Source of the DNA: Bacillota bacterium
GTDB taxonomy: Bacteria; Bacillota; UBA4882; UBA8346
Direction of reading: 5' to 3'
DNA length: 49,487 nucleotides
NCBI GenBank assembly: GCA_012735315.1
Contig: JAAYHS010000029.1
Span: 1-49,487 of the forward strand
This document shows, piece by piece, positions 1 to 49,487 of this stretch; within the stretch, counting starts at the first letter, position 1, and every line of letters starts with the position of its first letter. The notes under the pieces were generated by a model. It made no database searches. It had not been told where the DNA came from and saw only the letters and a program-made list of their open reading frames with translations. The translations under genes and the position numbers were made by a program.

Positions 1-2655
1 AACGTGCAACAATGGACCTATAACGGCGGCACCCATCAACACTGGCGAATCGTTGATGTGGGCAGCGGTTTCTACCGGATTGAAAACCGAAACAGCGGTA
101 AAGTCTTGGATGTTTGGGAGATCAGCACCGCCGACGGCGCGAATGTCGTGCAATGGCCTTATTGGGGCGGTGAAGGACAGCAATGGCGGCTTAATGATGT
201 TGGAGATGGTTATTACAGCATCGAAGCCAGACACAGCGGCAAAGTCCTGGATGTCTGGAATATCAGCACCGCCGACGGCGCGAATGTCGTGCAATGGCCT
301 TATTGGGGCGGACACGGGCAGCAATGGCGGTTTGTAGCCGTAAGTTCGGCGGCGACTCCGACACCTACTCCGACGCCGAAACCCACCCCGACTCCGACCC
401 CGGGCGGTGTTAATTTCAGCGGTTATTATCAAGTGCGGAACGTCGGGCAGTCATCCATGTATCTCGACGGCATGGGCCGTACCGATAACGGCGCTAATTT
501 GAGCATGTGGGCCAACACTAACCATTATAATTCTCATTGGGAGTTTATTCGGGTCAGCGGTAATTATTATCAATTAAAGAATCGGAGCACCGGTTTGTTT
601 ATCGACGGTATGGGGAGAACGTCCAGCGGCTCCGTTTGCGGCCAATGGGCGGACACCAACCACTATAATTCTCATTGGGAGATCATTCCCGACGGCAGTT
701 ATTACAGATTGAGGAACCGTTCCACCGGCTTATATTTGGACAGCAACGGGCAAAACTCCAACGGAGCCGATGTGGTCCAACGCAGCGGAAGAAGCAGTAC
801 CGATCAACGGTGGACCATAATCAGCATGGGAGGAGCAGCGACTCCGACACCGGGTCCGACACCGACCAAGCCGCAGTCGACTCCTACTCCGCCTCCGTCT
901 TCAACACCGGCAGCGACCGGGAAACGTCAGATGGAGAACCTGGACCGGGGCGTAGTCGCCGTGAAAGTGAGCAACGGCGTCTTTGTCAGTTGGCGGATGC
1001 TGGGGCATGAACCGTCGAATGTCGCTTATAATTTGTACCGCGGTTCCACTAAGGTTAATTCCTCGCCGATCACCGGGGCCACCAATTATGTGGATACGGC
1101 CGGGACCACCAGTTCAACCTATTCGGTGCGGGCGATCATTAACGGAGTCGAATATGCAGCCTCACCGGCGGTAAGCGTTTGGGGATCCAATTACCTGCAA
1201 ATTCCGTTGCAAGTTCCCGCGGGCGGGACCACTCCCGACGGAGTTAAATATACCTACAGCGCTAATGATTGCAGCGTCGGAGACTTGGATGGCGACGGCA
1301 AGTATGAGATCGTGGTCAAATGGGACCCGTCCAACTCCAAGGACAACTCCCAATCGGGGTATACCGGAAACGTTTACCTTGATGCTTACACCTTAAGCGG
1401 CGCCCGCCTCTGGCGGATCGACTTGGGTCGAAACATTCGCGCCGGCGCCCATTATACTCAATTTTTAGTCTATGATTTGGATGGGGACGGCGACGCCGAA
1501 GTCGTTTGTAAAACCGCGGACGGAACAATCGACGGAACCGGCAAGGTTATCGGCAATGCCAACGCGGATTATCGTAATTCATCGGGTTATATTCTTGATG
1601 GACCGGAATACTTAACGATCTTCTCGGGAGCCACGGGAAGAGCTATGGAAACTGTGAGTTATCAGCCGGCCAGAGGCAAAGTCTCCGACTGGGGAGACTC
1701 CTACGGCAATAGGGTGGATCGTTTCCTGGCTTGTATCGCTTATCTCGACGGACAGCGTCCGAGCATCGTAATGTGCCGCGGCTATTATACCAGGTCGGTA
1801 TTGGTGGCTTGGGATTACCGGAACGGCAACCTTACCAGACGCTGGACCTTTGACACCAATAACGGTTATTCCTCTTACGCCGGACAAGGCTGTCACAGTC
1901 TTAGCGTCGCCGACGTGGACAATGACGGCCGGGATGAGATTATCTACGGAGCCTGCGTCATCGATGATAACGGGAAGGGATTATACAATACCGGTTTGAA
2001 ACATGGCGACGCCTTGCATGTGGGCGACTTTGATCCGGATCGGCCCGGTTTGGAAGTTTGGCAGTGCCACGAAAATTCGCCTTACGGAGCTACCTTCCGC
2101 GACGCCCGGACCGGATCGATCATTTTCCGTTTTACGGCTTCCAGCGACACCGGCAGGGCTTGCGTCGGGGATATCACCGCCAATAACCGGGGCTGTGAAG
2201 TTTGGGCTTCCAACGGGGTTCCTTTGGCTACCTGCAAGGGGCAGAGTCTCGGCAGTCACAGTTTGCCGATTAACTTCATGATCTGGTGGGACGGCGACCT
2301 CCTGCGCGAATTGCTGGACGGCACCACCATCAGCAAGTATGGCGGCGGCACGCTGCTTTCGGCCGGCGGTTGTTCGGCCAATAACGGCACCAAAGCCAAT
2401 CCGTGTTTAACTGCGGATATCTTGGGCGATTGGCGCGAAGAAGTGATTTGGCGGACTTCCGACAGCAAATACTTACGGATTTATACCACAACCGCCGTTA
2501 CCAACCACCGGATTTACACCCTGATGCACGACCCGGTTTACCGGTTGAGCATCGCCTGGCAAAACGTGGCTTACAATCAACCGCCGCATACCGGTTTTTA
2601 TCTGGGTGAAGGCATGTCAACCCCGCCGCGTCCGGACATTTATTTAACGCCGTAG
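1..2655 (+). CDS. Rhamnogalacturonan lyase (PL11 family) with two ricin-type lectin domains, 5' partial
   Basis: The frame is open from the first base, so the true start and signal peptide lie upstream of the window. About 884 residues are visible. Order: remains of a ricin-type beta-trefoil (about 1-114, 47-residue repeats), a Thr-Pro linker, a second three-repeat trefoil (about 137-277, each repeat with a YNSHWE or DQRW-type end), another Thr/Pro/Ser linker, then a PL11-type catalytic region from about residue 308. The catalytic part opens with a fibronectin-like strand region (NLYRGSTKV) and continues with Asp-rich calcium-site motifs (DLDGDGKYE, DLDGDGDAE, DVDNDGRDE) typical of the YesW/YesX propeller. 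Family knowledge: these enzymes cleave the rhamnogalacturonan I backbone of pectin by beta-elimination. The lectin domains probably bind plant polysaccharide. It is inferred to be secreted. No other pectin gene is visible, though the upstream side is cut off. Confidence 0.9.
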   Translation, partial: NVQQWTYNGGTHQHWRIVDVGSGFYRIENRNSGKVLDVWEISTADGANVVQWPYWGGEGQQWRLNDVGDGYYSIEARHSGKVLDVWNISTADGANVVQWPYWGGHGQQWRFVAVSSAATPTPTPTPKPTPTPTPGGVNFSGYYQVRNVGQSSMYLDGMGRTDNGANLSMWANTNHYNSHWEFIRVSGNYYQLKNRSTGLFIDGMGRTSSGSVCGQWADTNHYNSHWEIIPDGSYYRLRNRSTGLYLDSNGQNSNGADVVQRSGRSSTDQRWTIISMGGAATPTPGPTPTKPQSTPTPPPSSTPAATGKRQMENLDRGVVAVKVSNGVFVSWRMLGHEPSNVAYNLYRGSTKVNSSPITGATNYVDTAGTTSSTYSVRAIINGVEYAASPAVSVWGSNYLQIPLQVPAGGTTPDGVKYTYSANDCSVGDLDGDGKYEIVVKWDPSNSKDNSQSGYTGNVYLDAYTLSGARLWRIDLGRNIRAGAHYTQFLVYDLDGDGDAEVVCKTADGTIDGTGKVIGNANADYRNSSGYILDGPEYLTIFSGATGRAMETVSYQPARGKVSDWGDSYGNRVDRFLACIAYLDGQRPSIVMCRGYYTRSVLVAWDYRNGNLTRRWTFDTNNGYSSYAGQGCHSLSVADVDNDGRDEIIYGACVIDDNGKGLYNTGLKHGDALHVGDFDPDRPGLEVWQCHENSPYGATFRDARTGSIIFRFTASSDTGRACVGDITANNRGCEVWASNGVPLATCKGQSLGSHSLPINFMIWWDGDLLRELLDGTTISKYGGGTLLSAGGCSANNGTKANPCLTADILGDWREEVIWRTSDSKYLRIYTTTAVTNHRIYTLMHDPVYRLSIAWQNVAYNQPPHTGFYLGEGMSTPPRPDIYLTP
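121..311 (+). repeat. Exact 50-bp direct repeat within the ricin-domain coding region
   Basis: Bases 121-170 and 262-311 are identical and sit 141 bp (47 codons) apart, matching the subdomain period of the beta-trefoil. The flanking bases of the repeat unit are also very similar. Identity at DNA level, including third positions, suggests recent duplication or gene conversion between lectin subdomains. Confidence 0.9.
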
Positions 2656-2753
2656 GTAATGAATAATCATTTATCTAGTAAGGCATTTTTACGATAAACT
2701 AAAACCGATGATTTGACAGCAATTCTTTAACGGCGCTATATTTGTAAAACGCG

Positions 2754-2799
2754 ACAACCCCCGGCGGCCTTCAAATTCAAAGGCAATACCGGGGGTTGT
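2754..2799 (-). terminator. Hairpin at the end of the minus-strand kinase operon
   Basis: Arms 2754-2764 and 2789-2799 are perfect 11-bp inverted repeats (ACAACCCCCGG and its complement). Read on the minus strand the stem is followed by a short TTTT run within GCGTTTTAC. It touches the stop codon of the kinase gene at 2799-2801. It lies between convergent genes, so it could also serve the lyase gene. Confidence 0.65.
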
Positions 2800-3830
2800 T
2801 AAATTATCCTGTTCCAAACGCCGCGGGTAAACTCTTTTAAAAAATTCTCCCGTTCCAAGCGGGCGTTTATTTTACTCTCCAATTTTTTGATGAATCTTTC
2901 CTTCGGCCAGGGCAACTTTTCGTGATAATATTGCAAGCCTATCTGCCAAAAATCATGAGGCCAAATGAACAAAATTCGCATTACTTCAATCTCCGCCTCG
3001 GTGAGCGGCAATACCTGTTGGTATTCTTTGAGGATAAAGCGGCAGACTGCCGGATCCCAGCGCGAGTGTTTCAGATTCCTGACGATCAAATTGATTAAAT
3101 CATGAATTCTCAAATCCAACAGCGAATAATCGAAATCAACCAGAATCAACCGGTTGTCGAAAGTCCGGAGCAGGTTTCTTCCCGAATAATCGTGATGGCA
3201 AAAACTCCTCGCGGCCGCGGCGGCGGTCGCCACTTCATAATAAGGAGAATTTAGCAGCGCTTGATAAGCGGCTTCCGCCTGACGGCGGTAAAAGTCATGA
3301 TGTGACAAGTAAAGCCGGCTAAAGGCCGAGCCACCGGCTTCAGCAAGGGCTTTCGCCCGGAAATCGTCTAATTGCCGGAGACGCAAGGCCATCTTTGCCG
3401 GCCAATCCAACCAAGCCGTCCGGGAAGGGATTATCGTTTTTGGTGAAAAGCCCTCGCTATAATGGTGGAATTCGGCCAGGAAACGGGCGGCTTGTTTTAG
3501 ATCCATAAAAATCCCGAAATCCACCTCCCGGCTGAAAACCCAATCGGTTAAAATATAGAGTTCGTCTTGGTAGGCGGCGAAGGGAAACCCTTGCCTGCTC
3601 ACGGCCAGCCGGAGAATACCCGGGAATGAACGGGCGTGAAGATATTCCAACGCTTCAAAGATGAACTGCAACTCAATCGGGGATAATTTCGACTTTTTCA
3701 CATATTGATAACCGGTGTTGGTTTCAACCCGCCAAATCTTCCGGATTGGTTGAATACTTCTAAGTTCCAAGCCAAAAAGACTTAAAACCGCTCTAATTTT
3801 ATCCCGGACCGGAACCGGCGTCTCGGACAT
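2799..3830 (-). CDS. CotS-family spore coat kinase-like protein (copy A)
   Basis: A 343-residue protein of the aminoglycoside-phosphotransferase/choline-kinase fold, of the CotS/CotI/YutH type. Visible motifs: a likely beta3 lysine in QYVKKSK (near 45), the catalytic loop HHDYSGRN (Asp and the Asn five residues on, near 215) and the metal-binding DFD in LVDFDYS. A basic, aromatic C-terminal segment follows (WPHDFWQIGLQYY), shared in form with the three neighbouring paralogs. Family knowledge: CotS-type proteins are made in the mother cell and sit in the spore coat; the phospho-acceptor is mostly unknown. It is the last gene of a minus-strand group of three and starts 13 bp after the stop of copy B. 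The ATG has only a weak Shine-Dalgarno, suggesting coupled translation. Confidence 0.82.
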   Translation of the reverse strand: MSETPVPVRDKIRAVLSLFGLELRSIQPIRKIWRVETNTGYQYVKKSKLSPIELQFIFEALEYLHARSFPGILRLAVSRQGFPFAAYQDELYILTDWVFSREVDFGIFMDLKQAARFLAEFHHYSEGFSPKTIIPSRTAWLDWPAKMALRLRQLDDFRAKALAEAGGSAFSRLYLSHHDFYRRQAEAAYQALLNSPYYEVATAAAAARSFCHHDYSGRNLLRTFDNRLILVDFDYSLLDLRIHDLINLIVRNLKHSRWDPAVCRFILKEYQQVLPLTEAEIEVMRILFIWPHDFWQIGLQYYHEKLPWPKERFIKKLESKINARLERENFLKEFTRGVWNRII

Positions 3831-3843
3831 CCCTTTTCAACCC

Positions 3844-4857
3844 CTAATCGGCCTGATAACTGTCGAATAAAAGCGGAAATTGGTAAACCGCCGTTTTATT
3901 TTGGAGATATTTTTGGAGCTTCCGGAGCAGACGGTCGGGGGTGTATTGGGCATGGCGATGAAAGTAACGGGTTGAAATCCGCCAAAATTTTTGAGGGAAA
4001 TAAAAAACCGCTTTGATCACGCCCAGTTCGTCAAAGGAGATCGGGTTGACTTCCCGGTAAGCATCAATGATTAGGCGCGCCACCGGATATGACCATTGAT
4101 ATTTTTTCATAACCCGGCGGATGAATTTGACCAGGTCCATAATGGGCAAATCAATCCGGCAACTGTCGAAATCAATCATTAAGATCCGCGAATCCGGAGT
4201 AAGGATAAAGTTGCGGGCGGCCGGATCGCCGTAACAGAAAGGGCGTTCGATTACGGCTTTGGATACCAGGAGGGGGTAGTTGCTGTTTTGCAATCTGATA
4301 ATTGCTTGGGCGGCCATATTGATAAAATAAGCGCAGTTTTCCAGATAAATCCTGGCAAAGGCGTCATCGGGCGATTTCAGAGCGGCTTGTTGGAAAGTTA
4401 GTAAATCCCGGTAACGTTCTTGGAAATGAACCAGGCATTTTCCCAGTTGTTTCCGGGTGTGGGAATGGGGCGGCGGAACGAACCCGAACGAACAGCGGTG
4501 AAGTTCGGCCAAAACGCGGCTGGCTTCGCGAAGTTCCCATTGATTGGCGAAGTTACATTGGCGGCCTTCGATCCAGTCGAAAAGCGTGTAGGCGTATTGA
4601 CCGTCGCTAATATAGGTCTCGCCATTCAAAGTAGGGATTAGCGGATTCATTTTGGTGAAGCCTTGTTTGATTAAATGTTGAATCGCCTGATGGACAAAGA
4701 TTAAACGGCGCGGTTTTAACGGGGAGACTTTCAAGTTTTTTACGCCTTGATCGGTATCCACTTTGAAGACATCCTTAATCTTCTCCCAGCTATTCGCCTC
4801 GATAGCCCAATTGGCGAGGATCTTTTTTACATCCGGTTGGTACCCCTTGAGCATCAT
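3844..4857 (-). CDS. CotS-family spore coat kinase-like protein (copy B)
   Basis: A 337-residue kinase-fold protein, second in the minus-strand trio. Key residues: GVKNLKVS (likely beta3 Lys), catalytic loop FCYGDPAARN and metal-binding MIDFDS. The C-terminal part has the shared FYFPQKFWRIS pattern found in all four copies. A strong AGGAGG (4861-4866, complement) lies 3 nt before the ATG at 4857 and 6 nt before a second in-frame ATG at 4854, which may be the real start. A palindromic repeat (4898-4960) lies directly upstream, between this gene and copy C. A spore-coat or mother-cell role is inferred from the family; the substrate is unknown. Confidence 0.82.
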   Translation of the reverse strand: MMLKGYQPDVKKILANWAIEANSWEKIKDVFKVDTDQGVKNLKVSPLKPRRLIFVHQAIQHLIKQGFTKMNPLIPTLNGETYISDGQYAYTLFDWIEGRQCNFANQWELREASRVLAELHRCSFGFVPPPHSHTRKQLGKCLVHFQERYRDLLTFQQAALKSPDDAFARIYLENCAYFINMAAQAIIRLQNSNYPLLVSKAVIERPFCYGDPAARNFILTPDSRILMIDFDSCRIDLPIMDLVKFIRRVMKKYQWSYPVARLIIDAYREVNPISFDELGVIKAVFYFPQKFWRISTRYFHRHAQYTPDRLLRKLQKYLQNKTAVYQFPLLFDSYQAD

Positions 4858-4897
4858 TTTCCTCCTAAAGTAGTAGTGGTGGGAAATTAGTTTTTAA

Positions 4898-4960
4898 CTC
4901 TGCGTCTCTGCGTCTCTGTGGCTAAATCATTATTGGCCACAGAGACACGGAGACACGGAG
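4898..4960. repeat. Palindromic intergenic element, copy 1
   Basis: Arms 4898-4922 and 4936-4960 (25 bp each, about 12-bp loop) are imperfect inverted repeats built from a GTCTCTG-like heptad (complement CAGAGAC); the mismatches are mostly G-U compatible. Copy 2 at 5988-6051 is nearly identical, including loop and flanks. This CACAGAGACAC-type palindrome resembles intergenic repeats known from many unrelated bacterial genomes. Confidence 0.9.
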
Positions 4961-4979
4961 AAATTCTTTTCCAGAAAAC

Positions 4980-5972
4980 TTACGGCTTTCTGAAATCCGG
5001 CAGCCGCGGTAAGATTGATCTCAGAAAAATAAAGCGCCGCCGCTCGGCGTCGATGTTTTTCCAAAGCTTAACCGCGAACCGCCGCTCGCTCCATTTCAGC
5101 TTTTCCTCAAAACGCTGACTGCAAATTCTCCAAAACTGGCTGGGGAAACAAAGGAGATAAGGTAAAACCGCGCTTTCCCATTCCGATATGTTTCTGACTT
5201 GGCGGTAGGCCTCCACTACCAATTCGAATAGCGAGCGTTCCCAGTCATTGGCTTGCAGAACCCGCGCGGCCAGTTTAGCCAATTCCGCCACCAACAGATC
5301 GGGACCGGACAACTCGAAGTCAATCAAAAAATACTGTCCGTTCTCAATTATGATATTACGGGGAGCGGGATCATTGTGACAAAATCCGATCAAACCGTTG
5401 GGGTTCGAACCAGGATCGGCATGGGAAAGGCCGGCCAGGGAATAATGGGCTTGATTCAGAAAATACTCATTCCAGCGGAGCAGCGCCCGGTCGATCCGGT
5501 TTAGACAGCGATTATTTTTTAACCGGGATGGTAAATTTTCCAAAAAAATGGCCCATTGGTGTAAGACCGTGATCAAGCCGGGGCTTTTCAAATCCTCGGG
5601 CGTGATCATCGATAAGGAGAAGCGGTGCAAATCAGCGAACAGGCGAGCGATTCGGGCAACGGAATCCCGGTCGGTAAAAGCGGGGTGCTCGCCATGACGC
5701 CACTTAAACAATTGATAATATTGATCCTTATATTCGAAATAAGGTAAATTGCAGCGGGAGATTTCCGGGAGGATCAATGATTTAAACCCGGCCTGCTCGA
5801 TCCGGGATAAAATCCGGTAGTTGCGGAGTAATTTTTCGGCGGGGCCGCCTGCTTTCTTAAGCGCATAATCACCCTTTTCCGAACTCACCCGCCAGATCGG
5901 CCCGAACGGTTTGAACCCGCGCGCCCGGATACCATAAGCTTGATTTAGTTTAAGTAGCAAATCGGTTATCAT
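4980..5972 (-). CDS. CotS-family spore coat kinase-like protein (copy C)
   Basis: A 330-residue kinase-fold protein, first of the minus-strand trio. Motifs: YALKKAGG (likely beta3 Lys near 38), catalytic loop HNDPAPRN, and LIDFELSGPD, where the second acidic residue of the usual DFD is Glu. The C-terminal FPSQFWRICSQRF pattern matches the paralogs. The ATG at 5972 has only a weak Shine-Dalgarno-like GGTGA. Palindrome copy 2 lies 15 bp upstream of the start, so the promoter must be inside or beyond it. The gene diverges from the small membrane protein gene at 6181. The CotS assignment rests on fold motifs and the sporulation-rich context; the phosphate acceptor is unknown. Confidence 0.8.
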   Translation of the reverse strand: MITDLLLKLNQAYGIRARGFKPFGPIWRVSSEKGDYALKKAGGPAEKLLRNYRILSRIEQAGFKSLILPEISRCNLPYFEYKDQYYQLFKWRHGEHPAFTDRDSVARIARLFADLHRFSLSMITPEDLKSPGLITVLHQWAIFLENLPSRLKNNRCLNRIDRALLRWNEYFLNQAHYSLAGLSHADPGSNPNGLIGFCHNDPAPRNIIIENGQYFLIDFELSGPDLLVAELAKLAARVLQANDWERSLFELVVEAYRQVRNISEWESAVLPYLLCFPSQFWRICSQRFEEKLKWSERRFAVKLWKNIDAERRRFIFLRSILPRLPDFRKP

Positions 5973-5987
5973 GATTCACCGGTTCAA

Positions 5988-6051
5988 CTCTGTGTCTCTG
6001 CGTCTCCGTGGCTAAAATCGTTATTGGCCACAGAGACACGGAGGCACAGAG
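5988..6051. repeat. Palindromic intergenic element, copy 2
   Basis: Arms 5988-6012 and 6027-6051 with the loop at 6013-6026; nearly the same sequence as the element at 4898-4960, with a few substitutions that tend to keep pairing. It lies in the divergent space between kinase copy C and the small membrane protein. Confidence 0.9.
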
Positions 6052-6180
6052 AAATCATTTTTTAGCAGTTCTGCGGGGAACCCGCGGCGAACAGAATCTG
6101 TCCGGAAAGGATGCTCTTTAAAGAAATGCGGTTCCCATCCCCGGGCTAAATGAATACCATATAGCCGGAGGTGTTTTTGG

Positions 6181-6348
6181 ATGTCGAACCCATTTAAGCA
6201 TATTAAAGCGATCGAACAAAAAATACTGTTATGCGTCATCGCTTTGGAACTTCTTAAAACCCTCGTTTTCCCGAACCCAATCGATGTTTTAATCTTAATC
6301 GGGTTGATCATCATCTTCTTTTGCTGGTATGGTCATGGGTGGTATTGA
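6181..6348 (+). CDS. Small membrane protein of 55 residues, unknown function
   Basis: Not recognised as a known family. The ATG at 6181 is preceded by an excellent CGGAGGTG (6166-6173) with 7-nt spacing. The polar start MSNPFKHIKAIEQK is followed by a hydrophobic stretch (ILLCVIALELLKTLVF), a PNP turn and a second strongly hydrophobic segment (VLILIGLIIIFFCWY), so one or two membrane segments are likely. The stop overlaps the start of kinase copy D by 20 bp, which has no Shine-Dalgarno of its own, so the two are probably translationally coupled. The partnership suggests a membrane anchor or partner for the kinase; this is inference. Confidence 0.7.
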   Translation: MSNPFKHIKAIEQKILLCVIALELLKTLVFPNPIDVLILIGLIIIFFCWYGHGWY

Positions 6349-7312
6349 GGCGGTTGAAAAAAGGCATCCGGAATTCCTCTACGGATTGGAAAACGGTCGG
6401 CGCAAGTCGAAAGGAGCCAAGGTTTGTTATCTTGAAGGAACGGACGGTATAAAAGTCGTTAAACAATTGAATATCGGCGCCAAACAAGCCAAATTCATCG
6501 GAGAATTGCTTACTTATTTAAACGGTTCCGGTTTGACCCCGGAATTGCTTCGTCCCGAGTCGGGGGCGGCCTATTTTTGGTTTAAAGGCGGTCGTTATTT
6601 TGTAACCCGCTATTTGCCGGGACGGCCGGCAGAATATTATCAACTCCAAGATTTACAGGCGGCAATCCGGTCAATGGCGCGCTTGCACCGGCTTTCCGAA
6701 GATTTTTTGGCGGCGTATCCGCGCTGGCGTCTTTCGCTAAAATTCGAACCGGTTCAGGTTTGGCAAAGTCGCCTTCGTGAACTGGAAATCTGCCGGGAGC
6801 GGGCGATTCGGTTTCGTCAAAACAGCTGGTGTCGGCAGTATTTGCGGTTTTGGTATTTTTTTTGGTTGCAAGCCCTAAAAGCCGTTGAGGAACTGCGGTC
6901 CTTACCCGCGCGAAGACCGGCGGTGATCTGTTACCACGACTGGGCTTTTCATAATCTGATTATCAATAACGGCGACGCGGCTTTAATCGATTTTGATTAC
7001 GCGCTGGTCGACGATGCGGTCCACGATCGCGCCAATTTAATCGGCCGTTATTTGCGGCTGCATCAATGGTCAAACGAGGCTTTGCTTAAAGCGCTCTGGA
7101 ATTTTGATCGGATTTATCCGTGGCGTGCGGGAGATCTGCGGCGCTTAAGGATCTACTTAACTTTTCCTTATGAATACTGGATCTTGGGACGGCAGTTTTT
7201 TTTGGAACGGCAACCTTGGTCCGAGAAATATTTCCAGGATCAATGGAAGCGTAAAATAGCCGATATCGAAGGACGAAATCAAACACTGGAATTAATCGAA
7301 TCTCTTGAATGA
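6329..7312 (+). CDS. CotS-family spore coat kinase-like protein (copy D)
   Basis: A 327-residue kinase-fold protein on the plus strand, divergent from copies A-C. Motifs: GIKVVKQLN (likely beta3 Lys), catalytic loop YHDWAFHN and metal-binding LIDFDYALVDD, plus the shared FPYEYWILGRQFF C-terminal pattern. The ATG at 6329 (or the in-frame ATG at 6335) lies inside the end of the 55-residue membrane protein gene, which supports coupling. The PHP-domain gene follows immediately. Function is inferred from CotS/CotI relatives; the acceptor is unknown. Confidence 0.8.
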   Translation: MVMGGIEAVEKRHPEFLYGLENGRRKSKGAKVCYLEGTDGIKVVKQLNIGAKQAKFIGELLTYLNGSGLTPELLRPESGAAYFWFKGGRYFVTRYLPGRPAEYYQLQDLQAAIRSMARLHRLSEDFLAAYPRWRLSLKFEPVQVWQSRLRELEICRERAIRFRQNSWCRQYLRFWYFFWLQALKAVEELRSLPARRPAVICYHDWAFHNLIINNGDAALIDFDYALVDDAVHDRANLIGRYLRLHQWSNEALLKALWNFDRIYPWRAGDLRRLRIYLTFPYEYWILGRQFFLERQPWSEKYFQDQWKRKIADIEGRNQTLELIESLE

Positions 7313-7320
7313 GGACCTGG

Positions 7321-8217
7321 ATGTTGAATCTGAGAACCGGAATTAACTTCAAAAAATCTTATCAAAACGGGCGCTGGATTACGGCGGATCTACATATTCA
7401 CAGTATTTATTCGGATGGCGGTTTCACTCCGGGTCAAATTTTGAAATATGCGGCGCATCATTTTTTAGACGTGGTGGCGATTGCGGATCACTCCGCGACC
7501 GAAGGGGGCTTGGAAGCCAAATCCCTGGGGAAAGGAAAACCGGAATTGCCGCTCGCCATCATGGCTCAGGAAGTTTCGGCCGGCGACCGCTTTCACTTTC
7601 TGTTGCTTAATTGCGGCGAACCCCAATCCGACTTCAACCGTGATAACCTCGGGGACCGTTTGGCAGAGCACCGTCGACAGGGCGGAGTTACAGTGTTGGC
7701 GCATCCCTGGACTATGCCTAAAGCCAAATGGGCGCGGAGTTGCCTTCGGGATTTAATCGCCGCCGATCTGATCGACGGGTTCGAGCTGTTTAATTCGGCG
7801 TCGCTGAATATTCCGGATATCTCCGAAGTTTGGCGGAGATTATGGGAAGAATGGATCGCGCCTTATAAGTTGGGGGTGTTTGGGGGTTCGGACTTTCATC
7901 ATTTGCGCAAAGGCCGGTATATTGGGACCGGGCGTACCTACCTTAAGGTTTTCGCCCCCGGCGAAGCGGGGATTATCGACGCGTTACGGGCCAGACGCTG
8001 CGTGGCGGGGTTGTTCGGTCATCAACGGCCCGCCGAACTCCAAAGCGATGCCGGTTTAATATGGGGCCGGGAACCATGGCTGTCCGAATTACAGTGGTTG
8101 CGCGATAGTCTTCAGCAAAAAATGACGGAATTAAACAGATTTGCTCCGGCCTACCGGAAACTGTTCGTCAATTTATTTGAAGCGGGCCATTATCAGTTGT
8201 TGGCTGATCTTTTTTAG
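7321..8217 (+). CDS. PHP-domain metal-dependent phosphoesterase
   Basis: About 298 residues. The PHP signature is visible: DLHIHSIYSDGG (HxH and Asp), AIADHS, the acidic AQEVS, LAHPW and GGSDFHH, which supply the usual metal ligands. The family hydrolyses phosphate esters; the substrate cannot be read from the sequence. The C-terminal 80 or so residues (after FAPGEAGIIDALRARR) are less typical. An in-frame ATG at 7309 overlaps the kinase stop (ATGA), but GAGGA at 7311-7315 sits 5 nt before the ATG at 7321, which is preferred. Close linkage to kinase copy D raises the possibility of an opposing phosphorylation/dephosphorylation pair. Confidence 0.85.
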   Translation: MLNLRTGINFKKSYQNGRWITADLHIHSIYSDGGFTPGQILKYAAHHFLDVVAIADHSATEGGLEAKSLGKGKPELPLAIMAQEVSAGDRFHFLLLNCGEPQSDFNRDNLGDRLAEHRRQGGVTVLAHPWTMPKAKWARSCLRDLIAADLIDGFELFNSASLNIPDISEVWRRLWEEWIAPYKLGVFGGSDFHHLRKGRYIGTGRTYLKVFAPGEAGIIDALRARRCVAGLFGHQRPAELQSDAGLIWGREPWLSELQWLRDSLQQKMTELNRFAPAYRKLFVNLFEAGHYQLLADLF

Positions 8218-8254
8218 CCCGGCGGCTCATGATAATCGAACCCGGATCTCATGG

Positions 8255-8289
8255 AAAGTCGGTTTGTGAAAGACCGGCTTTTTATTTTT
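8255..8289 (+). terminator. Rho-independent terminator after the PHP gene
   Basis: Stem AAAGTCGGT (8255-8263) pairs with ACCGGCTTT (8273-8281) with one G-U pair, followed by a T-rich tail to 8289. Confidence 0.85.
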
Positions 8290-8367
8290 AGATCAAAAAA
8301 AATTATCTGATGCCAAAATATTACTCATATAAAAAAGGAAATTGGCCGATAATGGAGAATAGAAGGA

Positions 8368-8396
8368 TATAAGTGGAGCAAAGTGGAGCAAAGTGG
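8368..8396 (+). promoter_or_regulatory. Triple MraZ box with overlapping candidate -10 element
   Basis: Three direct repeats of AAGTGGAGCA start at 8371, 8381 and 8391 (the third is AAGTGGTAGA), so GTGG recurs every 10 bp. This matches the known MraZ operator form: short GTGG/TGGG-type repeats with helical spacing upstream of mraZ. A TATAAG at 8368-8373 may be the -10 element and overlaps the first box; no good -35 is seen. MraZ autoregulation is the natural reading. Confidence 0.85.
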
Positions 8397-8423
8397 TAGA
8401 TTGCTAACCGGGGTGCAGCCGCC

Positions 8424-8855
8424 GTGTTTATGGGAGAATTCCAACATTCATTAGACGAAAAGGGACGTTTAATCATTCCCGCCAAATTCCGGGAAGATTT
8501 GGGCGAAAAATTCGTGCTCACCCGGGGGTTGGATAATTCTTTGTTTGTTTATCCCATGGATCAGTGGCGCGTTTTGGAGGAAAAGATTAAGGAGCTCCCC
8601 ACATCACGGGCAGACACCCGGGCTTTCGTCCGCCTTTTCTTTTCAGGGGCGGTCGAAGCCGAGCCGGATAAACAAGGGCGGATGACCATTCCCCAACATT
8701 TGCGGGAGCACGCCAAGATTGAGCGGGACGTATATGTAATTGGGGTCTCCACCAAAATTGAAATCTGGGCCAAGGAAATTTGGGAAGAATATACCGCTCA
8801 AGCCCGGCAATCCTATGAGGAGATCGCCGAAAACATAATCGACATCGGAATCTGA
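8424..8855 (+). CDS. mraZ: Transcriptional regulator MraZ
   Basis: A 143-residue protein, the usual MraZ length, with two SpoVT/AbrB-like repeats. The first begins FMGEFQHSLDEKGRLIIPAKF; the second contains EPDKQGRMTIPQHLR. The DEKGR and DKQGR signatures are diagnostic. The GTG at 8424 gives the canonical MFMGE start and has GGGGTG 8 nt upstream. MraZ is the DNA-binding regulator of the division and cell-wall cluster and binds the triple box upstream of its own gene. A palindromic element separates it from rsmH. Confidence 0.97.
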   Translation: MFMGEFQHSLDEKGRLIIPAKFREDLGEKFVLTRGLDNSLFVYPMDQWRVLEEKIKELPTSRADTRAFVRLFFSGAVEAEPDKQGRMTIPQHLREHAKIERDVYVIGVSTKIEIWAKEIWEEYTAQARQSYEEIAENIIDIGI

Positions 8856-8857
8856 AG

Positions 8858-8978
8858 CAGTGAACAGTTAACAGTAATCAGTATTCATTATGGCTAATGA
8901 ATAGCAACCGATAATTATCTCTTCTATTAGTAAAAATAGGTTTATTATCCTTCACTGATAACTGATCACTGTTCATTG
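8858..8978. repeat. Palindromic intergenic element between mraZ and rsmH
   Basis: Arms 8858-8882 and 8954-8978 are 25-bp imperfect inverted repeats (about 20 of 25 match) made of TGAACAGT/ATCAGT-type units, with an AT-rich 71-bp centre. It fills nearly the whole mraZ-rsmH gap. The sequence type (ACTGATAACTGATCACTG) resembles widespread non-coding palindromes. Confidence 0.85.
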
Positions 8979-8997
8979 TAAAAGGGCGGAGAATTTC

Positions 8998-9939
8998 ATG
9001 TCCGAGTATGAGCACCAACCGGTGTTATTAAACGAGACGCTTCACTATTTAAATATTAAACCCGCCGGCATCTATATCGATGCCACCGTCGGCGGAGCGG
9101 GACATGCTTACCGGATCGCGGAACGCCTGAATGAACGAGGATTGCTGATCGGGATTGACCAGGACCAAGCGGCGATTAAAGCGGCTCAACAAAGATTGGC
9201 GTCGGTAAAGCCCGCCGTTAAATTGTTGCGCAGTAATTTTGAGGCGCTGCCGCAGATCGCCGCGGATTTAAAAATAAAAGCAGCTGATGGAATTTTATTT
9301 GATTTAGGGGTATCCTCGCACCAACTTGACGAGCTGGAACGCGGTTTTAGTTATAAACATGAAGCCCCGCTCGATATGCGCATGGACCGGAGCCGGCCGT
9401 TTTCAGCCGCTCATTTGGTAAATACGGCTTCGGTGGAAGAGTTGACCCGAATCATCGGCGCCTATGGCGAAGAACGGTGGGCGAAACGGATTGCCATATT
9501 TATCGACCGGCATCGCCGCGACGGAGAAATCAAAACGACTTTGGAATTGGCGGAAATTATCAAAGAGGCGATTCCGGCCGCGGCCCGACGTTCGGGGCCT
9601 CATCCGGCGCGCCGTACCTTTCAGGCGCTGCGGATTGCGGTCAACAACGAACTGGAAGTCTTGGAGACGGCGTTGGAAGCAGCTATTTCCCTGTTGGGCG
9701 GCGGAGGGAGGATTGTCGTTATTTCCTTTCATTCCTTGGAGGATCGGATCGTTAAAAATGCCTTTGCCAAATGGGCCAAAGGGTGTCAATGTCCTAAAGA
9801 GATGCCGGACTGCCGGTGCGATCACCGGCCAAAGCTCAAGGTATTGACTAAAAAACCGATTGTTCCGTCAGCGGATGAGATCAAACTTAACTCGCGCGCT
9901 CGCAGTTCCAAACTTCGATCAGCCGAGAAACTGGTCTAA
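8998..9939 (+). CDS. rsmH: 16S rRNA (cytosine-1402-N4) methyltransferase RsmH
   Basis: A 313-residue protein with the normal MraW/RsmH layout: HQPVLLNETLHYL at the start, the SAM-binding IDATVGGAGHA, DLGVSSHQLD, the RGFSYKHEAPLDMRMD region and the C-terminal FHSLEDRIVKNAF motif. A Zn-like Cys cluster (CQCPKEMPDCRC) is present near residue 262. It methylates C1402 of 16S rRNA in the ribosomal P site. GGCGGAG lies before the ATG at 8998. Second gene of the dcw cluster. Confidence 0.97.
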   Translation: MSEYEHQPVLLNETLHYLNIKPAGIYIDATVGGAGHAYRIAERLNERGLLIGIDQDQAAIKAAQQRLASVKPAVKLLRSNFEALPQIAADLKIKAADGILFDLGVSSHQLDELERGFSYKHEAPLDMRMDRSRPFSAAHLVNTASVEELTRIIGAYGEERWAKRIAIFIDRHRRDGEIKTTLELAEIIKEAIPAAARRSGPHPARRTFQALRIAVNNELEVLETALEAAISLLGGGGRIVVISFHSLEDRIVKNAFAKWAKGCQCPKEMPDCRCDHRPKLKVLTKKPIVPSADEIKLNSRARSSKLRSAEKLV

Positions 9940-9961
9940 TGCTAAGGGAAGGTGCGTAAAA

Positions 9962-10411
9962 ATGTTAGTGGCTGAACGATCTCCGACCGTAAATTCAGGT
10001 TTTAACACCGGAGCAGAGAATCGTAAAAAACCCCGTAAATGCTGGAAACGGGCTTTTTTAATCAAAACGGCCGCGTCCCTAATCGGATTGGTTTTTCTGA
10101 ATTCCTTAATTCAGGCATTGGTAATCCAAAAAAACTATGAGATTACCAGGGAACGGAGCGCGATTCAGGCTCTGGAACGGGAATTAACTAAAATCCGGGT
10201 CGAAATCGCCGGTTTAACCTCATATGATCGGATCCAACACCTGGCCCAAACTGAATTGGGCATGAAATTGGCCTCTCCTGGAGATTACCACCGGATCGTC
10301 GCGGCTCCCGTCTTTGATCGGAATTTGCCCCGGACTTACAATGAAAGCCTCTGGAGTAAATTTACCGCTTGGTTAGAAGGTGAAGGCAAGACTTTGGCGA
10401 ATTCTCCATGA
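9962..10411 (+). CDS. ftsL: Cell division protein FtsL-like
   Basis: A 149-residue bitopic membrane protein between rsmH and the PBP gene, the standard place of ftsL. A basic cytoplasmic N-terminus (NRKKPRKCWKR) is followed by one membrane span (SLIGLVFLNSLIQALVI) and a heptad-like coiled coil (ITRERSAIQALERELTKIRVEI), then LAQTELGMK, typical of FtsL/DivIC. The frame is open into rsmH, but the ATG at 9962 with GGAAGGTG upstream is preferred because it avoids an 80-bp overlap. It would act with DivIC and DivIB at the septum. Sequence is poorly conserved in this family, so position carries weight. Confidence 0.85.
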   Translation: MLVAERSPTVNSGFNTGAENRKKPRKCWKRAFLIKTAASLIGLVFLNSLIQALVIQKNYEITRERSAIQALERELTKIRVEIAGLTSYDRIQHLAQTELGMKLASPGDYHRIVAAPVFDRNLPRTYNESLWSKFTAWLEGEGKTLANSP

Positions 10412-10456
10412 TGTTTGAAGGTTGGTCGGTTGAAGCATTGGATGGAGGAAAAGTCT

Positions 10457-12649
10457 TTGAATCACGATCTTAAGTCCAAAAAACGGATTATCTTGCTGTT
10501 GTTAATCGTCCTGTTCGTTATGGGCGGTTTAATTTTGCGTACTTTTTATATCCAGGTCTTCATGGCCGGCCGGTTAAAAAAAGCCGCGGATGTACAGAGA
10601 TTTCGGGCTTTGCCGATTGTGCCCCGCCGGGGCGCTATTTATGACCGGAACGGAAATGAATTGGCCATCAGCATTGACGGTGAATGCATCTACGGTCTCC
10701 CCGCCGAAGTAGGGTTGGAAGTTGTTGATCCGGTCCGGAAAACCGTCGTCGATTTAAAAGACGCCTCCGCCAAGCAGAAGGTTGCCGCGATCGTCGCGGA
10801 TGTTTTAAAGATGGAGCCCGATGAAGTCGCCCGGATCATTTCCAAACGGGCTTCTTTTGTCTGGATTAAACGGAAAGCCTCTTTTGAAGAAGTGGAAAAT
10901 CTTCGCAAAGCCTTAAGTTGGACTCAAGACGGCAAGCGTTACGAAATTCACGGAATCGAAGTCGGCCAACGGGCGCGCCGTTTTTATCCGCAAACTTTTT
11001 TAGGTTGTCAGATTTTAGGAATAGCCGGGATTGACAATCAAGGTTTGGAAGGTCTGGAAAAACACTATGAACGTTATTTAGCCGGAGTTCCCGGCAGCGA
11101 TCAGGCGGAATTCGACACCTCCGGTCAATATATTCCCCAGGGGGAAAGAAGGTATATTCCTCCGGTGGACGGGGATTCATTATATCTAACTATCGACCAA
11201 AACATTCAATACATCGTCGAACGCGAACTGGAAAAAGCGGTCAATGACACCGCTTCGAAACGGGGAATGGGAATCGTCGTCAACCCGCGCAACGGAGCGA
11301 TTTTAGCCGCCGCTAGTTATCCCAGGTTCGACCCGAACGACTACCAAAAATATCCCGCCGAATATCGCCGTAACCCTCTTTTTACCGACATCTACGAGCC
11401 GGGCTCAACCTTTAAAGTCTTTACCGCCGCCGCCGCCTTGGAAGAAGGAAAAGTCAGTCTGGACTCGGAATTTTTCGATCCCGGATTTATTGTGGTGGAA
11501 GATCGCCGGATCAAATGTTGGAAAGCGGGAGGGCACGGCAGCCAAACCTTCACCGAAGCGATTGAGAATTCATGTAATCCGGTTTTTGCGACTTTAGCGA
11601 TGCGTCTGACCAAAGAGACTTTTTATAAGTATATCCAAGCTTTCGGTTTCGGAAGTCTTGCCGGGGTCGACTTCCCGGGGGAATCATCGGGACGTTTGCA
11701 ACCGCTAAATCAGGTTAAAAATGTGGAATTGGCGAACATCGGTTTCGGCCAAGGGATAGCGGTAACGCCGCTGCAGATGGTTATGGGAGTAGCGGCGATT
11801 GCCAACGGCGGTTACTTACTCAAACCGTATTTGGTTGAAAAAATAGTTTCCCCCGGCGGTAAAGTAATCGTCGAAAATAAACGCCAAGTCATCCGGGAGG
11901 TAATCTCCAGGGATACCGCCAGGATAATGCGGGAGCTAATGCGCTCGGTAGTTACCAACGGTTCGGGAGGCAGGGCCTATTTGGAGGGTTATCGGGTAGC
12001 CGGTAAGACCGGCACCGCCCAAAAGGTAGTCCCCGGACGCAGGGGTTATTCCCAGTTGATCGCCTCATTTGTCGGTTTCGCCCCTGCCGATGACCCTCAA
12101 TTGGTGGCGATGGTTATTTTGGATGAACCGGGTTGTCCGGTTAAATACGGAGGTGTAATCGCCGCTCCGGTAGTCGGCAGTATCTTCAGGGATTCCCTGC
12201 GTTATTTGGGAGTAAAACCGGTATTTGAACCGCAGGCTATTCAGAAACTCAGCGAAGAAGAAGTAGTAGTGCCGAATTTGTTGAATCGCCCCATCGCCGA
12301 GGCTTTGGCGCTTCTACAGAAAAACCGGATCAACTACCGGTTGATCGGGCGCGGCAGTTACGTTTACGACCAGGTGCCCAAACCGGGCGTCAAAATCAAC
12401 CGTCAAACCAAAGTGATCATTTATTTCGATCCTGAGGAGAAATATCAATCGGGCCGTATTAAACTGGTTCTCCCCAGTCTTAAAGGTTTAACCGCGCCTA
12501 AAATCGAACAGTTGTTGAGCGAGTTGGGCTTAAGACTCGAAGCCCAAGGGAGCGGCGTCGCCGTCGAGCAACAACCGGCGGCGGGGACTATCGTTGAAAC
12601 GGGCAGCGTCATTAAGGTGATTTTTAGACCCGAATCGAACTCGCCCTGA
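10457..12649 (+). CDS. Class B penicillin-binding protein (SpoVD/FtsI type) with two PASTA domains
   Basis: About 730 residues from the TTG at 10457, which has GGAGGA 7 nt upstream; in-frame starts at 10415 and 10442 lack such a site. One N-terminal membrane span (RIILLLLIVLFVMGGLIL), the PBP dimerisation region (RRGAIYDRNGNELA) and the transpeptidase with its three motifs: STFK (Ser near 317), SCN and KTGTAQ (Lys near 517). Two PASTA domains end the protein (VVVPNLLNRP onward and KLVLPSLKGL onward). It crosslinks peptidoglycan at the septum. Two PASTA domains and a spore former fit SpoVD or a combined FtsI/PBP2B; no second copy is in the window to separate these. Confidence 0.93.
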   Translation: MNHDLKSKKRIILLLLIVLFVMGGLILRTFYIQVFMAGRLKKAADVQRFRALPIVPRRGAIYDRNGNELAISIDGECIYGLPAEVGLEVVDPVRKTVVDLKDASAKQKVAAIVADVLKMEPDEVARIISKRASFVWIKRKASFEEVENLRKALSWTQDGKRYEIHGIEVGQRARRFYPQTFLGCQILGIAGIDNQGLEGLEKHYERYLAGVPGSDQAEFDTSGQYIPQGERRYIPPVDGDSLYLTIDQNIQYIVERELEKAVNDTASKRGMGIVVNPRNGAILAAASYPRFDPNDYQKYPAEYRRNPLFTDIYEPGSTFKVFTAAAALEEGKVSLDSEFFDPGFIVVEDRRIKCWKAGGHGSQTFTEAIENSCNPVFATLAMRLTKETFYKYIQAFGFGSLAGVDFPGESSGRLQPLNQVKNVELANIGFGQGIAVTPLQMVMGVAAIANGGYLLKPYLVEKIVSPGGKVIVENKRQVIREVISRDTARIMRELMRSVVTNGSGGRAYLEGYRVAGKTGTAQKVVPGRRGYSQLIASFVGFAPADDPQLVAMVILDEPGCPVKYGGVIAAPVVGSIFRDSLRYLGVKPVFEPQAIQKLSEEEVVVPNLLNRPIAEALALLQKNRINYRLIGRGSYVYDQVPKPGVKINRQTKVIIYFDPEEKYQSGRIKLVLPSLKGLTAPKIEQLLSELGLRLEAQGSGVAVEQQPAAGTIVETGSVIKVIFRPESNSP

Positions 12650-12775
12650 TCATTTATTCGGATAGTAATGGGGTTTTTAGTATAAACTACCATTTAAACG
12701 GAAGGATTGTATTTTTGAAAAGCGAATAACTTTATGCGGAGAGAATGCTCGCTTAATACTCGAGGAGGCAAACCG

Positions 12776-14254
12776 GTGAAATTAGCGGACCTATTAACAA
12801 ATGTCGATTGTTTAAAAGTAGTCGGCGGTCTGGATTTGGAGATTACCGGAATCAACCAGGACTCGCGGTCGGTGGTTGCGGGCGATCTGTTTATCTGTCT
12901 TAAAGGCGTCAAAGTAGACGGTCATCAATACTTGAAACAAGCTGCCGAACGCGGAGCGGTGGCCGCGATTGTCGAGGATTGGCCCGAAGCCGATTATGGA
13001 CTAACCATTATCCGGGTTGAAAAAGCAGCCGTCGCTCTCAAGGTAATTGCCGGGGCCTTTTATGGATATCCGGATCGAAAATTAAAACTGATCGGAGTAG
13101 TCGGCACCAACGGCAAAACCACCACTACCTATTTGATGAAAAGTATCTTGGAAGCCGCGGGGTATCGGGTGGGATTAATCGGTACCATTAATTATCTGAT
13201 CGGGGATCGGGCCTTGCCGGCTACCAATACCACTCCGGGATTTTTGGAGCTTCAAAAACTATTCGCCCAAATGGTCGCAGCCGGAGTTGAATATGTGGTG
13301 ATGGAGGTTTCCTCCCATTCAATCCATCAAGGTCGAGTGGCCGGACTCAAATTTAAAGGCGGGATTTTTACAAACATTACCCAAGATCATCTTGATTACC
13401 ATGGCACTTTTGACGAATATTTAAAAGTTAAGGCGAAATTTTTTCAAGATTTGCCCGCGGATGCTTGGGCCGCGATCAATAACGACGATCCGAACGCCGC
13501 GGCGATTATCGCCGGAACCAAAGCCCGTGTTTACACCTATGGAATCAACAATCAAGCCTCGGTGCGGGCCGAAGACGTTAAAGTCGTTCAAAGCGGAGTT
13601 TCTTACCGGGCGGCTACTTTTCGGGGGACCGTTGCTCTTGAACTCAATCTGACCGGTTATTTTAATGTTTATAACAGTTTGGGAACCCTAACCGCCGGCT
13701 TGGCGGAGGGGTTGGATCCGTCCGAGGTCAAACAAGGTTTGGAAGGAGTAACGGTAGTTCCGGGACGATTTCAAAGAGTTCCGGAAGCCGAAACTTTCGG
13801 GGTGATTATCGATTACGCCCATACCCCCGACGGGCTAGAGAATATTTTAAAGACCGCCCGCAAAATAACTTCCCGGCGTTTGCTGCTGGTTTTCGGATGC
13901 GGCGGCGATCGGGATCGCGCCAAACGGCCGATTATGGGAGAAATCGCCGCCCGGATGGCGGATTTTACGATCATTACTTCCGACAATCCGCGCACCGAAG
14001 ATCCTTTGGCGATTATTAAAGATATCGAAGCGGGGTTCAGCAAGGTCAAAACCGCCGCCTATCAAATTGAAGCGGATCGGGCGCTTGCCATCCGCAAGAT
14101 TATCGCCATGGCCGAGAAGGACGATTTGGTAATGATTGCGGGCAAAGGGCATGAAACTTATCAGGATTTTGGTGATCATCGCATCCATTTCGACGACGGC
14201 GAAGTGGTTCGGGAAGCGCTAAAGGAGAGGTTTGATGGCTTGCTTCAAGCTTGA
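12776..14254 (+). CDS. murE: UDP-MurNAc-tripeptide synthetase MurE
   Basis: A 492-residue Mur ligase from the GTG at 12776 (AGGAGG at 12763-12768, 7 nt away). P-loop GTNGKTTTTY near residue 110, central domain with NITQDHLDYHGTFDEY, and C-terminal TSDNPRTEDP (Asp near 403). The DNPR motif is known to mark enzymes that add meso-diaminopimelate rather than lysine, so the wall is predicted to be meso-DAP type. The C-terminal GKGHETYQ also fits. The stop overlaps murF by 20 bp. Confidence 0.97.
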   Translation: MKLADLLTNVDCLKVVGGLDLEITGINQDSRSVVAGDLFICLKGVKVDGHQYLKQAAERGAVAAIVEDWPEADYGLTIIRVEKAAVALKVIAGAFYGYPDRKLKLIGVVGTNGKTTTTYLMKSILEAAGYRVGLIGTINYLIGDRALPATNTTPGFLELQKLFAQMVAAGVEYVVMEVSSHSIHQGRVAGLKFKGGIFTNITQDHLDYHGTFDEYLKVKAKFFQDLPADAWAAINNDDPNAAAIIAGTKARVYTYGINNQASVRAEDVKVVQSGVSYRAATFRGTVALELNLTGYFNVYNSLGTLTAGLAEGLDPSEVKQGLEGVTVVPGRFQRVPEAETFGVIIDYAHTPDGLENILKTARKITSRRLLLVFGCGGDRDRAKRPIMGEIAARMADFTIITSDNPRTEDPLAIIKDIEAGFSKVKTAAYQIEADRALAIRKIIAMAEKDDLVMIAGKGHETYQDFGDHRIHFDDGEVVREALKERFDGLLQA

Positions 14255-15623
14255 AGAGATAATAGCGGTAGTCGGAGGCCGCTTAAGCGGAGGAGATCCC
14301 CAATTAACCGTTTCCGGCATTTGCATCGATTCCCGTCAAGTAAAACGGGGTGATTTATTTCTGGCTTTAAAAGGGGAACGTTTCGACGGCCATCAATTTT
14401 TGAATGAAGCCGTCAAAGCAGGCGCCGCCGCTTTGTTGGTTATGGAAGAAACCGGATTCGATTATGGGGCGCCGGTGATTCGAACCGGCGACACCTTAAA
14501 AGCTTTGGGGGCCATCGCCCGGTGGCACCGGAAAAAATTTAAGATACCGGTGATCGGGATTACCGGCTCCAACGGCAAGACCACCACCAAAGATTTAACG
14601 GCGTCCGTATTAGCCGCGAAGTATAGAGTGGTTAAAACCGAGGCCAATTATAACAACGAAATCGGTCTGCCCCTCACTTTGCTCCGGATCGACCCCCAAA
14701 CCGAAGCGGTCGTAGTGGAGATGGGGATGCGGGGACTCGGTCAAATTCAGGAATTGGCCTCGATCGCCGAACCCGAAATCGGGGTTTTAACCAACATCGG
14801 ACAAGCGCACCTGGAATTATTGGGTTCCGAAGCGAATATTGCCAAGGCTAAGTACGAATTAATCGAAGCCCTTCCCGAGAATGGGATAGCCGTTATCAAC
14901 GGGGATGATCCCTGGATGCGTCGAATGCCGACGCCAAGTCGAGTTACGGTATTCCGGTACGGGCTGGATCATCCCGGTTTGGACTATCGGGCTTCCATCA
15001 TTAAAACGCTGGAGAGCGGAACTTTGATTAAAGTAACCGGCGGGGGTGAGGAGTTTGAAGTCCGAACGCCTCTCCCGGGACGTTTTAATGTTTATAATAC
15101 TTTGGCCGCGATCGTTTGCGGACGGGCTTTGGGCTTGTCGATCCCGGAAATCAAGGCCGGGTTGGCCCATCCGACGGTCACCGGTCACCGTCTCAAGATT
15201 TTTACCCGGAATGGACTCCGGATCATTGACGATACTTATAATGCCAGTCCGGCTTCGGTCAAAGCCGCCCTCGACGTGCTCAGCCAGATGGAAACTAAGG
15301 GACGGAAAATCGCGGTTTTGGCCGATATGTTGGAATTGGGCGCCGCGGCCTCTCAGGCCCACTATGAGGTGGGCGCATATGCCGGTAAAGGAAGAATCGA
15401 TTATTTATTGGCTTATGGCGATTTGGCCGAGAATTACGCGGCCGGGTTCAATAGCATAACTGCCGGTAAAGCGGAATATTTTTCAAATAAGCCGGATTTG
15501 ATTCGCAAACTAAAAAATATGGCGCAACCCGGAGATGCGATTTTAGTTAAAGGTTCGCGCGGGATGAAGATGGAAGAAGTGGTCGCCGTTTTAGCCGAGG
15601 AGGAGGCCTTAGCGCATGAATGA
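14235..15623 (+). CDS. murF: UDP-MurNAc-tripeptide:D-Ala-D-Ala ligase MurF
   Basis: A 462-residue Mur ligase. P-loop GITGSNGKTTTKD near 110, the EMGMRGLGQI segment, NIGQAHLELLGS, and the C-terminal DDTYNASPASVKAAL and LVKGSRGMKMEE motifs specific to MurF. It adds D-Ala-D-Ala to complete the pentapeptide precursor in the cytoplasm. The ATG at 14235 has AAGGAGAGG upstream and lies inside the end of murE, so translation is probably coupled. mraY starts inside its last codons. Confidence 0.97.
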   Translation: MACFKLEEIIAVVGGRLSGGDPQLTVSGICIDSRQVKRGDLFLALKGERFDGHQFLNEAVKAGAAALLVMEETGFDYGAPVIRTGDTLKALGAIARWHRKKFKIPVIGITGSNGKTTTKDLTASVLAAKYRVVKTEANYNNEIGLPLTLLRIDPQTEAVVVEMGMRGLGQIQELASIAEPEIGVLTNIGQAHLELLGSEANIAKAKYELIEALPENGIAVINGDDPWMRRMPTPSRVTVFRYGLDHPGLDYRASIIKTLESGTLIKVTGGGEEFEVRTPLPGRFNVYNTLAAIVCGRALGLSIPEIKAGLAHPTVTGHRLKIFTRNGLRIIDDTYNASPASVKAALDVLSQMETKGRKIAVLADMLELGAAASQAHYEVGAYAGKGRIDYLLAYGDLAENYAAGFNSITAGKAEYFSNKPDLIRKLKNMAQPGDAILVKGSRGMKMEEVVAVLAEEEALAHE

Positions 15624-16596
15624 ACTGCTTAAATTGTTATTTGCCGCTCTTACCTCTTTTGGAGTGAGTTTATTGTTCGGTCCGCCGATTATCAATATTT
15701 TGCACCGGTTAAAGTTCGGCCAGAACATCCGCGACGACGGACCCCACAGTCATCTTAAAAAAGCTGGCACCCCGACCATGGGCGGGATCTTAATCTTGCT
15801 TTCCTTGGTGGTGGCGTTGATCGCGGTGCGGGAGTTTAGCCCCGAAGTAGTCTGGGTCTTGTTTTTAACGCTGGGCTTCGGATTGATCGGTTTGATCGAC
15901 GATTTGATCATCATTCTCACCAAACGGTCCCTGGGGTTGAAAGCCCGCCAGAAATTATTCGCCCAATTGGTGATCGCCGGGATGGTAACATTTTTTATGA
16001 TCCGCAACGGCTATCCAACTTCCCAGTTGGTCCCGTTTACCGACCTTAGACTGGTTTTTCCCGAGTTCGGCTGGGGTAACCCGTTATTTTTCATTTATGC
16101 CGTCTTTGTCTTGGTGGGCGTTTCCAATGCGGTCAATCTGACCGACGGTTTGGACGGTTTAGCCGCCGGGACGATGGCGATTGCCTCCTTGGCGATGGCC
16201 GGTTTGTTAATCATCCAAGAACAAACCGATTTGGCCATCTTCGCTTTGGCTTTGACCGGAGCTTGTTTCGGTTTTACTTGGTTTAACGGCCCCCCCGCTC
16301 AAGTGTTCATGGGAGATACCGGTTCATTGGCTTTGGGGGGCGCGTTGGGAGGGTTGGCGCTTTTTAGTCAATTAACTTTATTTTTACCGATTGTCGGCGG
16401 GATCTTTGTAGCGGAGACACTCTCCGTGATCATTCAGGTCATTTCTTTTAAGACCACCGGGAAAAGAGTCTTTAAAATGAGTCCGTTACATCACCATTTC
16501 GAACTGGGCGGGATGATGGAACCCCAGATCATGATCCGCTTTTGGATGACCGGAATAGTTTTAGGGGTTTTAGGAATTTTAGGTTATTTAATATAA
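15616..16596 (+). CDS. mraY: Phospho-N-acetylmuramoyl-pentapeptide transferase MraY
   Basis: A 326-residue polytopic membrane enzyme. Diagnostic motifs are all present: GTPTMGG, LIGLIDD with the downstream RSLGL, NAVNLTDGLDGLAAG, MGDTGSLALGG and the MraY-specific PLHHHFE. It makes lipid I from UDP-MurNAc-pentapeptide and undecaprenyl phosphate. The ATG at 15616 overlaps the murF stop by 8 bp, with GAGGAGG upstream. After it the usual murD is missing; a 142-bp GC-rich gap leads to ftsW. Confidence 0.98.
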   Translation: MNELLKLLFAALTSFGVSLLFGPPIINILHRLKFGQNIRDDGPHSHLKKAGTPTMGGILILLSLVVALIAVREFSPEVVWVLFLTLGFGLIGLIDDLIIILTKRSLGLKARQKLFAQLVIAGMVTFFMIRNGYPTSQLVPFTDLRLVFPEFGWGNPLFFIYAVFVLVGVSNAVNLTDGLDGLAAGTMAIASLAMAGLLIIQEQTDLAIFALALTGACFGFTWFNGPPAQVFMGDTGSLALGGALGGLALFSQLTLFLPIVGGIFVAETLSVIIQVISFKTTGKRVFKMSPLHHHFELGGMMEPQIMIRFWMTGIVLGVLGILGYLI

Positions 16597-16738
16597 TGAT
16601 TGATTGAAGACAAAGCTCAATTCCGGCGGCTGAGTCGCCGCGGCCGACTTGTTAACCGGTCGCCGAGCCCCGGCGGCGCAGCGAAAGAACAGTTTAATTT
16701 CAAAAAGTGTATATTCCAATAACTAGGGAGGCTGCCAC

Positions 16739-17824
16739 TTGAAACGGAATCCCCCTGATCTTTTTTTGTTCATGATCGTTTTAACTCTAGTAATGATTGG
16801 GTTGGTGATGGTGTCCAGCGCCGGCGCTCCGGAGGCGTTAAACAACGGCTGGAGTGTTTTTCACTTTGGATTGAAACAATTGTTTTTCGCCGGGATTGGT
16901 TTGGCGCTGTTGTTACTCATGATGAAAGTTCCTTACCAAAGATTGAAGCGAATCACCATTCCGGTGGCGGGGGCGGCGATCTTTTTTTTGGTCTTGGTAT
17001 TGTTGGTCGCCGAAGTGACAAAAGGCTCAAGGCGTTGGATCGATTTGGGCATTTTTCCGTTTCAGCCGTCGGAATTCGCCAAATTGGCGATGATTATGTT
17101 TTTGGCCCATTATTTCGCGGAGATTAGAAAGGGGATCGGGAACTTTATCATCGGAATAGTGATACCGGGGATTTTTGTCGCTTTAATTTGTTTTTTGATT
17201 CTTTTGGAACCGGATTTGGGGACCACGATCGTGATTTTCGCCACTTTCCTGATGATGCTTTTTTGCGGCGGCGCCAGAATACTTCACCTGGGGTTGTTAG
17301 CCGCGGCGGGGATTGCCGTCGCCTGCGTTGAGATTAAAATGAAGGCTTACCGCGCCGAGCGTTTGACCGCTTTCTTGAACCCGTGGCGCGATCCCCAAGG
17401 CGCAGGTTGGCAAATTATTCAATCGTTATATGCCCTTGGGTCCGGCGGACCCTTTGGTTTGGGTTTGGGGATGGGACGTCAAAAATTTAATTACCTTCCG
17501 GAAGCCCACACCGATTATATTTTTTCGATTCTCGGCGAAGAGTTGGGATTGCTGGGGACTTTAACGGTGATCATTTTGTTTTTCTTTTTGGCGTGGCGGG
17601 GTTATAAGATCGCGGTCTCCGCAAAAGATCCTTACGGCAGAATGCTCGCCGCCGGAATCACTTCCTATCTCATTTTTCAAGCGATCTTAAATATCGGAGT
17701 CGTTACTTCCACTCTTCCGGTAACCGGAGTGCCGCTGCCTTTTTTAAGTTACGGCGGTTCATCCTTGTTGGTAAGCATGTTTAGCGTCGGTATTTTATTA
17801 AACATTTCCAAAAACAGCGATTGA
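16739..17824 (+). CDS. ftsW: SEDS-family cell-wall glycosyltransferase FtsW/SpoVE
   Basis: A 361-residue protein with about ten membrane spans. SEDS landmarks: RRWIDLGIFPFQPSEFAKLA, LLEPDLGTT, LNPWRDPQGAGWQIIQS, the AHTDYIFSILGEELG loop, and LPFLSYGGSS near the C-terminus. It polymerises lipid II together with a class B PBP, here probably the one at 10457. TTG start at 16739 with AGGGAGG 7 nt upstream. FtsW and SpoVE cannot be told apart by sequence; location next to the SpoVD-like gene fits either. murG, which normally follows, is absent. Confidence 0.93.
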   Translation: MKRNPPDLFLFMIVLTLVMIGLVMVSSAGAPEALNNGWSVFHFGLKQLFFAGIGLALLLLMMKVPYQRLKRITIPVAGAAIFFLVLVLLVAEVTKGSRRWIDLGIFPFQPSEFAKLAMIMFLAHYFAEIRKGIGNFIIGIVIPGIFVALICFLILLEPDLGTTIVIFATFLMMLFCGGARILHLGLLAAAGIAVACVEIKMKAYRAERLTAFLNPWRDPQGAGWQIIQSLYALGSGGPFGLGLGMGRQKFNYLPEAHTDYIFSILGEELGLLGTLTVIILFFFLAWRGYKIAVSAKDPYGRMLAAGITSYLIFQAILNIGVVTSTLPVTGVPLPFLSYGGSSLLVSMFSVGILLNISKNSD

Positions 17825-18021
17825 CCGTTCCCGGACTATTTTTTAAACGGACTTGAGTTCCGCCTTTAATCGGAAGATCCGGACAAGCCGGGCTAACGCT
17901 GTGCTTTTGTCACACTCTGATCGCAATAAGAATATGATAGGTCTGAACTCTTTTTTTGAATCATTCCTGGATAAATTCGGATGGAAAAGACGAGGATGTT
18001 AGATATCGGGAGGCCGGTCCA

Positions 18022-19323
18022 ATGATTGACACGGATACAATGGTACAGGCCGGAGCGAGCGTTGTCGAACGGCTGGAGATTGTCGGAGGCAGAAAACTAA
18101 GAGGAGTCGTCAACGTCAGCGGCGCGAAGAATGCCGTTTTAAAATTGATGGCTGCCTCATTGTTATCCAACAGTCAATGCATCATCAGAAACGCTCCTAA
18201 AATTCGCGATGTCGAAACGATGATCGGGGTTTTACGCAGCCTGGGAATGGAGATTAGTTGGGCCGACGAGAATACCCTGCGGATCACGAATAACGGCGAT
18301 CTAAAAGATACCGCCTCCGATGAACTGGTCAGGCAAATGCGGGCTTCGGCGCAGGTGATGGGACCGCTGTTGACCAAAATCGGACGGGTTAAGCTGTTTC
18401 AACCGGGCGGTTGTGTCATTGGGCAACGCCCCCTCGATTTGCATCTTAAGGGATTTCAGGCATTAGGGGCGGAAGTAATTGAAGAGCACGGCTATATTTT
18501 GGCTCAGGCCCGCGGCGGATTAAAAGGAACGGAGATCCTGCTCGATTTCCCTAGTGTGGGAGCTACTGAGAATATTATGGCCGCCGCCATTTTAGCCGAA
18601 GGCGTCACTATCATCCGTAACGCCGCCAAAGAGCCGGAAATCATCGAAGAGCAGAATTTTTACAACCGGCTGGGCGCGCGAATCAGGGGAGCGGGAACGG
18701 ACACGATCCGCATCGAAGGCGTTTCCCAATTGAACAACCGCGATATCGACTATACGGTTATTCCGGACCGGATCGAGGCCGGAACCTTTATGATCGCCGC
18801 GGCCGCCGGCGGAGATGTTGAAATCGCCGCGCTGATACCCGAACATGTGGAAGCCTTGATTTCGAAGTTAAAAGAGATCGGGATTGAAGTCGAAACCAAG
18901 GAGGAATCGGTCCGGGTACGTTCCACGGGCCGATATCGGAGCGCCGATGTGACGGTTTTGCCGTATCCCGGTTTTCCCACGGATTTGCAACCCCAAATCA
19001 CGGCTTTATTGGCTGTTGCCGACGGGACCAGTATTATCACGGAAAATGTTTTCGGCAGCCGTTTTCGTTATGTGGATGAATTGATTCGGATGGGCGCCGC
19101 CATTCGGGTCGAGAGCAGGAGCGCCATTGTTAAAGGCAATACTAAATTGAGCGGAGCGCCGGTGTACGCTCCCGATTTGCGCGCGGGAGCCGCATTGGTA
19201 ATCGCCGGTTTGCTGGCCGAAGGTAAAACCACTATCGAAGGAGTCCAATATTTGGAACGGGGTTACGAACGCCTGGAAGAAAAGCTGGTCGGTTTGGGGG
19301 CTGAGATTAAAAGATTAGATTGA
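18022..19323 (+). CDS. murA: UDP-N-acetylglucosamine 1-carboxyvinyltransferase MurA
   Basis: A 433-residue EPSP-synthase-fold enzyme, normal length. SGAKNAVLKLMAASLL holds the substrate-binding Lys/Asn; the flexible-loop GGCVIGQRPLDLH contains the catalytic Cys (near 131), which is also the fosfomycin target; C-terminal DLRAGAALVIAGL is conserved. It makes UDP-GlcNAc-enolpyruvate, the first committed peptidoglycan step. The frame extends up to 17956, but the ATG at 18022 has GGGAGG 8 nt away and gives the right N-terminus. It ends the dcw-type block and is followed by a terminator. Confidence 0.96.
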   Translation: MIDTDTMVQAGASVVERLEIVGGRKLRGVVNVSGAKNAVLKLMAASLLSNSQCIIRNAPKIRDVETMIGVLRSLGMEISWADENTLRITNNGDLKDTASDELVRQMRASAQVMGPLLTKIGRVKLFQPGGCVIGQRPLDLHLKGFQALGAEVIEEHGYILAQARGGLKGTEILLDFPSVGATENIMAAAILAEGVTIIRNAAKEPEIIEEQNFYNRLGARIRGAGTDTIRIEGVSQLNNRDIDYTVIPDRIEAGTFMIAAAAGGDVEIAALIPEHVEALISKLKEIGIEVETKEESVRVRSTGRYRSADVTVLPYPGFPTDLQPQITALLAVADGTSIITENVFGSRFRYVDELIRMGAAIRVESRSAIVKGNTKLSGAPVYAPDLRAGAALVIAGLLAEGKTTIEGVQYLERGYERLEEKLVGLGAEIKRLD

Positions 19324-19347
19324 CTAATGTAAATAATAAGAAAGCAT

Positions 19348-19377
19348 CCGGAACCGGGATTGTTGGTTCCGGTTTTT
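19348..19377 (+). terminator. Rho-independent terminator after murA
   Basis: Perfect stem CCGGAACC (19348-19355) and GGTTCCGG (19365-19372), 9-nt loop, then TTTTT. Confidence 0.92.
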
Positions 19378-19506
19378 GATTTTTGAGAAAAAAATTAACT
19401 TAAAGGTTCGGAAGGTTCGGCGCTAAGTCTGAACTAATGACGGACAGCATGTCAAAGCAACCCGTAATTCCCGGTGGTATGTAGTAGCCGGTAGTTAAAA
19501 TTTTTA

Positions 19507-19552
19507 TTGCAATTCCGGTTTTTCTTAAGTATAATTATTATCAGGTAATAAT
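19507..19552 (+). promoter_or_regulatory. fapR promoter with candidate FapR operator
   Basis: TTGCAA (19507-19512), a 17-bp spacer and a perfect TATAAT (19530-19535) form a good vegetative promoter. A perfect 7-bp inverted repeat with 5-bp spacer, ATTATTA-TCAGG-TAATAAT (19534-19552), overlaps the -10 and start point. It differs from the Bacillus FapR half-site ATTAGTA by one base in each half. Autoregulation by FapR, relieved by malonyl-CoA, is the likely reading. Confidence 0.72.
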
Positions 19553-19575
19553 ATTATTAACTAATAATAGGAAAA

Positions 19576-20178
19576 ATGTCAGGGAAAATTGTAAAGAAAA
19601 CCGAACGTCACCGTTTATTATTGGAAGCGATCCAAAAGAATCCGTTCATTACCGATGAAGAACTGGCCGAGATTCTGCAGGTAAGCATTCCCACGATTCG
19701 CCTTGATCGTTTGGAATTATCCATTCCCGAAGTGCGAAAACGGACCCGGGAAATGGCTTCTCATTTTTTCGGCGTTTCCCAATCCTTGGGCGCTCAAGAG
19801 ATAGTCGGTGAAATAATCGAGATCGAGCCCGGAAAACGGGGGCTTTCACTTTTGGAAACCGACCAATCGATGTGTTTGCAAAAATGCAACATTATCCGGG
19901 GACATATTATTTTCGCCCAGGCCAATTCCTTGGCCAACGCCATCGTCGACGTTCAAGTCGCTTTAACCGGGAAAACCGAGTTTACTTTTTTAAGAACCGT
20001 GCGGGCCGGGGAAAAGTTAATCGCAAAAGCTCAAGTTTTAGAGAAAAAGGGACATCGCTTCTTCATCGAGGTGGTGGTTCGTTCCAAGGAAGAGATCGTC
20101 GCCAAGGGCATTTTTGTGATCCACGGAATGACCCTGGAGATGGCGAATTATTTGAAACTGTTGAAAGATGAGGAATAA
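19576..20178 (+). CDS. fapR: Fatty acid/phospholipid biosynthesis regulator FapR
   Basis: A 200-residue repressor. The N-terminal DeoR-like helix-turn-helix (ITDEELAEILQVSIPTIRLDRLEL) is followed by a linker helix (PEVRKRTREMA) and a hot-dog effector domain (IIRGHIIFAQANSLANAIVD through VVRSKEEIVAKGIFVI). In Bacillus FapR the hot-dog domain binds malonyl-CoA or malonyl-ACP, which releases DNA and induces lipid synthesis genes. The ATG at 19576 has AGGA upstream. A matching operator overlaps its promoter. Unlike Bacillus, no plsX-fabD-fabG follows; only a fabH gene does, 34 bp downstream and probably cotranscribed. Confidence 0.95.
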   Translation: MSGKIVKKTERHRLLLEAIQKNPFITDEELAEILQVSIPTIRLDRLELSIPEVRKRTREMASHFFGVSQSLGAQEIVGEIIEIEPGKRGLSLLETDQSMCLQKCNIIRGHIIFAQANSLANAIVDVQVALTGKTEFTFLRTVRAGEKLIAKAQVLEKKGHRFFIEVVVRSKEEIVAKGIFVIHGMTLEMANYLKLLKDEE

Positions 20179-20212
20179 AGGCTTTTAATCTTTAACACGG
20201 GAGGACTAATAG

Positions 20213-21169
20213 ATGGAAATCGGGATTGCGGGGGCCGGCTTTGCAGTTCCCCAAAAAGTATTAACCAATCAGGATTTAGAGAAGATGGTGGATACCAGCG
20301 ACGAATGGATCGTCACCCGAACCGGAATCAGGGAAAGACATATTGTTCAGCCGGGAGAAAGAATCACCGATTTTGCGGTTGACGCCGCTAAGAAAGCTTG
20401 TGAAATGGCCAACTTTAAACCCGAAGAGTTGGATTTTATTATCAGTTCCACTTTAACTCCGGATCGAATCAGCCCCGCCCAGGCTTTTGAGATCGCTAAA
20501 AACCTTAATGTCAAGCGGCCTTTTTGTTTTGACTTAAACGCGGCTTGTTCCGGTTTGCTGTATGCTTTGGCCGCCGCGGAAAGTTTCATGAAGACCGGTG
20601 AGATCAAAAAGGGTTTAGTAACGACGGGGGAGCATATATCAAGATTAACCGATTATTCCGATCGCAACAGTTGCGTATTGTTCGGCGACGCGGCCGCCGC
20701 GATAGCGATAACTAAGGAAAATCCCGAGCATTTGCTGCTCTGCACCGAATTGGGAGCCGATCCGTCATTGGCCGACGAGGTTGTGATCGGCGGCGTCGGA
20801 GATTTACTCGAAGGTCGGAAGGCCGATTTCTACTTCCATCAAAACGGAAAAGTTGTTTTCCGGTTTGCGGTCAATATTATTAAGGAACTTTTTCATTCGG
20901 TTCCGGCAAAGGTTGGATTAAAGCCCGAGCAGATTAGATATATCATTACCCATCAGGCCAACAGCCGGATCATCGAATCCGCCGCCAAAGAGTTGGCTTC
21001 CGAAAAAACGGAATTCATCGTCAACTTGGATCGCTATGGAAACACTTCTTCCGCTTCGGTCGGAGTCGCTTTCGCCGAATCATGGAATCGTTTCCAAAAA
21101 GGAGATTATATTCTCTTGATGGGGTTTGGCGCCGGGCTTAGTTGGGGCGCGGCTTTGCTTGAATGGTAG
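20213..21169 (+). CDS. fabH: 3-oxoacyl-ACP synthase III (KAS III)
   Basis: A 318-residue thiolase-fold enzyme with the complete KAS III catalytic set: Cys112 in NAACSGL, His near 247 in THQANSRI, and Asn near 277 in YGNTSSAS. The N-terminal TSDEWIVTRTGIRERH is typical of FabH. It condenses acetyl- or branched acyl-CoA with malonyl-ACP to begin fatty acid synthesis. GGGAGG precedes the ATG. It probably shares the fapR transcript, so it would fall under FapR control. Confidence 0.94.
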   Translation: MEIGIAGAGFAVPQKVLTNQDLEKMVDTSDEWIVTRTGIRERHIVQPGERITDFAVDAAKKACEMANFKPEELDFIISSTLTPDRISPAQAFEIAKNLNVKRPFCFDLNAACSGLLYALAAAESFMKTGEIKKGLVTTGEHISRLTDYSDRNSCVLFGDAAAAIAITKENPEHLLLCTELGADPSLADEVVIGGVGDLLEGRKADFYFHQNGKVVFRFAVNIIKELFHSVPAKVGLKPEQIRYIITHQANSRIIESAAKELASEKTEFIVNLDRYGNTSSASVGVAFAESWNRFQKGDYILLMGFGAGLSWGAALLEW

Positions 21170-21228
21170 CGAAGCGGATCCGGACGCTAAGCGCGGTTTA
21201 GGGCTATTGTATTAATAGAGTCAAATTA

Positions 21229-21279
21229 AACCATTCTTTCGTTATTGCCGATAATTTGAGTAACGAAGGGTGGTTTTTT
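21229..21279 (+). terminator. Hairpin and T-run between fabH and the diguanylate cyclase gene
   Basis: Arms 21229-21244 and 21261-21275 pair over about 15 bp with small mismatches; a T6 run follows at 21274-21279. It looks like a terminator for fabH. Its 3' arm contains GAAGGGTGG, the apparent ribosome binding site of the next gene, so it could also mask that site. Confidence 0.7.
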
Positions 21280-21281
21280 CT

Positions 21282-22454
21282 TTGCCGAACAGCCTCCTTT
21301 ATTTTGTTGGTTTGCTACTGACAGCGGTCGGATGGCGACTCCTGGTTTACTTCAACGGACTTCACATCTACCGGCTGGTTTATGATTTGGAAAACTCCTT
21401 TGAAACCGAATTGGATTTTGCCAAGCTTTCCAAGAATATTTTACAAAAGGTTATGAAGCAAACAAAAGCCTCAGCCGGGATAATTTATTGGCTTGATGAA
21501 GCGCAACGGAAATTTAAATTAAAATCATTACAGGGGATTCCGGCCGATCAACTAAACCGGATCACGCGATTTTGGATCAACGAAACCGGTCTGATCGAAC
21601 AGACGCTTAAAAATAATTCCGGGATATTAATCGATAATAATCAGGTAAAATATCCGAGAGAGGCTGGAAATAGCGTTTCCGGTCATTTATTTTCCGGGAT
21701 TTTGGCCGTCCCGTTGAATACCAGGGGAAAAACCGTCGGAATATTGGTTTTGTTTAAAAAGGATTCCCCTTTTAAGAAGCGGGATTTAAAGTTGTTGAAT
21801 TGTTTCGCTTCGCGGACCGCGATGCAGTTGGACCATTCCCGGCTTTATCAATTGGCTGCCGACACCGCTCTTGAAAACGCCAAATTGTATATTAATCTTA
21901 ACAAACTCTATCATAAAGCGATCTTGGACGGTTTAACCGGGTTATATAACCGCCATTTCTTGATGCAGCGACTGAAAGAAGAACTTAAAAAAACTTACCG
22001 TTATAAACAATCGCTGTCGTTGATTTTCACGGATATCGATTTGTTTAAACAAGTTAACGACCAATTCGGCCACCAAGCCGGCGATCGGCTCCTCGCCGAA
22101 TTCGCGGATTTGATTAAAAAATCGATTCGCGAATACGACATGGCTTGCCGGTTTGGGGGTGAAGAGTTTATAATCTTACTGCCGCAAACCGATTTGGAAA
22201 GCGCTCTTAGTTTGGCGGAAAGGCTGCGGGAAAAAACCGCCGCTACCTTATTCAATGTGAATAAGACCAAAATCCGGATCACCGCCAGCTTCGGCATTAG
22301 CGCGCTTCAAAATACCGATGATGACCTTGCCGCCAATCCGAGCGATCACGACTTAACCATAATGGTCGAAAATCTATTGGCTTGGGCTGACGACGCTTTG
22401 TACCGCGCTAAAAAATCCGGGCGCAATAAGGTAGTGATCTTTGAAAAACAGTGA
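21282..22454 (+). CDS. Diguanylate cyclase with N-terminal membrane segment, GAF and GGDEF domains
   Basis: About 390 residues. One N-terminal hydrophobic segment (LLYFVGLLLTAVGWRLLVYF), a GAF-like domain (about 45-195) and a GGDEF domain. The active site reads GGEEF, and REYD lies exactly five residues before it, matching the RxxD inhibitory I-site, so it should make c-di-GMP with product inhibition. The metal/GTP region FTDIDLFKQVNDQFGHQAGD is intact. The TTG at 21282 has AGGGTGG 8 nt upstream; an in-frame GTG at 21270 lies inside the hairpin and is less likely. A PilZ protein, a possible c-di-GMP receptor, lies about 5 kb downstream. Confidence 0.93.
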   Translation: MPNSLLYFVGLLLTAVGWRLLVYFNGLHIYRLVYDLENSFETELDFAKLSKNILQKVMKQTKASAGIIYWLDEAQRKFKLKSLQGIPADQLNRITRFWINETGLIEQTLKNNSGILIDNNQVKYPREAGNSVSGHLFSGILAVPLNTRGKTVGILVLFKKDSPFKKRDLKLLNCFASRTAMQLDHSRLYQLAADTALENAKLYINLNKLYHKAILDGLTGLYNRHFLMQRLKEELKKTYRYKQSLSLIFTDIDLFKQVNDQFGHQAGDRLLAEFADLIKKSIREYDMACRFGGEEFIILLPQTDLESALSLAERLREKTAATLFNVNKTKIRITASFGISALQNTDDDLAANPSDHDLTIMVENLLAWADDALYRAKKSGRNKVVIFEKQ

Positions 22455-22521
22455 AAACCTTTAGATAAGCGGATATTATTCCATATTCCGGTAAAGGATA
22501 ACCCGGGATAGCGTCGAATAA

Positions 22522-23814
<1,293 letters not shown>

Positions 23815-23977
23815 GTTAAGAAGTGTTCAGGCGCGTAACAGAGGTGTGGAGACGGTTGCTTATTATCGAGCGGAGGAGCTGACATATATGCGTAACGAGT
23901 GAAGTCGCCGCTATCGAATAATCCGCGAACGGTTTTGGATATGCCAAATGGAAATAAAATCTGGGAGGTTTGAAAGC

Positions 23978-24172
23978 GTGGTTTGCCTTGATTGTGGTAA
24001 TTGTCGCAAAGGTGAATCCCTCTATTACTGTACCGCCAAAAATGAGTTCGTCGTAACCGAAAGAGAAATCGTTAAAGAACGCGCCGCTTCCGCCAAATGG
24101 AGAAAAGGCGATCCCCATTATGAGCAACACCGTCGTCAACTCAGAAAAGATAAAATCCCTCAAAACTACTGA
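23978..24172 (+). CDS. Small Cys-rich protein of 64 residues, unknown function
   Basis: Not recognised beyond its form. From the GTG at 23978 (GGGAGG 9 nt upstream) the protein begins MVCLDCGNCRKGES and has a further Cys at YYC, giving a C-x2-C-x2-C...C set that may bind a metal. The rest is basic and charged (RAASAKWRKGDPHYEQHRRQL). The frame is open 10 codons further upstream. A terminator follows directly, supporting a real, separately ended gene. Confidence 0.65.
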   Translation: MVCLDCGNCRKGESLYYCTAKNEFVVTEREIVKERAASAKWRKGDPHYEQHRRQLRKDKIPQNY

Positions 24173-24173
24173 G

Positions 24174-24198
24174 AGCTGCCTCAAGGCAGTTCTTTTTT
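24174..24198 (+). terminator. Rho-independent terminator after the small Cys-rich gene
   Basis: Stem AGCTGCC (24174-24180) with GGCAGTT (24185-24191), TCAA loop, then a T6 run. Confidence 0.85.
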
Positions 24199-24288
24199 GA
24201 AGCATCACGGAGCCCAGTTAGACCGGGCTTTGGAATGCATTTCGCATTTAGCCGCGGGTTTTAATCCAATGTCATGGGGTTAATGATA

Positions 24289-24319
24289 CAGATTTTGGAA
24301 CCAAATCTGATTTCTTTTT
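24289..24319 (+). terminator. Second terminator-like hairpin
   Basis: Stem CAGATTT (24289-24295) and AAATCTG (24303-24309), 7-nt loop, followed by ATTTCTTTTT. It lies in the 380-bp gene-free stretch 24173-24552, about 90 bp beyond the first terminator. Confidence 0.6.
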
Positions 24320-24325
24320 CGTCAA

Positions 24326-24462
24326 CCGGAGCGTAAACGCTCCGGCTACAAGATGTAAGGGCCTCAGGCCCTATTTTGGGATATAATAAATCGTCAAAAA
24401 ACGATCACGGCTGTTTTACCCAGCCCAAAGGGCTTCCATCTTGCATCCGGATGGCTTTAGCC
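24326..24462. repeat. Composite palindromic intergenic element
   Basis: A tight string of small palindromes: CCGGAGCG-TAAA-CGCTCCGG (24326-24345), GGGCCTCAGGCCC (24359-24371), AGCCC-AAA-GGGCT (24422-24434), CATCCGGATG (24444-24453) and GGCTTTAGCC (24453-24462). ACAAGATG near 24348 and CATCTTG near 24438 also pair across it. The type recalls widespread repeats with CGGAGCG/CGCTCCG cores. Confidence 0.85.
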
Positions 24463-24512
24463 TCCGGTCGGCATTAAATTTTTTAAAACTATCGATTTCT
24501 AATCCGCTTCTA

Positions 24513-24521
24513 TGCTATAAT
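24513..24521 (+). promoter_or_regulatory. Extended -10 promoter for yhbY-proB
   Basis: TGCTATAAT is a perfect extended -10 element (TGnTATAAT); no clear -35 is needed for this class. Transcription would begin near 24528, after the in-frame ATG at 24520, which therefore cannot be the start of yhbY. Confidence 0.7.
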
Positions 24522-24552
24522 GTTTCCAAAATATTTAGGAAGAAGGAATAAA

Positions 24553-24858
24553 TTGCTTACCAATAAACAAAGGAACTTTTTGAGGGCTATCGGCAATAAA
24601 ATCGAACCAATTTTAATTATCGGGAAAAACGGAATCACCGCTAACGTGATTAATCAATTGGATGAAGCTTTATCAGCCCGAGAATTGGTGAAAGGAAGGG
24701 TTTTGCCCAACCCGGATTTGGAAGTTAAAGTAGTTGCCGCGGAACTGGCCGCGAAAACCGGGGCCGAGATCGTGCAAACGATTGGCCGGAATATCTTGTT
24801 TTACCGGGCGCCCCGTGACGGTAGCCCTAGTAAAATAGATTGGGAACGGATGTGTTAG
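24553..24858 (+). CDS. yhbY: YhbY-family RNA-binding protein (CRM domain)
   Basis: A 101-residue single CRM-domain protein, usual length. Motifs: LTNKQRNFLRAIGNKIEPILIIGKNG with the conserved GKNG loop, ELVKGRVLPN, and QTIGRNILFYR. It binds pre-50S ribosomal particles. The TTG at 24553 with AAGGA 5 nt upstream is preferred because the promoter lies downstream of the alternative ATG at 24520. It starts the yhbY-proB-nadD group, a neighbourhood common in Bacillota together with obg. Confidence 0.92.
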   Translation: MLTNKQRNFLRAIGNKIEPILIIGKNGITANVINQLDEALSARELVKGRVLPNPDLEVKVVAAELAAKTGAEIVQTIGRNILFYRAPRDGSPSKIDWERMC

Positions 24859-24861
24859 AAA

Positions 24862-25986
24862 TTGGATTATCTCAAAACGATTCAGAGCGCTAAGAGAATT
24901 GTAGTTAAAGTAGGCACCAGCACTTTGGCTCACAGTACCGGAAAACTAAATCTGAACCGGATGGAGGTCTTGGTTAGACAGCTTACCGACTTGCAAAATC
25001 AAGGCCGGGAAGTTGTTTTGGTTACCTCCGGGGCTGTCGGGGTAGGTCAGGGTCGGTTGGGGCTGACCGTCCGAACCGGCACCATTGTGGAACGTCAAGC
25101 TTTGGCCGCCGTTGGTCAGGGTTTATTGATGCAGATCTATGAAAAATTGTTCTCCGAATATGGTCAAACGGTGGCTCAGATCCTTTTAACCCGCAGCGAT
25201 ATCGGTGATCGCAAACGCTACTTAAATGCTAGAAACACTATTTTAACGCTTTTAAAATATCAGGTGATTCCAATCATTAACGAGAATGATTCGGTGGCCA
25301 CTGAAGAATTAAAAATCGGCCAAAATGACGCGCTCTCCGCTTTGGTCGCGGGTTTGATTGAAGCCGATTTGTTGATTTTATTGTCGGATGTGGACGGACT
25401 TTATACCAAGGATCCTAAAATAGACGGTTCCGCCGAATTGATACCGGTAATTACGGATATCACCCCCGAAATAGTTTCAATGGCAGGCGGCGCCGGTTCG
25501 AAATTGGGCACCGGCGGGATGGTCACCAAACTTGAGGCTGCTAAAATGGCTATGGCGGCCGGAATTTCCATGATTCTAATGAACGGCTCCGATCCTTCCC
25601 GGATTCAACTGATTTTTTCAGGGAAACCCGCGGGGACGGTTTTTTTAAGTTCCCAATCCGTGGTTTCCAGCAGGAAGCGGTGGATCGCTTACGGACCCAA
25701 GGTTAACGGCAAAATAGTCATTGATCCGGGCGCCGAGCGCGCTTTGATAAAACAGGGTAAAAGTTTATTGCCTTCGGGAATTATCGAAATTTCCGGCGAT
25801 TTTGAGGAAGGCGATTTAGTACAGATCGTAAATAACGAAGGCCGAGAGTTGGGGCGGGGATTAACTAATTACGGCAAAGAACAGTTGCAAAAAATAATCG
25901 GCAAAAAATGCCTGGAAATTGAGGCGATTCTCGGTTTTAAAACCGCGGATGAAGTCATCCATCGGGATAATCTGGTGATTACCTAA
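24862..25986 (+). CDS. proB: Glutamate 5-kinase with PUA domain
   Basis: A 374-residue protein with an amino-acid kinase domain (RIVVKVGTSTL, VTSGAVGVGQ, INENDSVATEELKIGQNDALSALVA, LLSDVDGLYTKDP, LGTGGMVTKLEAA) and a C-terminal PUA domain (KSLLPSGIIEISGDFEEGD). It makes glutamyl 5-phosphate, the first step of proline synthesis. TTG start at 24862, 3 bp after the yhbY stop, with no clear Shine-Dalgarno, so coupling is likely. Its partner proA is at 44931, about 19 kb away, rather than adjacent. Confidence 0.96.
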   Translation: MDYLKTIQSAKRIVVKVGTSTLAHSTGKLNLNRMEVLVRQLTDLQNQGREVVLVTSGAVGVGQGRLGLTVRTGTIVERQALAAVGQGLLMQIYEKLFSEYGQTVAQILLTRSDIGDRKRYLNARNTILTLLKYQVIPIINENDSVATEELKIGQNDALSALVAGLIEADLLILLSDVDGLYTKDPKIDGSAELIPVITDITPEIVSMAGGAGSKLGTGGMVTKLEAAKMAMAAGISMILMNGSDPSRIQLIFSGKPAGTVFLSSQSVVSSRKRWIAYGPKVNGKIVIDPGAERALIKQGKSLLPSGIIEISGDFEEGDLVQIVNNEGRELGRGLTNYGKEQLQKIIGKKCLEIEAILGFKTADEVIHRDNLVIT

Positions 25987-26012
25987 TAGAAACCGAGCGG
26001 CGGAGGTTAATT

Positions 26013-26615
26013 ATGTTCGGAATTTTAGGAGGAACATTCGATCCGATTCATTATGGGCATTTAGTGTTGGCGGAGAAGGCCAGAGAGGCTTTTCAACTGG
26101 AAAAGGTTGTCGTGGTTCCCGCCGCGATTCCCCCTCACAAAATCGGGGAAGTGACCACCGAAGCCCATCATCGTTTGAAAATGGTCCAATTGGCGATCGA
26201 AGGCAACCCCTGGTTTGAGGTGTCCACGGTTGAGCTTGACCGGGAAGGGCCTTCTTACTCCATCGATACCATCATCGAATTGAAAAAAAATAATTCCGGT
26301 TCGGAAGCTGCTTTAATAATGGGGTTTGATACTCTTTTAGAATTAAGTTCATGGAAAAATTATCAACATATTTTAGAGGAATCGAAAATAATTACCGCCT
26401 TCCGTCCCGGCTACCCGATCGTCACCGATAACCTCCATTGGCCGCCCTTTTTGCGACCGTACCGGGAGCGGATTTTAATATTGGAGGCGCCGTTATTGGA
26501 TATTTCTTCAACTTGGCTCCGGGTGGAATTAATGTTGGGACGTTCGATCAAATATCTCCTGCCCGATCAAGTCATAGATTATATTAATGCCAACGGTTTG
26601 TACAGAGATTTATAA
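26013..26615 (+). CDS. nadD: Nicotinate-nucleotide adenylyltransferase
   Basis: A 200-residue nucleotidyltransferase. GGTFDPIHYGHL holds the GTFDPxHxGH signature, VVPAAIPPHK the substrate loop, and DISSTWLR the ISSTxIR-type motif. It adenylates nicotinate mononucleotide in NAD synthesis. GGCGGAGG lies before the ATG. In Bacillota nadD is often linked to yhbY, yqeK and rsfS, as here (yqeK-rsfS lie 1.2 kb downstream, separated by the RRM and PilZ genes). Confidence 0.96.
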   Translation: MFGILGGTFDPIHYGHLVLAEKAREAFQLEKVVVVPAAIPPHKIGEVTTEAHHRLKMVQLAIEGNPWFEVSTVELDREGPSYSIDTIIELKKNNSGSEAALIMGFDTLLELSSWKNYQHILEESKIITAFRPGYPIVTDNLHWPPFLRPYRERILILEAPLLDISSTWLRVELMLGRSIKYLLPDQVIDYINANGLYRDL

Positions 26616-26636
26616 ATTATTTCAACGATTATTTTA

Positions 26637-26667
26637 ATGCCGGCGAATTAAGGCCGGCATCGTTTTT
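26637..26667 (+). terminator. Rho-independent terminator after nadD
   Basis: Stem ATGCCGGC (26637-26644) and GCCGGCAT (26653-26660), then CG and TTTTT. Confidence 0.9.
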
Positions 26668-26720
26668 ATCGTCGGCAAGATTCGGAGATCCGCCAAGCGA
26701 CGACGACTCATAAGAGACTC

Positions 26721-26772
26721 AACTTGCAAGGTATAGTCAGTTTTTTTTGATGCAAACTATAAGCAAGTTTTT
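26721..26772 (+). promoter_or_regulatory. Attenuator-like hairpin in the leader of the RRM gene
   Basis: AACTTGC (26721-26727) pairs with GCAAGTT (26763-26769), and inside it TATAGT (26732-26737) pairs with ACTATA (26756-26761), with a T8 run in the loop and a T5 run at the 3' base. It ends about 55 bp before the start codon of the RRM gene. It may be a terminator or attenuator; the regulating signal is unknown. Confidence 0.5.
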
Positions 26773-26826
26773 CTGCCGGCAGTAAGAAAGTTGAAAGACG
26801 ACCGGCTGAAGAAAGAGAGGTGAATC

Positions 26827-27090
26827 GTGGTGACCAAAACACTATATGTCGGTAATTTACCTTGGTCCGCCACCAAAGAAGACTTGGCCGCCTTTTTTGC
26901 GGATATTGCGGAGGTAAAAGCCAGTCGGGTGATTACCGACCCCGTTAGCGGTCGTTCAAAAGGTTTTGGCTTTATTGAAGTCGATGATCAGGAGGATATA
27001 GAACGGATTATTAACGCCGCCAACGGTAAAGAAATGGGTGGCAGAGAAATAATTGTAAATGAAGCTAAACCAAGACAGCCCAAAATGTGA
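26827..27090 (+). CDS. Single-RRM RNA-binding protein
   Basis: An 87-residue protein made of one RNA recognition motif: RNP2 is LYVGNL (residues 5-10) and RNP1 is KGFGFIEV (near 46-53), with a short basic tail (EAKPRQPKM). Such Rbp proteins occur in cyanobacteria and some anaerobes and bind single-stranded RNA; some are cold-induced. GTG start at 26827 with AGAGAGGTGA upstream. The gene stands alone between terminators, with a structured leader that suggests regulated expression. Confidence 0.94.
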   Translation: MVTKTLYVGNLPWSATKEDLAAFFADIAEVKASRVITDPVSGRSKGFGFIEVDDQEDIERIINAANGKEMGGREIIVNEAKPRQPKM

Positions 27091-27226
27091 CTCGATAGGA
27101 CCATACGGTCTTAAAAATTAGGTTAGCTTATCGATATACGCCGATTGCGGCATCTTAATCCGGCGCTACCGCGGCTTAATTATTGTTTAGCTTAAGCTTT
27201 GTCGGATAAAAAGGAGCGACTTTACA
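27091..27226. other. First part of the gene-free stretch 27091-27459
   Basis: No gene is supported. The segment contains short self-complementary pieces (AGCTTAAGCT near 27190, GC-rich GGCGCTACCGCGGC near 27164) but no clear terminator T-run. The terminator at 27227-27251 follows. From 27252 to 27459 only AT-rich sequence and the likely PilZ leader are seen. Confidence 0.4.
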
Positions 27227-27258
27227 AAAAGAGGCGATCATCGCCTCTTTTATTTATA
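27227..27258 (+). terminator. Rho-independent terminator downstream of the RRM gene
   Basis: Perfect 11-bp stem AAAAGAGGCGA (27227-27237) with TCGCCTCTTTT (27241-27251), TCA loop, then TTATTTAT-like tail. It is nearly symmetric and could act in both directions. Confidence 0.88.
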
Positions 27259-27459
27259 AGGCATGGAGGAGATAGGGACATTCGCGCCTATTTCCCGGCA
27301 ACAAAGCCTTTTTTACTTTCAAATAATTTAACTAGCTTTTAGTTTATCGGTAGCGAATGGAAGGATATTCATTAAAACTAGCGAATTAATTAAATATACT
27401 AAATTTACCATAAGCAATTGTCTACCGGTTCCAAACAAAGGTAGAAAGGGATGTGGGCA

Positions 27460-27825
27460 ATGATTGAAAAACGGAATTTTTCGCGGGTGGATTATCGGAA
27501 GGAAGCGGAAGTTTATGTCAACGGCGCCAAATATCAAGCCGAGATTGAGAATCTGAGCTTGAAGGGCGCTTTTCTCAAAATCGCGCATCAACTCCAAATT
27601 GATGATCAATTGGAACTGGTTATTAATCTGGTATCGGACGCCAATGATTTTAAGATCGAACTCAAGGGCAAAGTGGTTCGTTTGACGCCCGAAGGGGTGG
27701 GAGTCGTTTTCGAACGGATGGATCTCGATTCTTTTACCCATCTCCGGAATATAATAGCTTATAATTTTGGAGATGATGATGCGGTAATGGAAGAATTTTA
27801 TAATTATTATCGCAATACCAATTGA
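27460..27825 (+). CDS. PilZ-domain protein, probable c-di-GMP receptor
   Basis: A 121-residue single PilZ domain. KRNFSRVDYR near the N-terminus matches the RxxxR c-di-GMP-binding motif, and NLSLKGAFL matches the (D/N)xSxxG motif; GVGVVFERM is the closing strand. The acidic tail (GDDDAVMEEFYNYY) is not part of the domain. The ATG at 27460 has AAAGGG 9 nt upstream; the in-frame ATG at 27451 touches that site. Together with the diguanylate cyclase at 21282 it suggests local c-di-GMP signalling. Confidence 0.85.
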   Translation: MIEKRNFSRVDYRKEAEVYVNGAKYQAEIENLSLKGAFLKIAHQLQIDDQLELVINLVSDANDFKIELKGKVVRLTPEGVGVVFERMDLDSFTHLRNIIAYNFGDDDAVMEEFYNYYRNTN

Positions 27826-27846
27826 CTACACTTGAAAGGTTCTTTG

Positions 27847-28425
27847 ATGACCCGCGCCGAAATCATTGAAATCTTAACCGGAACCCTCTCCGAACCCCGT
27901 TTCCAACATTGTTTGAGAGTAGAAACCATAGCTCACGAACTCGCTCCCCATTTTCAAGCGCCTTCGGAATTGGTATCTGCAGCCGCCTTGCTTCATGATT
28001 TATGCCGGGAATATGACCGGGATCAACTCTTGCAACTGGCGGCTAATTTTGGTATAGTAGTAGACGATATTGAGAAAGCCGAGCCTTTATTGCTCCATGG
28101 TTCGGTGGCGGCGGCGATCGCCGAAACAGAACTGGGGATCAATCATCCTTGGATATTGGAAGCGATTACCCACCATATTACCGGGGCGCCGGGGATTTCT
28201 CCCCTGGCTAGTTTGATTTTTGTGGCCGATTTTATCGAACCGGGGCGGACTTTTGAAGAAGCGCGGCTCATCCGGGAACGCGCCTTATTCCTCACCCCCG
28301 ATTGTTTACTTTTAAAAGTATATAACCGGACGATTAAATATGCGGTTAATCAGGGATACTTGGTTCATCCGAACAGTATCGCCGGAAGAAATGAATTGAT
28401 TATGAAAGGTGTCAACGACTGTTAA
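27847..28425 (+). CDS. yqeK: HD-domain bis(5'-nucleosyl)-tetraphosphatase YqeK
   Basis: A 192-residue HD-domain hydrolase. Metal ligands: FQHCLRVE (His), LLHDLCREY (the HD pair), LLLHGSVAA, ITHHITG and FVADFIEPGR. YqeK proteins hydrolyse diadenosine tetraphosphate symmetrically. The ATG at 27847 has AAAGG 7 nt upstream. The stop shares one base with the start of rsfS (TAATG), so the two are coupled; they are a conserved pair in Bacillota. Confidence 0.94.
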   Translation: MTRAEIIEILTGTLSEPRFQHCLRVETIAHELAPHFQAPSELVSAAALLHDLCREYDRDQLLQLAANFGIVVDDIEKAEPLLLHGSVAAAIAETELGINHPWILEAITHHITGAPGISPLASLIFVADFIEPGRTFEEARLIRERALFLTPDCLLLKVYNRTIKYAVNQGYLVHPNSIAGRNELIMKGVNDC

Positions 28426-28775
28426 TGGAGCTTTTATTGGAAATCGTCTTAAATGCCGCGATTGACAAAAAAGCAGTCAATCCGGTAGTGTTGGATATGC
28501 GTAATTTATTAGGGGTTGCCGATTATTTTTTGATTTGTTCCGGTAAAAATCAAATTCAAGTTCGCGCGATTGCCGATCAGATCCTCGAAAAAGTCGCCGA
28601 ATCCGGTTTTCCCCTTCCCCAAAAGGAAGGATACCGGGATGGGATTTGGATATTGTTGGATTTCGGCTTTTTGGTAGTTCATATCCTGCAAGAACGCGAG
28701 CGGGAGTTTTATGCCCTGGAGCAACTCTGGCATGACGCGAAGGTAGTGGAGATTCCCTCGTTAATAACCGGCTAA
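28425..28775 (+). CDS. rsfS: Ribosomal silencing factor RsfS
   Basis: A 116-residue Iojap/RsfS protein. Signature: VVLDMRNLLGVADYFLICSGKN and the WILLDFGFLVVHIL and REFYALEQLW segments. It binds L14 on the 50S subunit and blocks subunit joining in starvation. The start overlaps the yqeK stop by one base, and leuS follows closely. Confidence 0.96.
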   Translation: MELLLEIVLNAAIDKKAVNPVVLDMRNLLGVADYFLICSGKNQIQVRAIADQILEKVAESGFPLPQKEGYRDGIWILLDFGFLVVHILQEREREFYALEQLWHDAKVVEIPSLITG

Positions 28776-28812
28776 TATGCCTTACGGGTTTCAACTGTTA
28801 GGAGGAAACATG

Positions 28813-31266
28813 ATGAGCAAGGTGAAAAAATATCATCCCCAAGAGATCGAGCCGCGTTGGCAACAAAAGTGGGAAGCCGACGGTTTGTACCGTTCGGTAA
28901 TCAACAAAGACAAACCCAAATATTACGCTTTAACCATGCTCCCTTATCCCAGCGGAGACCTTCATATCGGACATTGGTACGCGATCACTCCTTCGGACGC
29001 CCACGCCCGTTATAAACGGATGAACGGTTATAATGTTTTGTTTCCGATGGGTTTCGACGCTTTTGGACTCCCCGCTGAAAATGCCGCGATCAAAAGAGGA
29101 ATCCATCCCTTCAAGTGGACCTTGAGCAATATTGAAAAAATGCGCGCGCAATTAAAAACGATGGGCGCTATTTTTGATTGGGAACGGGAGATAATCTCAT
29201 GTTTACCCGATTACTATAAATGGACCCAATGGTTTTTCCTTAAGTTTTATGAAAAAGGAATCGCTTACAAAAAATTCGCGCCGGTGGACTTTTGCCCTCA
29301 ATGCAACACGACTTTAGCCAGGGAACAGGTTTGGGGCGAAGATCGCCATTGTGAGCGTTGTGGAACTCCGGTGGTAAAAAAAGAACTTAGTCAATGGTTT
29401 TTTAAGATCACCGATTACGCCGAAGAACTGTTGGACTTCTCCGGAATCGATTGGCCGGAGCGGGTCATAACCATGCAACAAAACTGGATCGGCCGCAGTG
29501 AAGGAGCCGAAGTGGTCTTCCATACCGATGCCGGTCATGAAATCAAAATCTTCACCACCAGACCGGATACCTTATGGGGCGTCACTTTCATGGTGCTGGC
29601 TCCCGAACATCCTTTGGTTCAAGAGCTGACCACTCCCGAAAACCGGAAGGCGGTCGAAGAGTATGTGGTTCAAGCGGGCCGACAAACCGAAATCCAACGG
29701 TTAGCGGCAGACAAAGAAAAAACCGGGGTCTTTACCGGCTCCTATGCCGTGAATCCGGTAAATGGGGAACGGGTTCCGATTTGGATTGCCGACTATGTGA
29801 TGATGGGCTATGGAACCGGCGCGATTATGGCGGTTCCGGCTCATGACGAACGGGATTTTGAATTTGCGGTTAAATATCGGTTGCCGATTAAAGTGGTGAT
29901 CGCTCCTTCCGAAAAGGATGCGGATCAAGAATTGACCGCGGCCTATACCGAAGTTGACGACGGAATAATGGTCAATTCCGGACCGTTCAGCGGCATCGGC
30001 GCCAAAGAAGGCAAAGCCAAAGTCACCCAATGGCTCGAAGAGAAAGGAATCGGCGCCAAAGCCGTCAATTACCGGCTTAGGGATTGGTTGATCAGCAGGC
30101 AACGTTACTGGGGAGCCCCGATTCCGATCATTTATTGTGAAAAATGCGGTACGGTTCCGGTTCCTTATCAAGACTTGCCGGTGTTACTTCCGGAGGACGC
30201 CGAATTTCTGCCCACCGGCGAATCTCCGCTTAAGCGCCATCAAGGATTTCTCCATACCACCTGTCCTCAATGCGGAGGCCCGGCGGAACGCGAAACCGAC
30301 ACCATGGATACATTCATGTGTTCTTCCTGGTACCAATATGGTTATTTAAGCCCATACTATAAAGGAGAAACGCCCTTCGACAAGCGGGAGGCGGATTATT
30401 GGCTTCCGGTTGATCTTTATACCGGCGGGATCGAACATGCTTGCATGCATTTGATCTATACCCGGTTTTTCACCAAAGCCATGCGCGACTTGGGGTTGGT
30501 CGATTTCGGGGAACCGATGCTCAAGCTCAGAAATCAGGGGATTATTCTCGGCGAGGACAGTGAAAAGATGAGCAAGTCCCGCGGCAACGTAGTCGCCCCC
30601 GATGATCTGGTCAACCGTTACGGAGCGGATGCGGTCAGGGCCTATTTAATGTTCGGTTGGCGTTGGGAACAAGGAGGCCCTTGGGATAATCGCGGGATCG
30701 AGGGGATGTACCGTTTCCTAAACCGTTTATGGGAATTAACTTTGGAACCGGTTGCGTCGCCTGATTTAAATCCTGAAGCTGAGAAGCTTGTCCGGCGTAA
30801 AACTCACCAAACCATCGCCAAAGCTTCAAAGGAAATCGAAGACTTTTCATTCAACACCTATCTTGCGGCTTTAATGGAACTCTCAAATGTCATGGCAAAA
30901 TATAAAGAAAATGTTTATACTACCGAAGCTTGGGAGGAAGCGGTCAAGACCATTCTGTTGTTGATTGCGCCCGCTTGTCCTCATTTTGCCGAGGAATTAT
31001 GGACTGCGCTCGGTTACGGCTATTCAATTCATAATCAGCCGTGGCCCGTTTATGATCCGGCGCTTGCCGCCGAAGAAAGTATTGAGATAGTGATTCAAGT
31101 GAACGGCAAAATCAGAGACAAAGCGGTGGTCCCGGTAGGAAGCCAAGTTAAGGAGTTGGAAGAATTGGCGCTGAGTACTCCGGGGGTTCAACCATATTTG
31201 ACCGGTAAATCCGTTCGCAAAGTGGTCGTGGTGCCGGACCGTTTGGTAAATATCGTTGTCGGCTGA
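28813..31266 (+). CDS. leuS: Leucyl-tRNA synthetase
   Basis: About 817 residues, class Ia synthetase. HIGH motif in [11 protein letters not shown], Zn-finger CPQC...CERC, the CP1 editing domain ([15 protein letters not shown] with the conserved Thr-rich segment) and KMSKS in [12 protein letters not shown]. The C-terminal anticodon-binding domain and the ubiquitin-like end ([10 protein letters not shown]) are present. AGGAGG at 28800-28805 lies 4 nt before the ATG at 28810 and 7 nt before the ATG at 28813; the second is chosen. It charges tRNA-Leu. The stop overlaps the next gene (TGATG). Confidence 0.97.
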
Positions 31267-31838
31267 TGGATGTTTTCAAGATCCCGATTCAAATTCTCTT
31301 TGAAGAACGGAGAACGGTAACCGCTTGCTATGACGGGAAAATTTGTCTGATCAAGATGCCGGTTTCGCTATCCCGGCAAGCCAAGCGGAGCTTGGCCTAT
31401 ATCGACCGGGTCTATTGGAATATCCTCGCCAAAATGTTCGAAGCGGACTTGAAAGCGAGAACCGATCAACTGAATCGCGCCTTTTTCAATTTTGAATATC
31501 GCTCGGTCCGTTACCATCGTCAATTTCGCCGCTGGGGATCCTGTTCTTCGCTCAAGAATATTAATTTATCCCATCGCTTAATCGGCGCTCCGCAATCATT
31601 GGTTGATTACGTCATTATTCATGAATTGGCGCATTTGAAATATTTAAACCACAGCCGTGATTTTTGGTCTTTAGTCCGGCAAACCGGCATCGACGTCCGG
31701 TCACTCCGGAAAACGATCCGCCGGTATGGGTGCGCTTGGGAATCCAATCATCAACAATGGTTAAACCGGATCACAGAACTTTTAGAAAATCCGAATCAGA
31801 CCATCGAGAATGCGGATCTAAGAATCCCAAAAAAGTAA
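31266..31838 (+). CDS. YgjP-like zinc metallopeptidase (DUF45/M48-like)
   Basis: A 190-residue protein. [19 protein letters not shown] and [21 protein letters not shown] are the hallmark of YgjP/SprT-like proteins; HELAH plus the later NHS His form the zinc site. The function of the family is not settled; a peptidase role is inferred from HExxH. Its ATG overlaps the leuS stop, so it is cotranscribed. A terminator follows its stop. Confidence 0.88.
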
Positions 31839-31863
31839 GCCCGGGGAAACGCCGGGCTTTTTT
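31837..31863 (+). terminator. Rho-independent terminator after the YgjP-like gene
   Basis: Stem AAGCCCGG (31837-31844) and CCGGGCTT (31852-31859), then a T6 run. It overlaps the stop codon. Confidence 0.92.
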
Positions 31864-31927
31864 GTTTGAATAAAACCCCAGTTACAAGGGGAATTTATTT
31901 TCCAGAAGCCATTTCTCTGGGGTGAAT

Positions 31928-33241
31928 ATGTTGAATAATTTAAAAAAGACTTTATTAGGGATTATCGGAGTAATTTGCTGCTATCTGTCGGTCTCAAGCA
32001 TATTGCAGTTGACGACTTTACCCGAGATTCTAAGAATCTCCCCGGGTCAAGAATTTAAACTCAAGGTTCGCTATCCGTTGAGTTTTTACCAGGATCCCGA
32101 AGACGGGGGAGAAAACCAACTTAAGGCCCAGGCTTCGCAAATTTTAACCGATCGTTCGCTCTTAAATTGTAAGGACCGTAATCGTTTCGATTTTCAATTA
32201 CGACTCTTCGGAGCGATTCCCTTAAAAAAGGTGCGGGTTGAGGTTGCCGAACCCCCACAGGTAATTCCCGGAGGCCAGGCAATCGGGGTTTTATTTTCAA
32301 CCACCGGAGTTGTAGTGGTGGGCTATATTCCTTTAAAAGGGGTTGATCAAAAAAAAGCCTTTCCCGCTCAAGACGCGGGCTTAAAAATTGGAGATATAAT
32401 TTTAAAAATAAACGATCTCCCGATTAATCGCGTGAATGATGTCGAACGGATCATTAAAAATTATGCGCCGGAACAAAAAAGCTTACGGTTGACGATTAAC
32501 CGCAATGGAAAAATAATCCAGACTTATATTCAACCGGTGCTCGGTTACGGACCGGACGAAGATTCCGAACCCCAATACCGTTTGGGGATTTATATTGAAG
32601 ATCCCGCCGCCGGAGTGGGAACCTTGACTTTCATCGAACCAAACTCCCATCAATTTGCGGCATTGGGACATCGAATCACCCATTTTGCCGGAAAACAAAA
32701 TATTCCGTTTCAAAAGGGAGAAATCGTACTGGCGGATATTAGCGGGGTCAGGACAGGAAAACCGGGAGACCCGGGCGAAAAAATCGGCATCTTCAGCGCC
32801 GATCAAAAAGCAATCGGAACCATTGAAAAAAACTGCCGCTTTGGAATCTACGGAACCTTATCGAGCCGGTTTCCGGTCGGCTCCAAGCCGGTTCCAATCG
32901 CCTACAGTTCGCAAATCCGACTCGGACCGGCTGAAATCTATACGGTAATTAAGGGTCGGCAAATCCGGAAATTCCGGGTTGAAATCATCAAAATTTTTCG
33001 GCAAAATTTGCCCCGCGACAAAGGGATCGTTCTGAAGGTGGTCGATCCCCTTCTCTTAAAAGAAACCGGCGGAATAATCCAAGGGATGAGCGGCAGTCCG
33101 ATAATTCAGAATCGGAAGTTGGTGGGAGCGGTTACCCATGTGTTTGTAAATGATCCGACCAAGGGCTACGGCGTCCTGGCCGAATGGATGATCAACGAAA
33201 TTAATTGGAATAAAATTACAAAAACTAAGAAAGCATCCTAA
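31928..33241 (+). CDS. spoIVB: SpoIVB peptidase
   Basis: About 437 residues. An N-terminal membrane segment (LGIIGVICCYLSVSSIL), a PDZ domain (PAQDAGLKIGDIILKINDLPI) and the S55 serine protease domain with AALGHRI (His), VVDPLLL (Asp near 373) and GMSGSP (Ser near 388); the 15-residue Asp-Ser spacing equals that of Bacillus SpoIVB. In Bacillus it is secreted from the forespore and triggers pro-sigma-K processing by cutting SpoIVFA. The ATG at 31928 has TGGGGTGA upstream. A weak hairpin (33230-33252) overlaps the stop; spo0A follows, the standard Bacillota order. Confidence 0.95.
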   Translation: MLNNLKKTLLGIIGVICCYLSVSSILQLTTLPEILRISPGQEFKLKVRYPLSFYQDPEDGGENQLKAQASQILTDRSLLNCKDRNRFDFQLRLFGAIPLKKVRVEVAEPPQVIPGGQAIGVLFSTTGVVVVGYIPLKGVDQKKAFPAQDAGLKIGDIILKINDLPINRVNDVERIIKNYAPEQKSLRLTINRNGKIIQTYIQPVLGYGPDEDSEPQYRLGIYIEDPAAGVGTLTFIEPNSHQFAALGHRITHFAGKQNIPFQKGEIVLADISGVRTGKPGDPGEKIGIFSADQKAIGTIEKNCRFGIYGTLSSRFPVGSKPVPIAYSSQIRLGPAEIYTVIKGRQIRKFRVEIIKIFRQNLPRDKGIVLKVVDPLLLKETGGIIQGMSGSPIIQNRKLVGAVTHVFVNDPTKGYGVLAEWMINEINWNKITKTKKAS

Positions 33242-33291
33242 CGGGTGCTTTATTTGTAGGTTCCATTCAGGTTAAAAGTTTTTAATTCACA

Positions 33292-33318
33292 AGGAATTTA
33301 TCTACAACATCTCGAAAA
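33292..33318 (+). promoter_or_regulatory. Candidate sigma-H-type promoter for spo0A
   Basis: AGGAATT (33292-33298) and GAAAA (33314-33318) are spaced as in sigma-H promoters (AGGAWWW, about 12 bp, RnnGAAT), although the R position is C. A TATAAT at 33326-33331 is also present but lies so near the start that its transcript would lack most of the leader. In Bacillus spo0A has a sigma-H promoter. Confidence 0.4.
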
Positions 33319-33348
33319 TAAATGGTATAATCTTGGAGGTGTCAAGTT

Positions 33349-34134
33349 TTGGATTCAATCAGACTCGGGATTGCCGACGACAATCTGGAGTTTTGCATGC
33401 TTTTAAAAGATTATTTCAGCGCTCAGCCGGAGTTTAAGGTGGTGTTAACCGCGGCTAACGGCAACGAATTAATTGCGGCTCTGCGCGATCAAGAACCGGA
33501 TGTGCTTTTATTGGATTTGATCATGCCCGAGCTTGACGGTTTGGGTGTCTTAAAATGGTTAAAAGAACAACAACTCCCCAAAAAACCCAGGGTAATTATT
33601 TTTTCGGCTTTCGCCAAGGAAGAGATCACCCAAAAGGCTGTTGAATTAGGCGTTGATTATTATATTTTGAAACCTTTTGATTTTAAAATCTTAAAACAGC
33701 GGATTATCGATATCGCCGCCGGTCCCAGCGGTGAATTGATCGTTAAACCCAAGCTGATAACCAATCCTCGTTATAATAATCTCGAAAAAGAAGTAGCCGA
33801 CATCATAAAAACTCTTAATATCCCGACTCATTATAAAGGGTTTTCCTATTTGCAGGCGGCCATTATAATGACCGTCCAAGAACCGGGATTGATTAACGAA
33901 GTGACCACCAAACTTTATCCGATCATCGCTCGCCATTTCAATACCAATGAGCAACGGGTCGAACGGGCGATGAGATTTGCGATTGAGACGGCTTGGAATA
34001 AAGGCGATATTCAAATTTTAGACGACTTATTCGGATATTGCGTGGACGATCAAAAAGGGAAACCGACTAATGCTTCTTTTATCGCCAAAATCGCCGATCG
34101 AATCCGTCTGGAGTATAAAAACCGAGCTGTTTAG
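33349..34134 (+). CDS. spo0A: Sporulation master regulator Spo0A
   Basis: A 261-residue response regulator. The receiver domain has the acidic pair (IADDN), phospho-acceptor Asp56 in LLLDLIMPELDG, and the conserved Ser/Thr-like and Lys sites (FSAFA, LKPFD). The Spo0A C-terminal DNA-binding domain follows (HYKGFSYLQAAI, and the recognition region TNEQRVERAMRFAIETAW). Phosphorylated Spo0A commits the cell to sporulation by binding 0A boxes. TTG start at 33349 with GGAGGTG 7 nt upstream. It follows spoIVB and precedes steA by 13 bp. Confidence 0.98.
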   Translation: MDSIRLGIADDNLEFCMLLKDYFSAQPEFKVVLTAANGNELIAALRDQEPDVLLLDLIMPELDGLGVLKWLKEQQLPKKPRVIIFSAFAKEEITQKAVELGVDYYILKPFDFKILKQRIIDIAAGPSGELIVKPKLITNPRYNNLEKEVADIIKTLNIPTHYKGFSYLQAAIIMTVQEPGLINEVTTKLYPIIARHFNTNEQRVERAMRFAIETAWNKGDIQILDDLFGYCVDDQKGKPTNASFIAKIADRIRLEYKNRAV

Positions 34135-34147
34135 CGAGGAGAGTAAA

Positions 34148-35269
34148 TTGGAGTTCAAAGCCAAAGCCCGCGTTGATTCCCGAACTAAAAACTTGGTTAA
34201 ACGGATTAAACCGGGTGAAATAGCTGTAATCGATCATGCCGATTTGGATCAAGTCGCGGCGGACTCTTTGGCCAAAGCCAAAGTCAAATTGGTCATTAAC
34301 GTTAGTCCGTCGATTACCGGTAAATATCCTAATCCCGGCCCGTCACGATTGCTTGGGGAAGGGATTAATATTTTGGATAACGTAGGCCCCGGTTTTTTGG
34401 AGAAAGTCCATGAGGGGGATTTTTTAGAGGTTAAAGGCAATAAAATCTATAAAGGTCAAGAATTGGTCGGCGAAGGCAAATATTTGGATTTAAAATCCGT
34501 TAACCGCCGTTTAAAGGAGATCCGCCGCAATTTAGGTTCGGAATTGGATAAGTTTTTACATAACACACTAGAATATGCAATGAAGGAAAAAGAACTGATT
34601 TTAGGTTCTTTGGACCTGCCGCCGGTTCGAACGAAATTCGAAGGCAGACCGGTGGTGATCGTAGTGCGGGGGCTGAATTATCGGGAAGATCTGTCGACCA
34701 TCAAGCCTTATATCGATGATGTTCATCCGGTTTTGGTAGGTGTTGACGGCGGCGCCGACGCTTTGTTGGAATTCGGATACCGTCCCGACTTGATTATCGG
34801 CGATATGGACAGTGTATCCGATCAAACCCTGCGCTGCGGGGCCGAGTTAATCGTGCACGCCTATCCCGACGGAAGAGCCCCCGGGTTGGAACGGATCAAT
34901 CAACTTAATTTGAAAGCCGGGATTTTTCCCGCCCCAGGGACCAGTGAAGACATTGCTTTATTATTGGCGTATGAAAAAGGGGCCGATTTAATCGTCGCCG
35001 TCGGCACTCATTCCAATATGATCGATTTTCTCGAAAAAGGGCGCAATGGAATGGGCAGCACTTTTCTGGTTAGACTGAAAGTCGGTTCGATCTTGGTTGA
35101 CGCCCGCGGCGTCAGCCGGATATATCAAAGGCGGATCAAACTTCGTTATCTGATTCAAATAGCAATGGCGGGGATTCTGGCGATTGGGGTAGTGTTTTAT
35201 CAAACCCGGTGGCCGAGGGATTTTATCCGGGCTTTTTGGCTTCAAATTAAAATTTTATTGGGTTTATAA
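34148..35269 (+). CDS. steA: SteA-like cytokinetic-ring membrane protein
   Basis: About 373 residues. A central region similar to thiamine pyrophosphokinase-like folds (LVGVDGGADALLEFGYRPDLIIGDMDSVSD) and an unusual N-terminal part (AVIDHADLDQVAADSLAKAKVKLVIN), ending in one C-terminal membrane span (LIQIAMAGILAIGVVFY). This is the arrangement of SteA, known in Corynebacterium as a septum protein acting with SteB in cell separation. TTG at 34148 with GAGGAG 6 nt upstream. The next gene is the SteB/MctB relative. Role in a spore former is not established; septum function is inferred. Confidence 0.85.
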   Translation: MEFKAKARVDSRTKNLVKRIKPGEIAVIDHADLDQVAADSLAKAKVKLVINVSPSITGKYPNPGPSRLLGEGINILDNVGPGFLEKVHEGDFLEVKGNKIYKGQELVGEGKYLDLKSVNRRLKEIRRNLGSELDKFLHNTLEYAMKEKELILGSLDLPPVRTKFEGRPVVIVVRGLNYREDLSTIKPYIDDVHPVLVGVDGGADALLEFGYRPDLIIGDMDSVSDQTLRCGAELIVHAYPDGRAPGLERINQLNLKAGIFPAPGTSEDIALLLAYEKGADLIVAVGTHSNMIDFLEKGRNGMGSTFLVRLKVGSILVDARGVSRIYQRRIKLRYLIQIAMAGILAIGVVFYQTRWPRDFIRAFWLQIKILLGL

Positions 35270-35299
35270 TAATCGGCGCAGGTTTTAGCGGAGGCTTCG

Positions 35300-36193
35300 A
35301 TGATTATAGATTTACGTTATCATGTGGTTTCGATAGTTTCGGTTTTTTTGGCTTTGGGATTGGGTATCGTCATTGGAGCCAGTTTGGGGCATTCCGCCAA
35401 TTCCCAATTGGAAAAGCAGTTGGAGAGGCTTGAACTCACTTACGAAAATATCCGTCAGGATCAAAAAATGCTGCAGGCTTCTTTGGAAGCCAAAAACAAT
35501 GAAATCGAAGTCGCTAATCAATTTCAAAAAGCGATCATCCCCAGTTTAATCGTTAACCGGCTTCTGGGCAAAAGGATCGCGATCATTCGCACTAACAGCG
35601 ACGTTGATTTTAAATACGCCAAAAAACTGGTTGATTTATTGCGTCAGGCAGGCGCGGAAGTGACTTCGGTAACCTCGATCACTAAAGTACTCGACTTCTC
35701 TGATCCTCAGTTTCGCACCGAACTGCTGGATGCCTTCGATTTGCCCGCAACCGACGACAAAACGTTGTTAGCCTCTATTTATAATAAAATAATTCAAATA
35801 ATTATAAGCGGTGAAGGAGCTTCGCAATTATTTTATCTCCACAATCGCGACTTAATCCAATTGTGGGGCGATTACAACCGGGGAGCGGTGGACACCTTGG
35901 TATTTTTCGGAGGCGGGATGACTCCCGAAAATAATCACCAACGGGAAATCGACCTGCCGTTATTGGATGCGGTTCGTAAAACCGGAACCACTGTGGTCGG
36001 AGTGGAGCCGAGTTTTGTAACCGAGTCTTACATGCGCGCTTATCAATCTAAATGTTTGGGAACAGTCGACAATATCGATACTTCCCCGGGAGAGGCGACC
36101 CTGGTATATCTTTTGGCTTCAGGAAAGAAGGGGTTCTATGGAATCAAAGATACCGCCCGGGCCTTAATCCCCGAATTCAAACTAAACTTTTGA
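35300..36193 (+). CDS. SteB/MctB-family membrane protein (copper transporter-like)
   Basis: A 297-residue protein. MIIDLRYHVVSIVSVFLALGLGIVIGASLG is the characteristic N-terminal membrane anchor of the MctB (Rv1698)/SteB family; a coiled coil follows (about 35-75, QLEKQLERLELTYENI), then an extracytoplasmic alpha/beta domain. Family members are annotated as copper-transport proteins in mycobacteria and as SteB, partner of SteA, in Corynebacterium. Adjacency to steA favours the SteB reading. GCGGAGG precedes the ATG. Confidence 0.85.
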   Translation: MIIDLRYHVVSIVSVFLALGLGIVIGASLGHSANSQLEKQLERLELTYENIRQDQKMLQASLEAKNNEIEVANQFQKAIIPSLIVNRLLGKRIAIIRTNSDVDFKYAKKLVDLLRQAGAEVTSVTSITKVLDFSDPQFRTELLDAFDLPATDDKTLLASIYNKIIQIIISGEGASQLFYLHNRDLIQLWGDYNRGAVDTLVFFGGGMTPENNHQREIDLPLLDAVRKTGTTVVGVEPSFVTESYMRAYQSKCLGTVDNIDTSPGEATLVYLLASGKKGFYGIKDTARALIPEFKLNF

Positions 36194-36213
36194 TTCCGGA
36201 GGAGGGATTTCGG

Positions 36214-36897
36214 GTGGAAAATTTTGAAAATAAAGTAACGATTATCATACCTGCTTATAATGAAGCGGATTCGATCCAGGACACGGTGCAAGCATTAGTC
36301 AATTTGCCGCTTGTCAATCAAGTAATCGTAGTCAACGACTGTTCGACCGATAATACCGCCGAATTGGCCCGGATGGCCGGAGCCGAAGTATATGACCTCC
36401 CCTGCAATGTGGGAAAGGGGGGCGCGGTTAATTTCGGGATAAAACATGCTACCGGCGGTATAATCGGTTTTATCGACGGCGACTTGGGGAAAACCGCCGC
36501 CGAGGTTGAGAAACTGATTATCCCGGTCCTGGAAAACAAAGCGGATATGACCATCGGCAAATTTCCGCCCGCTGCCAATAAAGGCGGGTTCGGGTTGGTT
36601 ATCAATCTCGCTCGAAAAGGAATCCGTTGGTTAACCGGGCTTCAGGTCGCCAGTCCGCTTTCGGGACAAAGGGTAATGCGCCGCGAAATCATTGAGCGTA
36701 TCGGCTCGCTGGAGGCGGGGTTCGGGGTCGAAGTCGGCTTGACCATCGATGTATTAAGGCTCGGTTTCCGTGTTAAGGAAATCCCGGTCCAAATGACCCA
36801 CAATGAAACCGGTCGTGATTTGGCGGGTTTTTTGCACCGGGGGCATCAATTCCTGGATGTGCTGGCAGTTCTGACTAAGAGATTATTCATGAGGTGA
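36214..36897 (+). CDS. Family 2 glycosyltransferase
   Basis: About 227 residues, GT-A fold. VTIIIPAYNEADSI at the start, VVNDCSTDNTAE, NVGKGGAVNFGI and the DxD-like FIDGDLG are visible. The closing GQRVMRREII and GFGVEVGLTIDVL motifs resemble those in dolichyl-phosphate-sugar synthase-like enzymes and glucosyl-3-phosphoglycerate synthases. GTG at 36214 with GGAGGAGGG 7 nt upstream; the frame is open back to 36052 inside the previous gene. No membrane segment is seen. With the MraY-like gene next door it may build a lipid-linked glycan; the sugar is unknown. Confidence 0.85.
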   Translation: MENFENKVTIIIPAYNEADSIQDTVQALVNLPLVNQVIVVNDCSTDNTAELARMAGAEVYDLPCNVGKGGAVNFGIKHATGGIIGFIDGDLGKTAAEVEKLIIPVLENKADMTIGKFPPAANKGGFGLVINLARKGIRWLTGLQVASPLSGQRVMRREIIERIGSLEAGFGVEVGLTIDVLRLGFRVKEIPVQMTHNETGRDLAGFLHRGHQFLDVLAVLTKRLFMR

Positions 36898-36901
36898 TTC
36901 C

Positions 36902-37801
36902 GTGGAGGAGCTGCTTGATTTTTTATTGGCCAATCTCTATATTTTATTAAGGTATTTGTCGTTATTAACGGTTTCGATCTTATTAACGCTATTTTTTTTA
37001 ACTTATTTAACGAGATTTCAAATTGAGTCCGATTTGCTCAAACCCAATTATCGCGGTGAAAAGATTCCGGCCGCCGGCGGCCTGGTTTTCGTCGCGGTAC
37101 TGCCCTTCACCGTCGGCTTCGGTTTTTTATTCGCGGTTAACAGTTACGTTACGGTCCAGGCAGTGCTCTTTTTAATAGTTATTTTAGGTATGGGCTTGGC
37201 CGGGTTGATGGACGATTGTTTCGGCAGCCATGCGGTTAAGGGTTTTAAAGGCCATCTAAAAGCGTTGTTGAAAGAGGGGAAAATGACCACCGGATGCTTC
37301 AAAGCGATTTTCGGAGGAATGATCGCTTTGGTTTTCAGCACCGCGAACTCCAGGTTAACCAGTTTTCAGCCGAATCCGTGGCTGGTTGCTTTGGATTTTA
37401 TGTTGGTCGGCCTTGCGGCTAATATTATTAATCTCTTTGATCTTCGTCCCGGTCGGGCCGGGAAGGTTTTTTTGATTTCCTTTTGCGCCGTTTTTTTAGT
37501 AAGCAATATGAATTTTGAAAAATTTATCGGTTTATTTTTGCCGGTTCTCGTAATTTTACTGATTTATTTACCTCGCGATTTAAAATCGGAACTGATGCTG
37601 GGAGACGTCGGCTCCAATCTCTTGGGCGCCGTCTTAGGAATGATGATGGTTTGGATGCTGAACGTTTTCGGGAAAATAATCGCTTTAATTATTTGCCTTG
37701 CCTTACAGCTGGCGGCTGAAAAAGTTTCTTTTTCGGAACTGATCGAAAAATATGGTCCCTTAAGATATTTGGATCAATTGGGTCGTGATCAAGATGATTA
37801 A
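36902..37801 (+). CDS. MraY/WecA-like polyprenyl-phosphate sugar-1-phosphate transferase
   Basis: A 299-residue multi-span membrane protein of the same superfamily as MraY. KIPAAGGLVFV corresponds to the GTPTMGG region, AGLMDDCFG to the acidic DD motif, NIINLFDLRPGRA to the NLTDGLDG motif with only the first Asp kept, and LMLGDVGSNLLGA to MGDTGS. The MraY HHH motif is absent, as in WecA-type enzymes. GTG start at 36902 with GAGGTGA upstream. It is distinct from the true mraY at 15616. It ends the spo0A-steA-steB-GT2 run; the stop overlaps nfo. Confidence 0.83.
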   Translation: MEELLDFLLANLYILLRYLSLLTVSILLTLFFLTYLTRFQIESDLLKPNYRGEKIPAAGGLVFVAVLPFTVGFGFLFAVNSYVTVQAVLFLIVILGMGLAGLMDDCFGSHAVKGFKGHLKALLKEGKMTTGCFKAIFGGMIALVFSTANSRLTSFQPNPWLVALDFMLVGLAANIINLFDLRPGRAGKVFLISFCAVFLVSNMNFEKFIGLFLPVLVILLIYLPRDLKSELMLGDVGSNLLGAVLGMMMVWMLNVFGKIIALIICLALQLAAEKVSFSELIEKYGPLRYLDQLGRDQDD

Positions 37802-38633
37802 ACTGGGTGTGCATGTTTCTATCGCCAAAGGTTTGGCCGGAGCGGTTGATCAAGCGCATGCTCTGGGCTGTGACGGATTTCAAATTTTTGTCGCCAATCC
37901 CCGCGGTTGGGCTCGAAAACCGCTGGCCGATAATGAGATCGAGTTATTTAAAAATAAGCGTAAGGCTTTGAATTTGTGGCCGGTAGTCGTTCATTTGGCC
38001 TATCTTCCCAATCCGGCGACCGATGATCCGGAACTTTATCAGAAATCCCTCCTCACCTTGGCGGAGGAATTCAATCGGGCTAATCTGTTGGAGGCCGATT
38101 TTTTCGTATTTCATCCCGGTAAGAATAAAGCCCGCCAAAAAGGGATCGAGAGAGTGATCAACGCGGTTAACCTGGTGTTGGAAAAAGTGCCGGGTTCCAC
38201 ATTAATGCTCTTTGAGAACCAAGCCGGCGCCGGAGGGGAACTTGCCGGAAGTTTGGAAACGCTTCGGGAATTAATCGCCGGCGTTGGACAAGCCCAAAGA
38301 GTGGGAATCTGTTTTGATACCTGTCATGCCTTCGCCGCCGGTTATGATCTAAGCCGCCGGCAAGGTTGGGAAAGGACTTTGGAGGATTTAAAGCGAATTA
38401 TCGGGATTGAAAAGGTGAAGTTATTTCATCTCAACGATTCGCTCGGCGCTTTGGGTTCGCATAGCGACCGGCATCAACATATCGGCGCCGGCAATATCGG
38501 TTTGGCCGGGTTTGAGTATTTGGTCAATCATCCCGAGTTGAATCAAATTCCGGGGATTTTGGAAACGCCTCAAAAATCCCGGGATGATGATTTGAAAAAT
38601 TTAGCGGTTTTGCGGGGGCTGGTTAAGTCCTAA
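37794..38633 (+). CDS. nfo: Endonuclease IV
   Basis: About 279 residues, TIM barrel AP endonuclease. Zinc-ligand motifs: KLGVHVSIA, FQIFVANPRGW, VHLAYLPN, FFVFHPG, LLFENQAG-like LMLFENQAGAG, ICFDTCHAFAAGYD, LFHLNDS and SDRHQHIGAGNIG, and ILETPQ. It cuts at abasic sites in DNA repair. ATG at 37794 is chosen (KLGVHVS start) over the GTG at 37785; either overlaps the previous gene. Confidence 0.95.
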   Translation: MIKLGVHVSIAKGLAGAVDQAHALGCDGFQIFVANPRGWARKPLADNEIELFKNKRKALNLWPVVVHLAYLPNPATDDPELYQKSLLTLAEEFNRANLLEADFFVFHPGKNKARQKGIERVINAVNLVLEKVPGSTLMLFENQAGAGGELAGSLETLRELIAGVGQAQRVGICFDTCHAFAAGYDLSRRQGWERTLEDLKRIIGIEKVKLFHLNDSLGALGSHSDRHQHIGAGNIGLAGFEYLVNHPELNQIPGILETPQKSRDDDLKNLAVLRGLVKS

Positions 38634-38684
38634 AGCTTTTTGAACCGCGCTATTCGGCGCAATTTATTTAAAGGAGTTAACTTA

Positions 38685-39128
38685 TTGAAAACGGTGGAGA
38701 TTTATACCGATGGAGCTTGTTCCGGCAACCCGGGGCCGGGTGGTTGGGCGGCGTTGTTATTCCATGAAGATCATCAACGCGAAATTTCCGGATTCGAACC
38801 TCACACCACCAATCAACGCATGGAATTGCGGGCGGCGGTGGAAGGATTGAAAGCGTTGAAGTACCCCTGCCGGGTTAAACTTTATTCGGACAGCGCTTAT
38901 CTGATCAACGCTTTCCGTCAAAATTGGATCGACGCTTGGCTCGCCAACGGGTGGCTGAATTCGCAAAAGAAACCCGTAGAAAACCGGGACCTTTGGGAAG
39001 AAATTATCCGGTTGACTCAAGTCCATCAAGTGGAATGGATCAAGGTTCCGGGTCACCGTGATAATCAATATAACAATCGTTGCGATTTATTGGCGAGGAA
39101 CGCCATTAAAGAACATCTCGCGCAATAA
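38685..39128 (+). CDS. rnhA: Ribonuclease HI
   Basis: A 147-residue enzyme with the four catalytic carboxylates: Asp in YTDGACSGNPGPGGW, Glu in MELRA, Asp in YSDSAYL and Asp in NNRCDLLA. It degrades RNA in RNA-DNA hybrids. TTG at 38685 with AAGGAG 8 nt upstream; the open frame to 38640 lacks such a site. It follows nfo by 51 bp. Confidence 0.96.
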   Translation: MKTVEIYTDGACSGNPGPGGWAALLFHEDHQREISGFEPHTTNQRMELRAAVEGLKALKYPCRVKLYSDSAYLINAFRQNWIDAWLANGWLNSQKKPVENRDLWEEIIRLTQVHQVEWIKVPGHRDNQYNNRCDLLARNAIKEHLAQ

Positions 39129-39226
39129 AATATGAAAAGTTTGGCAGGATTTCGTTTTTAAAATGGCGAAAACTTTCATTCATTCGCAAGTTTTAAGCTT
39201 ATTAAAATTCCGAAGGAGTGAACGAT

Positions 39227-40051
39227 TTGCTGACACAAGCGCAGATTGAAGAATTAAAAGAACGAGCCCGTCATATGCGGGGACACATCATCAGAATGTT
39301 GGCCGCCGCCAAATCGGGGCATCCCGGAGGGTCGCTTTCAGGAGTGGACCTTCTGGCTTATCTCTATTTTTACAAAATGAATATTGATCCTCAAAATCCC
39401 AAAATGCCGGATCGCGACCGGTTTATTTTGAGCAAGGGACATGCCGGACCTTTATTATACTCCGCTCTGGCTGAGAAAGGCTTTTTTGACAAGGATTTAG
39501 TCTGCACTTTGCGGCAGTTCAACAGTATTCTGCAAGGCCATCCCGACATGAAAAGAACTCCGGGAGTGGAGATTTCCAGCGGTTCGTTGGGGCAAGGTCT
39601 TTCGGTGGCTAATGGAATCGCGATCGCTGGAAAAATGGATCAAAGGCCTTACCGGGTATACGTTTTAATCGGCGACGGCGAAAGTCAGGAAGGCCAGATC
39701 TGGGAAGCGGCCATGACTTCGGTTCATTATAAACTGGATAATTTAACCGCTTTTCTTGACTATAACCATCTTCAAATCGACGGCGCGATCGAAGATGTAA
39801 AATCCTTTACCGATCCGAGGGCCCGGTTTGAGGCTTTTGGATGGCACGTAATCGAAATCAACGGGCACTGTTTCAACGAGATCGACAATGCCGTCACCGA
39901 GGCCGAAAGTACTAAAGGAAAACCGACGATGGTGATTATGAATACGATTAAAGGTAAAGGGTGCGATTTTATGGAGAATCAAGCCGGTTGGCACGGAAAA
40001 GCTCCATCTGCTGAAGAAGCGGAACAAGCACTAAAAGAATTGGGTTTTTAA
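39227..40051 (+). CDS. Transketolase, N-terminal subunit
   Basis: A 274-residue TPP-binding half of a split transketolase. KSGHPGGSLSGVDLLAYLYF, SKGHAGPLLYSAL, and the TPP/Mg motif GDGESQEGQIWEAAM with LDYNHLQIDG are all present. Works with the C-terminal subunit encoded next in the non-oxidative pentose phosphate pathway. TTG at 39227 has GAAGGAG 8 nt upstream. Split transketolases are common in anaerobic Bacillota and archaea. Confidence 0.95.
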   Translation: MLTQAQIEELKERARHMRGHIIRMLAAAKSGHPGGSLSGVDLLAYLYFYKMNIDPQNPKMPDRDRFILSKGHAGPLLYSALAEKGFFDKDLVCTLRQFNSILQGHPDMKRTPGVEISSGSLGQGLSVANGIAIAGKMDQRPYRVYVLIGDGESQEGQIWEAAMTSVHYKLDNLTAFLDYNHLQIDGAIEDVKSFTDPRARFEAFGWHVIEINGHCFNEIDNAVTEAESTKGKPTMVIMNTIKGKGCDFMENQAGWHGKAPSAEEAEQALKELGF

Positions 40052-40104
40052 AGATCGATCTGCAAGAAGAATTCGGATAATTGTAAAGAGAGAGGAGTTT
40101 GTCA

Positions 40105-41049
40105 ATGGGTGATCGAGTAGCGACGCGCGATGCTTATGGAAAAGCATTAATTAAACTGGGCGAAATTAATCCAAAGATAGTTGTGTTGGACGCGGATCTT
40201 TCCAAATCCACTAAGACCGATGGTTTTTCCAAGAAATTTCCGGAACGGTTCATCCAAATGGGAATCGCTGAAGCCGATATGATGGCTACCGCCGGTGGTT
40301 TGGCCACCGCAGGCAAGATTCCGTTCGCCAGTTCCTTTGCTGTTTTTGCCACCGGCCGTGCTTATGACCAGATCCGTAATACCATCGGCTATTCAGGGTT
40401 AAATGTAAAAATAGCCGCTACCCATGCCGGAGTTACGGTGGGGGCCGACGGCGGTTCGCACCAATCCATCGAAGACATCGCTTTAATGAGGGTAATACCC
40501 GGGATGACGGTTTTAAACCCGGCTGACGCCGCGGAAACCGAGAAATTGGTTTTCGCCGCCGCCGAACATCAGGGACCGGTCTATATCAGGCTTGGCCGGG
40601 AGCCGATGCCGACGGTTTTTGATGAAAATTATCAGCCGGTGATCGGCAAAGCTGTCCGGCTTCGGGAAGGTAAAGCTGCTACGATTATCGCCACCGGGAT
40701 TATGGTGGAAAGAGCTTTGCTGGCGGCGGATATTCTCAATCAAAAGGGCACTTCGGTTCGGGTGATCAACATTCATACCATTAAGCCGATCGACAGCGCC
40801 GAAATTATTAAAGCCGCCTGGGAAACCGGCGCGATCGTTACCGCTGAGGAACATTCGGTCATCGGCGGGCTTGCCGGCGCCGTTGCCGAGGTTGTGGTCC
40901 AAAATCGTCCGGTTCCGATGGAGTTTATCGGAATCAAGGATCGTTTCGGCCAGTCCGGTACACCGGCTCAATTGTTGGAAGAGTACGGTTTGAACCCGGA
41001 ACACATCGTAGCGGCGGTGGAAAAGGTGATCGCCAGAAAAGATTCGTAA
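40105..41049 (+). CDS. Transketolase, C-terminal subunit
   Basis: A 314-residue partner subunit with the pyrimidine-binding domain (DADLSKSTKT, IQMGIAEADMMATAGGLA, TPP-ring Glu in GIAEADM) and the C-terminal transketolase domain (TAEEHSVIGGLAGAVAE). ATG at 40105 with AGAGGAG 7 nt upstream, 53 bp after the N-terminal subunit. The two subunits together form one active enzyme. Confidence 0.95.
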   Translation: MGDRVATRDAYGKALIKLGEINPKIVVLDADLSKSTKTDGFSKKFPERFIQMGIAEADMMATAGGLATAGKIPFASSFAVFATGRAYDQIRNTIGYSGLNVKIAATHAGVTVGADGGSHQSIEDIALMRVIPGMTVLNPADAAETEKLVFAAAEHQGPVYIRLGREPMPTVFDENYQPVIGKAVRLREGKAATIIATGIMVERALLAADILNQKGTSVRVINIHTIKPIDSAEIIKAAWETGAIVTAEEHSVIGGLAGAVAEVVVQNRPVPMEFIGIKDRFGQSGTPAQLLEEYGLNPEHIVAAVEKVIARKDS

Positions 41050-41116
41050 TTAGCGGTAACGACAAAAGCGGGTAGTCGGGAAATTCGCCTCGAGAATGAT
41101 TAAGGAGTGAGTTGCG

Positions 41117-42232
41117 ATGAATATAAAAAAGATTGCTTTTATGACCGGTGGCGGCGATTGCGCCGGAATCAACTCCTTTATCGCCGCCGCGGTTCGTCAA
41201 GGGGTTAATAAATACGGAATTGAGTTTGTAGGTATCCGTAAGGCCTTTGAAGGGGCCTGTTCCGACCGGATTGAAGATCATTTGATGCCCTTGAACTTGG
41301 AAGCGGTTAACGGTTTGGAGATTAAACCCAGCACGGTTTTGGAGTCTTCCCGTTTCAATCCGTTTTCTTCCGGAAATGTCGCTCAAGGGTTTCCGCAAAA
41401 GTTGGTCGCCAATCTGAAAAAAATCGGGGTGGACGCGGTATTGGCCACCGGCGGCAATGATACGATTAAATCGTGCATGGGCTTGGCCAATCAAAACTTT
41501 CCGGTGATTGCCGCTCCCAAGAGCATCGATAACGACGTTTCCGGGACCGATACCATGCTAGGTTTTAAAACGGCCATTTCGTTCGGGGCCGCGGCCGTAC
41601 GCAGCACCGTCGAATCGGCAAAAACCCATCGCCGGATTTCGATTGTGGAAATTATGGGGAGAGAAGCGGGCTGGCTGACCCTGGAGATCGGTATCGCCGC
41701 TGGCGCCGATTTGATTTTAATTCCCGAAAAACAAGTGGAGCTTGCGAAAGTATGCGAGCGGATCGCTGAGATCAACCGGAAACAAAAATACGTAAATATA
41801 GTAGTGGCCGAAGGATTTAAAATTAAAGCGGACGATCCGGTATTATTGAAAGCCAAGGAAGAAAGCCCGGTAGTCAAAGCCTTAGTTGAAGAAGATCTGG
41901 GAATCGACTCCCACGGCAACCCGAAATTAGGAGGGATCGGCCAGATCTTACGCCGGATTATCAAAGTGCAATTGGGCCTCAAAAAATTGGAGGATGTCCG
42001 CGCCACTGATTTGGGATTTACGTTAAGGGGTTTGGTTCCGGTTGCCGATGATGTTGTATTAGGGACCAGATTCGGTATTACCGCGGTCGATCTCTTGCTC
42101 CAAGGCGTGAGCGGCAAAATGGTCGGTTTACAAGGCGACAAGATTGTGACCGTTCCTTTCCCTGAGGCTTTGGTTCAAAAACAAGTCGATTGGACCGATG
42201 CCGAATTAGCCGGCGTGGGTGTGGCCTTTTAA
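41117..42232 (+). CDS. 6-phosphofructokinase, predicted pyrophosphate-dependent
   Basis: A 371-residue phosphofructokinase. The phosphoryl-donor loop reads GGNDTIKS (Gly112-Gly113-Asn114-Asp115) and the substrate loop PKSIDNDV (Lys135). Compared with the ATP enzyme of E. coli (GGDGS, PGTIDND), Gly104 is replaced by Asp and Gly124 by Lys, the two changes known to go with PPi use. EIMGREAGWLTLE and the GAFKIK-like VVAEGFKIK are conserved. The reaction is fructose 6-phosphate to fructose 1,6-bisphosphate, reversible if PPi is used. Followed by aldolase, 99 bp on. Confidence 0.88.
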   Translation: MNIKKIAFMTGGGDCAGINSFIAAAVRQGVNKYGIEFVGIRKAFEGACSDRIEDHLMPLNLEAVNGLEIKPSTVLESSRFNPFSSGNVAQGFPQKLVANLKKIGVDAVLATGGNDTIKSCMGLANQNFPVIAAPKSIDNDVSGTDTMLGFKTAISFGAAAVRSTVESAKTHRRISIVEIMGREAGWLTLEIGIAAGADLILIPEKQVELAKVCERIAEINRKQKYVNIVVAEGFKIKADDPVLLKAKEESPVVKALVEEDLGIDSHGNPKLGGIGQILRRIIKVQLGLKKLEDVRATDLGFTLRGLVPVADDVVLGTRFGITAVDLLLQGVSGKMVGLQGDKIVTVPFPEALVQKQVDWTDAELAGVGVAF

Positions 42233-42331
42233 CCCTATAGCCCGGGCGGCGTCGATTCCTTGATTTCAGGGATGATATCCGGTTTTTAAGATAGAAGAGT
42301 TTGGATTTAACTAATAAAGGGAGTGAAATAA

Positions 42332-43342
42332 ATGTTAGTAACGATGAAAGCGATTTTGGAGGCCAGCCTGAACGCGTACCGGGCTGGAAAACCTTTTGCG
42401 GTGGGAGCTTACAATGTCAATAACATGGAACAGATGCAAGGGATTATGAAAGCCGCCCGTGAAACCCAATCACCGGTAATAGTGCAAGTTAGCCGCGGCG
42501 CTTTAAAATATGCCGAAGATAAGTATTTGAGAAATATCATTATGGCCGGAGTGGAATTGAACCCGGACATTCCAATCGCGGTTCATCTTGATCACGGAAA
42601 TAACCTGGAAAGTGTCAAACGCGCGATTGACCTCGGTTTTACCTCGGTGATGATCGACGGCTCCTTATTGGAGGATTCAAAGACTCCTTCGGACTTCGAT
42701 TACAATGTCCGTGTCACCAGTGAAGTAGTTAAATATGCTCATGACCGGGGCGTTACCGTTGAGGGTGAAATCGGCACTTTGGGCGGAATTGAAGACGGTG
42801 TCGGTTCCGGACGCACTCACTTGACTGTTCCGGAAGAAGCAGCCGAGTTTGTCGAAAAAACAGGCGTTGACGCCTTGGCGATCTCCATCGGCACCTCCCA
42901 TGGCGCCTATAAATTTAAAGGCGAAGCTAAAATCGCCTTTGACATTATTGAGAAATGCCGCAAATTGATGCCCAATGTCTATTTGGTTGCCCACGGTTCT
43001 TCCAGCGTTCCCAAAGAATTAATCGATATCATCAATCAATACGGCGGTTCAATGGAACACGCCGCCGGTGTGCCGTTGGAAGCTTTGCAGCAAGCGATTA
43101 CTTGCGGCATTAATAAAATCAATGTCGACACCGATATCCGACTGGCGGCCACCGCCGCTACGCGGAAGTTTTTAGCGGAGAATCCCAGTAAGTTCGACCA
43201 GCGGGAGTATGCGGGCGCCGCTCGGGAAGCGATTGCCCAAGAGATCATGAAACGGATGAAAGCCTTTAATACTGCCGGACATATCAAAGATGTTCCCAAC
43301 TGGAGTTTGGATGAAATGAAATCCAAATATCAAGGCAAATAA
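42332..43342 (+). CDS. fba: Class II fructose-bisphosphate aldolase
   Basis: A 336-residue zinc aldolase. Metal and active-site motifs: VHLDHGN (His ligand and catalytic Asp), EGEIGTLGG, GTSHGAYKF, VYLVAHGSSS and GINKINVDTDIR. The slightly long C-terminal tail (GHIKDVPNWSLDEMKSKY) matches the longer bacterial class IIB/TIM-barrel form. AAGGGAG precedes the ATG. Forms the glycolytic pair with the PFK upstream. Confidence 0.95.
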   Translation: MLVTMKAILEASLNAYRAGKPFAVGAYNVNNMEQMQGIMKAARETQSPVIVQVSRGALKYAEDKYLRNIIMAGVELNPDIPIAVHLDHGNNLESVKRAIDLGFTSVMIDGSLLEDSKTPSDFDYNVRVTSEVVKYAHDRGVTVEGEIGTLGGIEDGVGSGRTHLTVPEEAAEFVEKTGVDALAISIGTSHGAYKFKGEAKIAFDIIEKCRKLMPNVYLVAHGSSSVPKELIDIINQYGGSMEHAAGVPLEALQQAITCGINKINVDTDIRLAATAATRKFLAENPSKFDQREYAGAAREAIAQEIMKRMKAFNTAGHIKDVPNWSLDEMKSKYQGK

Positions 43343-43368
43343 GCTTAACACGGAGCGCGCACGAGACG

Positions 43369-43406
43369 GATTAAACCCATGAAAATCATCATTCATGGGT
43401 TTAATC
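43369..43406. terminator. Hairpin between convergent fba and ytaF
   Basis: Perfect 15-bp inverted repeat, arms 43369-43383 and 43392-43406 (GATTAAACCCATGAA and its complement), 8-bp loop. There is only a TTAT after it on the plus strand. It lies between convergent genes and probably ends the fba transcript. Confidence 0.8.
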
Positions 43407-43417
43407 TTATATAATGA

Positions 43418-44065
43418 TTAAATTCTTAATAAAGCTAAAAAAAGGAGGATTATTCCCGGGATTAATCCGAGCCATTTTTGATCGAGATTAAAACTTAAAG
43501 CGCATTTTTCACCCAAATAAGCGCCTAAGGATAAGGACAACCATTGAAAAAGCCCTACCGTAAACGGTATTAAAAGCGAATGAAAACCCAATAAGGCGCT
43601 GCCGATTCCAACGCCGATGGAGTCTAAGGAAAGCTCCAATCCCAATAATAGGGATTCTCCGGTATCGATAGCGCCGGATGAGTCCAAGTCGAATTCAACC
43701 GGATTTTTAAAAATATGAACTGTAATGCCCAGCGATTTAAATCCGATTTTCAGCAATGTTTTTGGAGCGGTGGTTTCGATTTTCTCCGGAGGCGTTCGAT
43801 TATTTTTATGGAGCGTTTGAACTATAATCCAGATACCCATCATAACCAGAATACTTGCTCCAAGCTTTTTGGAGACCTGAAAGGGAACAAATCCGGACAG
43901 ACTTTTTCCGGCCAACAAAGCGACGCCGGTGTAGATGACGGAAAACATTACTATTAGTAGTTTGGAAGACAACGGTATTTTAATTTGACGTAAACCATAA
44001 ACCAAACCGGCGCTGAAAGCATCCATACTCAAAGATATTGCCAGCAGAAAAATGGGATATGACAT
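43418..44065 (-). CDS. ytaF: Sporulation membrane protein YtaF (MntP-like)
   Basis: A 215-residue protein with about six membrane spans related to the MntP manganese exporter family; two MntP-like halves (LAISLSMDAFSAGLVYGL and LGLELSLDSIGVGIGSAL) carry the conserved Asp. Between them lies FDLDSSGAIDTGES, with the spacing of a calcium-binding EF-hand loop, a known mark of YtaF. Bacillus YtaF is made during sporulation; the transported ion is not shown. The ATG (44065, complement) has AGGAG 7 nt upstream. Alone on the minus strand. Confidence 0.92.
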   Translation of the reverse strand: MSYPIFLLAISLSMDAFSAGLVYGLRQIKIPLSSKLLIVMFSVIYTGVALLAGKSLSGFVPFQVSKKLGASILVMMGIWIIVQTLHKNNRTPPEKIETTAPKTLLKIGFKSLGITVHIFKNPVEFDLDSSGAIDTGESLLLGLELSLDSIGVGIGSALLGFHSLLIPFTVGLFQWLSLSLGAYLGEKCALSFNLDQKWLGLIPGIILLFLALLRI

Positions 44066-44449
44066 GGGTCAACTCCTCTAGTGTTATACGAAGCCTAGGT
44101 GTATTATATGATTGTATAAAGGACTTTGCTTAAATGAAGATGGAGGGAGAGATTTTTAACTTTTAACATATATCCGCCATCAAAATTATTAAAATTTTTT
44201 ATCATCCACAACCCGCGTCGTTTGTAAATTTGAAGCCGCAATTACGGAGATTATTACGGATACCGGAAATTTGTGTTTTAAATTATAATTTAGGCAAACT
44301 GATCATTTATGACAAATCAACTATGTTTGGGACGCCCCCAATTGGGAATCTAATCGCGACCTTGACCGGTCATGAAGATGCGCCGCTACCGTTGCTTTTA
44401 TTCCAAAACAGCATTACAATTATCTTTGGAAGTTGAGAGGTATTAGTTT
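44066..44449. other. Gene-free divergent spacer
   Basis: A 384-bp spacer between divergent ytaF and the small secreted protein gene. It is AT-rich in its first half. A 68-codon frame at 44230-44436 lacks a ribosome binding site and is not supported. Promoters for both neighbours should lie here, but none could be fixed with confidence. Confidence 0.5.
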
Positions 44450-44815
44450 ATGTTTAAAAAACTTTTTCTCTTGATTGCCTTACTCTGCTTGTTCTGGTCT
44501 TCCACTGCCCAAGCCGCAGTGGTGAAAGTATGCCACCCTTGGAAAGCCGCCTATCAAGTCGAACCAATAAAGCTTGATGGAAATGTTTATCAGTTGGAAA
44601 ATGAAAAACCGGGTAAAAAGCTTTTAAGCTTTCCGAGCTATATTTCAGCTGTGATTACCCTGGATCCGTTCCGTGATAAATATGAAGATATCTATCTAAT
44701 ACATTATCTGGATCTCACCGAACTCTACAAGAAGGTCGCTTCGAAATTGAAACTGAGTTATTTCGGTGCAAAAATCAATGTAATGTTGCTTGAGTATCTC
44801 AGCGGACCTTCCTGA
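44450..44815 (+). CDS. Small secreted protein of 121 residues, unknown function
   Basis: Not recognised. A clear signal peptide: KK, hydrophobic core (LFLLIALLCLFWSS) and a cleavage-like AQA-A site near residue 23. The mature part of about 98 residues has one Cys (VKVCHPW), charged and aromatic stretches and no obvious domain. ATG at 44450 with GAGAGG 9 nt upstream. It sits alone between ytaF (divergent) and proA, 115 bp before the proA start. Confidence 0.7.
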   Translation: MFKKLFLLIALLCLFWSSTAQAAVVKVCHPWKAAYQVEPIKLDGNVYQLENEKPGKKLLSFPSYISAVITLDPFRDKYEDIYLIHYLDLTELYKKVASKLKLSYFGAKINVMLLEYLSGPS

Positions 44816-44888
44816 CGGCCAAAAATGAAAGGCGGTCATGGAGTTTTAATCCTTTGTTTTTATTACGGTTCCAACCAACTGGTTTTTT

Positions 44889-44897
44889 TGATATAAT
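44889..44897 (+). promoter_or_regulatory. Extended -10 promoter for proA
   Basis: TGATATAAT (44889-44897) is a perfect extended -10 (TGnTATAAT), 34 bp before the proA start codon. The -35 region is weak. Confidence 0.65.
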
Positions 44898-44930
44898 TAT
44901 AAAAATCATTTATGGATATGAGGGATCGAT

Positions 44931-46226
44931 ATGAACATCCGAGAAATGGCCCTATCAGCCAAAAAAGCCGCCTTGCATTTAGCGGCTTGCGATCCGGAAT
45001 TAAAAAATAGGGCTTTGGAACAAATAGCTCAAACACTGGAACAGAATAAAGAAGTGATTATTCGGGCTAATCAAGAAGATTTGAACCGCAGCGAACAGGA
45101 GCATCTGGCGGCTCCGCTTTTAAAACGGTTGAAATTCGACGAAGTTAAATTGGCGGATGTAGTGGCCGGAATTCGCAGTTTAATCAAATTGGAGGACCCG
45201 GTCGGTAAAACGAAGCTGGCCACCGAGTTGGACCAAGGTCTGGAACTTTACCGGGTAACTTGTCCCATCGGAGTAATCGGGATCATTTTCGAGTCCCGTC
45301 CCGATGCCTTGGTTCAGATCTCCACTCTTTGCCTGAAGAGCGGGAACAGTGTTTTATTGAAAGGCGGTTCCGAAGCCTCAGCCACCAACCGGATTTTGAC
45401 CGATTTAATCATTCAAGCGACTGAAAAAGCGGGGCTTCCTACCGGCTGGATTCATCTCCTGGAGACCAGGGCCGATGTGAACGAAATGTTGAAGCTGGAT
45501 CAATACATCGACTTGATTATTCCGCGCGGTTCCAATGAATTCGTCCGTTATATCATGGACAATTCGAGAATTCCGGTGATGGGGCACGCCGACGGAATCT
45601 GCCATTGCTACGTGGACGCCGACGCCGACTTGGAGATGGCGGTGCGGATCGCGGTTGATTCTAAAACTCAATATATCGCTGTATGTAACGCGGCTGAGAC
45701 TTTATTGGTTCACCGGGAGGCGGCGTTAGAGTATTTGCCGTTATTGAAACAAGCCATGGATGAAAAGCAGGTTGAACTTTTCGGCTGCCCGAAAACTCAA
45801 GCGATTATCGATATCCAACCGGCAACGGAAAAAGATTGGCAGACCGAGTACCTCGATTATAAACTGGCGATTAAAGTGGTGGAAGACTTGGATGAAGCCA
45901 TTGAACATATCAATCATTACGGTTCCGGCCATACGGACACCATAATAACCCAAAACCGGTCCCATGCCGAAAAATTTATGAACTTAGTGGATTCGGGAAA
46001 TGTCTTTTGGAACTGTTCCACCCGTTTTAGCGACGGTTTTCGGTATGGGTTCGGGGCCGAGGTCGGGATCAGCACCGGCAAGCTCCATGCCCGGGGGCCG
46101 GTGGGGCTGGAGGGGCTGGTGAGTTATAAATATAAATTGGTCGGCAACGGACATCTGGTTGAGGATTACGCTCTGAAAAAGCGGAGTTTTAATCATAAAA
46201 CTTTGAAGAAAGATTGTCCGGTTTAA
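44931..46226 (+). CDS. proA: Glutamate-5-semialdehyde dehydrogenase (gamma-glutamyl phosphate reductase)
   Basis: A 431-residue aldehyde dehydrogenase-fold protein. N-terminal VTCPIGVIGIIFESRPDAL, LIIPRGSNEFVRYI, VMGHADGICH and the catalytic Cys near 252 in YIAVCNAAETLL are standard ProA marks; FGFGAEVGIST and ARGPVGLEGL close the protein. It reduces glutamyl phosphate from ProB to the semialdehyde, the second proline step. It has its own promoter and terminator and is not linked to proB, which is 19 kb upstream. Confidence 0.97.
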   Translation: MNIREMALSAKKAALHLAACDPELKNRALEQIAQTLEQNKEVIIRANQEDLNRSEQEHLAAPLLKRLKFDEVKLADVVAGIRSLIKLEDPVGKTKLATELDQGLELYRVTCPIGVIGIIFESRPDALVQISTLCLKSGNSVLLKGGSEASATNRILTDLIIQATEKAGLPTGWIHLLETRADVNEMLKLDQYIDLIIPRGSNEFVRYIMDNSRIPVMGHADGICHCYVDADADLEMAVRIAVDSKTQYIAVCNAAETLLVHREAALEYLPLLKQAMDEKQVELFGCPKTQAIIDIQPATEKDWQTEYLDYKLAIKVVEDLDEAIEHINHYGSGHTDTIITQNRSHAEKFMNLVDSGNVFWNCSTRFSDGFRYGFGAEVGISTGKLHARGPVGLEGLVSYKYKLVGNGHLVEDYALKKRSFNHKTLKKDCPV

Positions 46227-46268
46227 TAAACTGCCTGTATTGTAATTTTGTTTTGATGTCAAGCAAAG

Positions 46269-46308
46269 ATGGCGGAAATCCTCGGGATATTCTAGGCCAT
46301 TTTTTTTT
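46269..46308 (+). terminator. Terminator after proA
   Basis: ATGGC (46269-46273) pairs with GCCAT (46296-46300), with an imperfect inner stem (GGAAATCC with GGATATTC), followed by a T9 run. Confidence 0.75.
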
Positions 46309-46759
46309 GATTTCAAACAAATCCCAATTAAAATGGATAATTTCAGCCCGTAAAGGACATTAATTGGTTTTGAAGGTTCGAGAGAGGCAGCATGCTTATT
46401 CGTGGTTTTAATTGTTTTGCGCCGGATCTCTGCCGATTAAAACCGCGCCGGGTATATAAAAATGCTCTAAATCCCATCCAAGACGGCTACTATTCGCTAT
46501 TAGCCTCAAAGCATCACGAAAGCAGCGGGTTTTAAACAGCGGCGGACTTATCCTCCGGTCGGATCAAATTAGTGAATGAATCCGGCCCGGCGGCGGAAAG
46601 TTAATATTATTGACGACTGTTTCAGGCAACGGCGGCGAAAAATGACAAGCATAACAGAAAGTACAGGTGTACGAAAAAGTGAAATCATAGTATATTTAGA
46701 AGTACTGTAAGCCATAATACTTTTTTTCCATGAATTACAATTTAGCGAGGAGGAACGTT
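46309..46759. other. Long gene-free leader region before the glucan phosphorylase
   Basis: About 450 bp with no gene. It includes GC-rich pieces (near 46430 and 46540-46600), GTACAGGTGTAC (46660-46671) and a possible CATAAT -10 at 46713-46718 without a good -35. No known riboswitch pattern was recognised. Confidence 0.45.
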
Positions 46760-48379
46760 GTGGCGACTCAACAAAAAGCGCTTCCGAAAGTAGCGTACTT
46801 TTGTATGGAATATGCCTTGGATAATGATTTTAAAACTTATGCCGGCGGATTAGGCGTTCTGGCCGGCGACTACTTGAAAGGCGCCCGGGATTTCGGTTAT
46901 CCGATTGTCGGGATCGGCCTTTTATGGAAACAAGGCTATACCGAACAACGCATCGGCAAAGATGGCCGACCCTATGATTGTTATCATAATAATTATTATG
47001 AGTTTCTGGAAGACACCGGAGTGACGGTGGGAGTGATGATCCGTCATCGCGAAGTCCGTTGCAAGGTTTGGAAGGTGGATTGTTTCGGTAACGCGCCCCT
47101 TTATTTACTCGATACCAATCTGCCGGAGAATGAAGATCAATGGATTACCGGACAATTGTACGGTTGGTTCGGAGAAGAACGGGTCGCCCAGGAGATGGTG
47201 CTGGGTATCGGCGGGGTTCGCGCGCTTAGAGCGTTGGGGCTGGAGATCGATGTCTATCATTTCAATGAAGGACATGCGGTCTTCGCGGGTTTGGAATTGA
47301 TCCGGGAAAAAATGCAACGCGGCGCTTCCTTTGAAGCCGCTTTAACCGAAGCGCGGCGGCAAATCGTATTCACCACTCATACGCCGGTGCTTCAAGGAAA
47401 CGAATGGCACTACCTGGAGCGATTAATGTATATGGGCGCCAATAACGGCCTTTCCATGGAACAACTGATTTATTTGGGGAATTCGCCGTTTAATATGACC
47501 GTGGCGGCATTGCGATTAGCCCGCTTTTCAAACGCGGTGGCTCAATTACACTGTGAGACGGCCAACCGAATGTGGTCATGGGTTGAGCGGCGTTCGCCGA
47601 TCATCGGGATTACCAACGCGATTCATCTCCCTACTTGGGTAGATGAGGCGATGCTTCGGGCGGCGTCGGGAGACGGCGATTTATGGGAAGAGCACCAGCG
47701 GAATAAGGGAGAGTTGATCCGGTTTGTTAAAGAGCGAACCGGCGTAAGTCTGGATCCGGATGTTTTATTGATTGGATTTTCGAGACGGGCGGCGCCGTAC
47801 AAACGGAGCGATTTAATCTTTACCGACAAAAAACTCATTTCCGAATTATTGAACGGACGCCGGATTCAATTGGTCTTTTCCGGAAAAGCCCACCCGTTGG
47901 ACGATTACGGCAAGGAGATCGTGGCCAACTTGATCCGGTTCACCAACCGTTATCCGGGCTCCGTAGTCTTTCTTGAAAATTACGATATGGAGATCGGCAA
48001 GATCTTGACCAGGGGTTCCGATGTCTGGCTGAACAATCCCAGACGGCCGATGGAGGCGAGCGGGACTTCAGGAATGAAAGCGGCGATAAACGGAGTCTTA
48101 AACTTGAGCACGCTTGACGGTTGGTGGCCCGAGGCTTGCCGTCACGGGTTTAACGGTTGGCAATTCGGCGACGGATTCGTCAGCGATGATATTCGCCGTC
48201 AAGACGAACACGATGTAAACGCTTTATACCATGTCCTTCTCAACCAAGTAATCCCGACTTACTATCAAAACCGGGATCGTTGGGTGGAGATGATGAAAAA
48301 CAGCATTCTAAGCACAAAAGAACAGTTTAATGTCCGGAGAATGCTGGAGGAATATTATGAGAAATTGTATACCGAATGA
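46760..48379 (+). CDS. Alpha-glucan phosphorylase (GT35-like, short form)
   Basis: About 539 residues, shorter than the 800-plus residue GlgP but in line with the short alpha-glucan phosphorylases. N-terminal KVAYFCMEYAL and YAGGLGVLAGDYLKGA, HFNEGHAVFAGLE, TTHTPVLQGNEWH, and GFSRRAAPYKR. The PLP-binding lysine lies in EASGTSGMKAAINGVLNLSTLDGWW-type sequence near the C-terminus. It releases glucose 1-phosphate from alpha-glucans with inorganic phosphate. GTG at 46760 with AGGAGG 6 nt upstream is preferred to the ATG at 46730. Confidence 0.9.
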   Translation: MATQQKALPKVAYFCMEYALDNDFKTYAGGLGVLAGDYLKGARDFGYPIVGIGLLWKQGYTEQRIGKDGRPYDCYHNNYYEFLEDTGVTVGVMIRHREVRCKVWKVDCFGNAPLYLLDTNLPENEDQWITGQLYGWFGEERVAQEMVLGIGGVRALRALGLEIDVYHFNEGHAVFAGLELIREKMQRGASFEAALTEARRQIVFTTHTPVLQGNEWHYLERLMYMGANNGLSMEQLIYLGNSPFNMTVAALRLARFSNAVAQLHCETANRMWSWVERRSPIIGITNAIHLPTWVDEAMLRAASGDGDLWEEHQRNKGELIRFVKERTGVSLDPDVLLIGFSRRAAPYKRSDLIFTDKKLISELLNGRRIQLVFSGKAHPLDDYGKEIVANLIRFTNRYPGSVVFLENYDMEIGKILTRGSDVWLNNPRRPMEASGTSGMKAAINGVLNLSTLDGWWPEACRHGFNGWQFGDGFVSDDIRRQDEHDVNALYHVLLNQVIPTYYQNRDRWVEMMKNSILSTKEQFNVRRMLEEYYEKLYTE

Positions 48380-48386
48380 TTAGTTT

Positions 48387-48505
48387 TAGGCGATTTTATA
48401 ATTCCCGGATTTTTCATTTTGACACACCATATTGGTAGACTAATCCGGGTTGGGCGCCATATATTGTGTCAAAATCTTACTAGAGGTAATTATGAAAATC
48501 GCTTA
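48387..48505. repeat. Nested imperfect palindrome downstream of the glucan phosphorylase
   Basis: Outer arms 48387-48403 (TAGGCGATTTTATAATT) and 48488-48505 pair with one mismatch and one bulge. Inner arms ATTTTGACACA (48416-48426) and TGTGTCAAAAT (48465-48475) are perfect. The element is about 119 bp and has no coding capacity. Sharp ends and a nested form suggest a MITE or REP-like mobile unit. Confidence 0.7.
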
Positions 48506-48532
48506 GTTTATCAACACTTCGTAAAAGGGTTA

Positions 48533-48562
48533 TCCGGGGATAACCCTTTTTTAAATGTTGAA
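48533..48562 (+). terminator. Strong Rho-independent terminator
   Basis: Perfect 12-bp stem AAAAGGGTTATC (48533-48544) with GATAACCCTTTT (48549-48560), tetraloop CGGG, T6 run at 48557-48562. It probably ends the phosphorylase transcript. Confidence 0.92.
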
Positions 48563-48647
48563 TGGGAATTTTGTTAAAACGCTGCTTGATCGGCGCCCGT
48601 ACGAAGAAAAACCAACTTCAAAATTTGGTTTGGGTTTGAATTAGGGC

Positions 48648-48676
48648 TTGACATTTCTTTTAAATCCAAGTAAACT
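48648..48676 (+). promoter_or_regulatory. Orphan vegetative promoter
   Basis: Perfect -35 TTGACA (48648-48653), 17-bp spacer, -10 TAAACT (48671-48676; 4 of 6). No ORF of useful size lies in the following 290 bp before mutS2. Confidence 0.65.
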
Positions 48677-48682
48677 TAGGCA

Positions 48683-48845
48683 GCAAGATAATTTTTAAAA
48701 AAAGGGCTCGAGTTTATGTCCGTGGGAAATAAAAGCTGCATTCATAATTTAAGGACTTACTCTGCCCAATTATGCTTAGTCGACAAGCTATAATTTATTG
48801 AGGTTTTTATGTTTTTAAGCCGTGGGCATGAGTAACCGCGGCTTA
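48683..48845 (+). ncRNA. Candidate non-coding RNA, unknown type
   Basis: The stretch from the orphan promoter's expected start to the hairpin TAAGCCGTGG (48816-48825) with CCGCGGCTTA (48836-48845). GCAGC near 48681 can pair with GCTGC near 48738. Only a 23-codon frame (48717) without a ribosome binding site is present. I did not recognise 6S, tmRNA, SRP or a riboswitch class. The alternative is simply a long leader of mutS2, with the hairpin as an attenuator. Confidence 0.3.
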
Positions 48846-48923
48846 TATATTTCCAAGGGATGAATAATGGTTTTCTTACAATTTATTTTACCGGTCATTG
48901 ATTTTTGTCTTTATCCTTATTGA

Positions 48924-48954
48924 AGCCGCGGGAACGTCTCGCGGCTATTTTAAT
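48924..48954 (+). terminator. Hairpin just upstream of mutS2
   Basis: Stem AGCCGCG (48924-48930) and CGCGGCT (48940-48946), then ATTTTAATT. It resembles the hairpin at 48816-48845 in its GC core. It could end a small RNA or attenuate mutS2. Confidence 0.6.
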
Positions 48955-48974
48955 TGTTAAGAGAGGGATAAATA

Positions 48975-49487
48975 ATGAATCAAAAAACCATGGAATTATT
49001 GGAATTTCCACAGATTAAAAAGAGGTTGGCCGAATGCGCCTTGAGTAAACTGGGGCGTAAATTGGCGGAAGGTTTAAAACCTCGCGCCAATATCACCGCT
49101 GTTAGTGAAATGTTGCGGGAAACAACCGAAGCAAGGTTATTGTTGGAAGCAGCCGGTAGGCCGCCATTACATGGATTGGCCGACTTGAGCGATCTGATCG
49201 GAAAACTGAATGCGGGTGGAGTTTTAGATCCGTTATCTTTACAAGCCATTGCCGATTTTATGCGGGGATGTCGCCATACCCGGGAGTTTATGTAAAAACG
49301 TCTGGAACTTGCGCCGATGGTGGCGAATTATTCATATGGGATTACCTCTTTTGAAGAGTTGGAAGCGGAGATCGAGCGTTGTATAGTTGACGGCTTAGTC
49401 CGCGATGAAGCTGGTCCGGAATTGCGCAAGATTCGAAAAGAAATAAAAAGGCTTCAGGATAAAATAAAAAGCAAACTGCAACAATTG
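48975..49487 (+). pseudogene. mutS2: MutS2 N-terminal part interrupted by an in-frame TAA; runs off the window
   Basis: ATG at 48975 with GAGAGGG upstream. The first 106 codons read as MutS2: MELLEFPQIKKRLAE, ETTEARLLLEA, PPLHGLADLSDLIGKLNAGG, ADFMRGCRHTREFM. A TAA then occurs at 49293-49295, but the same frame stays open to the window end and continues MutS2-like sequence (ELAPMVANYSYGITSFEELEAEIERCI, then the coiled-coil start KIRKEIKRLQDKIKSKL). No frame change is needed, so this is a single nonsense codon where Glu, Lys or Gln is expected. It may be a real inactivating mutation or a sequencing/assembly error. The ATPase and Smr domains lie beyond the window. MutS2 acts in recombination control and ribosome rescue. 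Confidence 0.85.

Follow-up and report, generated by a model that had tools for sequence, protein, structure and literature searches.

The window, a stretch of 49,487 nucleotides covering positions 1 to 49,487 of contig JAAYHS010000029.1 of a Bacillota bacterium, carries two divergent gene units just upstream of mraZ, with three kinase genes (K1-K2-K3) on the minus strand and a membrane microprotein gene (TM), a fourth kinase gene (K4) and a PHP-type hydrolase gene on the plus strand (Table 1). A first-pass annotation had described the region from 2799 to 8217 as a cluster of four CotS-like kinases with a membrane microprotein and a PHP phosphoesterase, and all six open reading frames were found where it had placed them. 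Its claim that neighbouring plus-strand genes overlap or touch also held, as TM and K4 share 20 nt and K4 and PHP share 4 nt. Elsewhere in the window, positions 4-2655 encode a large protein which, by sequence reading alone, appears rhamnogalacturonan lyase-like and has repeated ricin-like carbohydrate-binding segments. No RNA families or tRNAs were found in the window. The genome to which the window belongs contains spoIVA (758 bits for the SpoIVA match), as do most of its relatives, and the organism is therefore probably a spore former.

Table 1. Genes and sequence features of the kinase and microprotein cluster and the evidence for each.
Feature	Position	Strand	Evidence
K1, CotS-family kinase, 343 aa	2799..3830	-	TIGR02906 264.7 bits, above cut-off; own orthologous clade; intact catalytic motifs
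K2, CotS-family kinase, 337 aa	3844..4857	-	TIGR02906 279.2 bits, above cut-off; YtaA 2q83 E 9.2e-28; own clade
K3, diverged CotS-like kinase, 330 aa	4980..5972	-	TIGR02906 125.2 bits, under cut-off; own clade; intact catalytic motifs
Conserved block upstream of TM, GTTCCC-N15-GAATACCAT	6131..6160	+	in most f1 relatives
TM, 55-residue two-helix membrane microprotein	6181..6348	+	family alignments A1/A2; hairpin model; codon changes
K4, diverged CotS-like kinase, 327 aa, overlaps TM	6329..7312	+	TIGR02906 128.6 bits, under cut-off
PHP/CehA-type metallohydrolase, 302 aa	7309..8217	+	NF038032 89.5 bits, above cut-off 80
Terminator-like hairpin between PHP and mraZ	8251..8285	+	15-pair stem, T tail; weak, such sites being about as frequent in shuffles

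Membership of the CotS family was judged with the NCBIfam model TIGR02906, which has a curated cut-off of 172.7 bits. Because K3 and K4 score under this value they are called CotS-like only. All four proteins pass the Pfam APH model, CotS is the best NCBIfam family for each, and all four lie far under the cut-offs of the YsxE, YutH and CotI equivalogs (TIGR02904, TIGR02905 and NF053880). The best match to a solved structure is the YtaA/CotI kinase, found with K2. The catalytic HxD/GxD...N and DFD/DFE motifs are present in 4/4 kinases and in nearly all of their orthologues, so that the kinases appear to be catalytically intact, as the first-pass annotation had held. That annotation had also proposed a tree of the four copies. 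In the maximum-likelihood tree built here, K1, K2, K3 and K4 each form a separate, well-supported clade that contains a single member from each genome, and K4 groups with the TM-coupled kinases of relatives, including that of G017, a genome from another family of the class. Copies from G017 are found in the K2 and K4 clades, and another lies near K1. Recent tandem duplication of the kinases is ruled out by the four-clade tree, by which K1 to K4 are an old set of four different kinases, each an ancient orthologous group.

The window genome carries additional CotS-type genes on two other contigs, both missed by the first-pass annotation. A second spore-kinase locus (L056, contig C133, 3000-11958) contains a pair of CotS-type genes, for proteins of 495 and 344 aa, close to genes that read as a CotSA-like glycosyltransferase, a HAD-type protein and a GHMP-kinase-like protein, these names being given by sequence reading, and a kinase pair resembling this one occurs in most f1 genomes. 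At L057 (contig C15, 42000-57296) one more CotS-family gene, which scores over the cut-off, lies amid many glycosyltransferase-like genes and an APH-type kinase gene.

The codons of TM differ between the window and a genus mate by 26 silent and 8 replacement changes, and because these changes are mostly silent the gene appears to be under purifying selection. Throughout the family a Pro-Asn/Thr..Asp turn is kept between two hydrophobic stretches, and a single-chain AlphaFold2 model predicts helices at residues 4-29 and 33-53 with a mean pLDDT of 88.7. Members of the microprotein family are defined as matches to the profile of alignment A2 that have the P-N/T..D turn between hydrophobic helices; TM of the window has both features and is a seed member of that profile, from which distant members were reached stepwise. 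No model in Pfam or NCBIfam covers the family, and the matches of TM to Pfam DUF2512 and DUF485 are weak (14.2 and 15.6 bits versus gathering cut-offs of 26.5 and 28). Both the topology of TM and any contact between TM and a kinase are predictions from sequence and from this single-chain model. The first-pass annotation was right that a membrane microprotein is present but underrated its weight; of all parts of the cluster, TM has the widest distribution and is the most novel.

Conservation of the cluster was checked by searching 61 genomes with the CotS model, retrieving the loci and matching them to the window proteins. The search for a conserved neighbourhood, which the first-pass annotation had put forward together with the doubt that the arrangement might be peculiar to this genome, shows that it recurs. 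K1-K2-K3 is kept divergent from TM-K4 in G001, G002, G003, G004, G006 and G007, G008 and G009 show the same layout on contigs that are shorter or split, and in G005 the contig ends inside K3; the layout is thus kept in every genome of the same family whose contigs permit checking. G017 has it as well, at lower similarity. The overlap of TM and K4 is kept in 7/7 genomes checked (11-29 nt). The block lies upstream of mraZ wherever contigs are long enough, with pnp on its other side in G002, G005 and G017.

The PHP gene is less constant. It follows K4 in G001, G003, G006 and G007, is absent from that place in G002 and G004, and in G017 gave weak matches only. Because of the two absences we regard it as a frequent but dispensable extra and not as part of the core. 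The match of the protein to the CehA/McbA model NF038032 spans residues 22-233 only, and metal-ligand-like motifs are kept in its orthologues; a scan of genome contigs with the PHP protein as query found no relative. The weak terminator-like hairpin that separates PHP from mraZ suggests that the gene is linked to the kinases rather than to the division cluster. To this extent it speaks against the concern, raised with the original description, that PHP might belong to a separate operon.

In counts that are partly post hoc, because the patterns were chosen after some of the sequences had been seen, the kinase strand between the divergent units carries CATANNNTA in 8/10 genomes (a mean of 0.48 and a maximum of 3 in shuffles), preceded by AC-N15-17 in 6/10 (shuffle mean 0.05). 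The full motif AC-N15-17-CATANNNTA lies upstream of the Bacillus-group TM at 33/49 non-redundant loci, against a mean of 0.32 in shuffles and 4 matches on the opposite strand, and upstream of TM in only 5/25 other, diverse Bacilli. This motif resembles the promoters used by sigma-K, the consensus letters of which are AC and CATANNNTA. The -35 and -10 elements of sigma-K promoters lie approximately 15 bp apart (PMC517825). The window itself lacks the sigma-K-like motif on its kinase strand. Two copies of a palindromic repeat, at 4900-4962 and 5985-6051, bracket K3 (4 half-site matches versus 0.16 expected) and had been missed by the first-pass annotation; the second copy lies upstream of K3, at the place where relatives carry the sigma-K-like motif. 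Upstream of TM, GTTCCC and GAATACCAT-like blocks are held at a fixed 15-nt spacing in f1 genomes. The window block matched none of the sporulation consensus sequences considered, and a genome-wide search for it as a regulon signature gave one exact copy only, that of the window, so that no sigma factor was assigned to it.

TM was found in 26/29 genomes of the class, with one copy each, in 30/398 genomes of a phylum sample searched with the stepwise profile, and in 104/200 genomes of a Bacilli class, always as a single copy. SpoIVA is present in 104/104 of the TM-bearing Bacilli genomes and in 43/96 of the others (Fisher p 3.6e-22, with kinship ignored). In the samples searched, TM is essentially restricted to spore-forming bacteria, mostly beside spore-coat genes. 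When named genomes were scanned with a profile of the Bacillus type, 268 relatives were found, of which 80, ranked by similarity, were kept; these include Bacillus tequilensis, B. atrophaeus, B. pumilus and Geobacillus.

At these named loci, which are close kin chosen by similarity ranking and so not independent of one another, a YsxE-type kinase gene lies downstream of TM and convergent with it in 80/80 of the best-ranked cases, within 400 bp in 70/80 and at 1.5-3 kb in the other ten, and SpoVID is encoded beyond the YsxE-type kinase in 75/80. An evenly drawn sample of Bacilli gave a kinase gene at most 3 kb from TM in 58/76 TM genomes with a listed kinase match and SpoVID at most 6 kb away in 59/62 genomes with a listed SpoVID. 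By the models used, one or the other was found near TM in 64/104 Bacilli TM genomes; inspection of further TM loci where the models failed showed SpoVID-like or kinase genes adjoining in many, not all. Outside the Bacilli, TM is found near CotS-type kinases in G103, G171, G150, G165, G062 and G054, in unrelated gene contexts, and at the TM locus of G348 no CotS-type kinase was seen on inspection. TM overlaps a spore kinase gene in the window, and in the majority of other genomes, though not in every one, a spore kinase or SpoVID gene lies close to it. The recurrence of this linkage in different settings argues against mere hitchhiking. Adjacency of TM and a kinase is no proof of interaction.

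The first-pass annotation had read the cluster as a small phosphorylation module for a spore or envelope glycan or protein. The idea of a conserved, spore-associated module is supported by the neighbourhood, SpoIVA, the spore kinases and the sigma-K-like promoter of relatives, and what has to be given up is PHP as a core part. That kinases and phosphoesterase act on one substrate, and that this cluster has a glycan substrate, are conjectures. We consider it probable that the cluster is a mother-cell sporulation module in which the two-helix TM helps to place either spore kinases or proteins of the coat base at the forespore surface. Two divergent transcripts, expressed during sporulation in the mother cell, would yield the four anciently diverged kinases of the CotS/YtaA/YsxE superfamily, and the plus-strand transcript would couple translation of TM to that of K4 and often also of PHP. 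TM, folded into a helical hairpin, would sit in the outer forespore membrane, the one that faces the cytosol of the mother cell, and would help to bring K4 to the spore surface or keep it there; perhaps it does so too for K1-K3 or further proteins of the coat base. At this site the kinases may phosphorylate some component of the coat, be it a small molecule, a glycan or a protein, and PHP, where present, may hydrolyse a related phosphate ester as an optional addition. The computed basis consists of the conserved layout, the kinase family, the restriction of TM, within the Bacilli sample, to genomes with SpoIVA, its recurrent linkage to spore kinases and the sigma-K-like motifs; from these we infer sporulation expression in the window organism, the membrane location, recruitment, the substrates and the anchoring step. 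We put forward more tentatively, as a possibility, that TM is an undescribed ancestral component of endospore morphogenesis in the Bacillota, a mother-cell-side two-helix anchor that organises spore kinases and the coat-base layer and a second short membrane anchor besides SpoVM.

A serious rival is that TM acts independently at the coat base, together with a SpoIVA/SpoVID-type scaffold or the forespore membrane, and has the kinases as frequent neighbours or clients and not as partners. In family f2 of the same class, in which most genomes are without CotS genes, TM stays in place as pnp-TM-mraZ and the kinase block is absent. TM of family f91 (L181, L182, L201-L204) lies beside a short SpoVID-like protein with no kinase between them, which suggests that the kinase was lost at the spoVID locus. 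Conversely, 18/71 Bacilli with a strong YsxE-type match have this kinase and no TM match, and ten such loci, when searched again at low stringency with a richer profile, gave no convincing homologue. The pairing of TM with kinases is thus not obligate. Against a role for TM alone stand its repeated linkage to spore kinases in unrelated contexts and the overlap of the TM and K4 reading frames in every genome checked, and on balance we think such a role rather unlikely.

It is unlikely, in our judgement, that the cluster is chiefly a glycan-phosphorylation module, an explanation close to the idea of the first-pass annotation, in which K1-K4 and PHP would add and remove phosphate on a coat or envelope polysaccharide precursor while TM had a transport or membrane-enzyme role. 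CAK kinases do act on small molecules, and bacterial spore kinases (BSKs) cluster elsewhere with glycosyltransferase and sugar-nucleotide genes (PMC2860764), as spore kinase genes do at C133 of the window genome and in L051, L053 and L054; the conserved block, however, is without a glycosyltransferase or sugar gene, and PHP can be missing from it. That the genes serve vegetative envelope growth together with the division and cell-wall cluster from mraZ onwards would suit their conserved position in the class and the lack of a sigma-K-like motif in the window, but is very unlikely given the terminator-like hairpin before mraZ, the sigma-K-like promoters in relatives and in Bacillus, and the presence of TM only in SpoIVA-bearing Bacilli, at spoVID-ysxE and not at mraZ.

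If TM does position kinases or coat-base proteins, a gene beside spore kinases in close relatives of B. subtilis offers a genetic handle on how these proteins reach the forespore surface, and a largely overlooked part of spore building may become testable. The putative B. subtilis gene at the place of TM, between valS and ysxE, is probably yszA and may well be annotated already. A search of the open-access literature found no publication on TM and, for yszA, unrelated papers only; the link between the microprotein and spore kinases appears to be new. Ever since 2009, when the family was defined, the substrates and placement of spore kinases have been an open question (PMC2860764), and one member, ysxE, is required for efficient sporulation in B. 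anthracis (PMC12700454).

Kinase clustering as such is already known. The first-pass annotation knew CotS, CotI and YutH as single coat proteins only, a view that does not stand, because multi-kinase spore clusters beside glycosyltransferases have been known since 2009 in Clostridium and Bacillus, for example cotS/ytaA with cotSA and ytcC in Bacillus and a BSKC1/2/6 operon with BSKC4 nearby in Clostridium (PMC2860764). Those clusters resemble the one described here in bringing together several diverged spore kinases, in the kinase fold and in their distribution among spore formers. They differ in containing glycosyltransferase and sugar-nucleotide genes, whereas the window cluster has a membrane microprotein and PHP and lies beside mraZ, and several BSKs are predicted pseudokinases, whereas the four kinases of the window look intact in their motifs. 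PHP resembles the CehA/McbA metallohydrolases in its score and in its metal-ligand-like motifs; it differs in sitting among spore kinases, and the match covers part of the protein. SpoVM, a very short anchor of SpoIVA and a single amphipathic helix, is like TM a tiny protein of sporulation with the outer forespore membrane as its proposed site of action. SpoVM has fewer than 30 residues (PMC3533761), whereas members of the TM family are two-helix hairpins of 50-65 residues. A further parallel to the window cluster is the spoVID-ysxE locus of the Bacilli, where a CotS/YsxE-type kinase occurs with a TM homologue that, in the Bacillus group, usually has a sigma-K-like promoter; there, however, TM is convergent with the kinase and not in one operon with it, one or two kinases are present instead of four, and SpoVID is encoded as well. 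Both ysxE and spoVID have been listed as Bacilli genes without clostridial counterparts (PMC3533761), and TM ties their locus to multi-kinase clusters in a distant class of the Bacillota.
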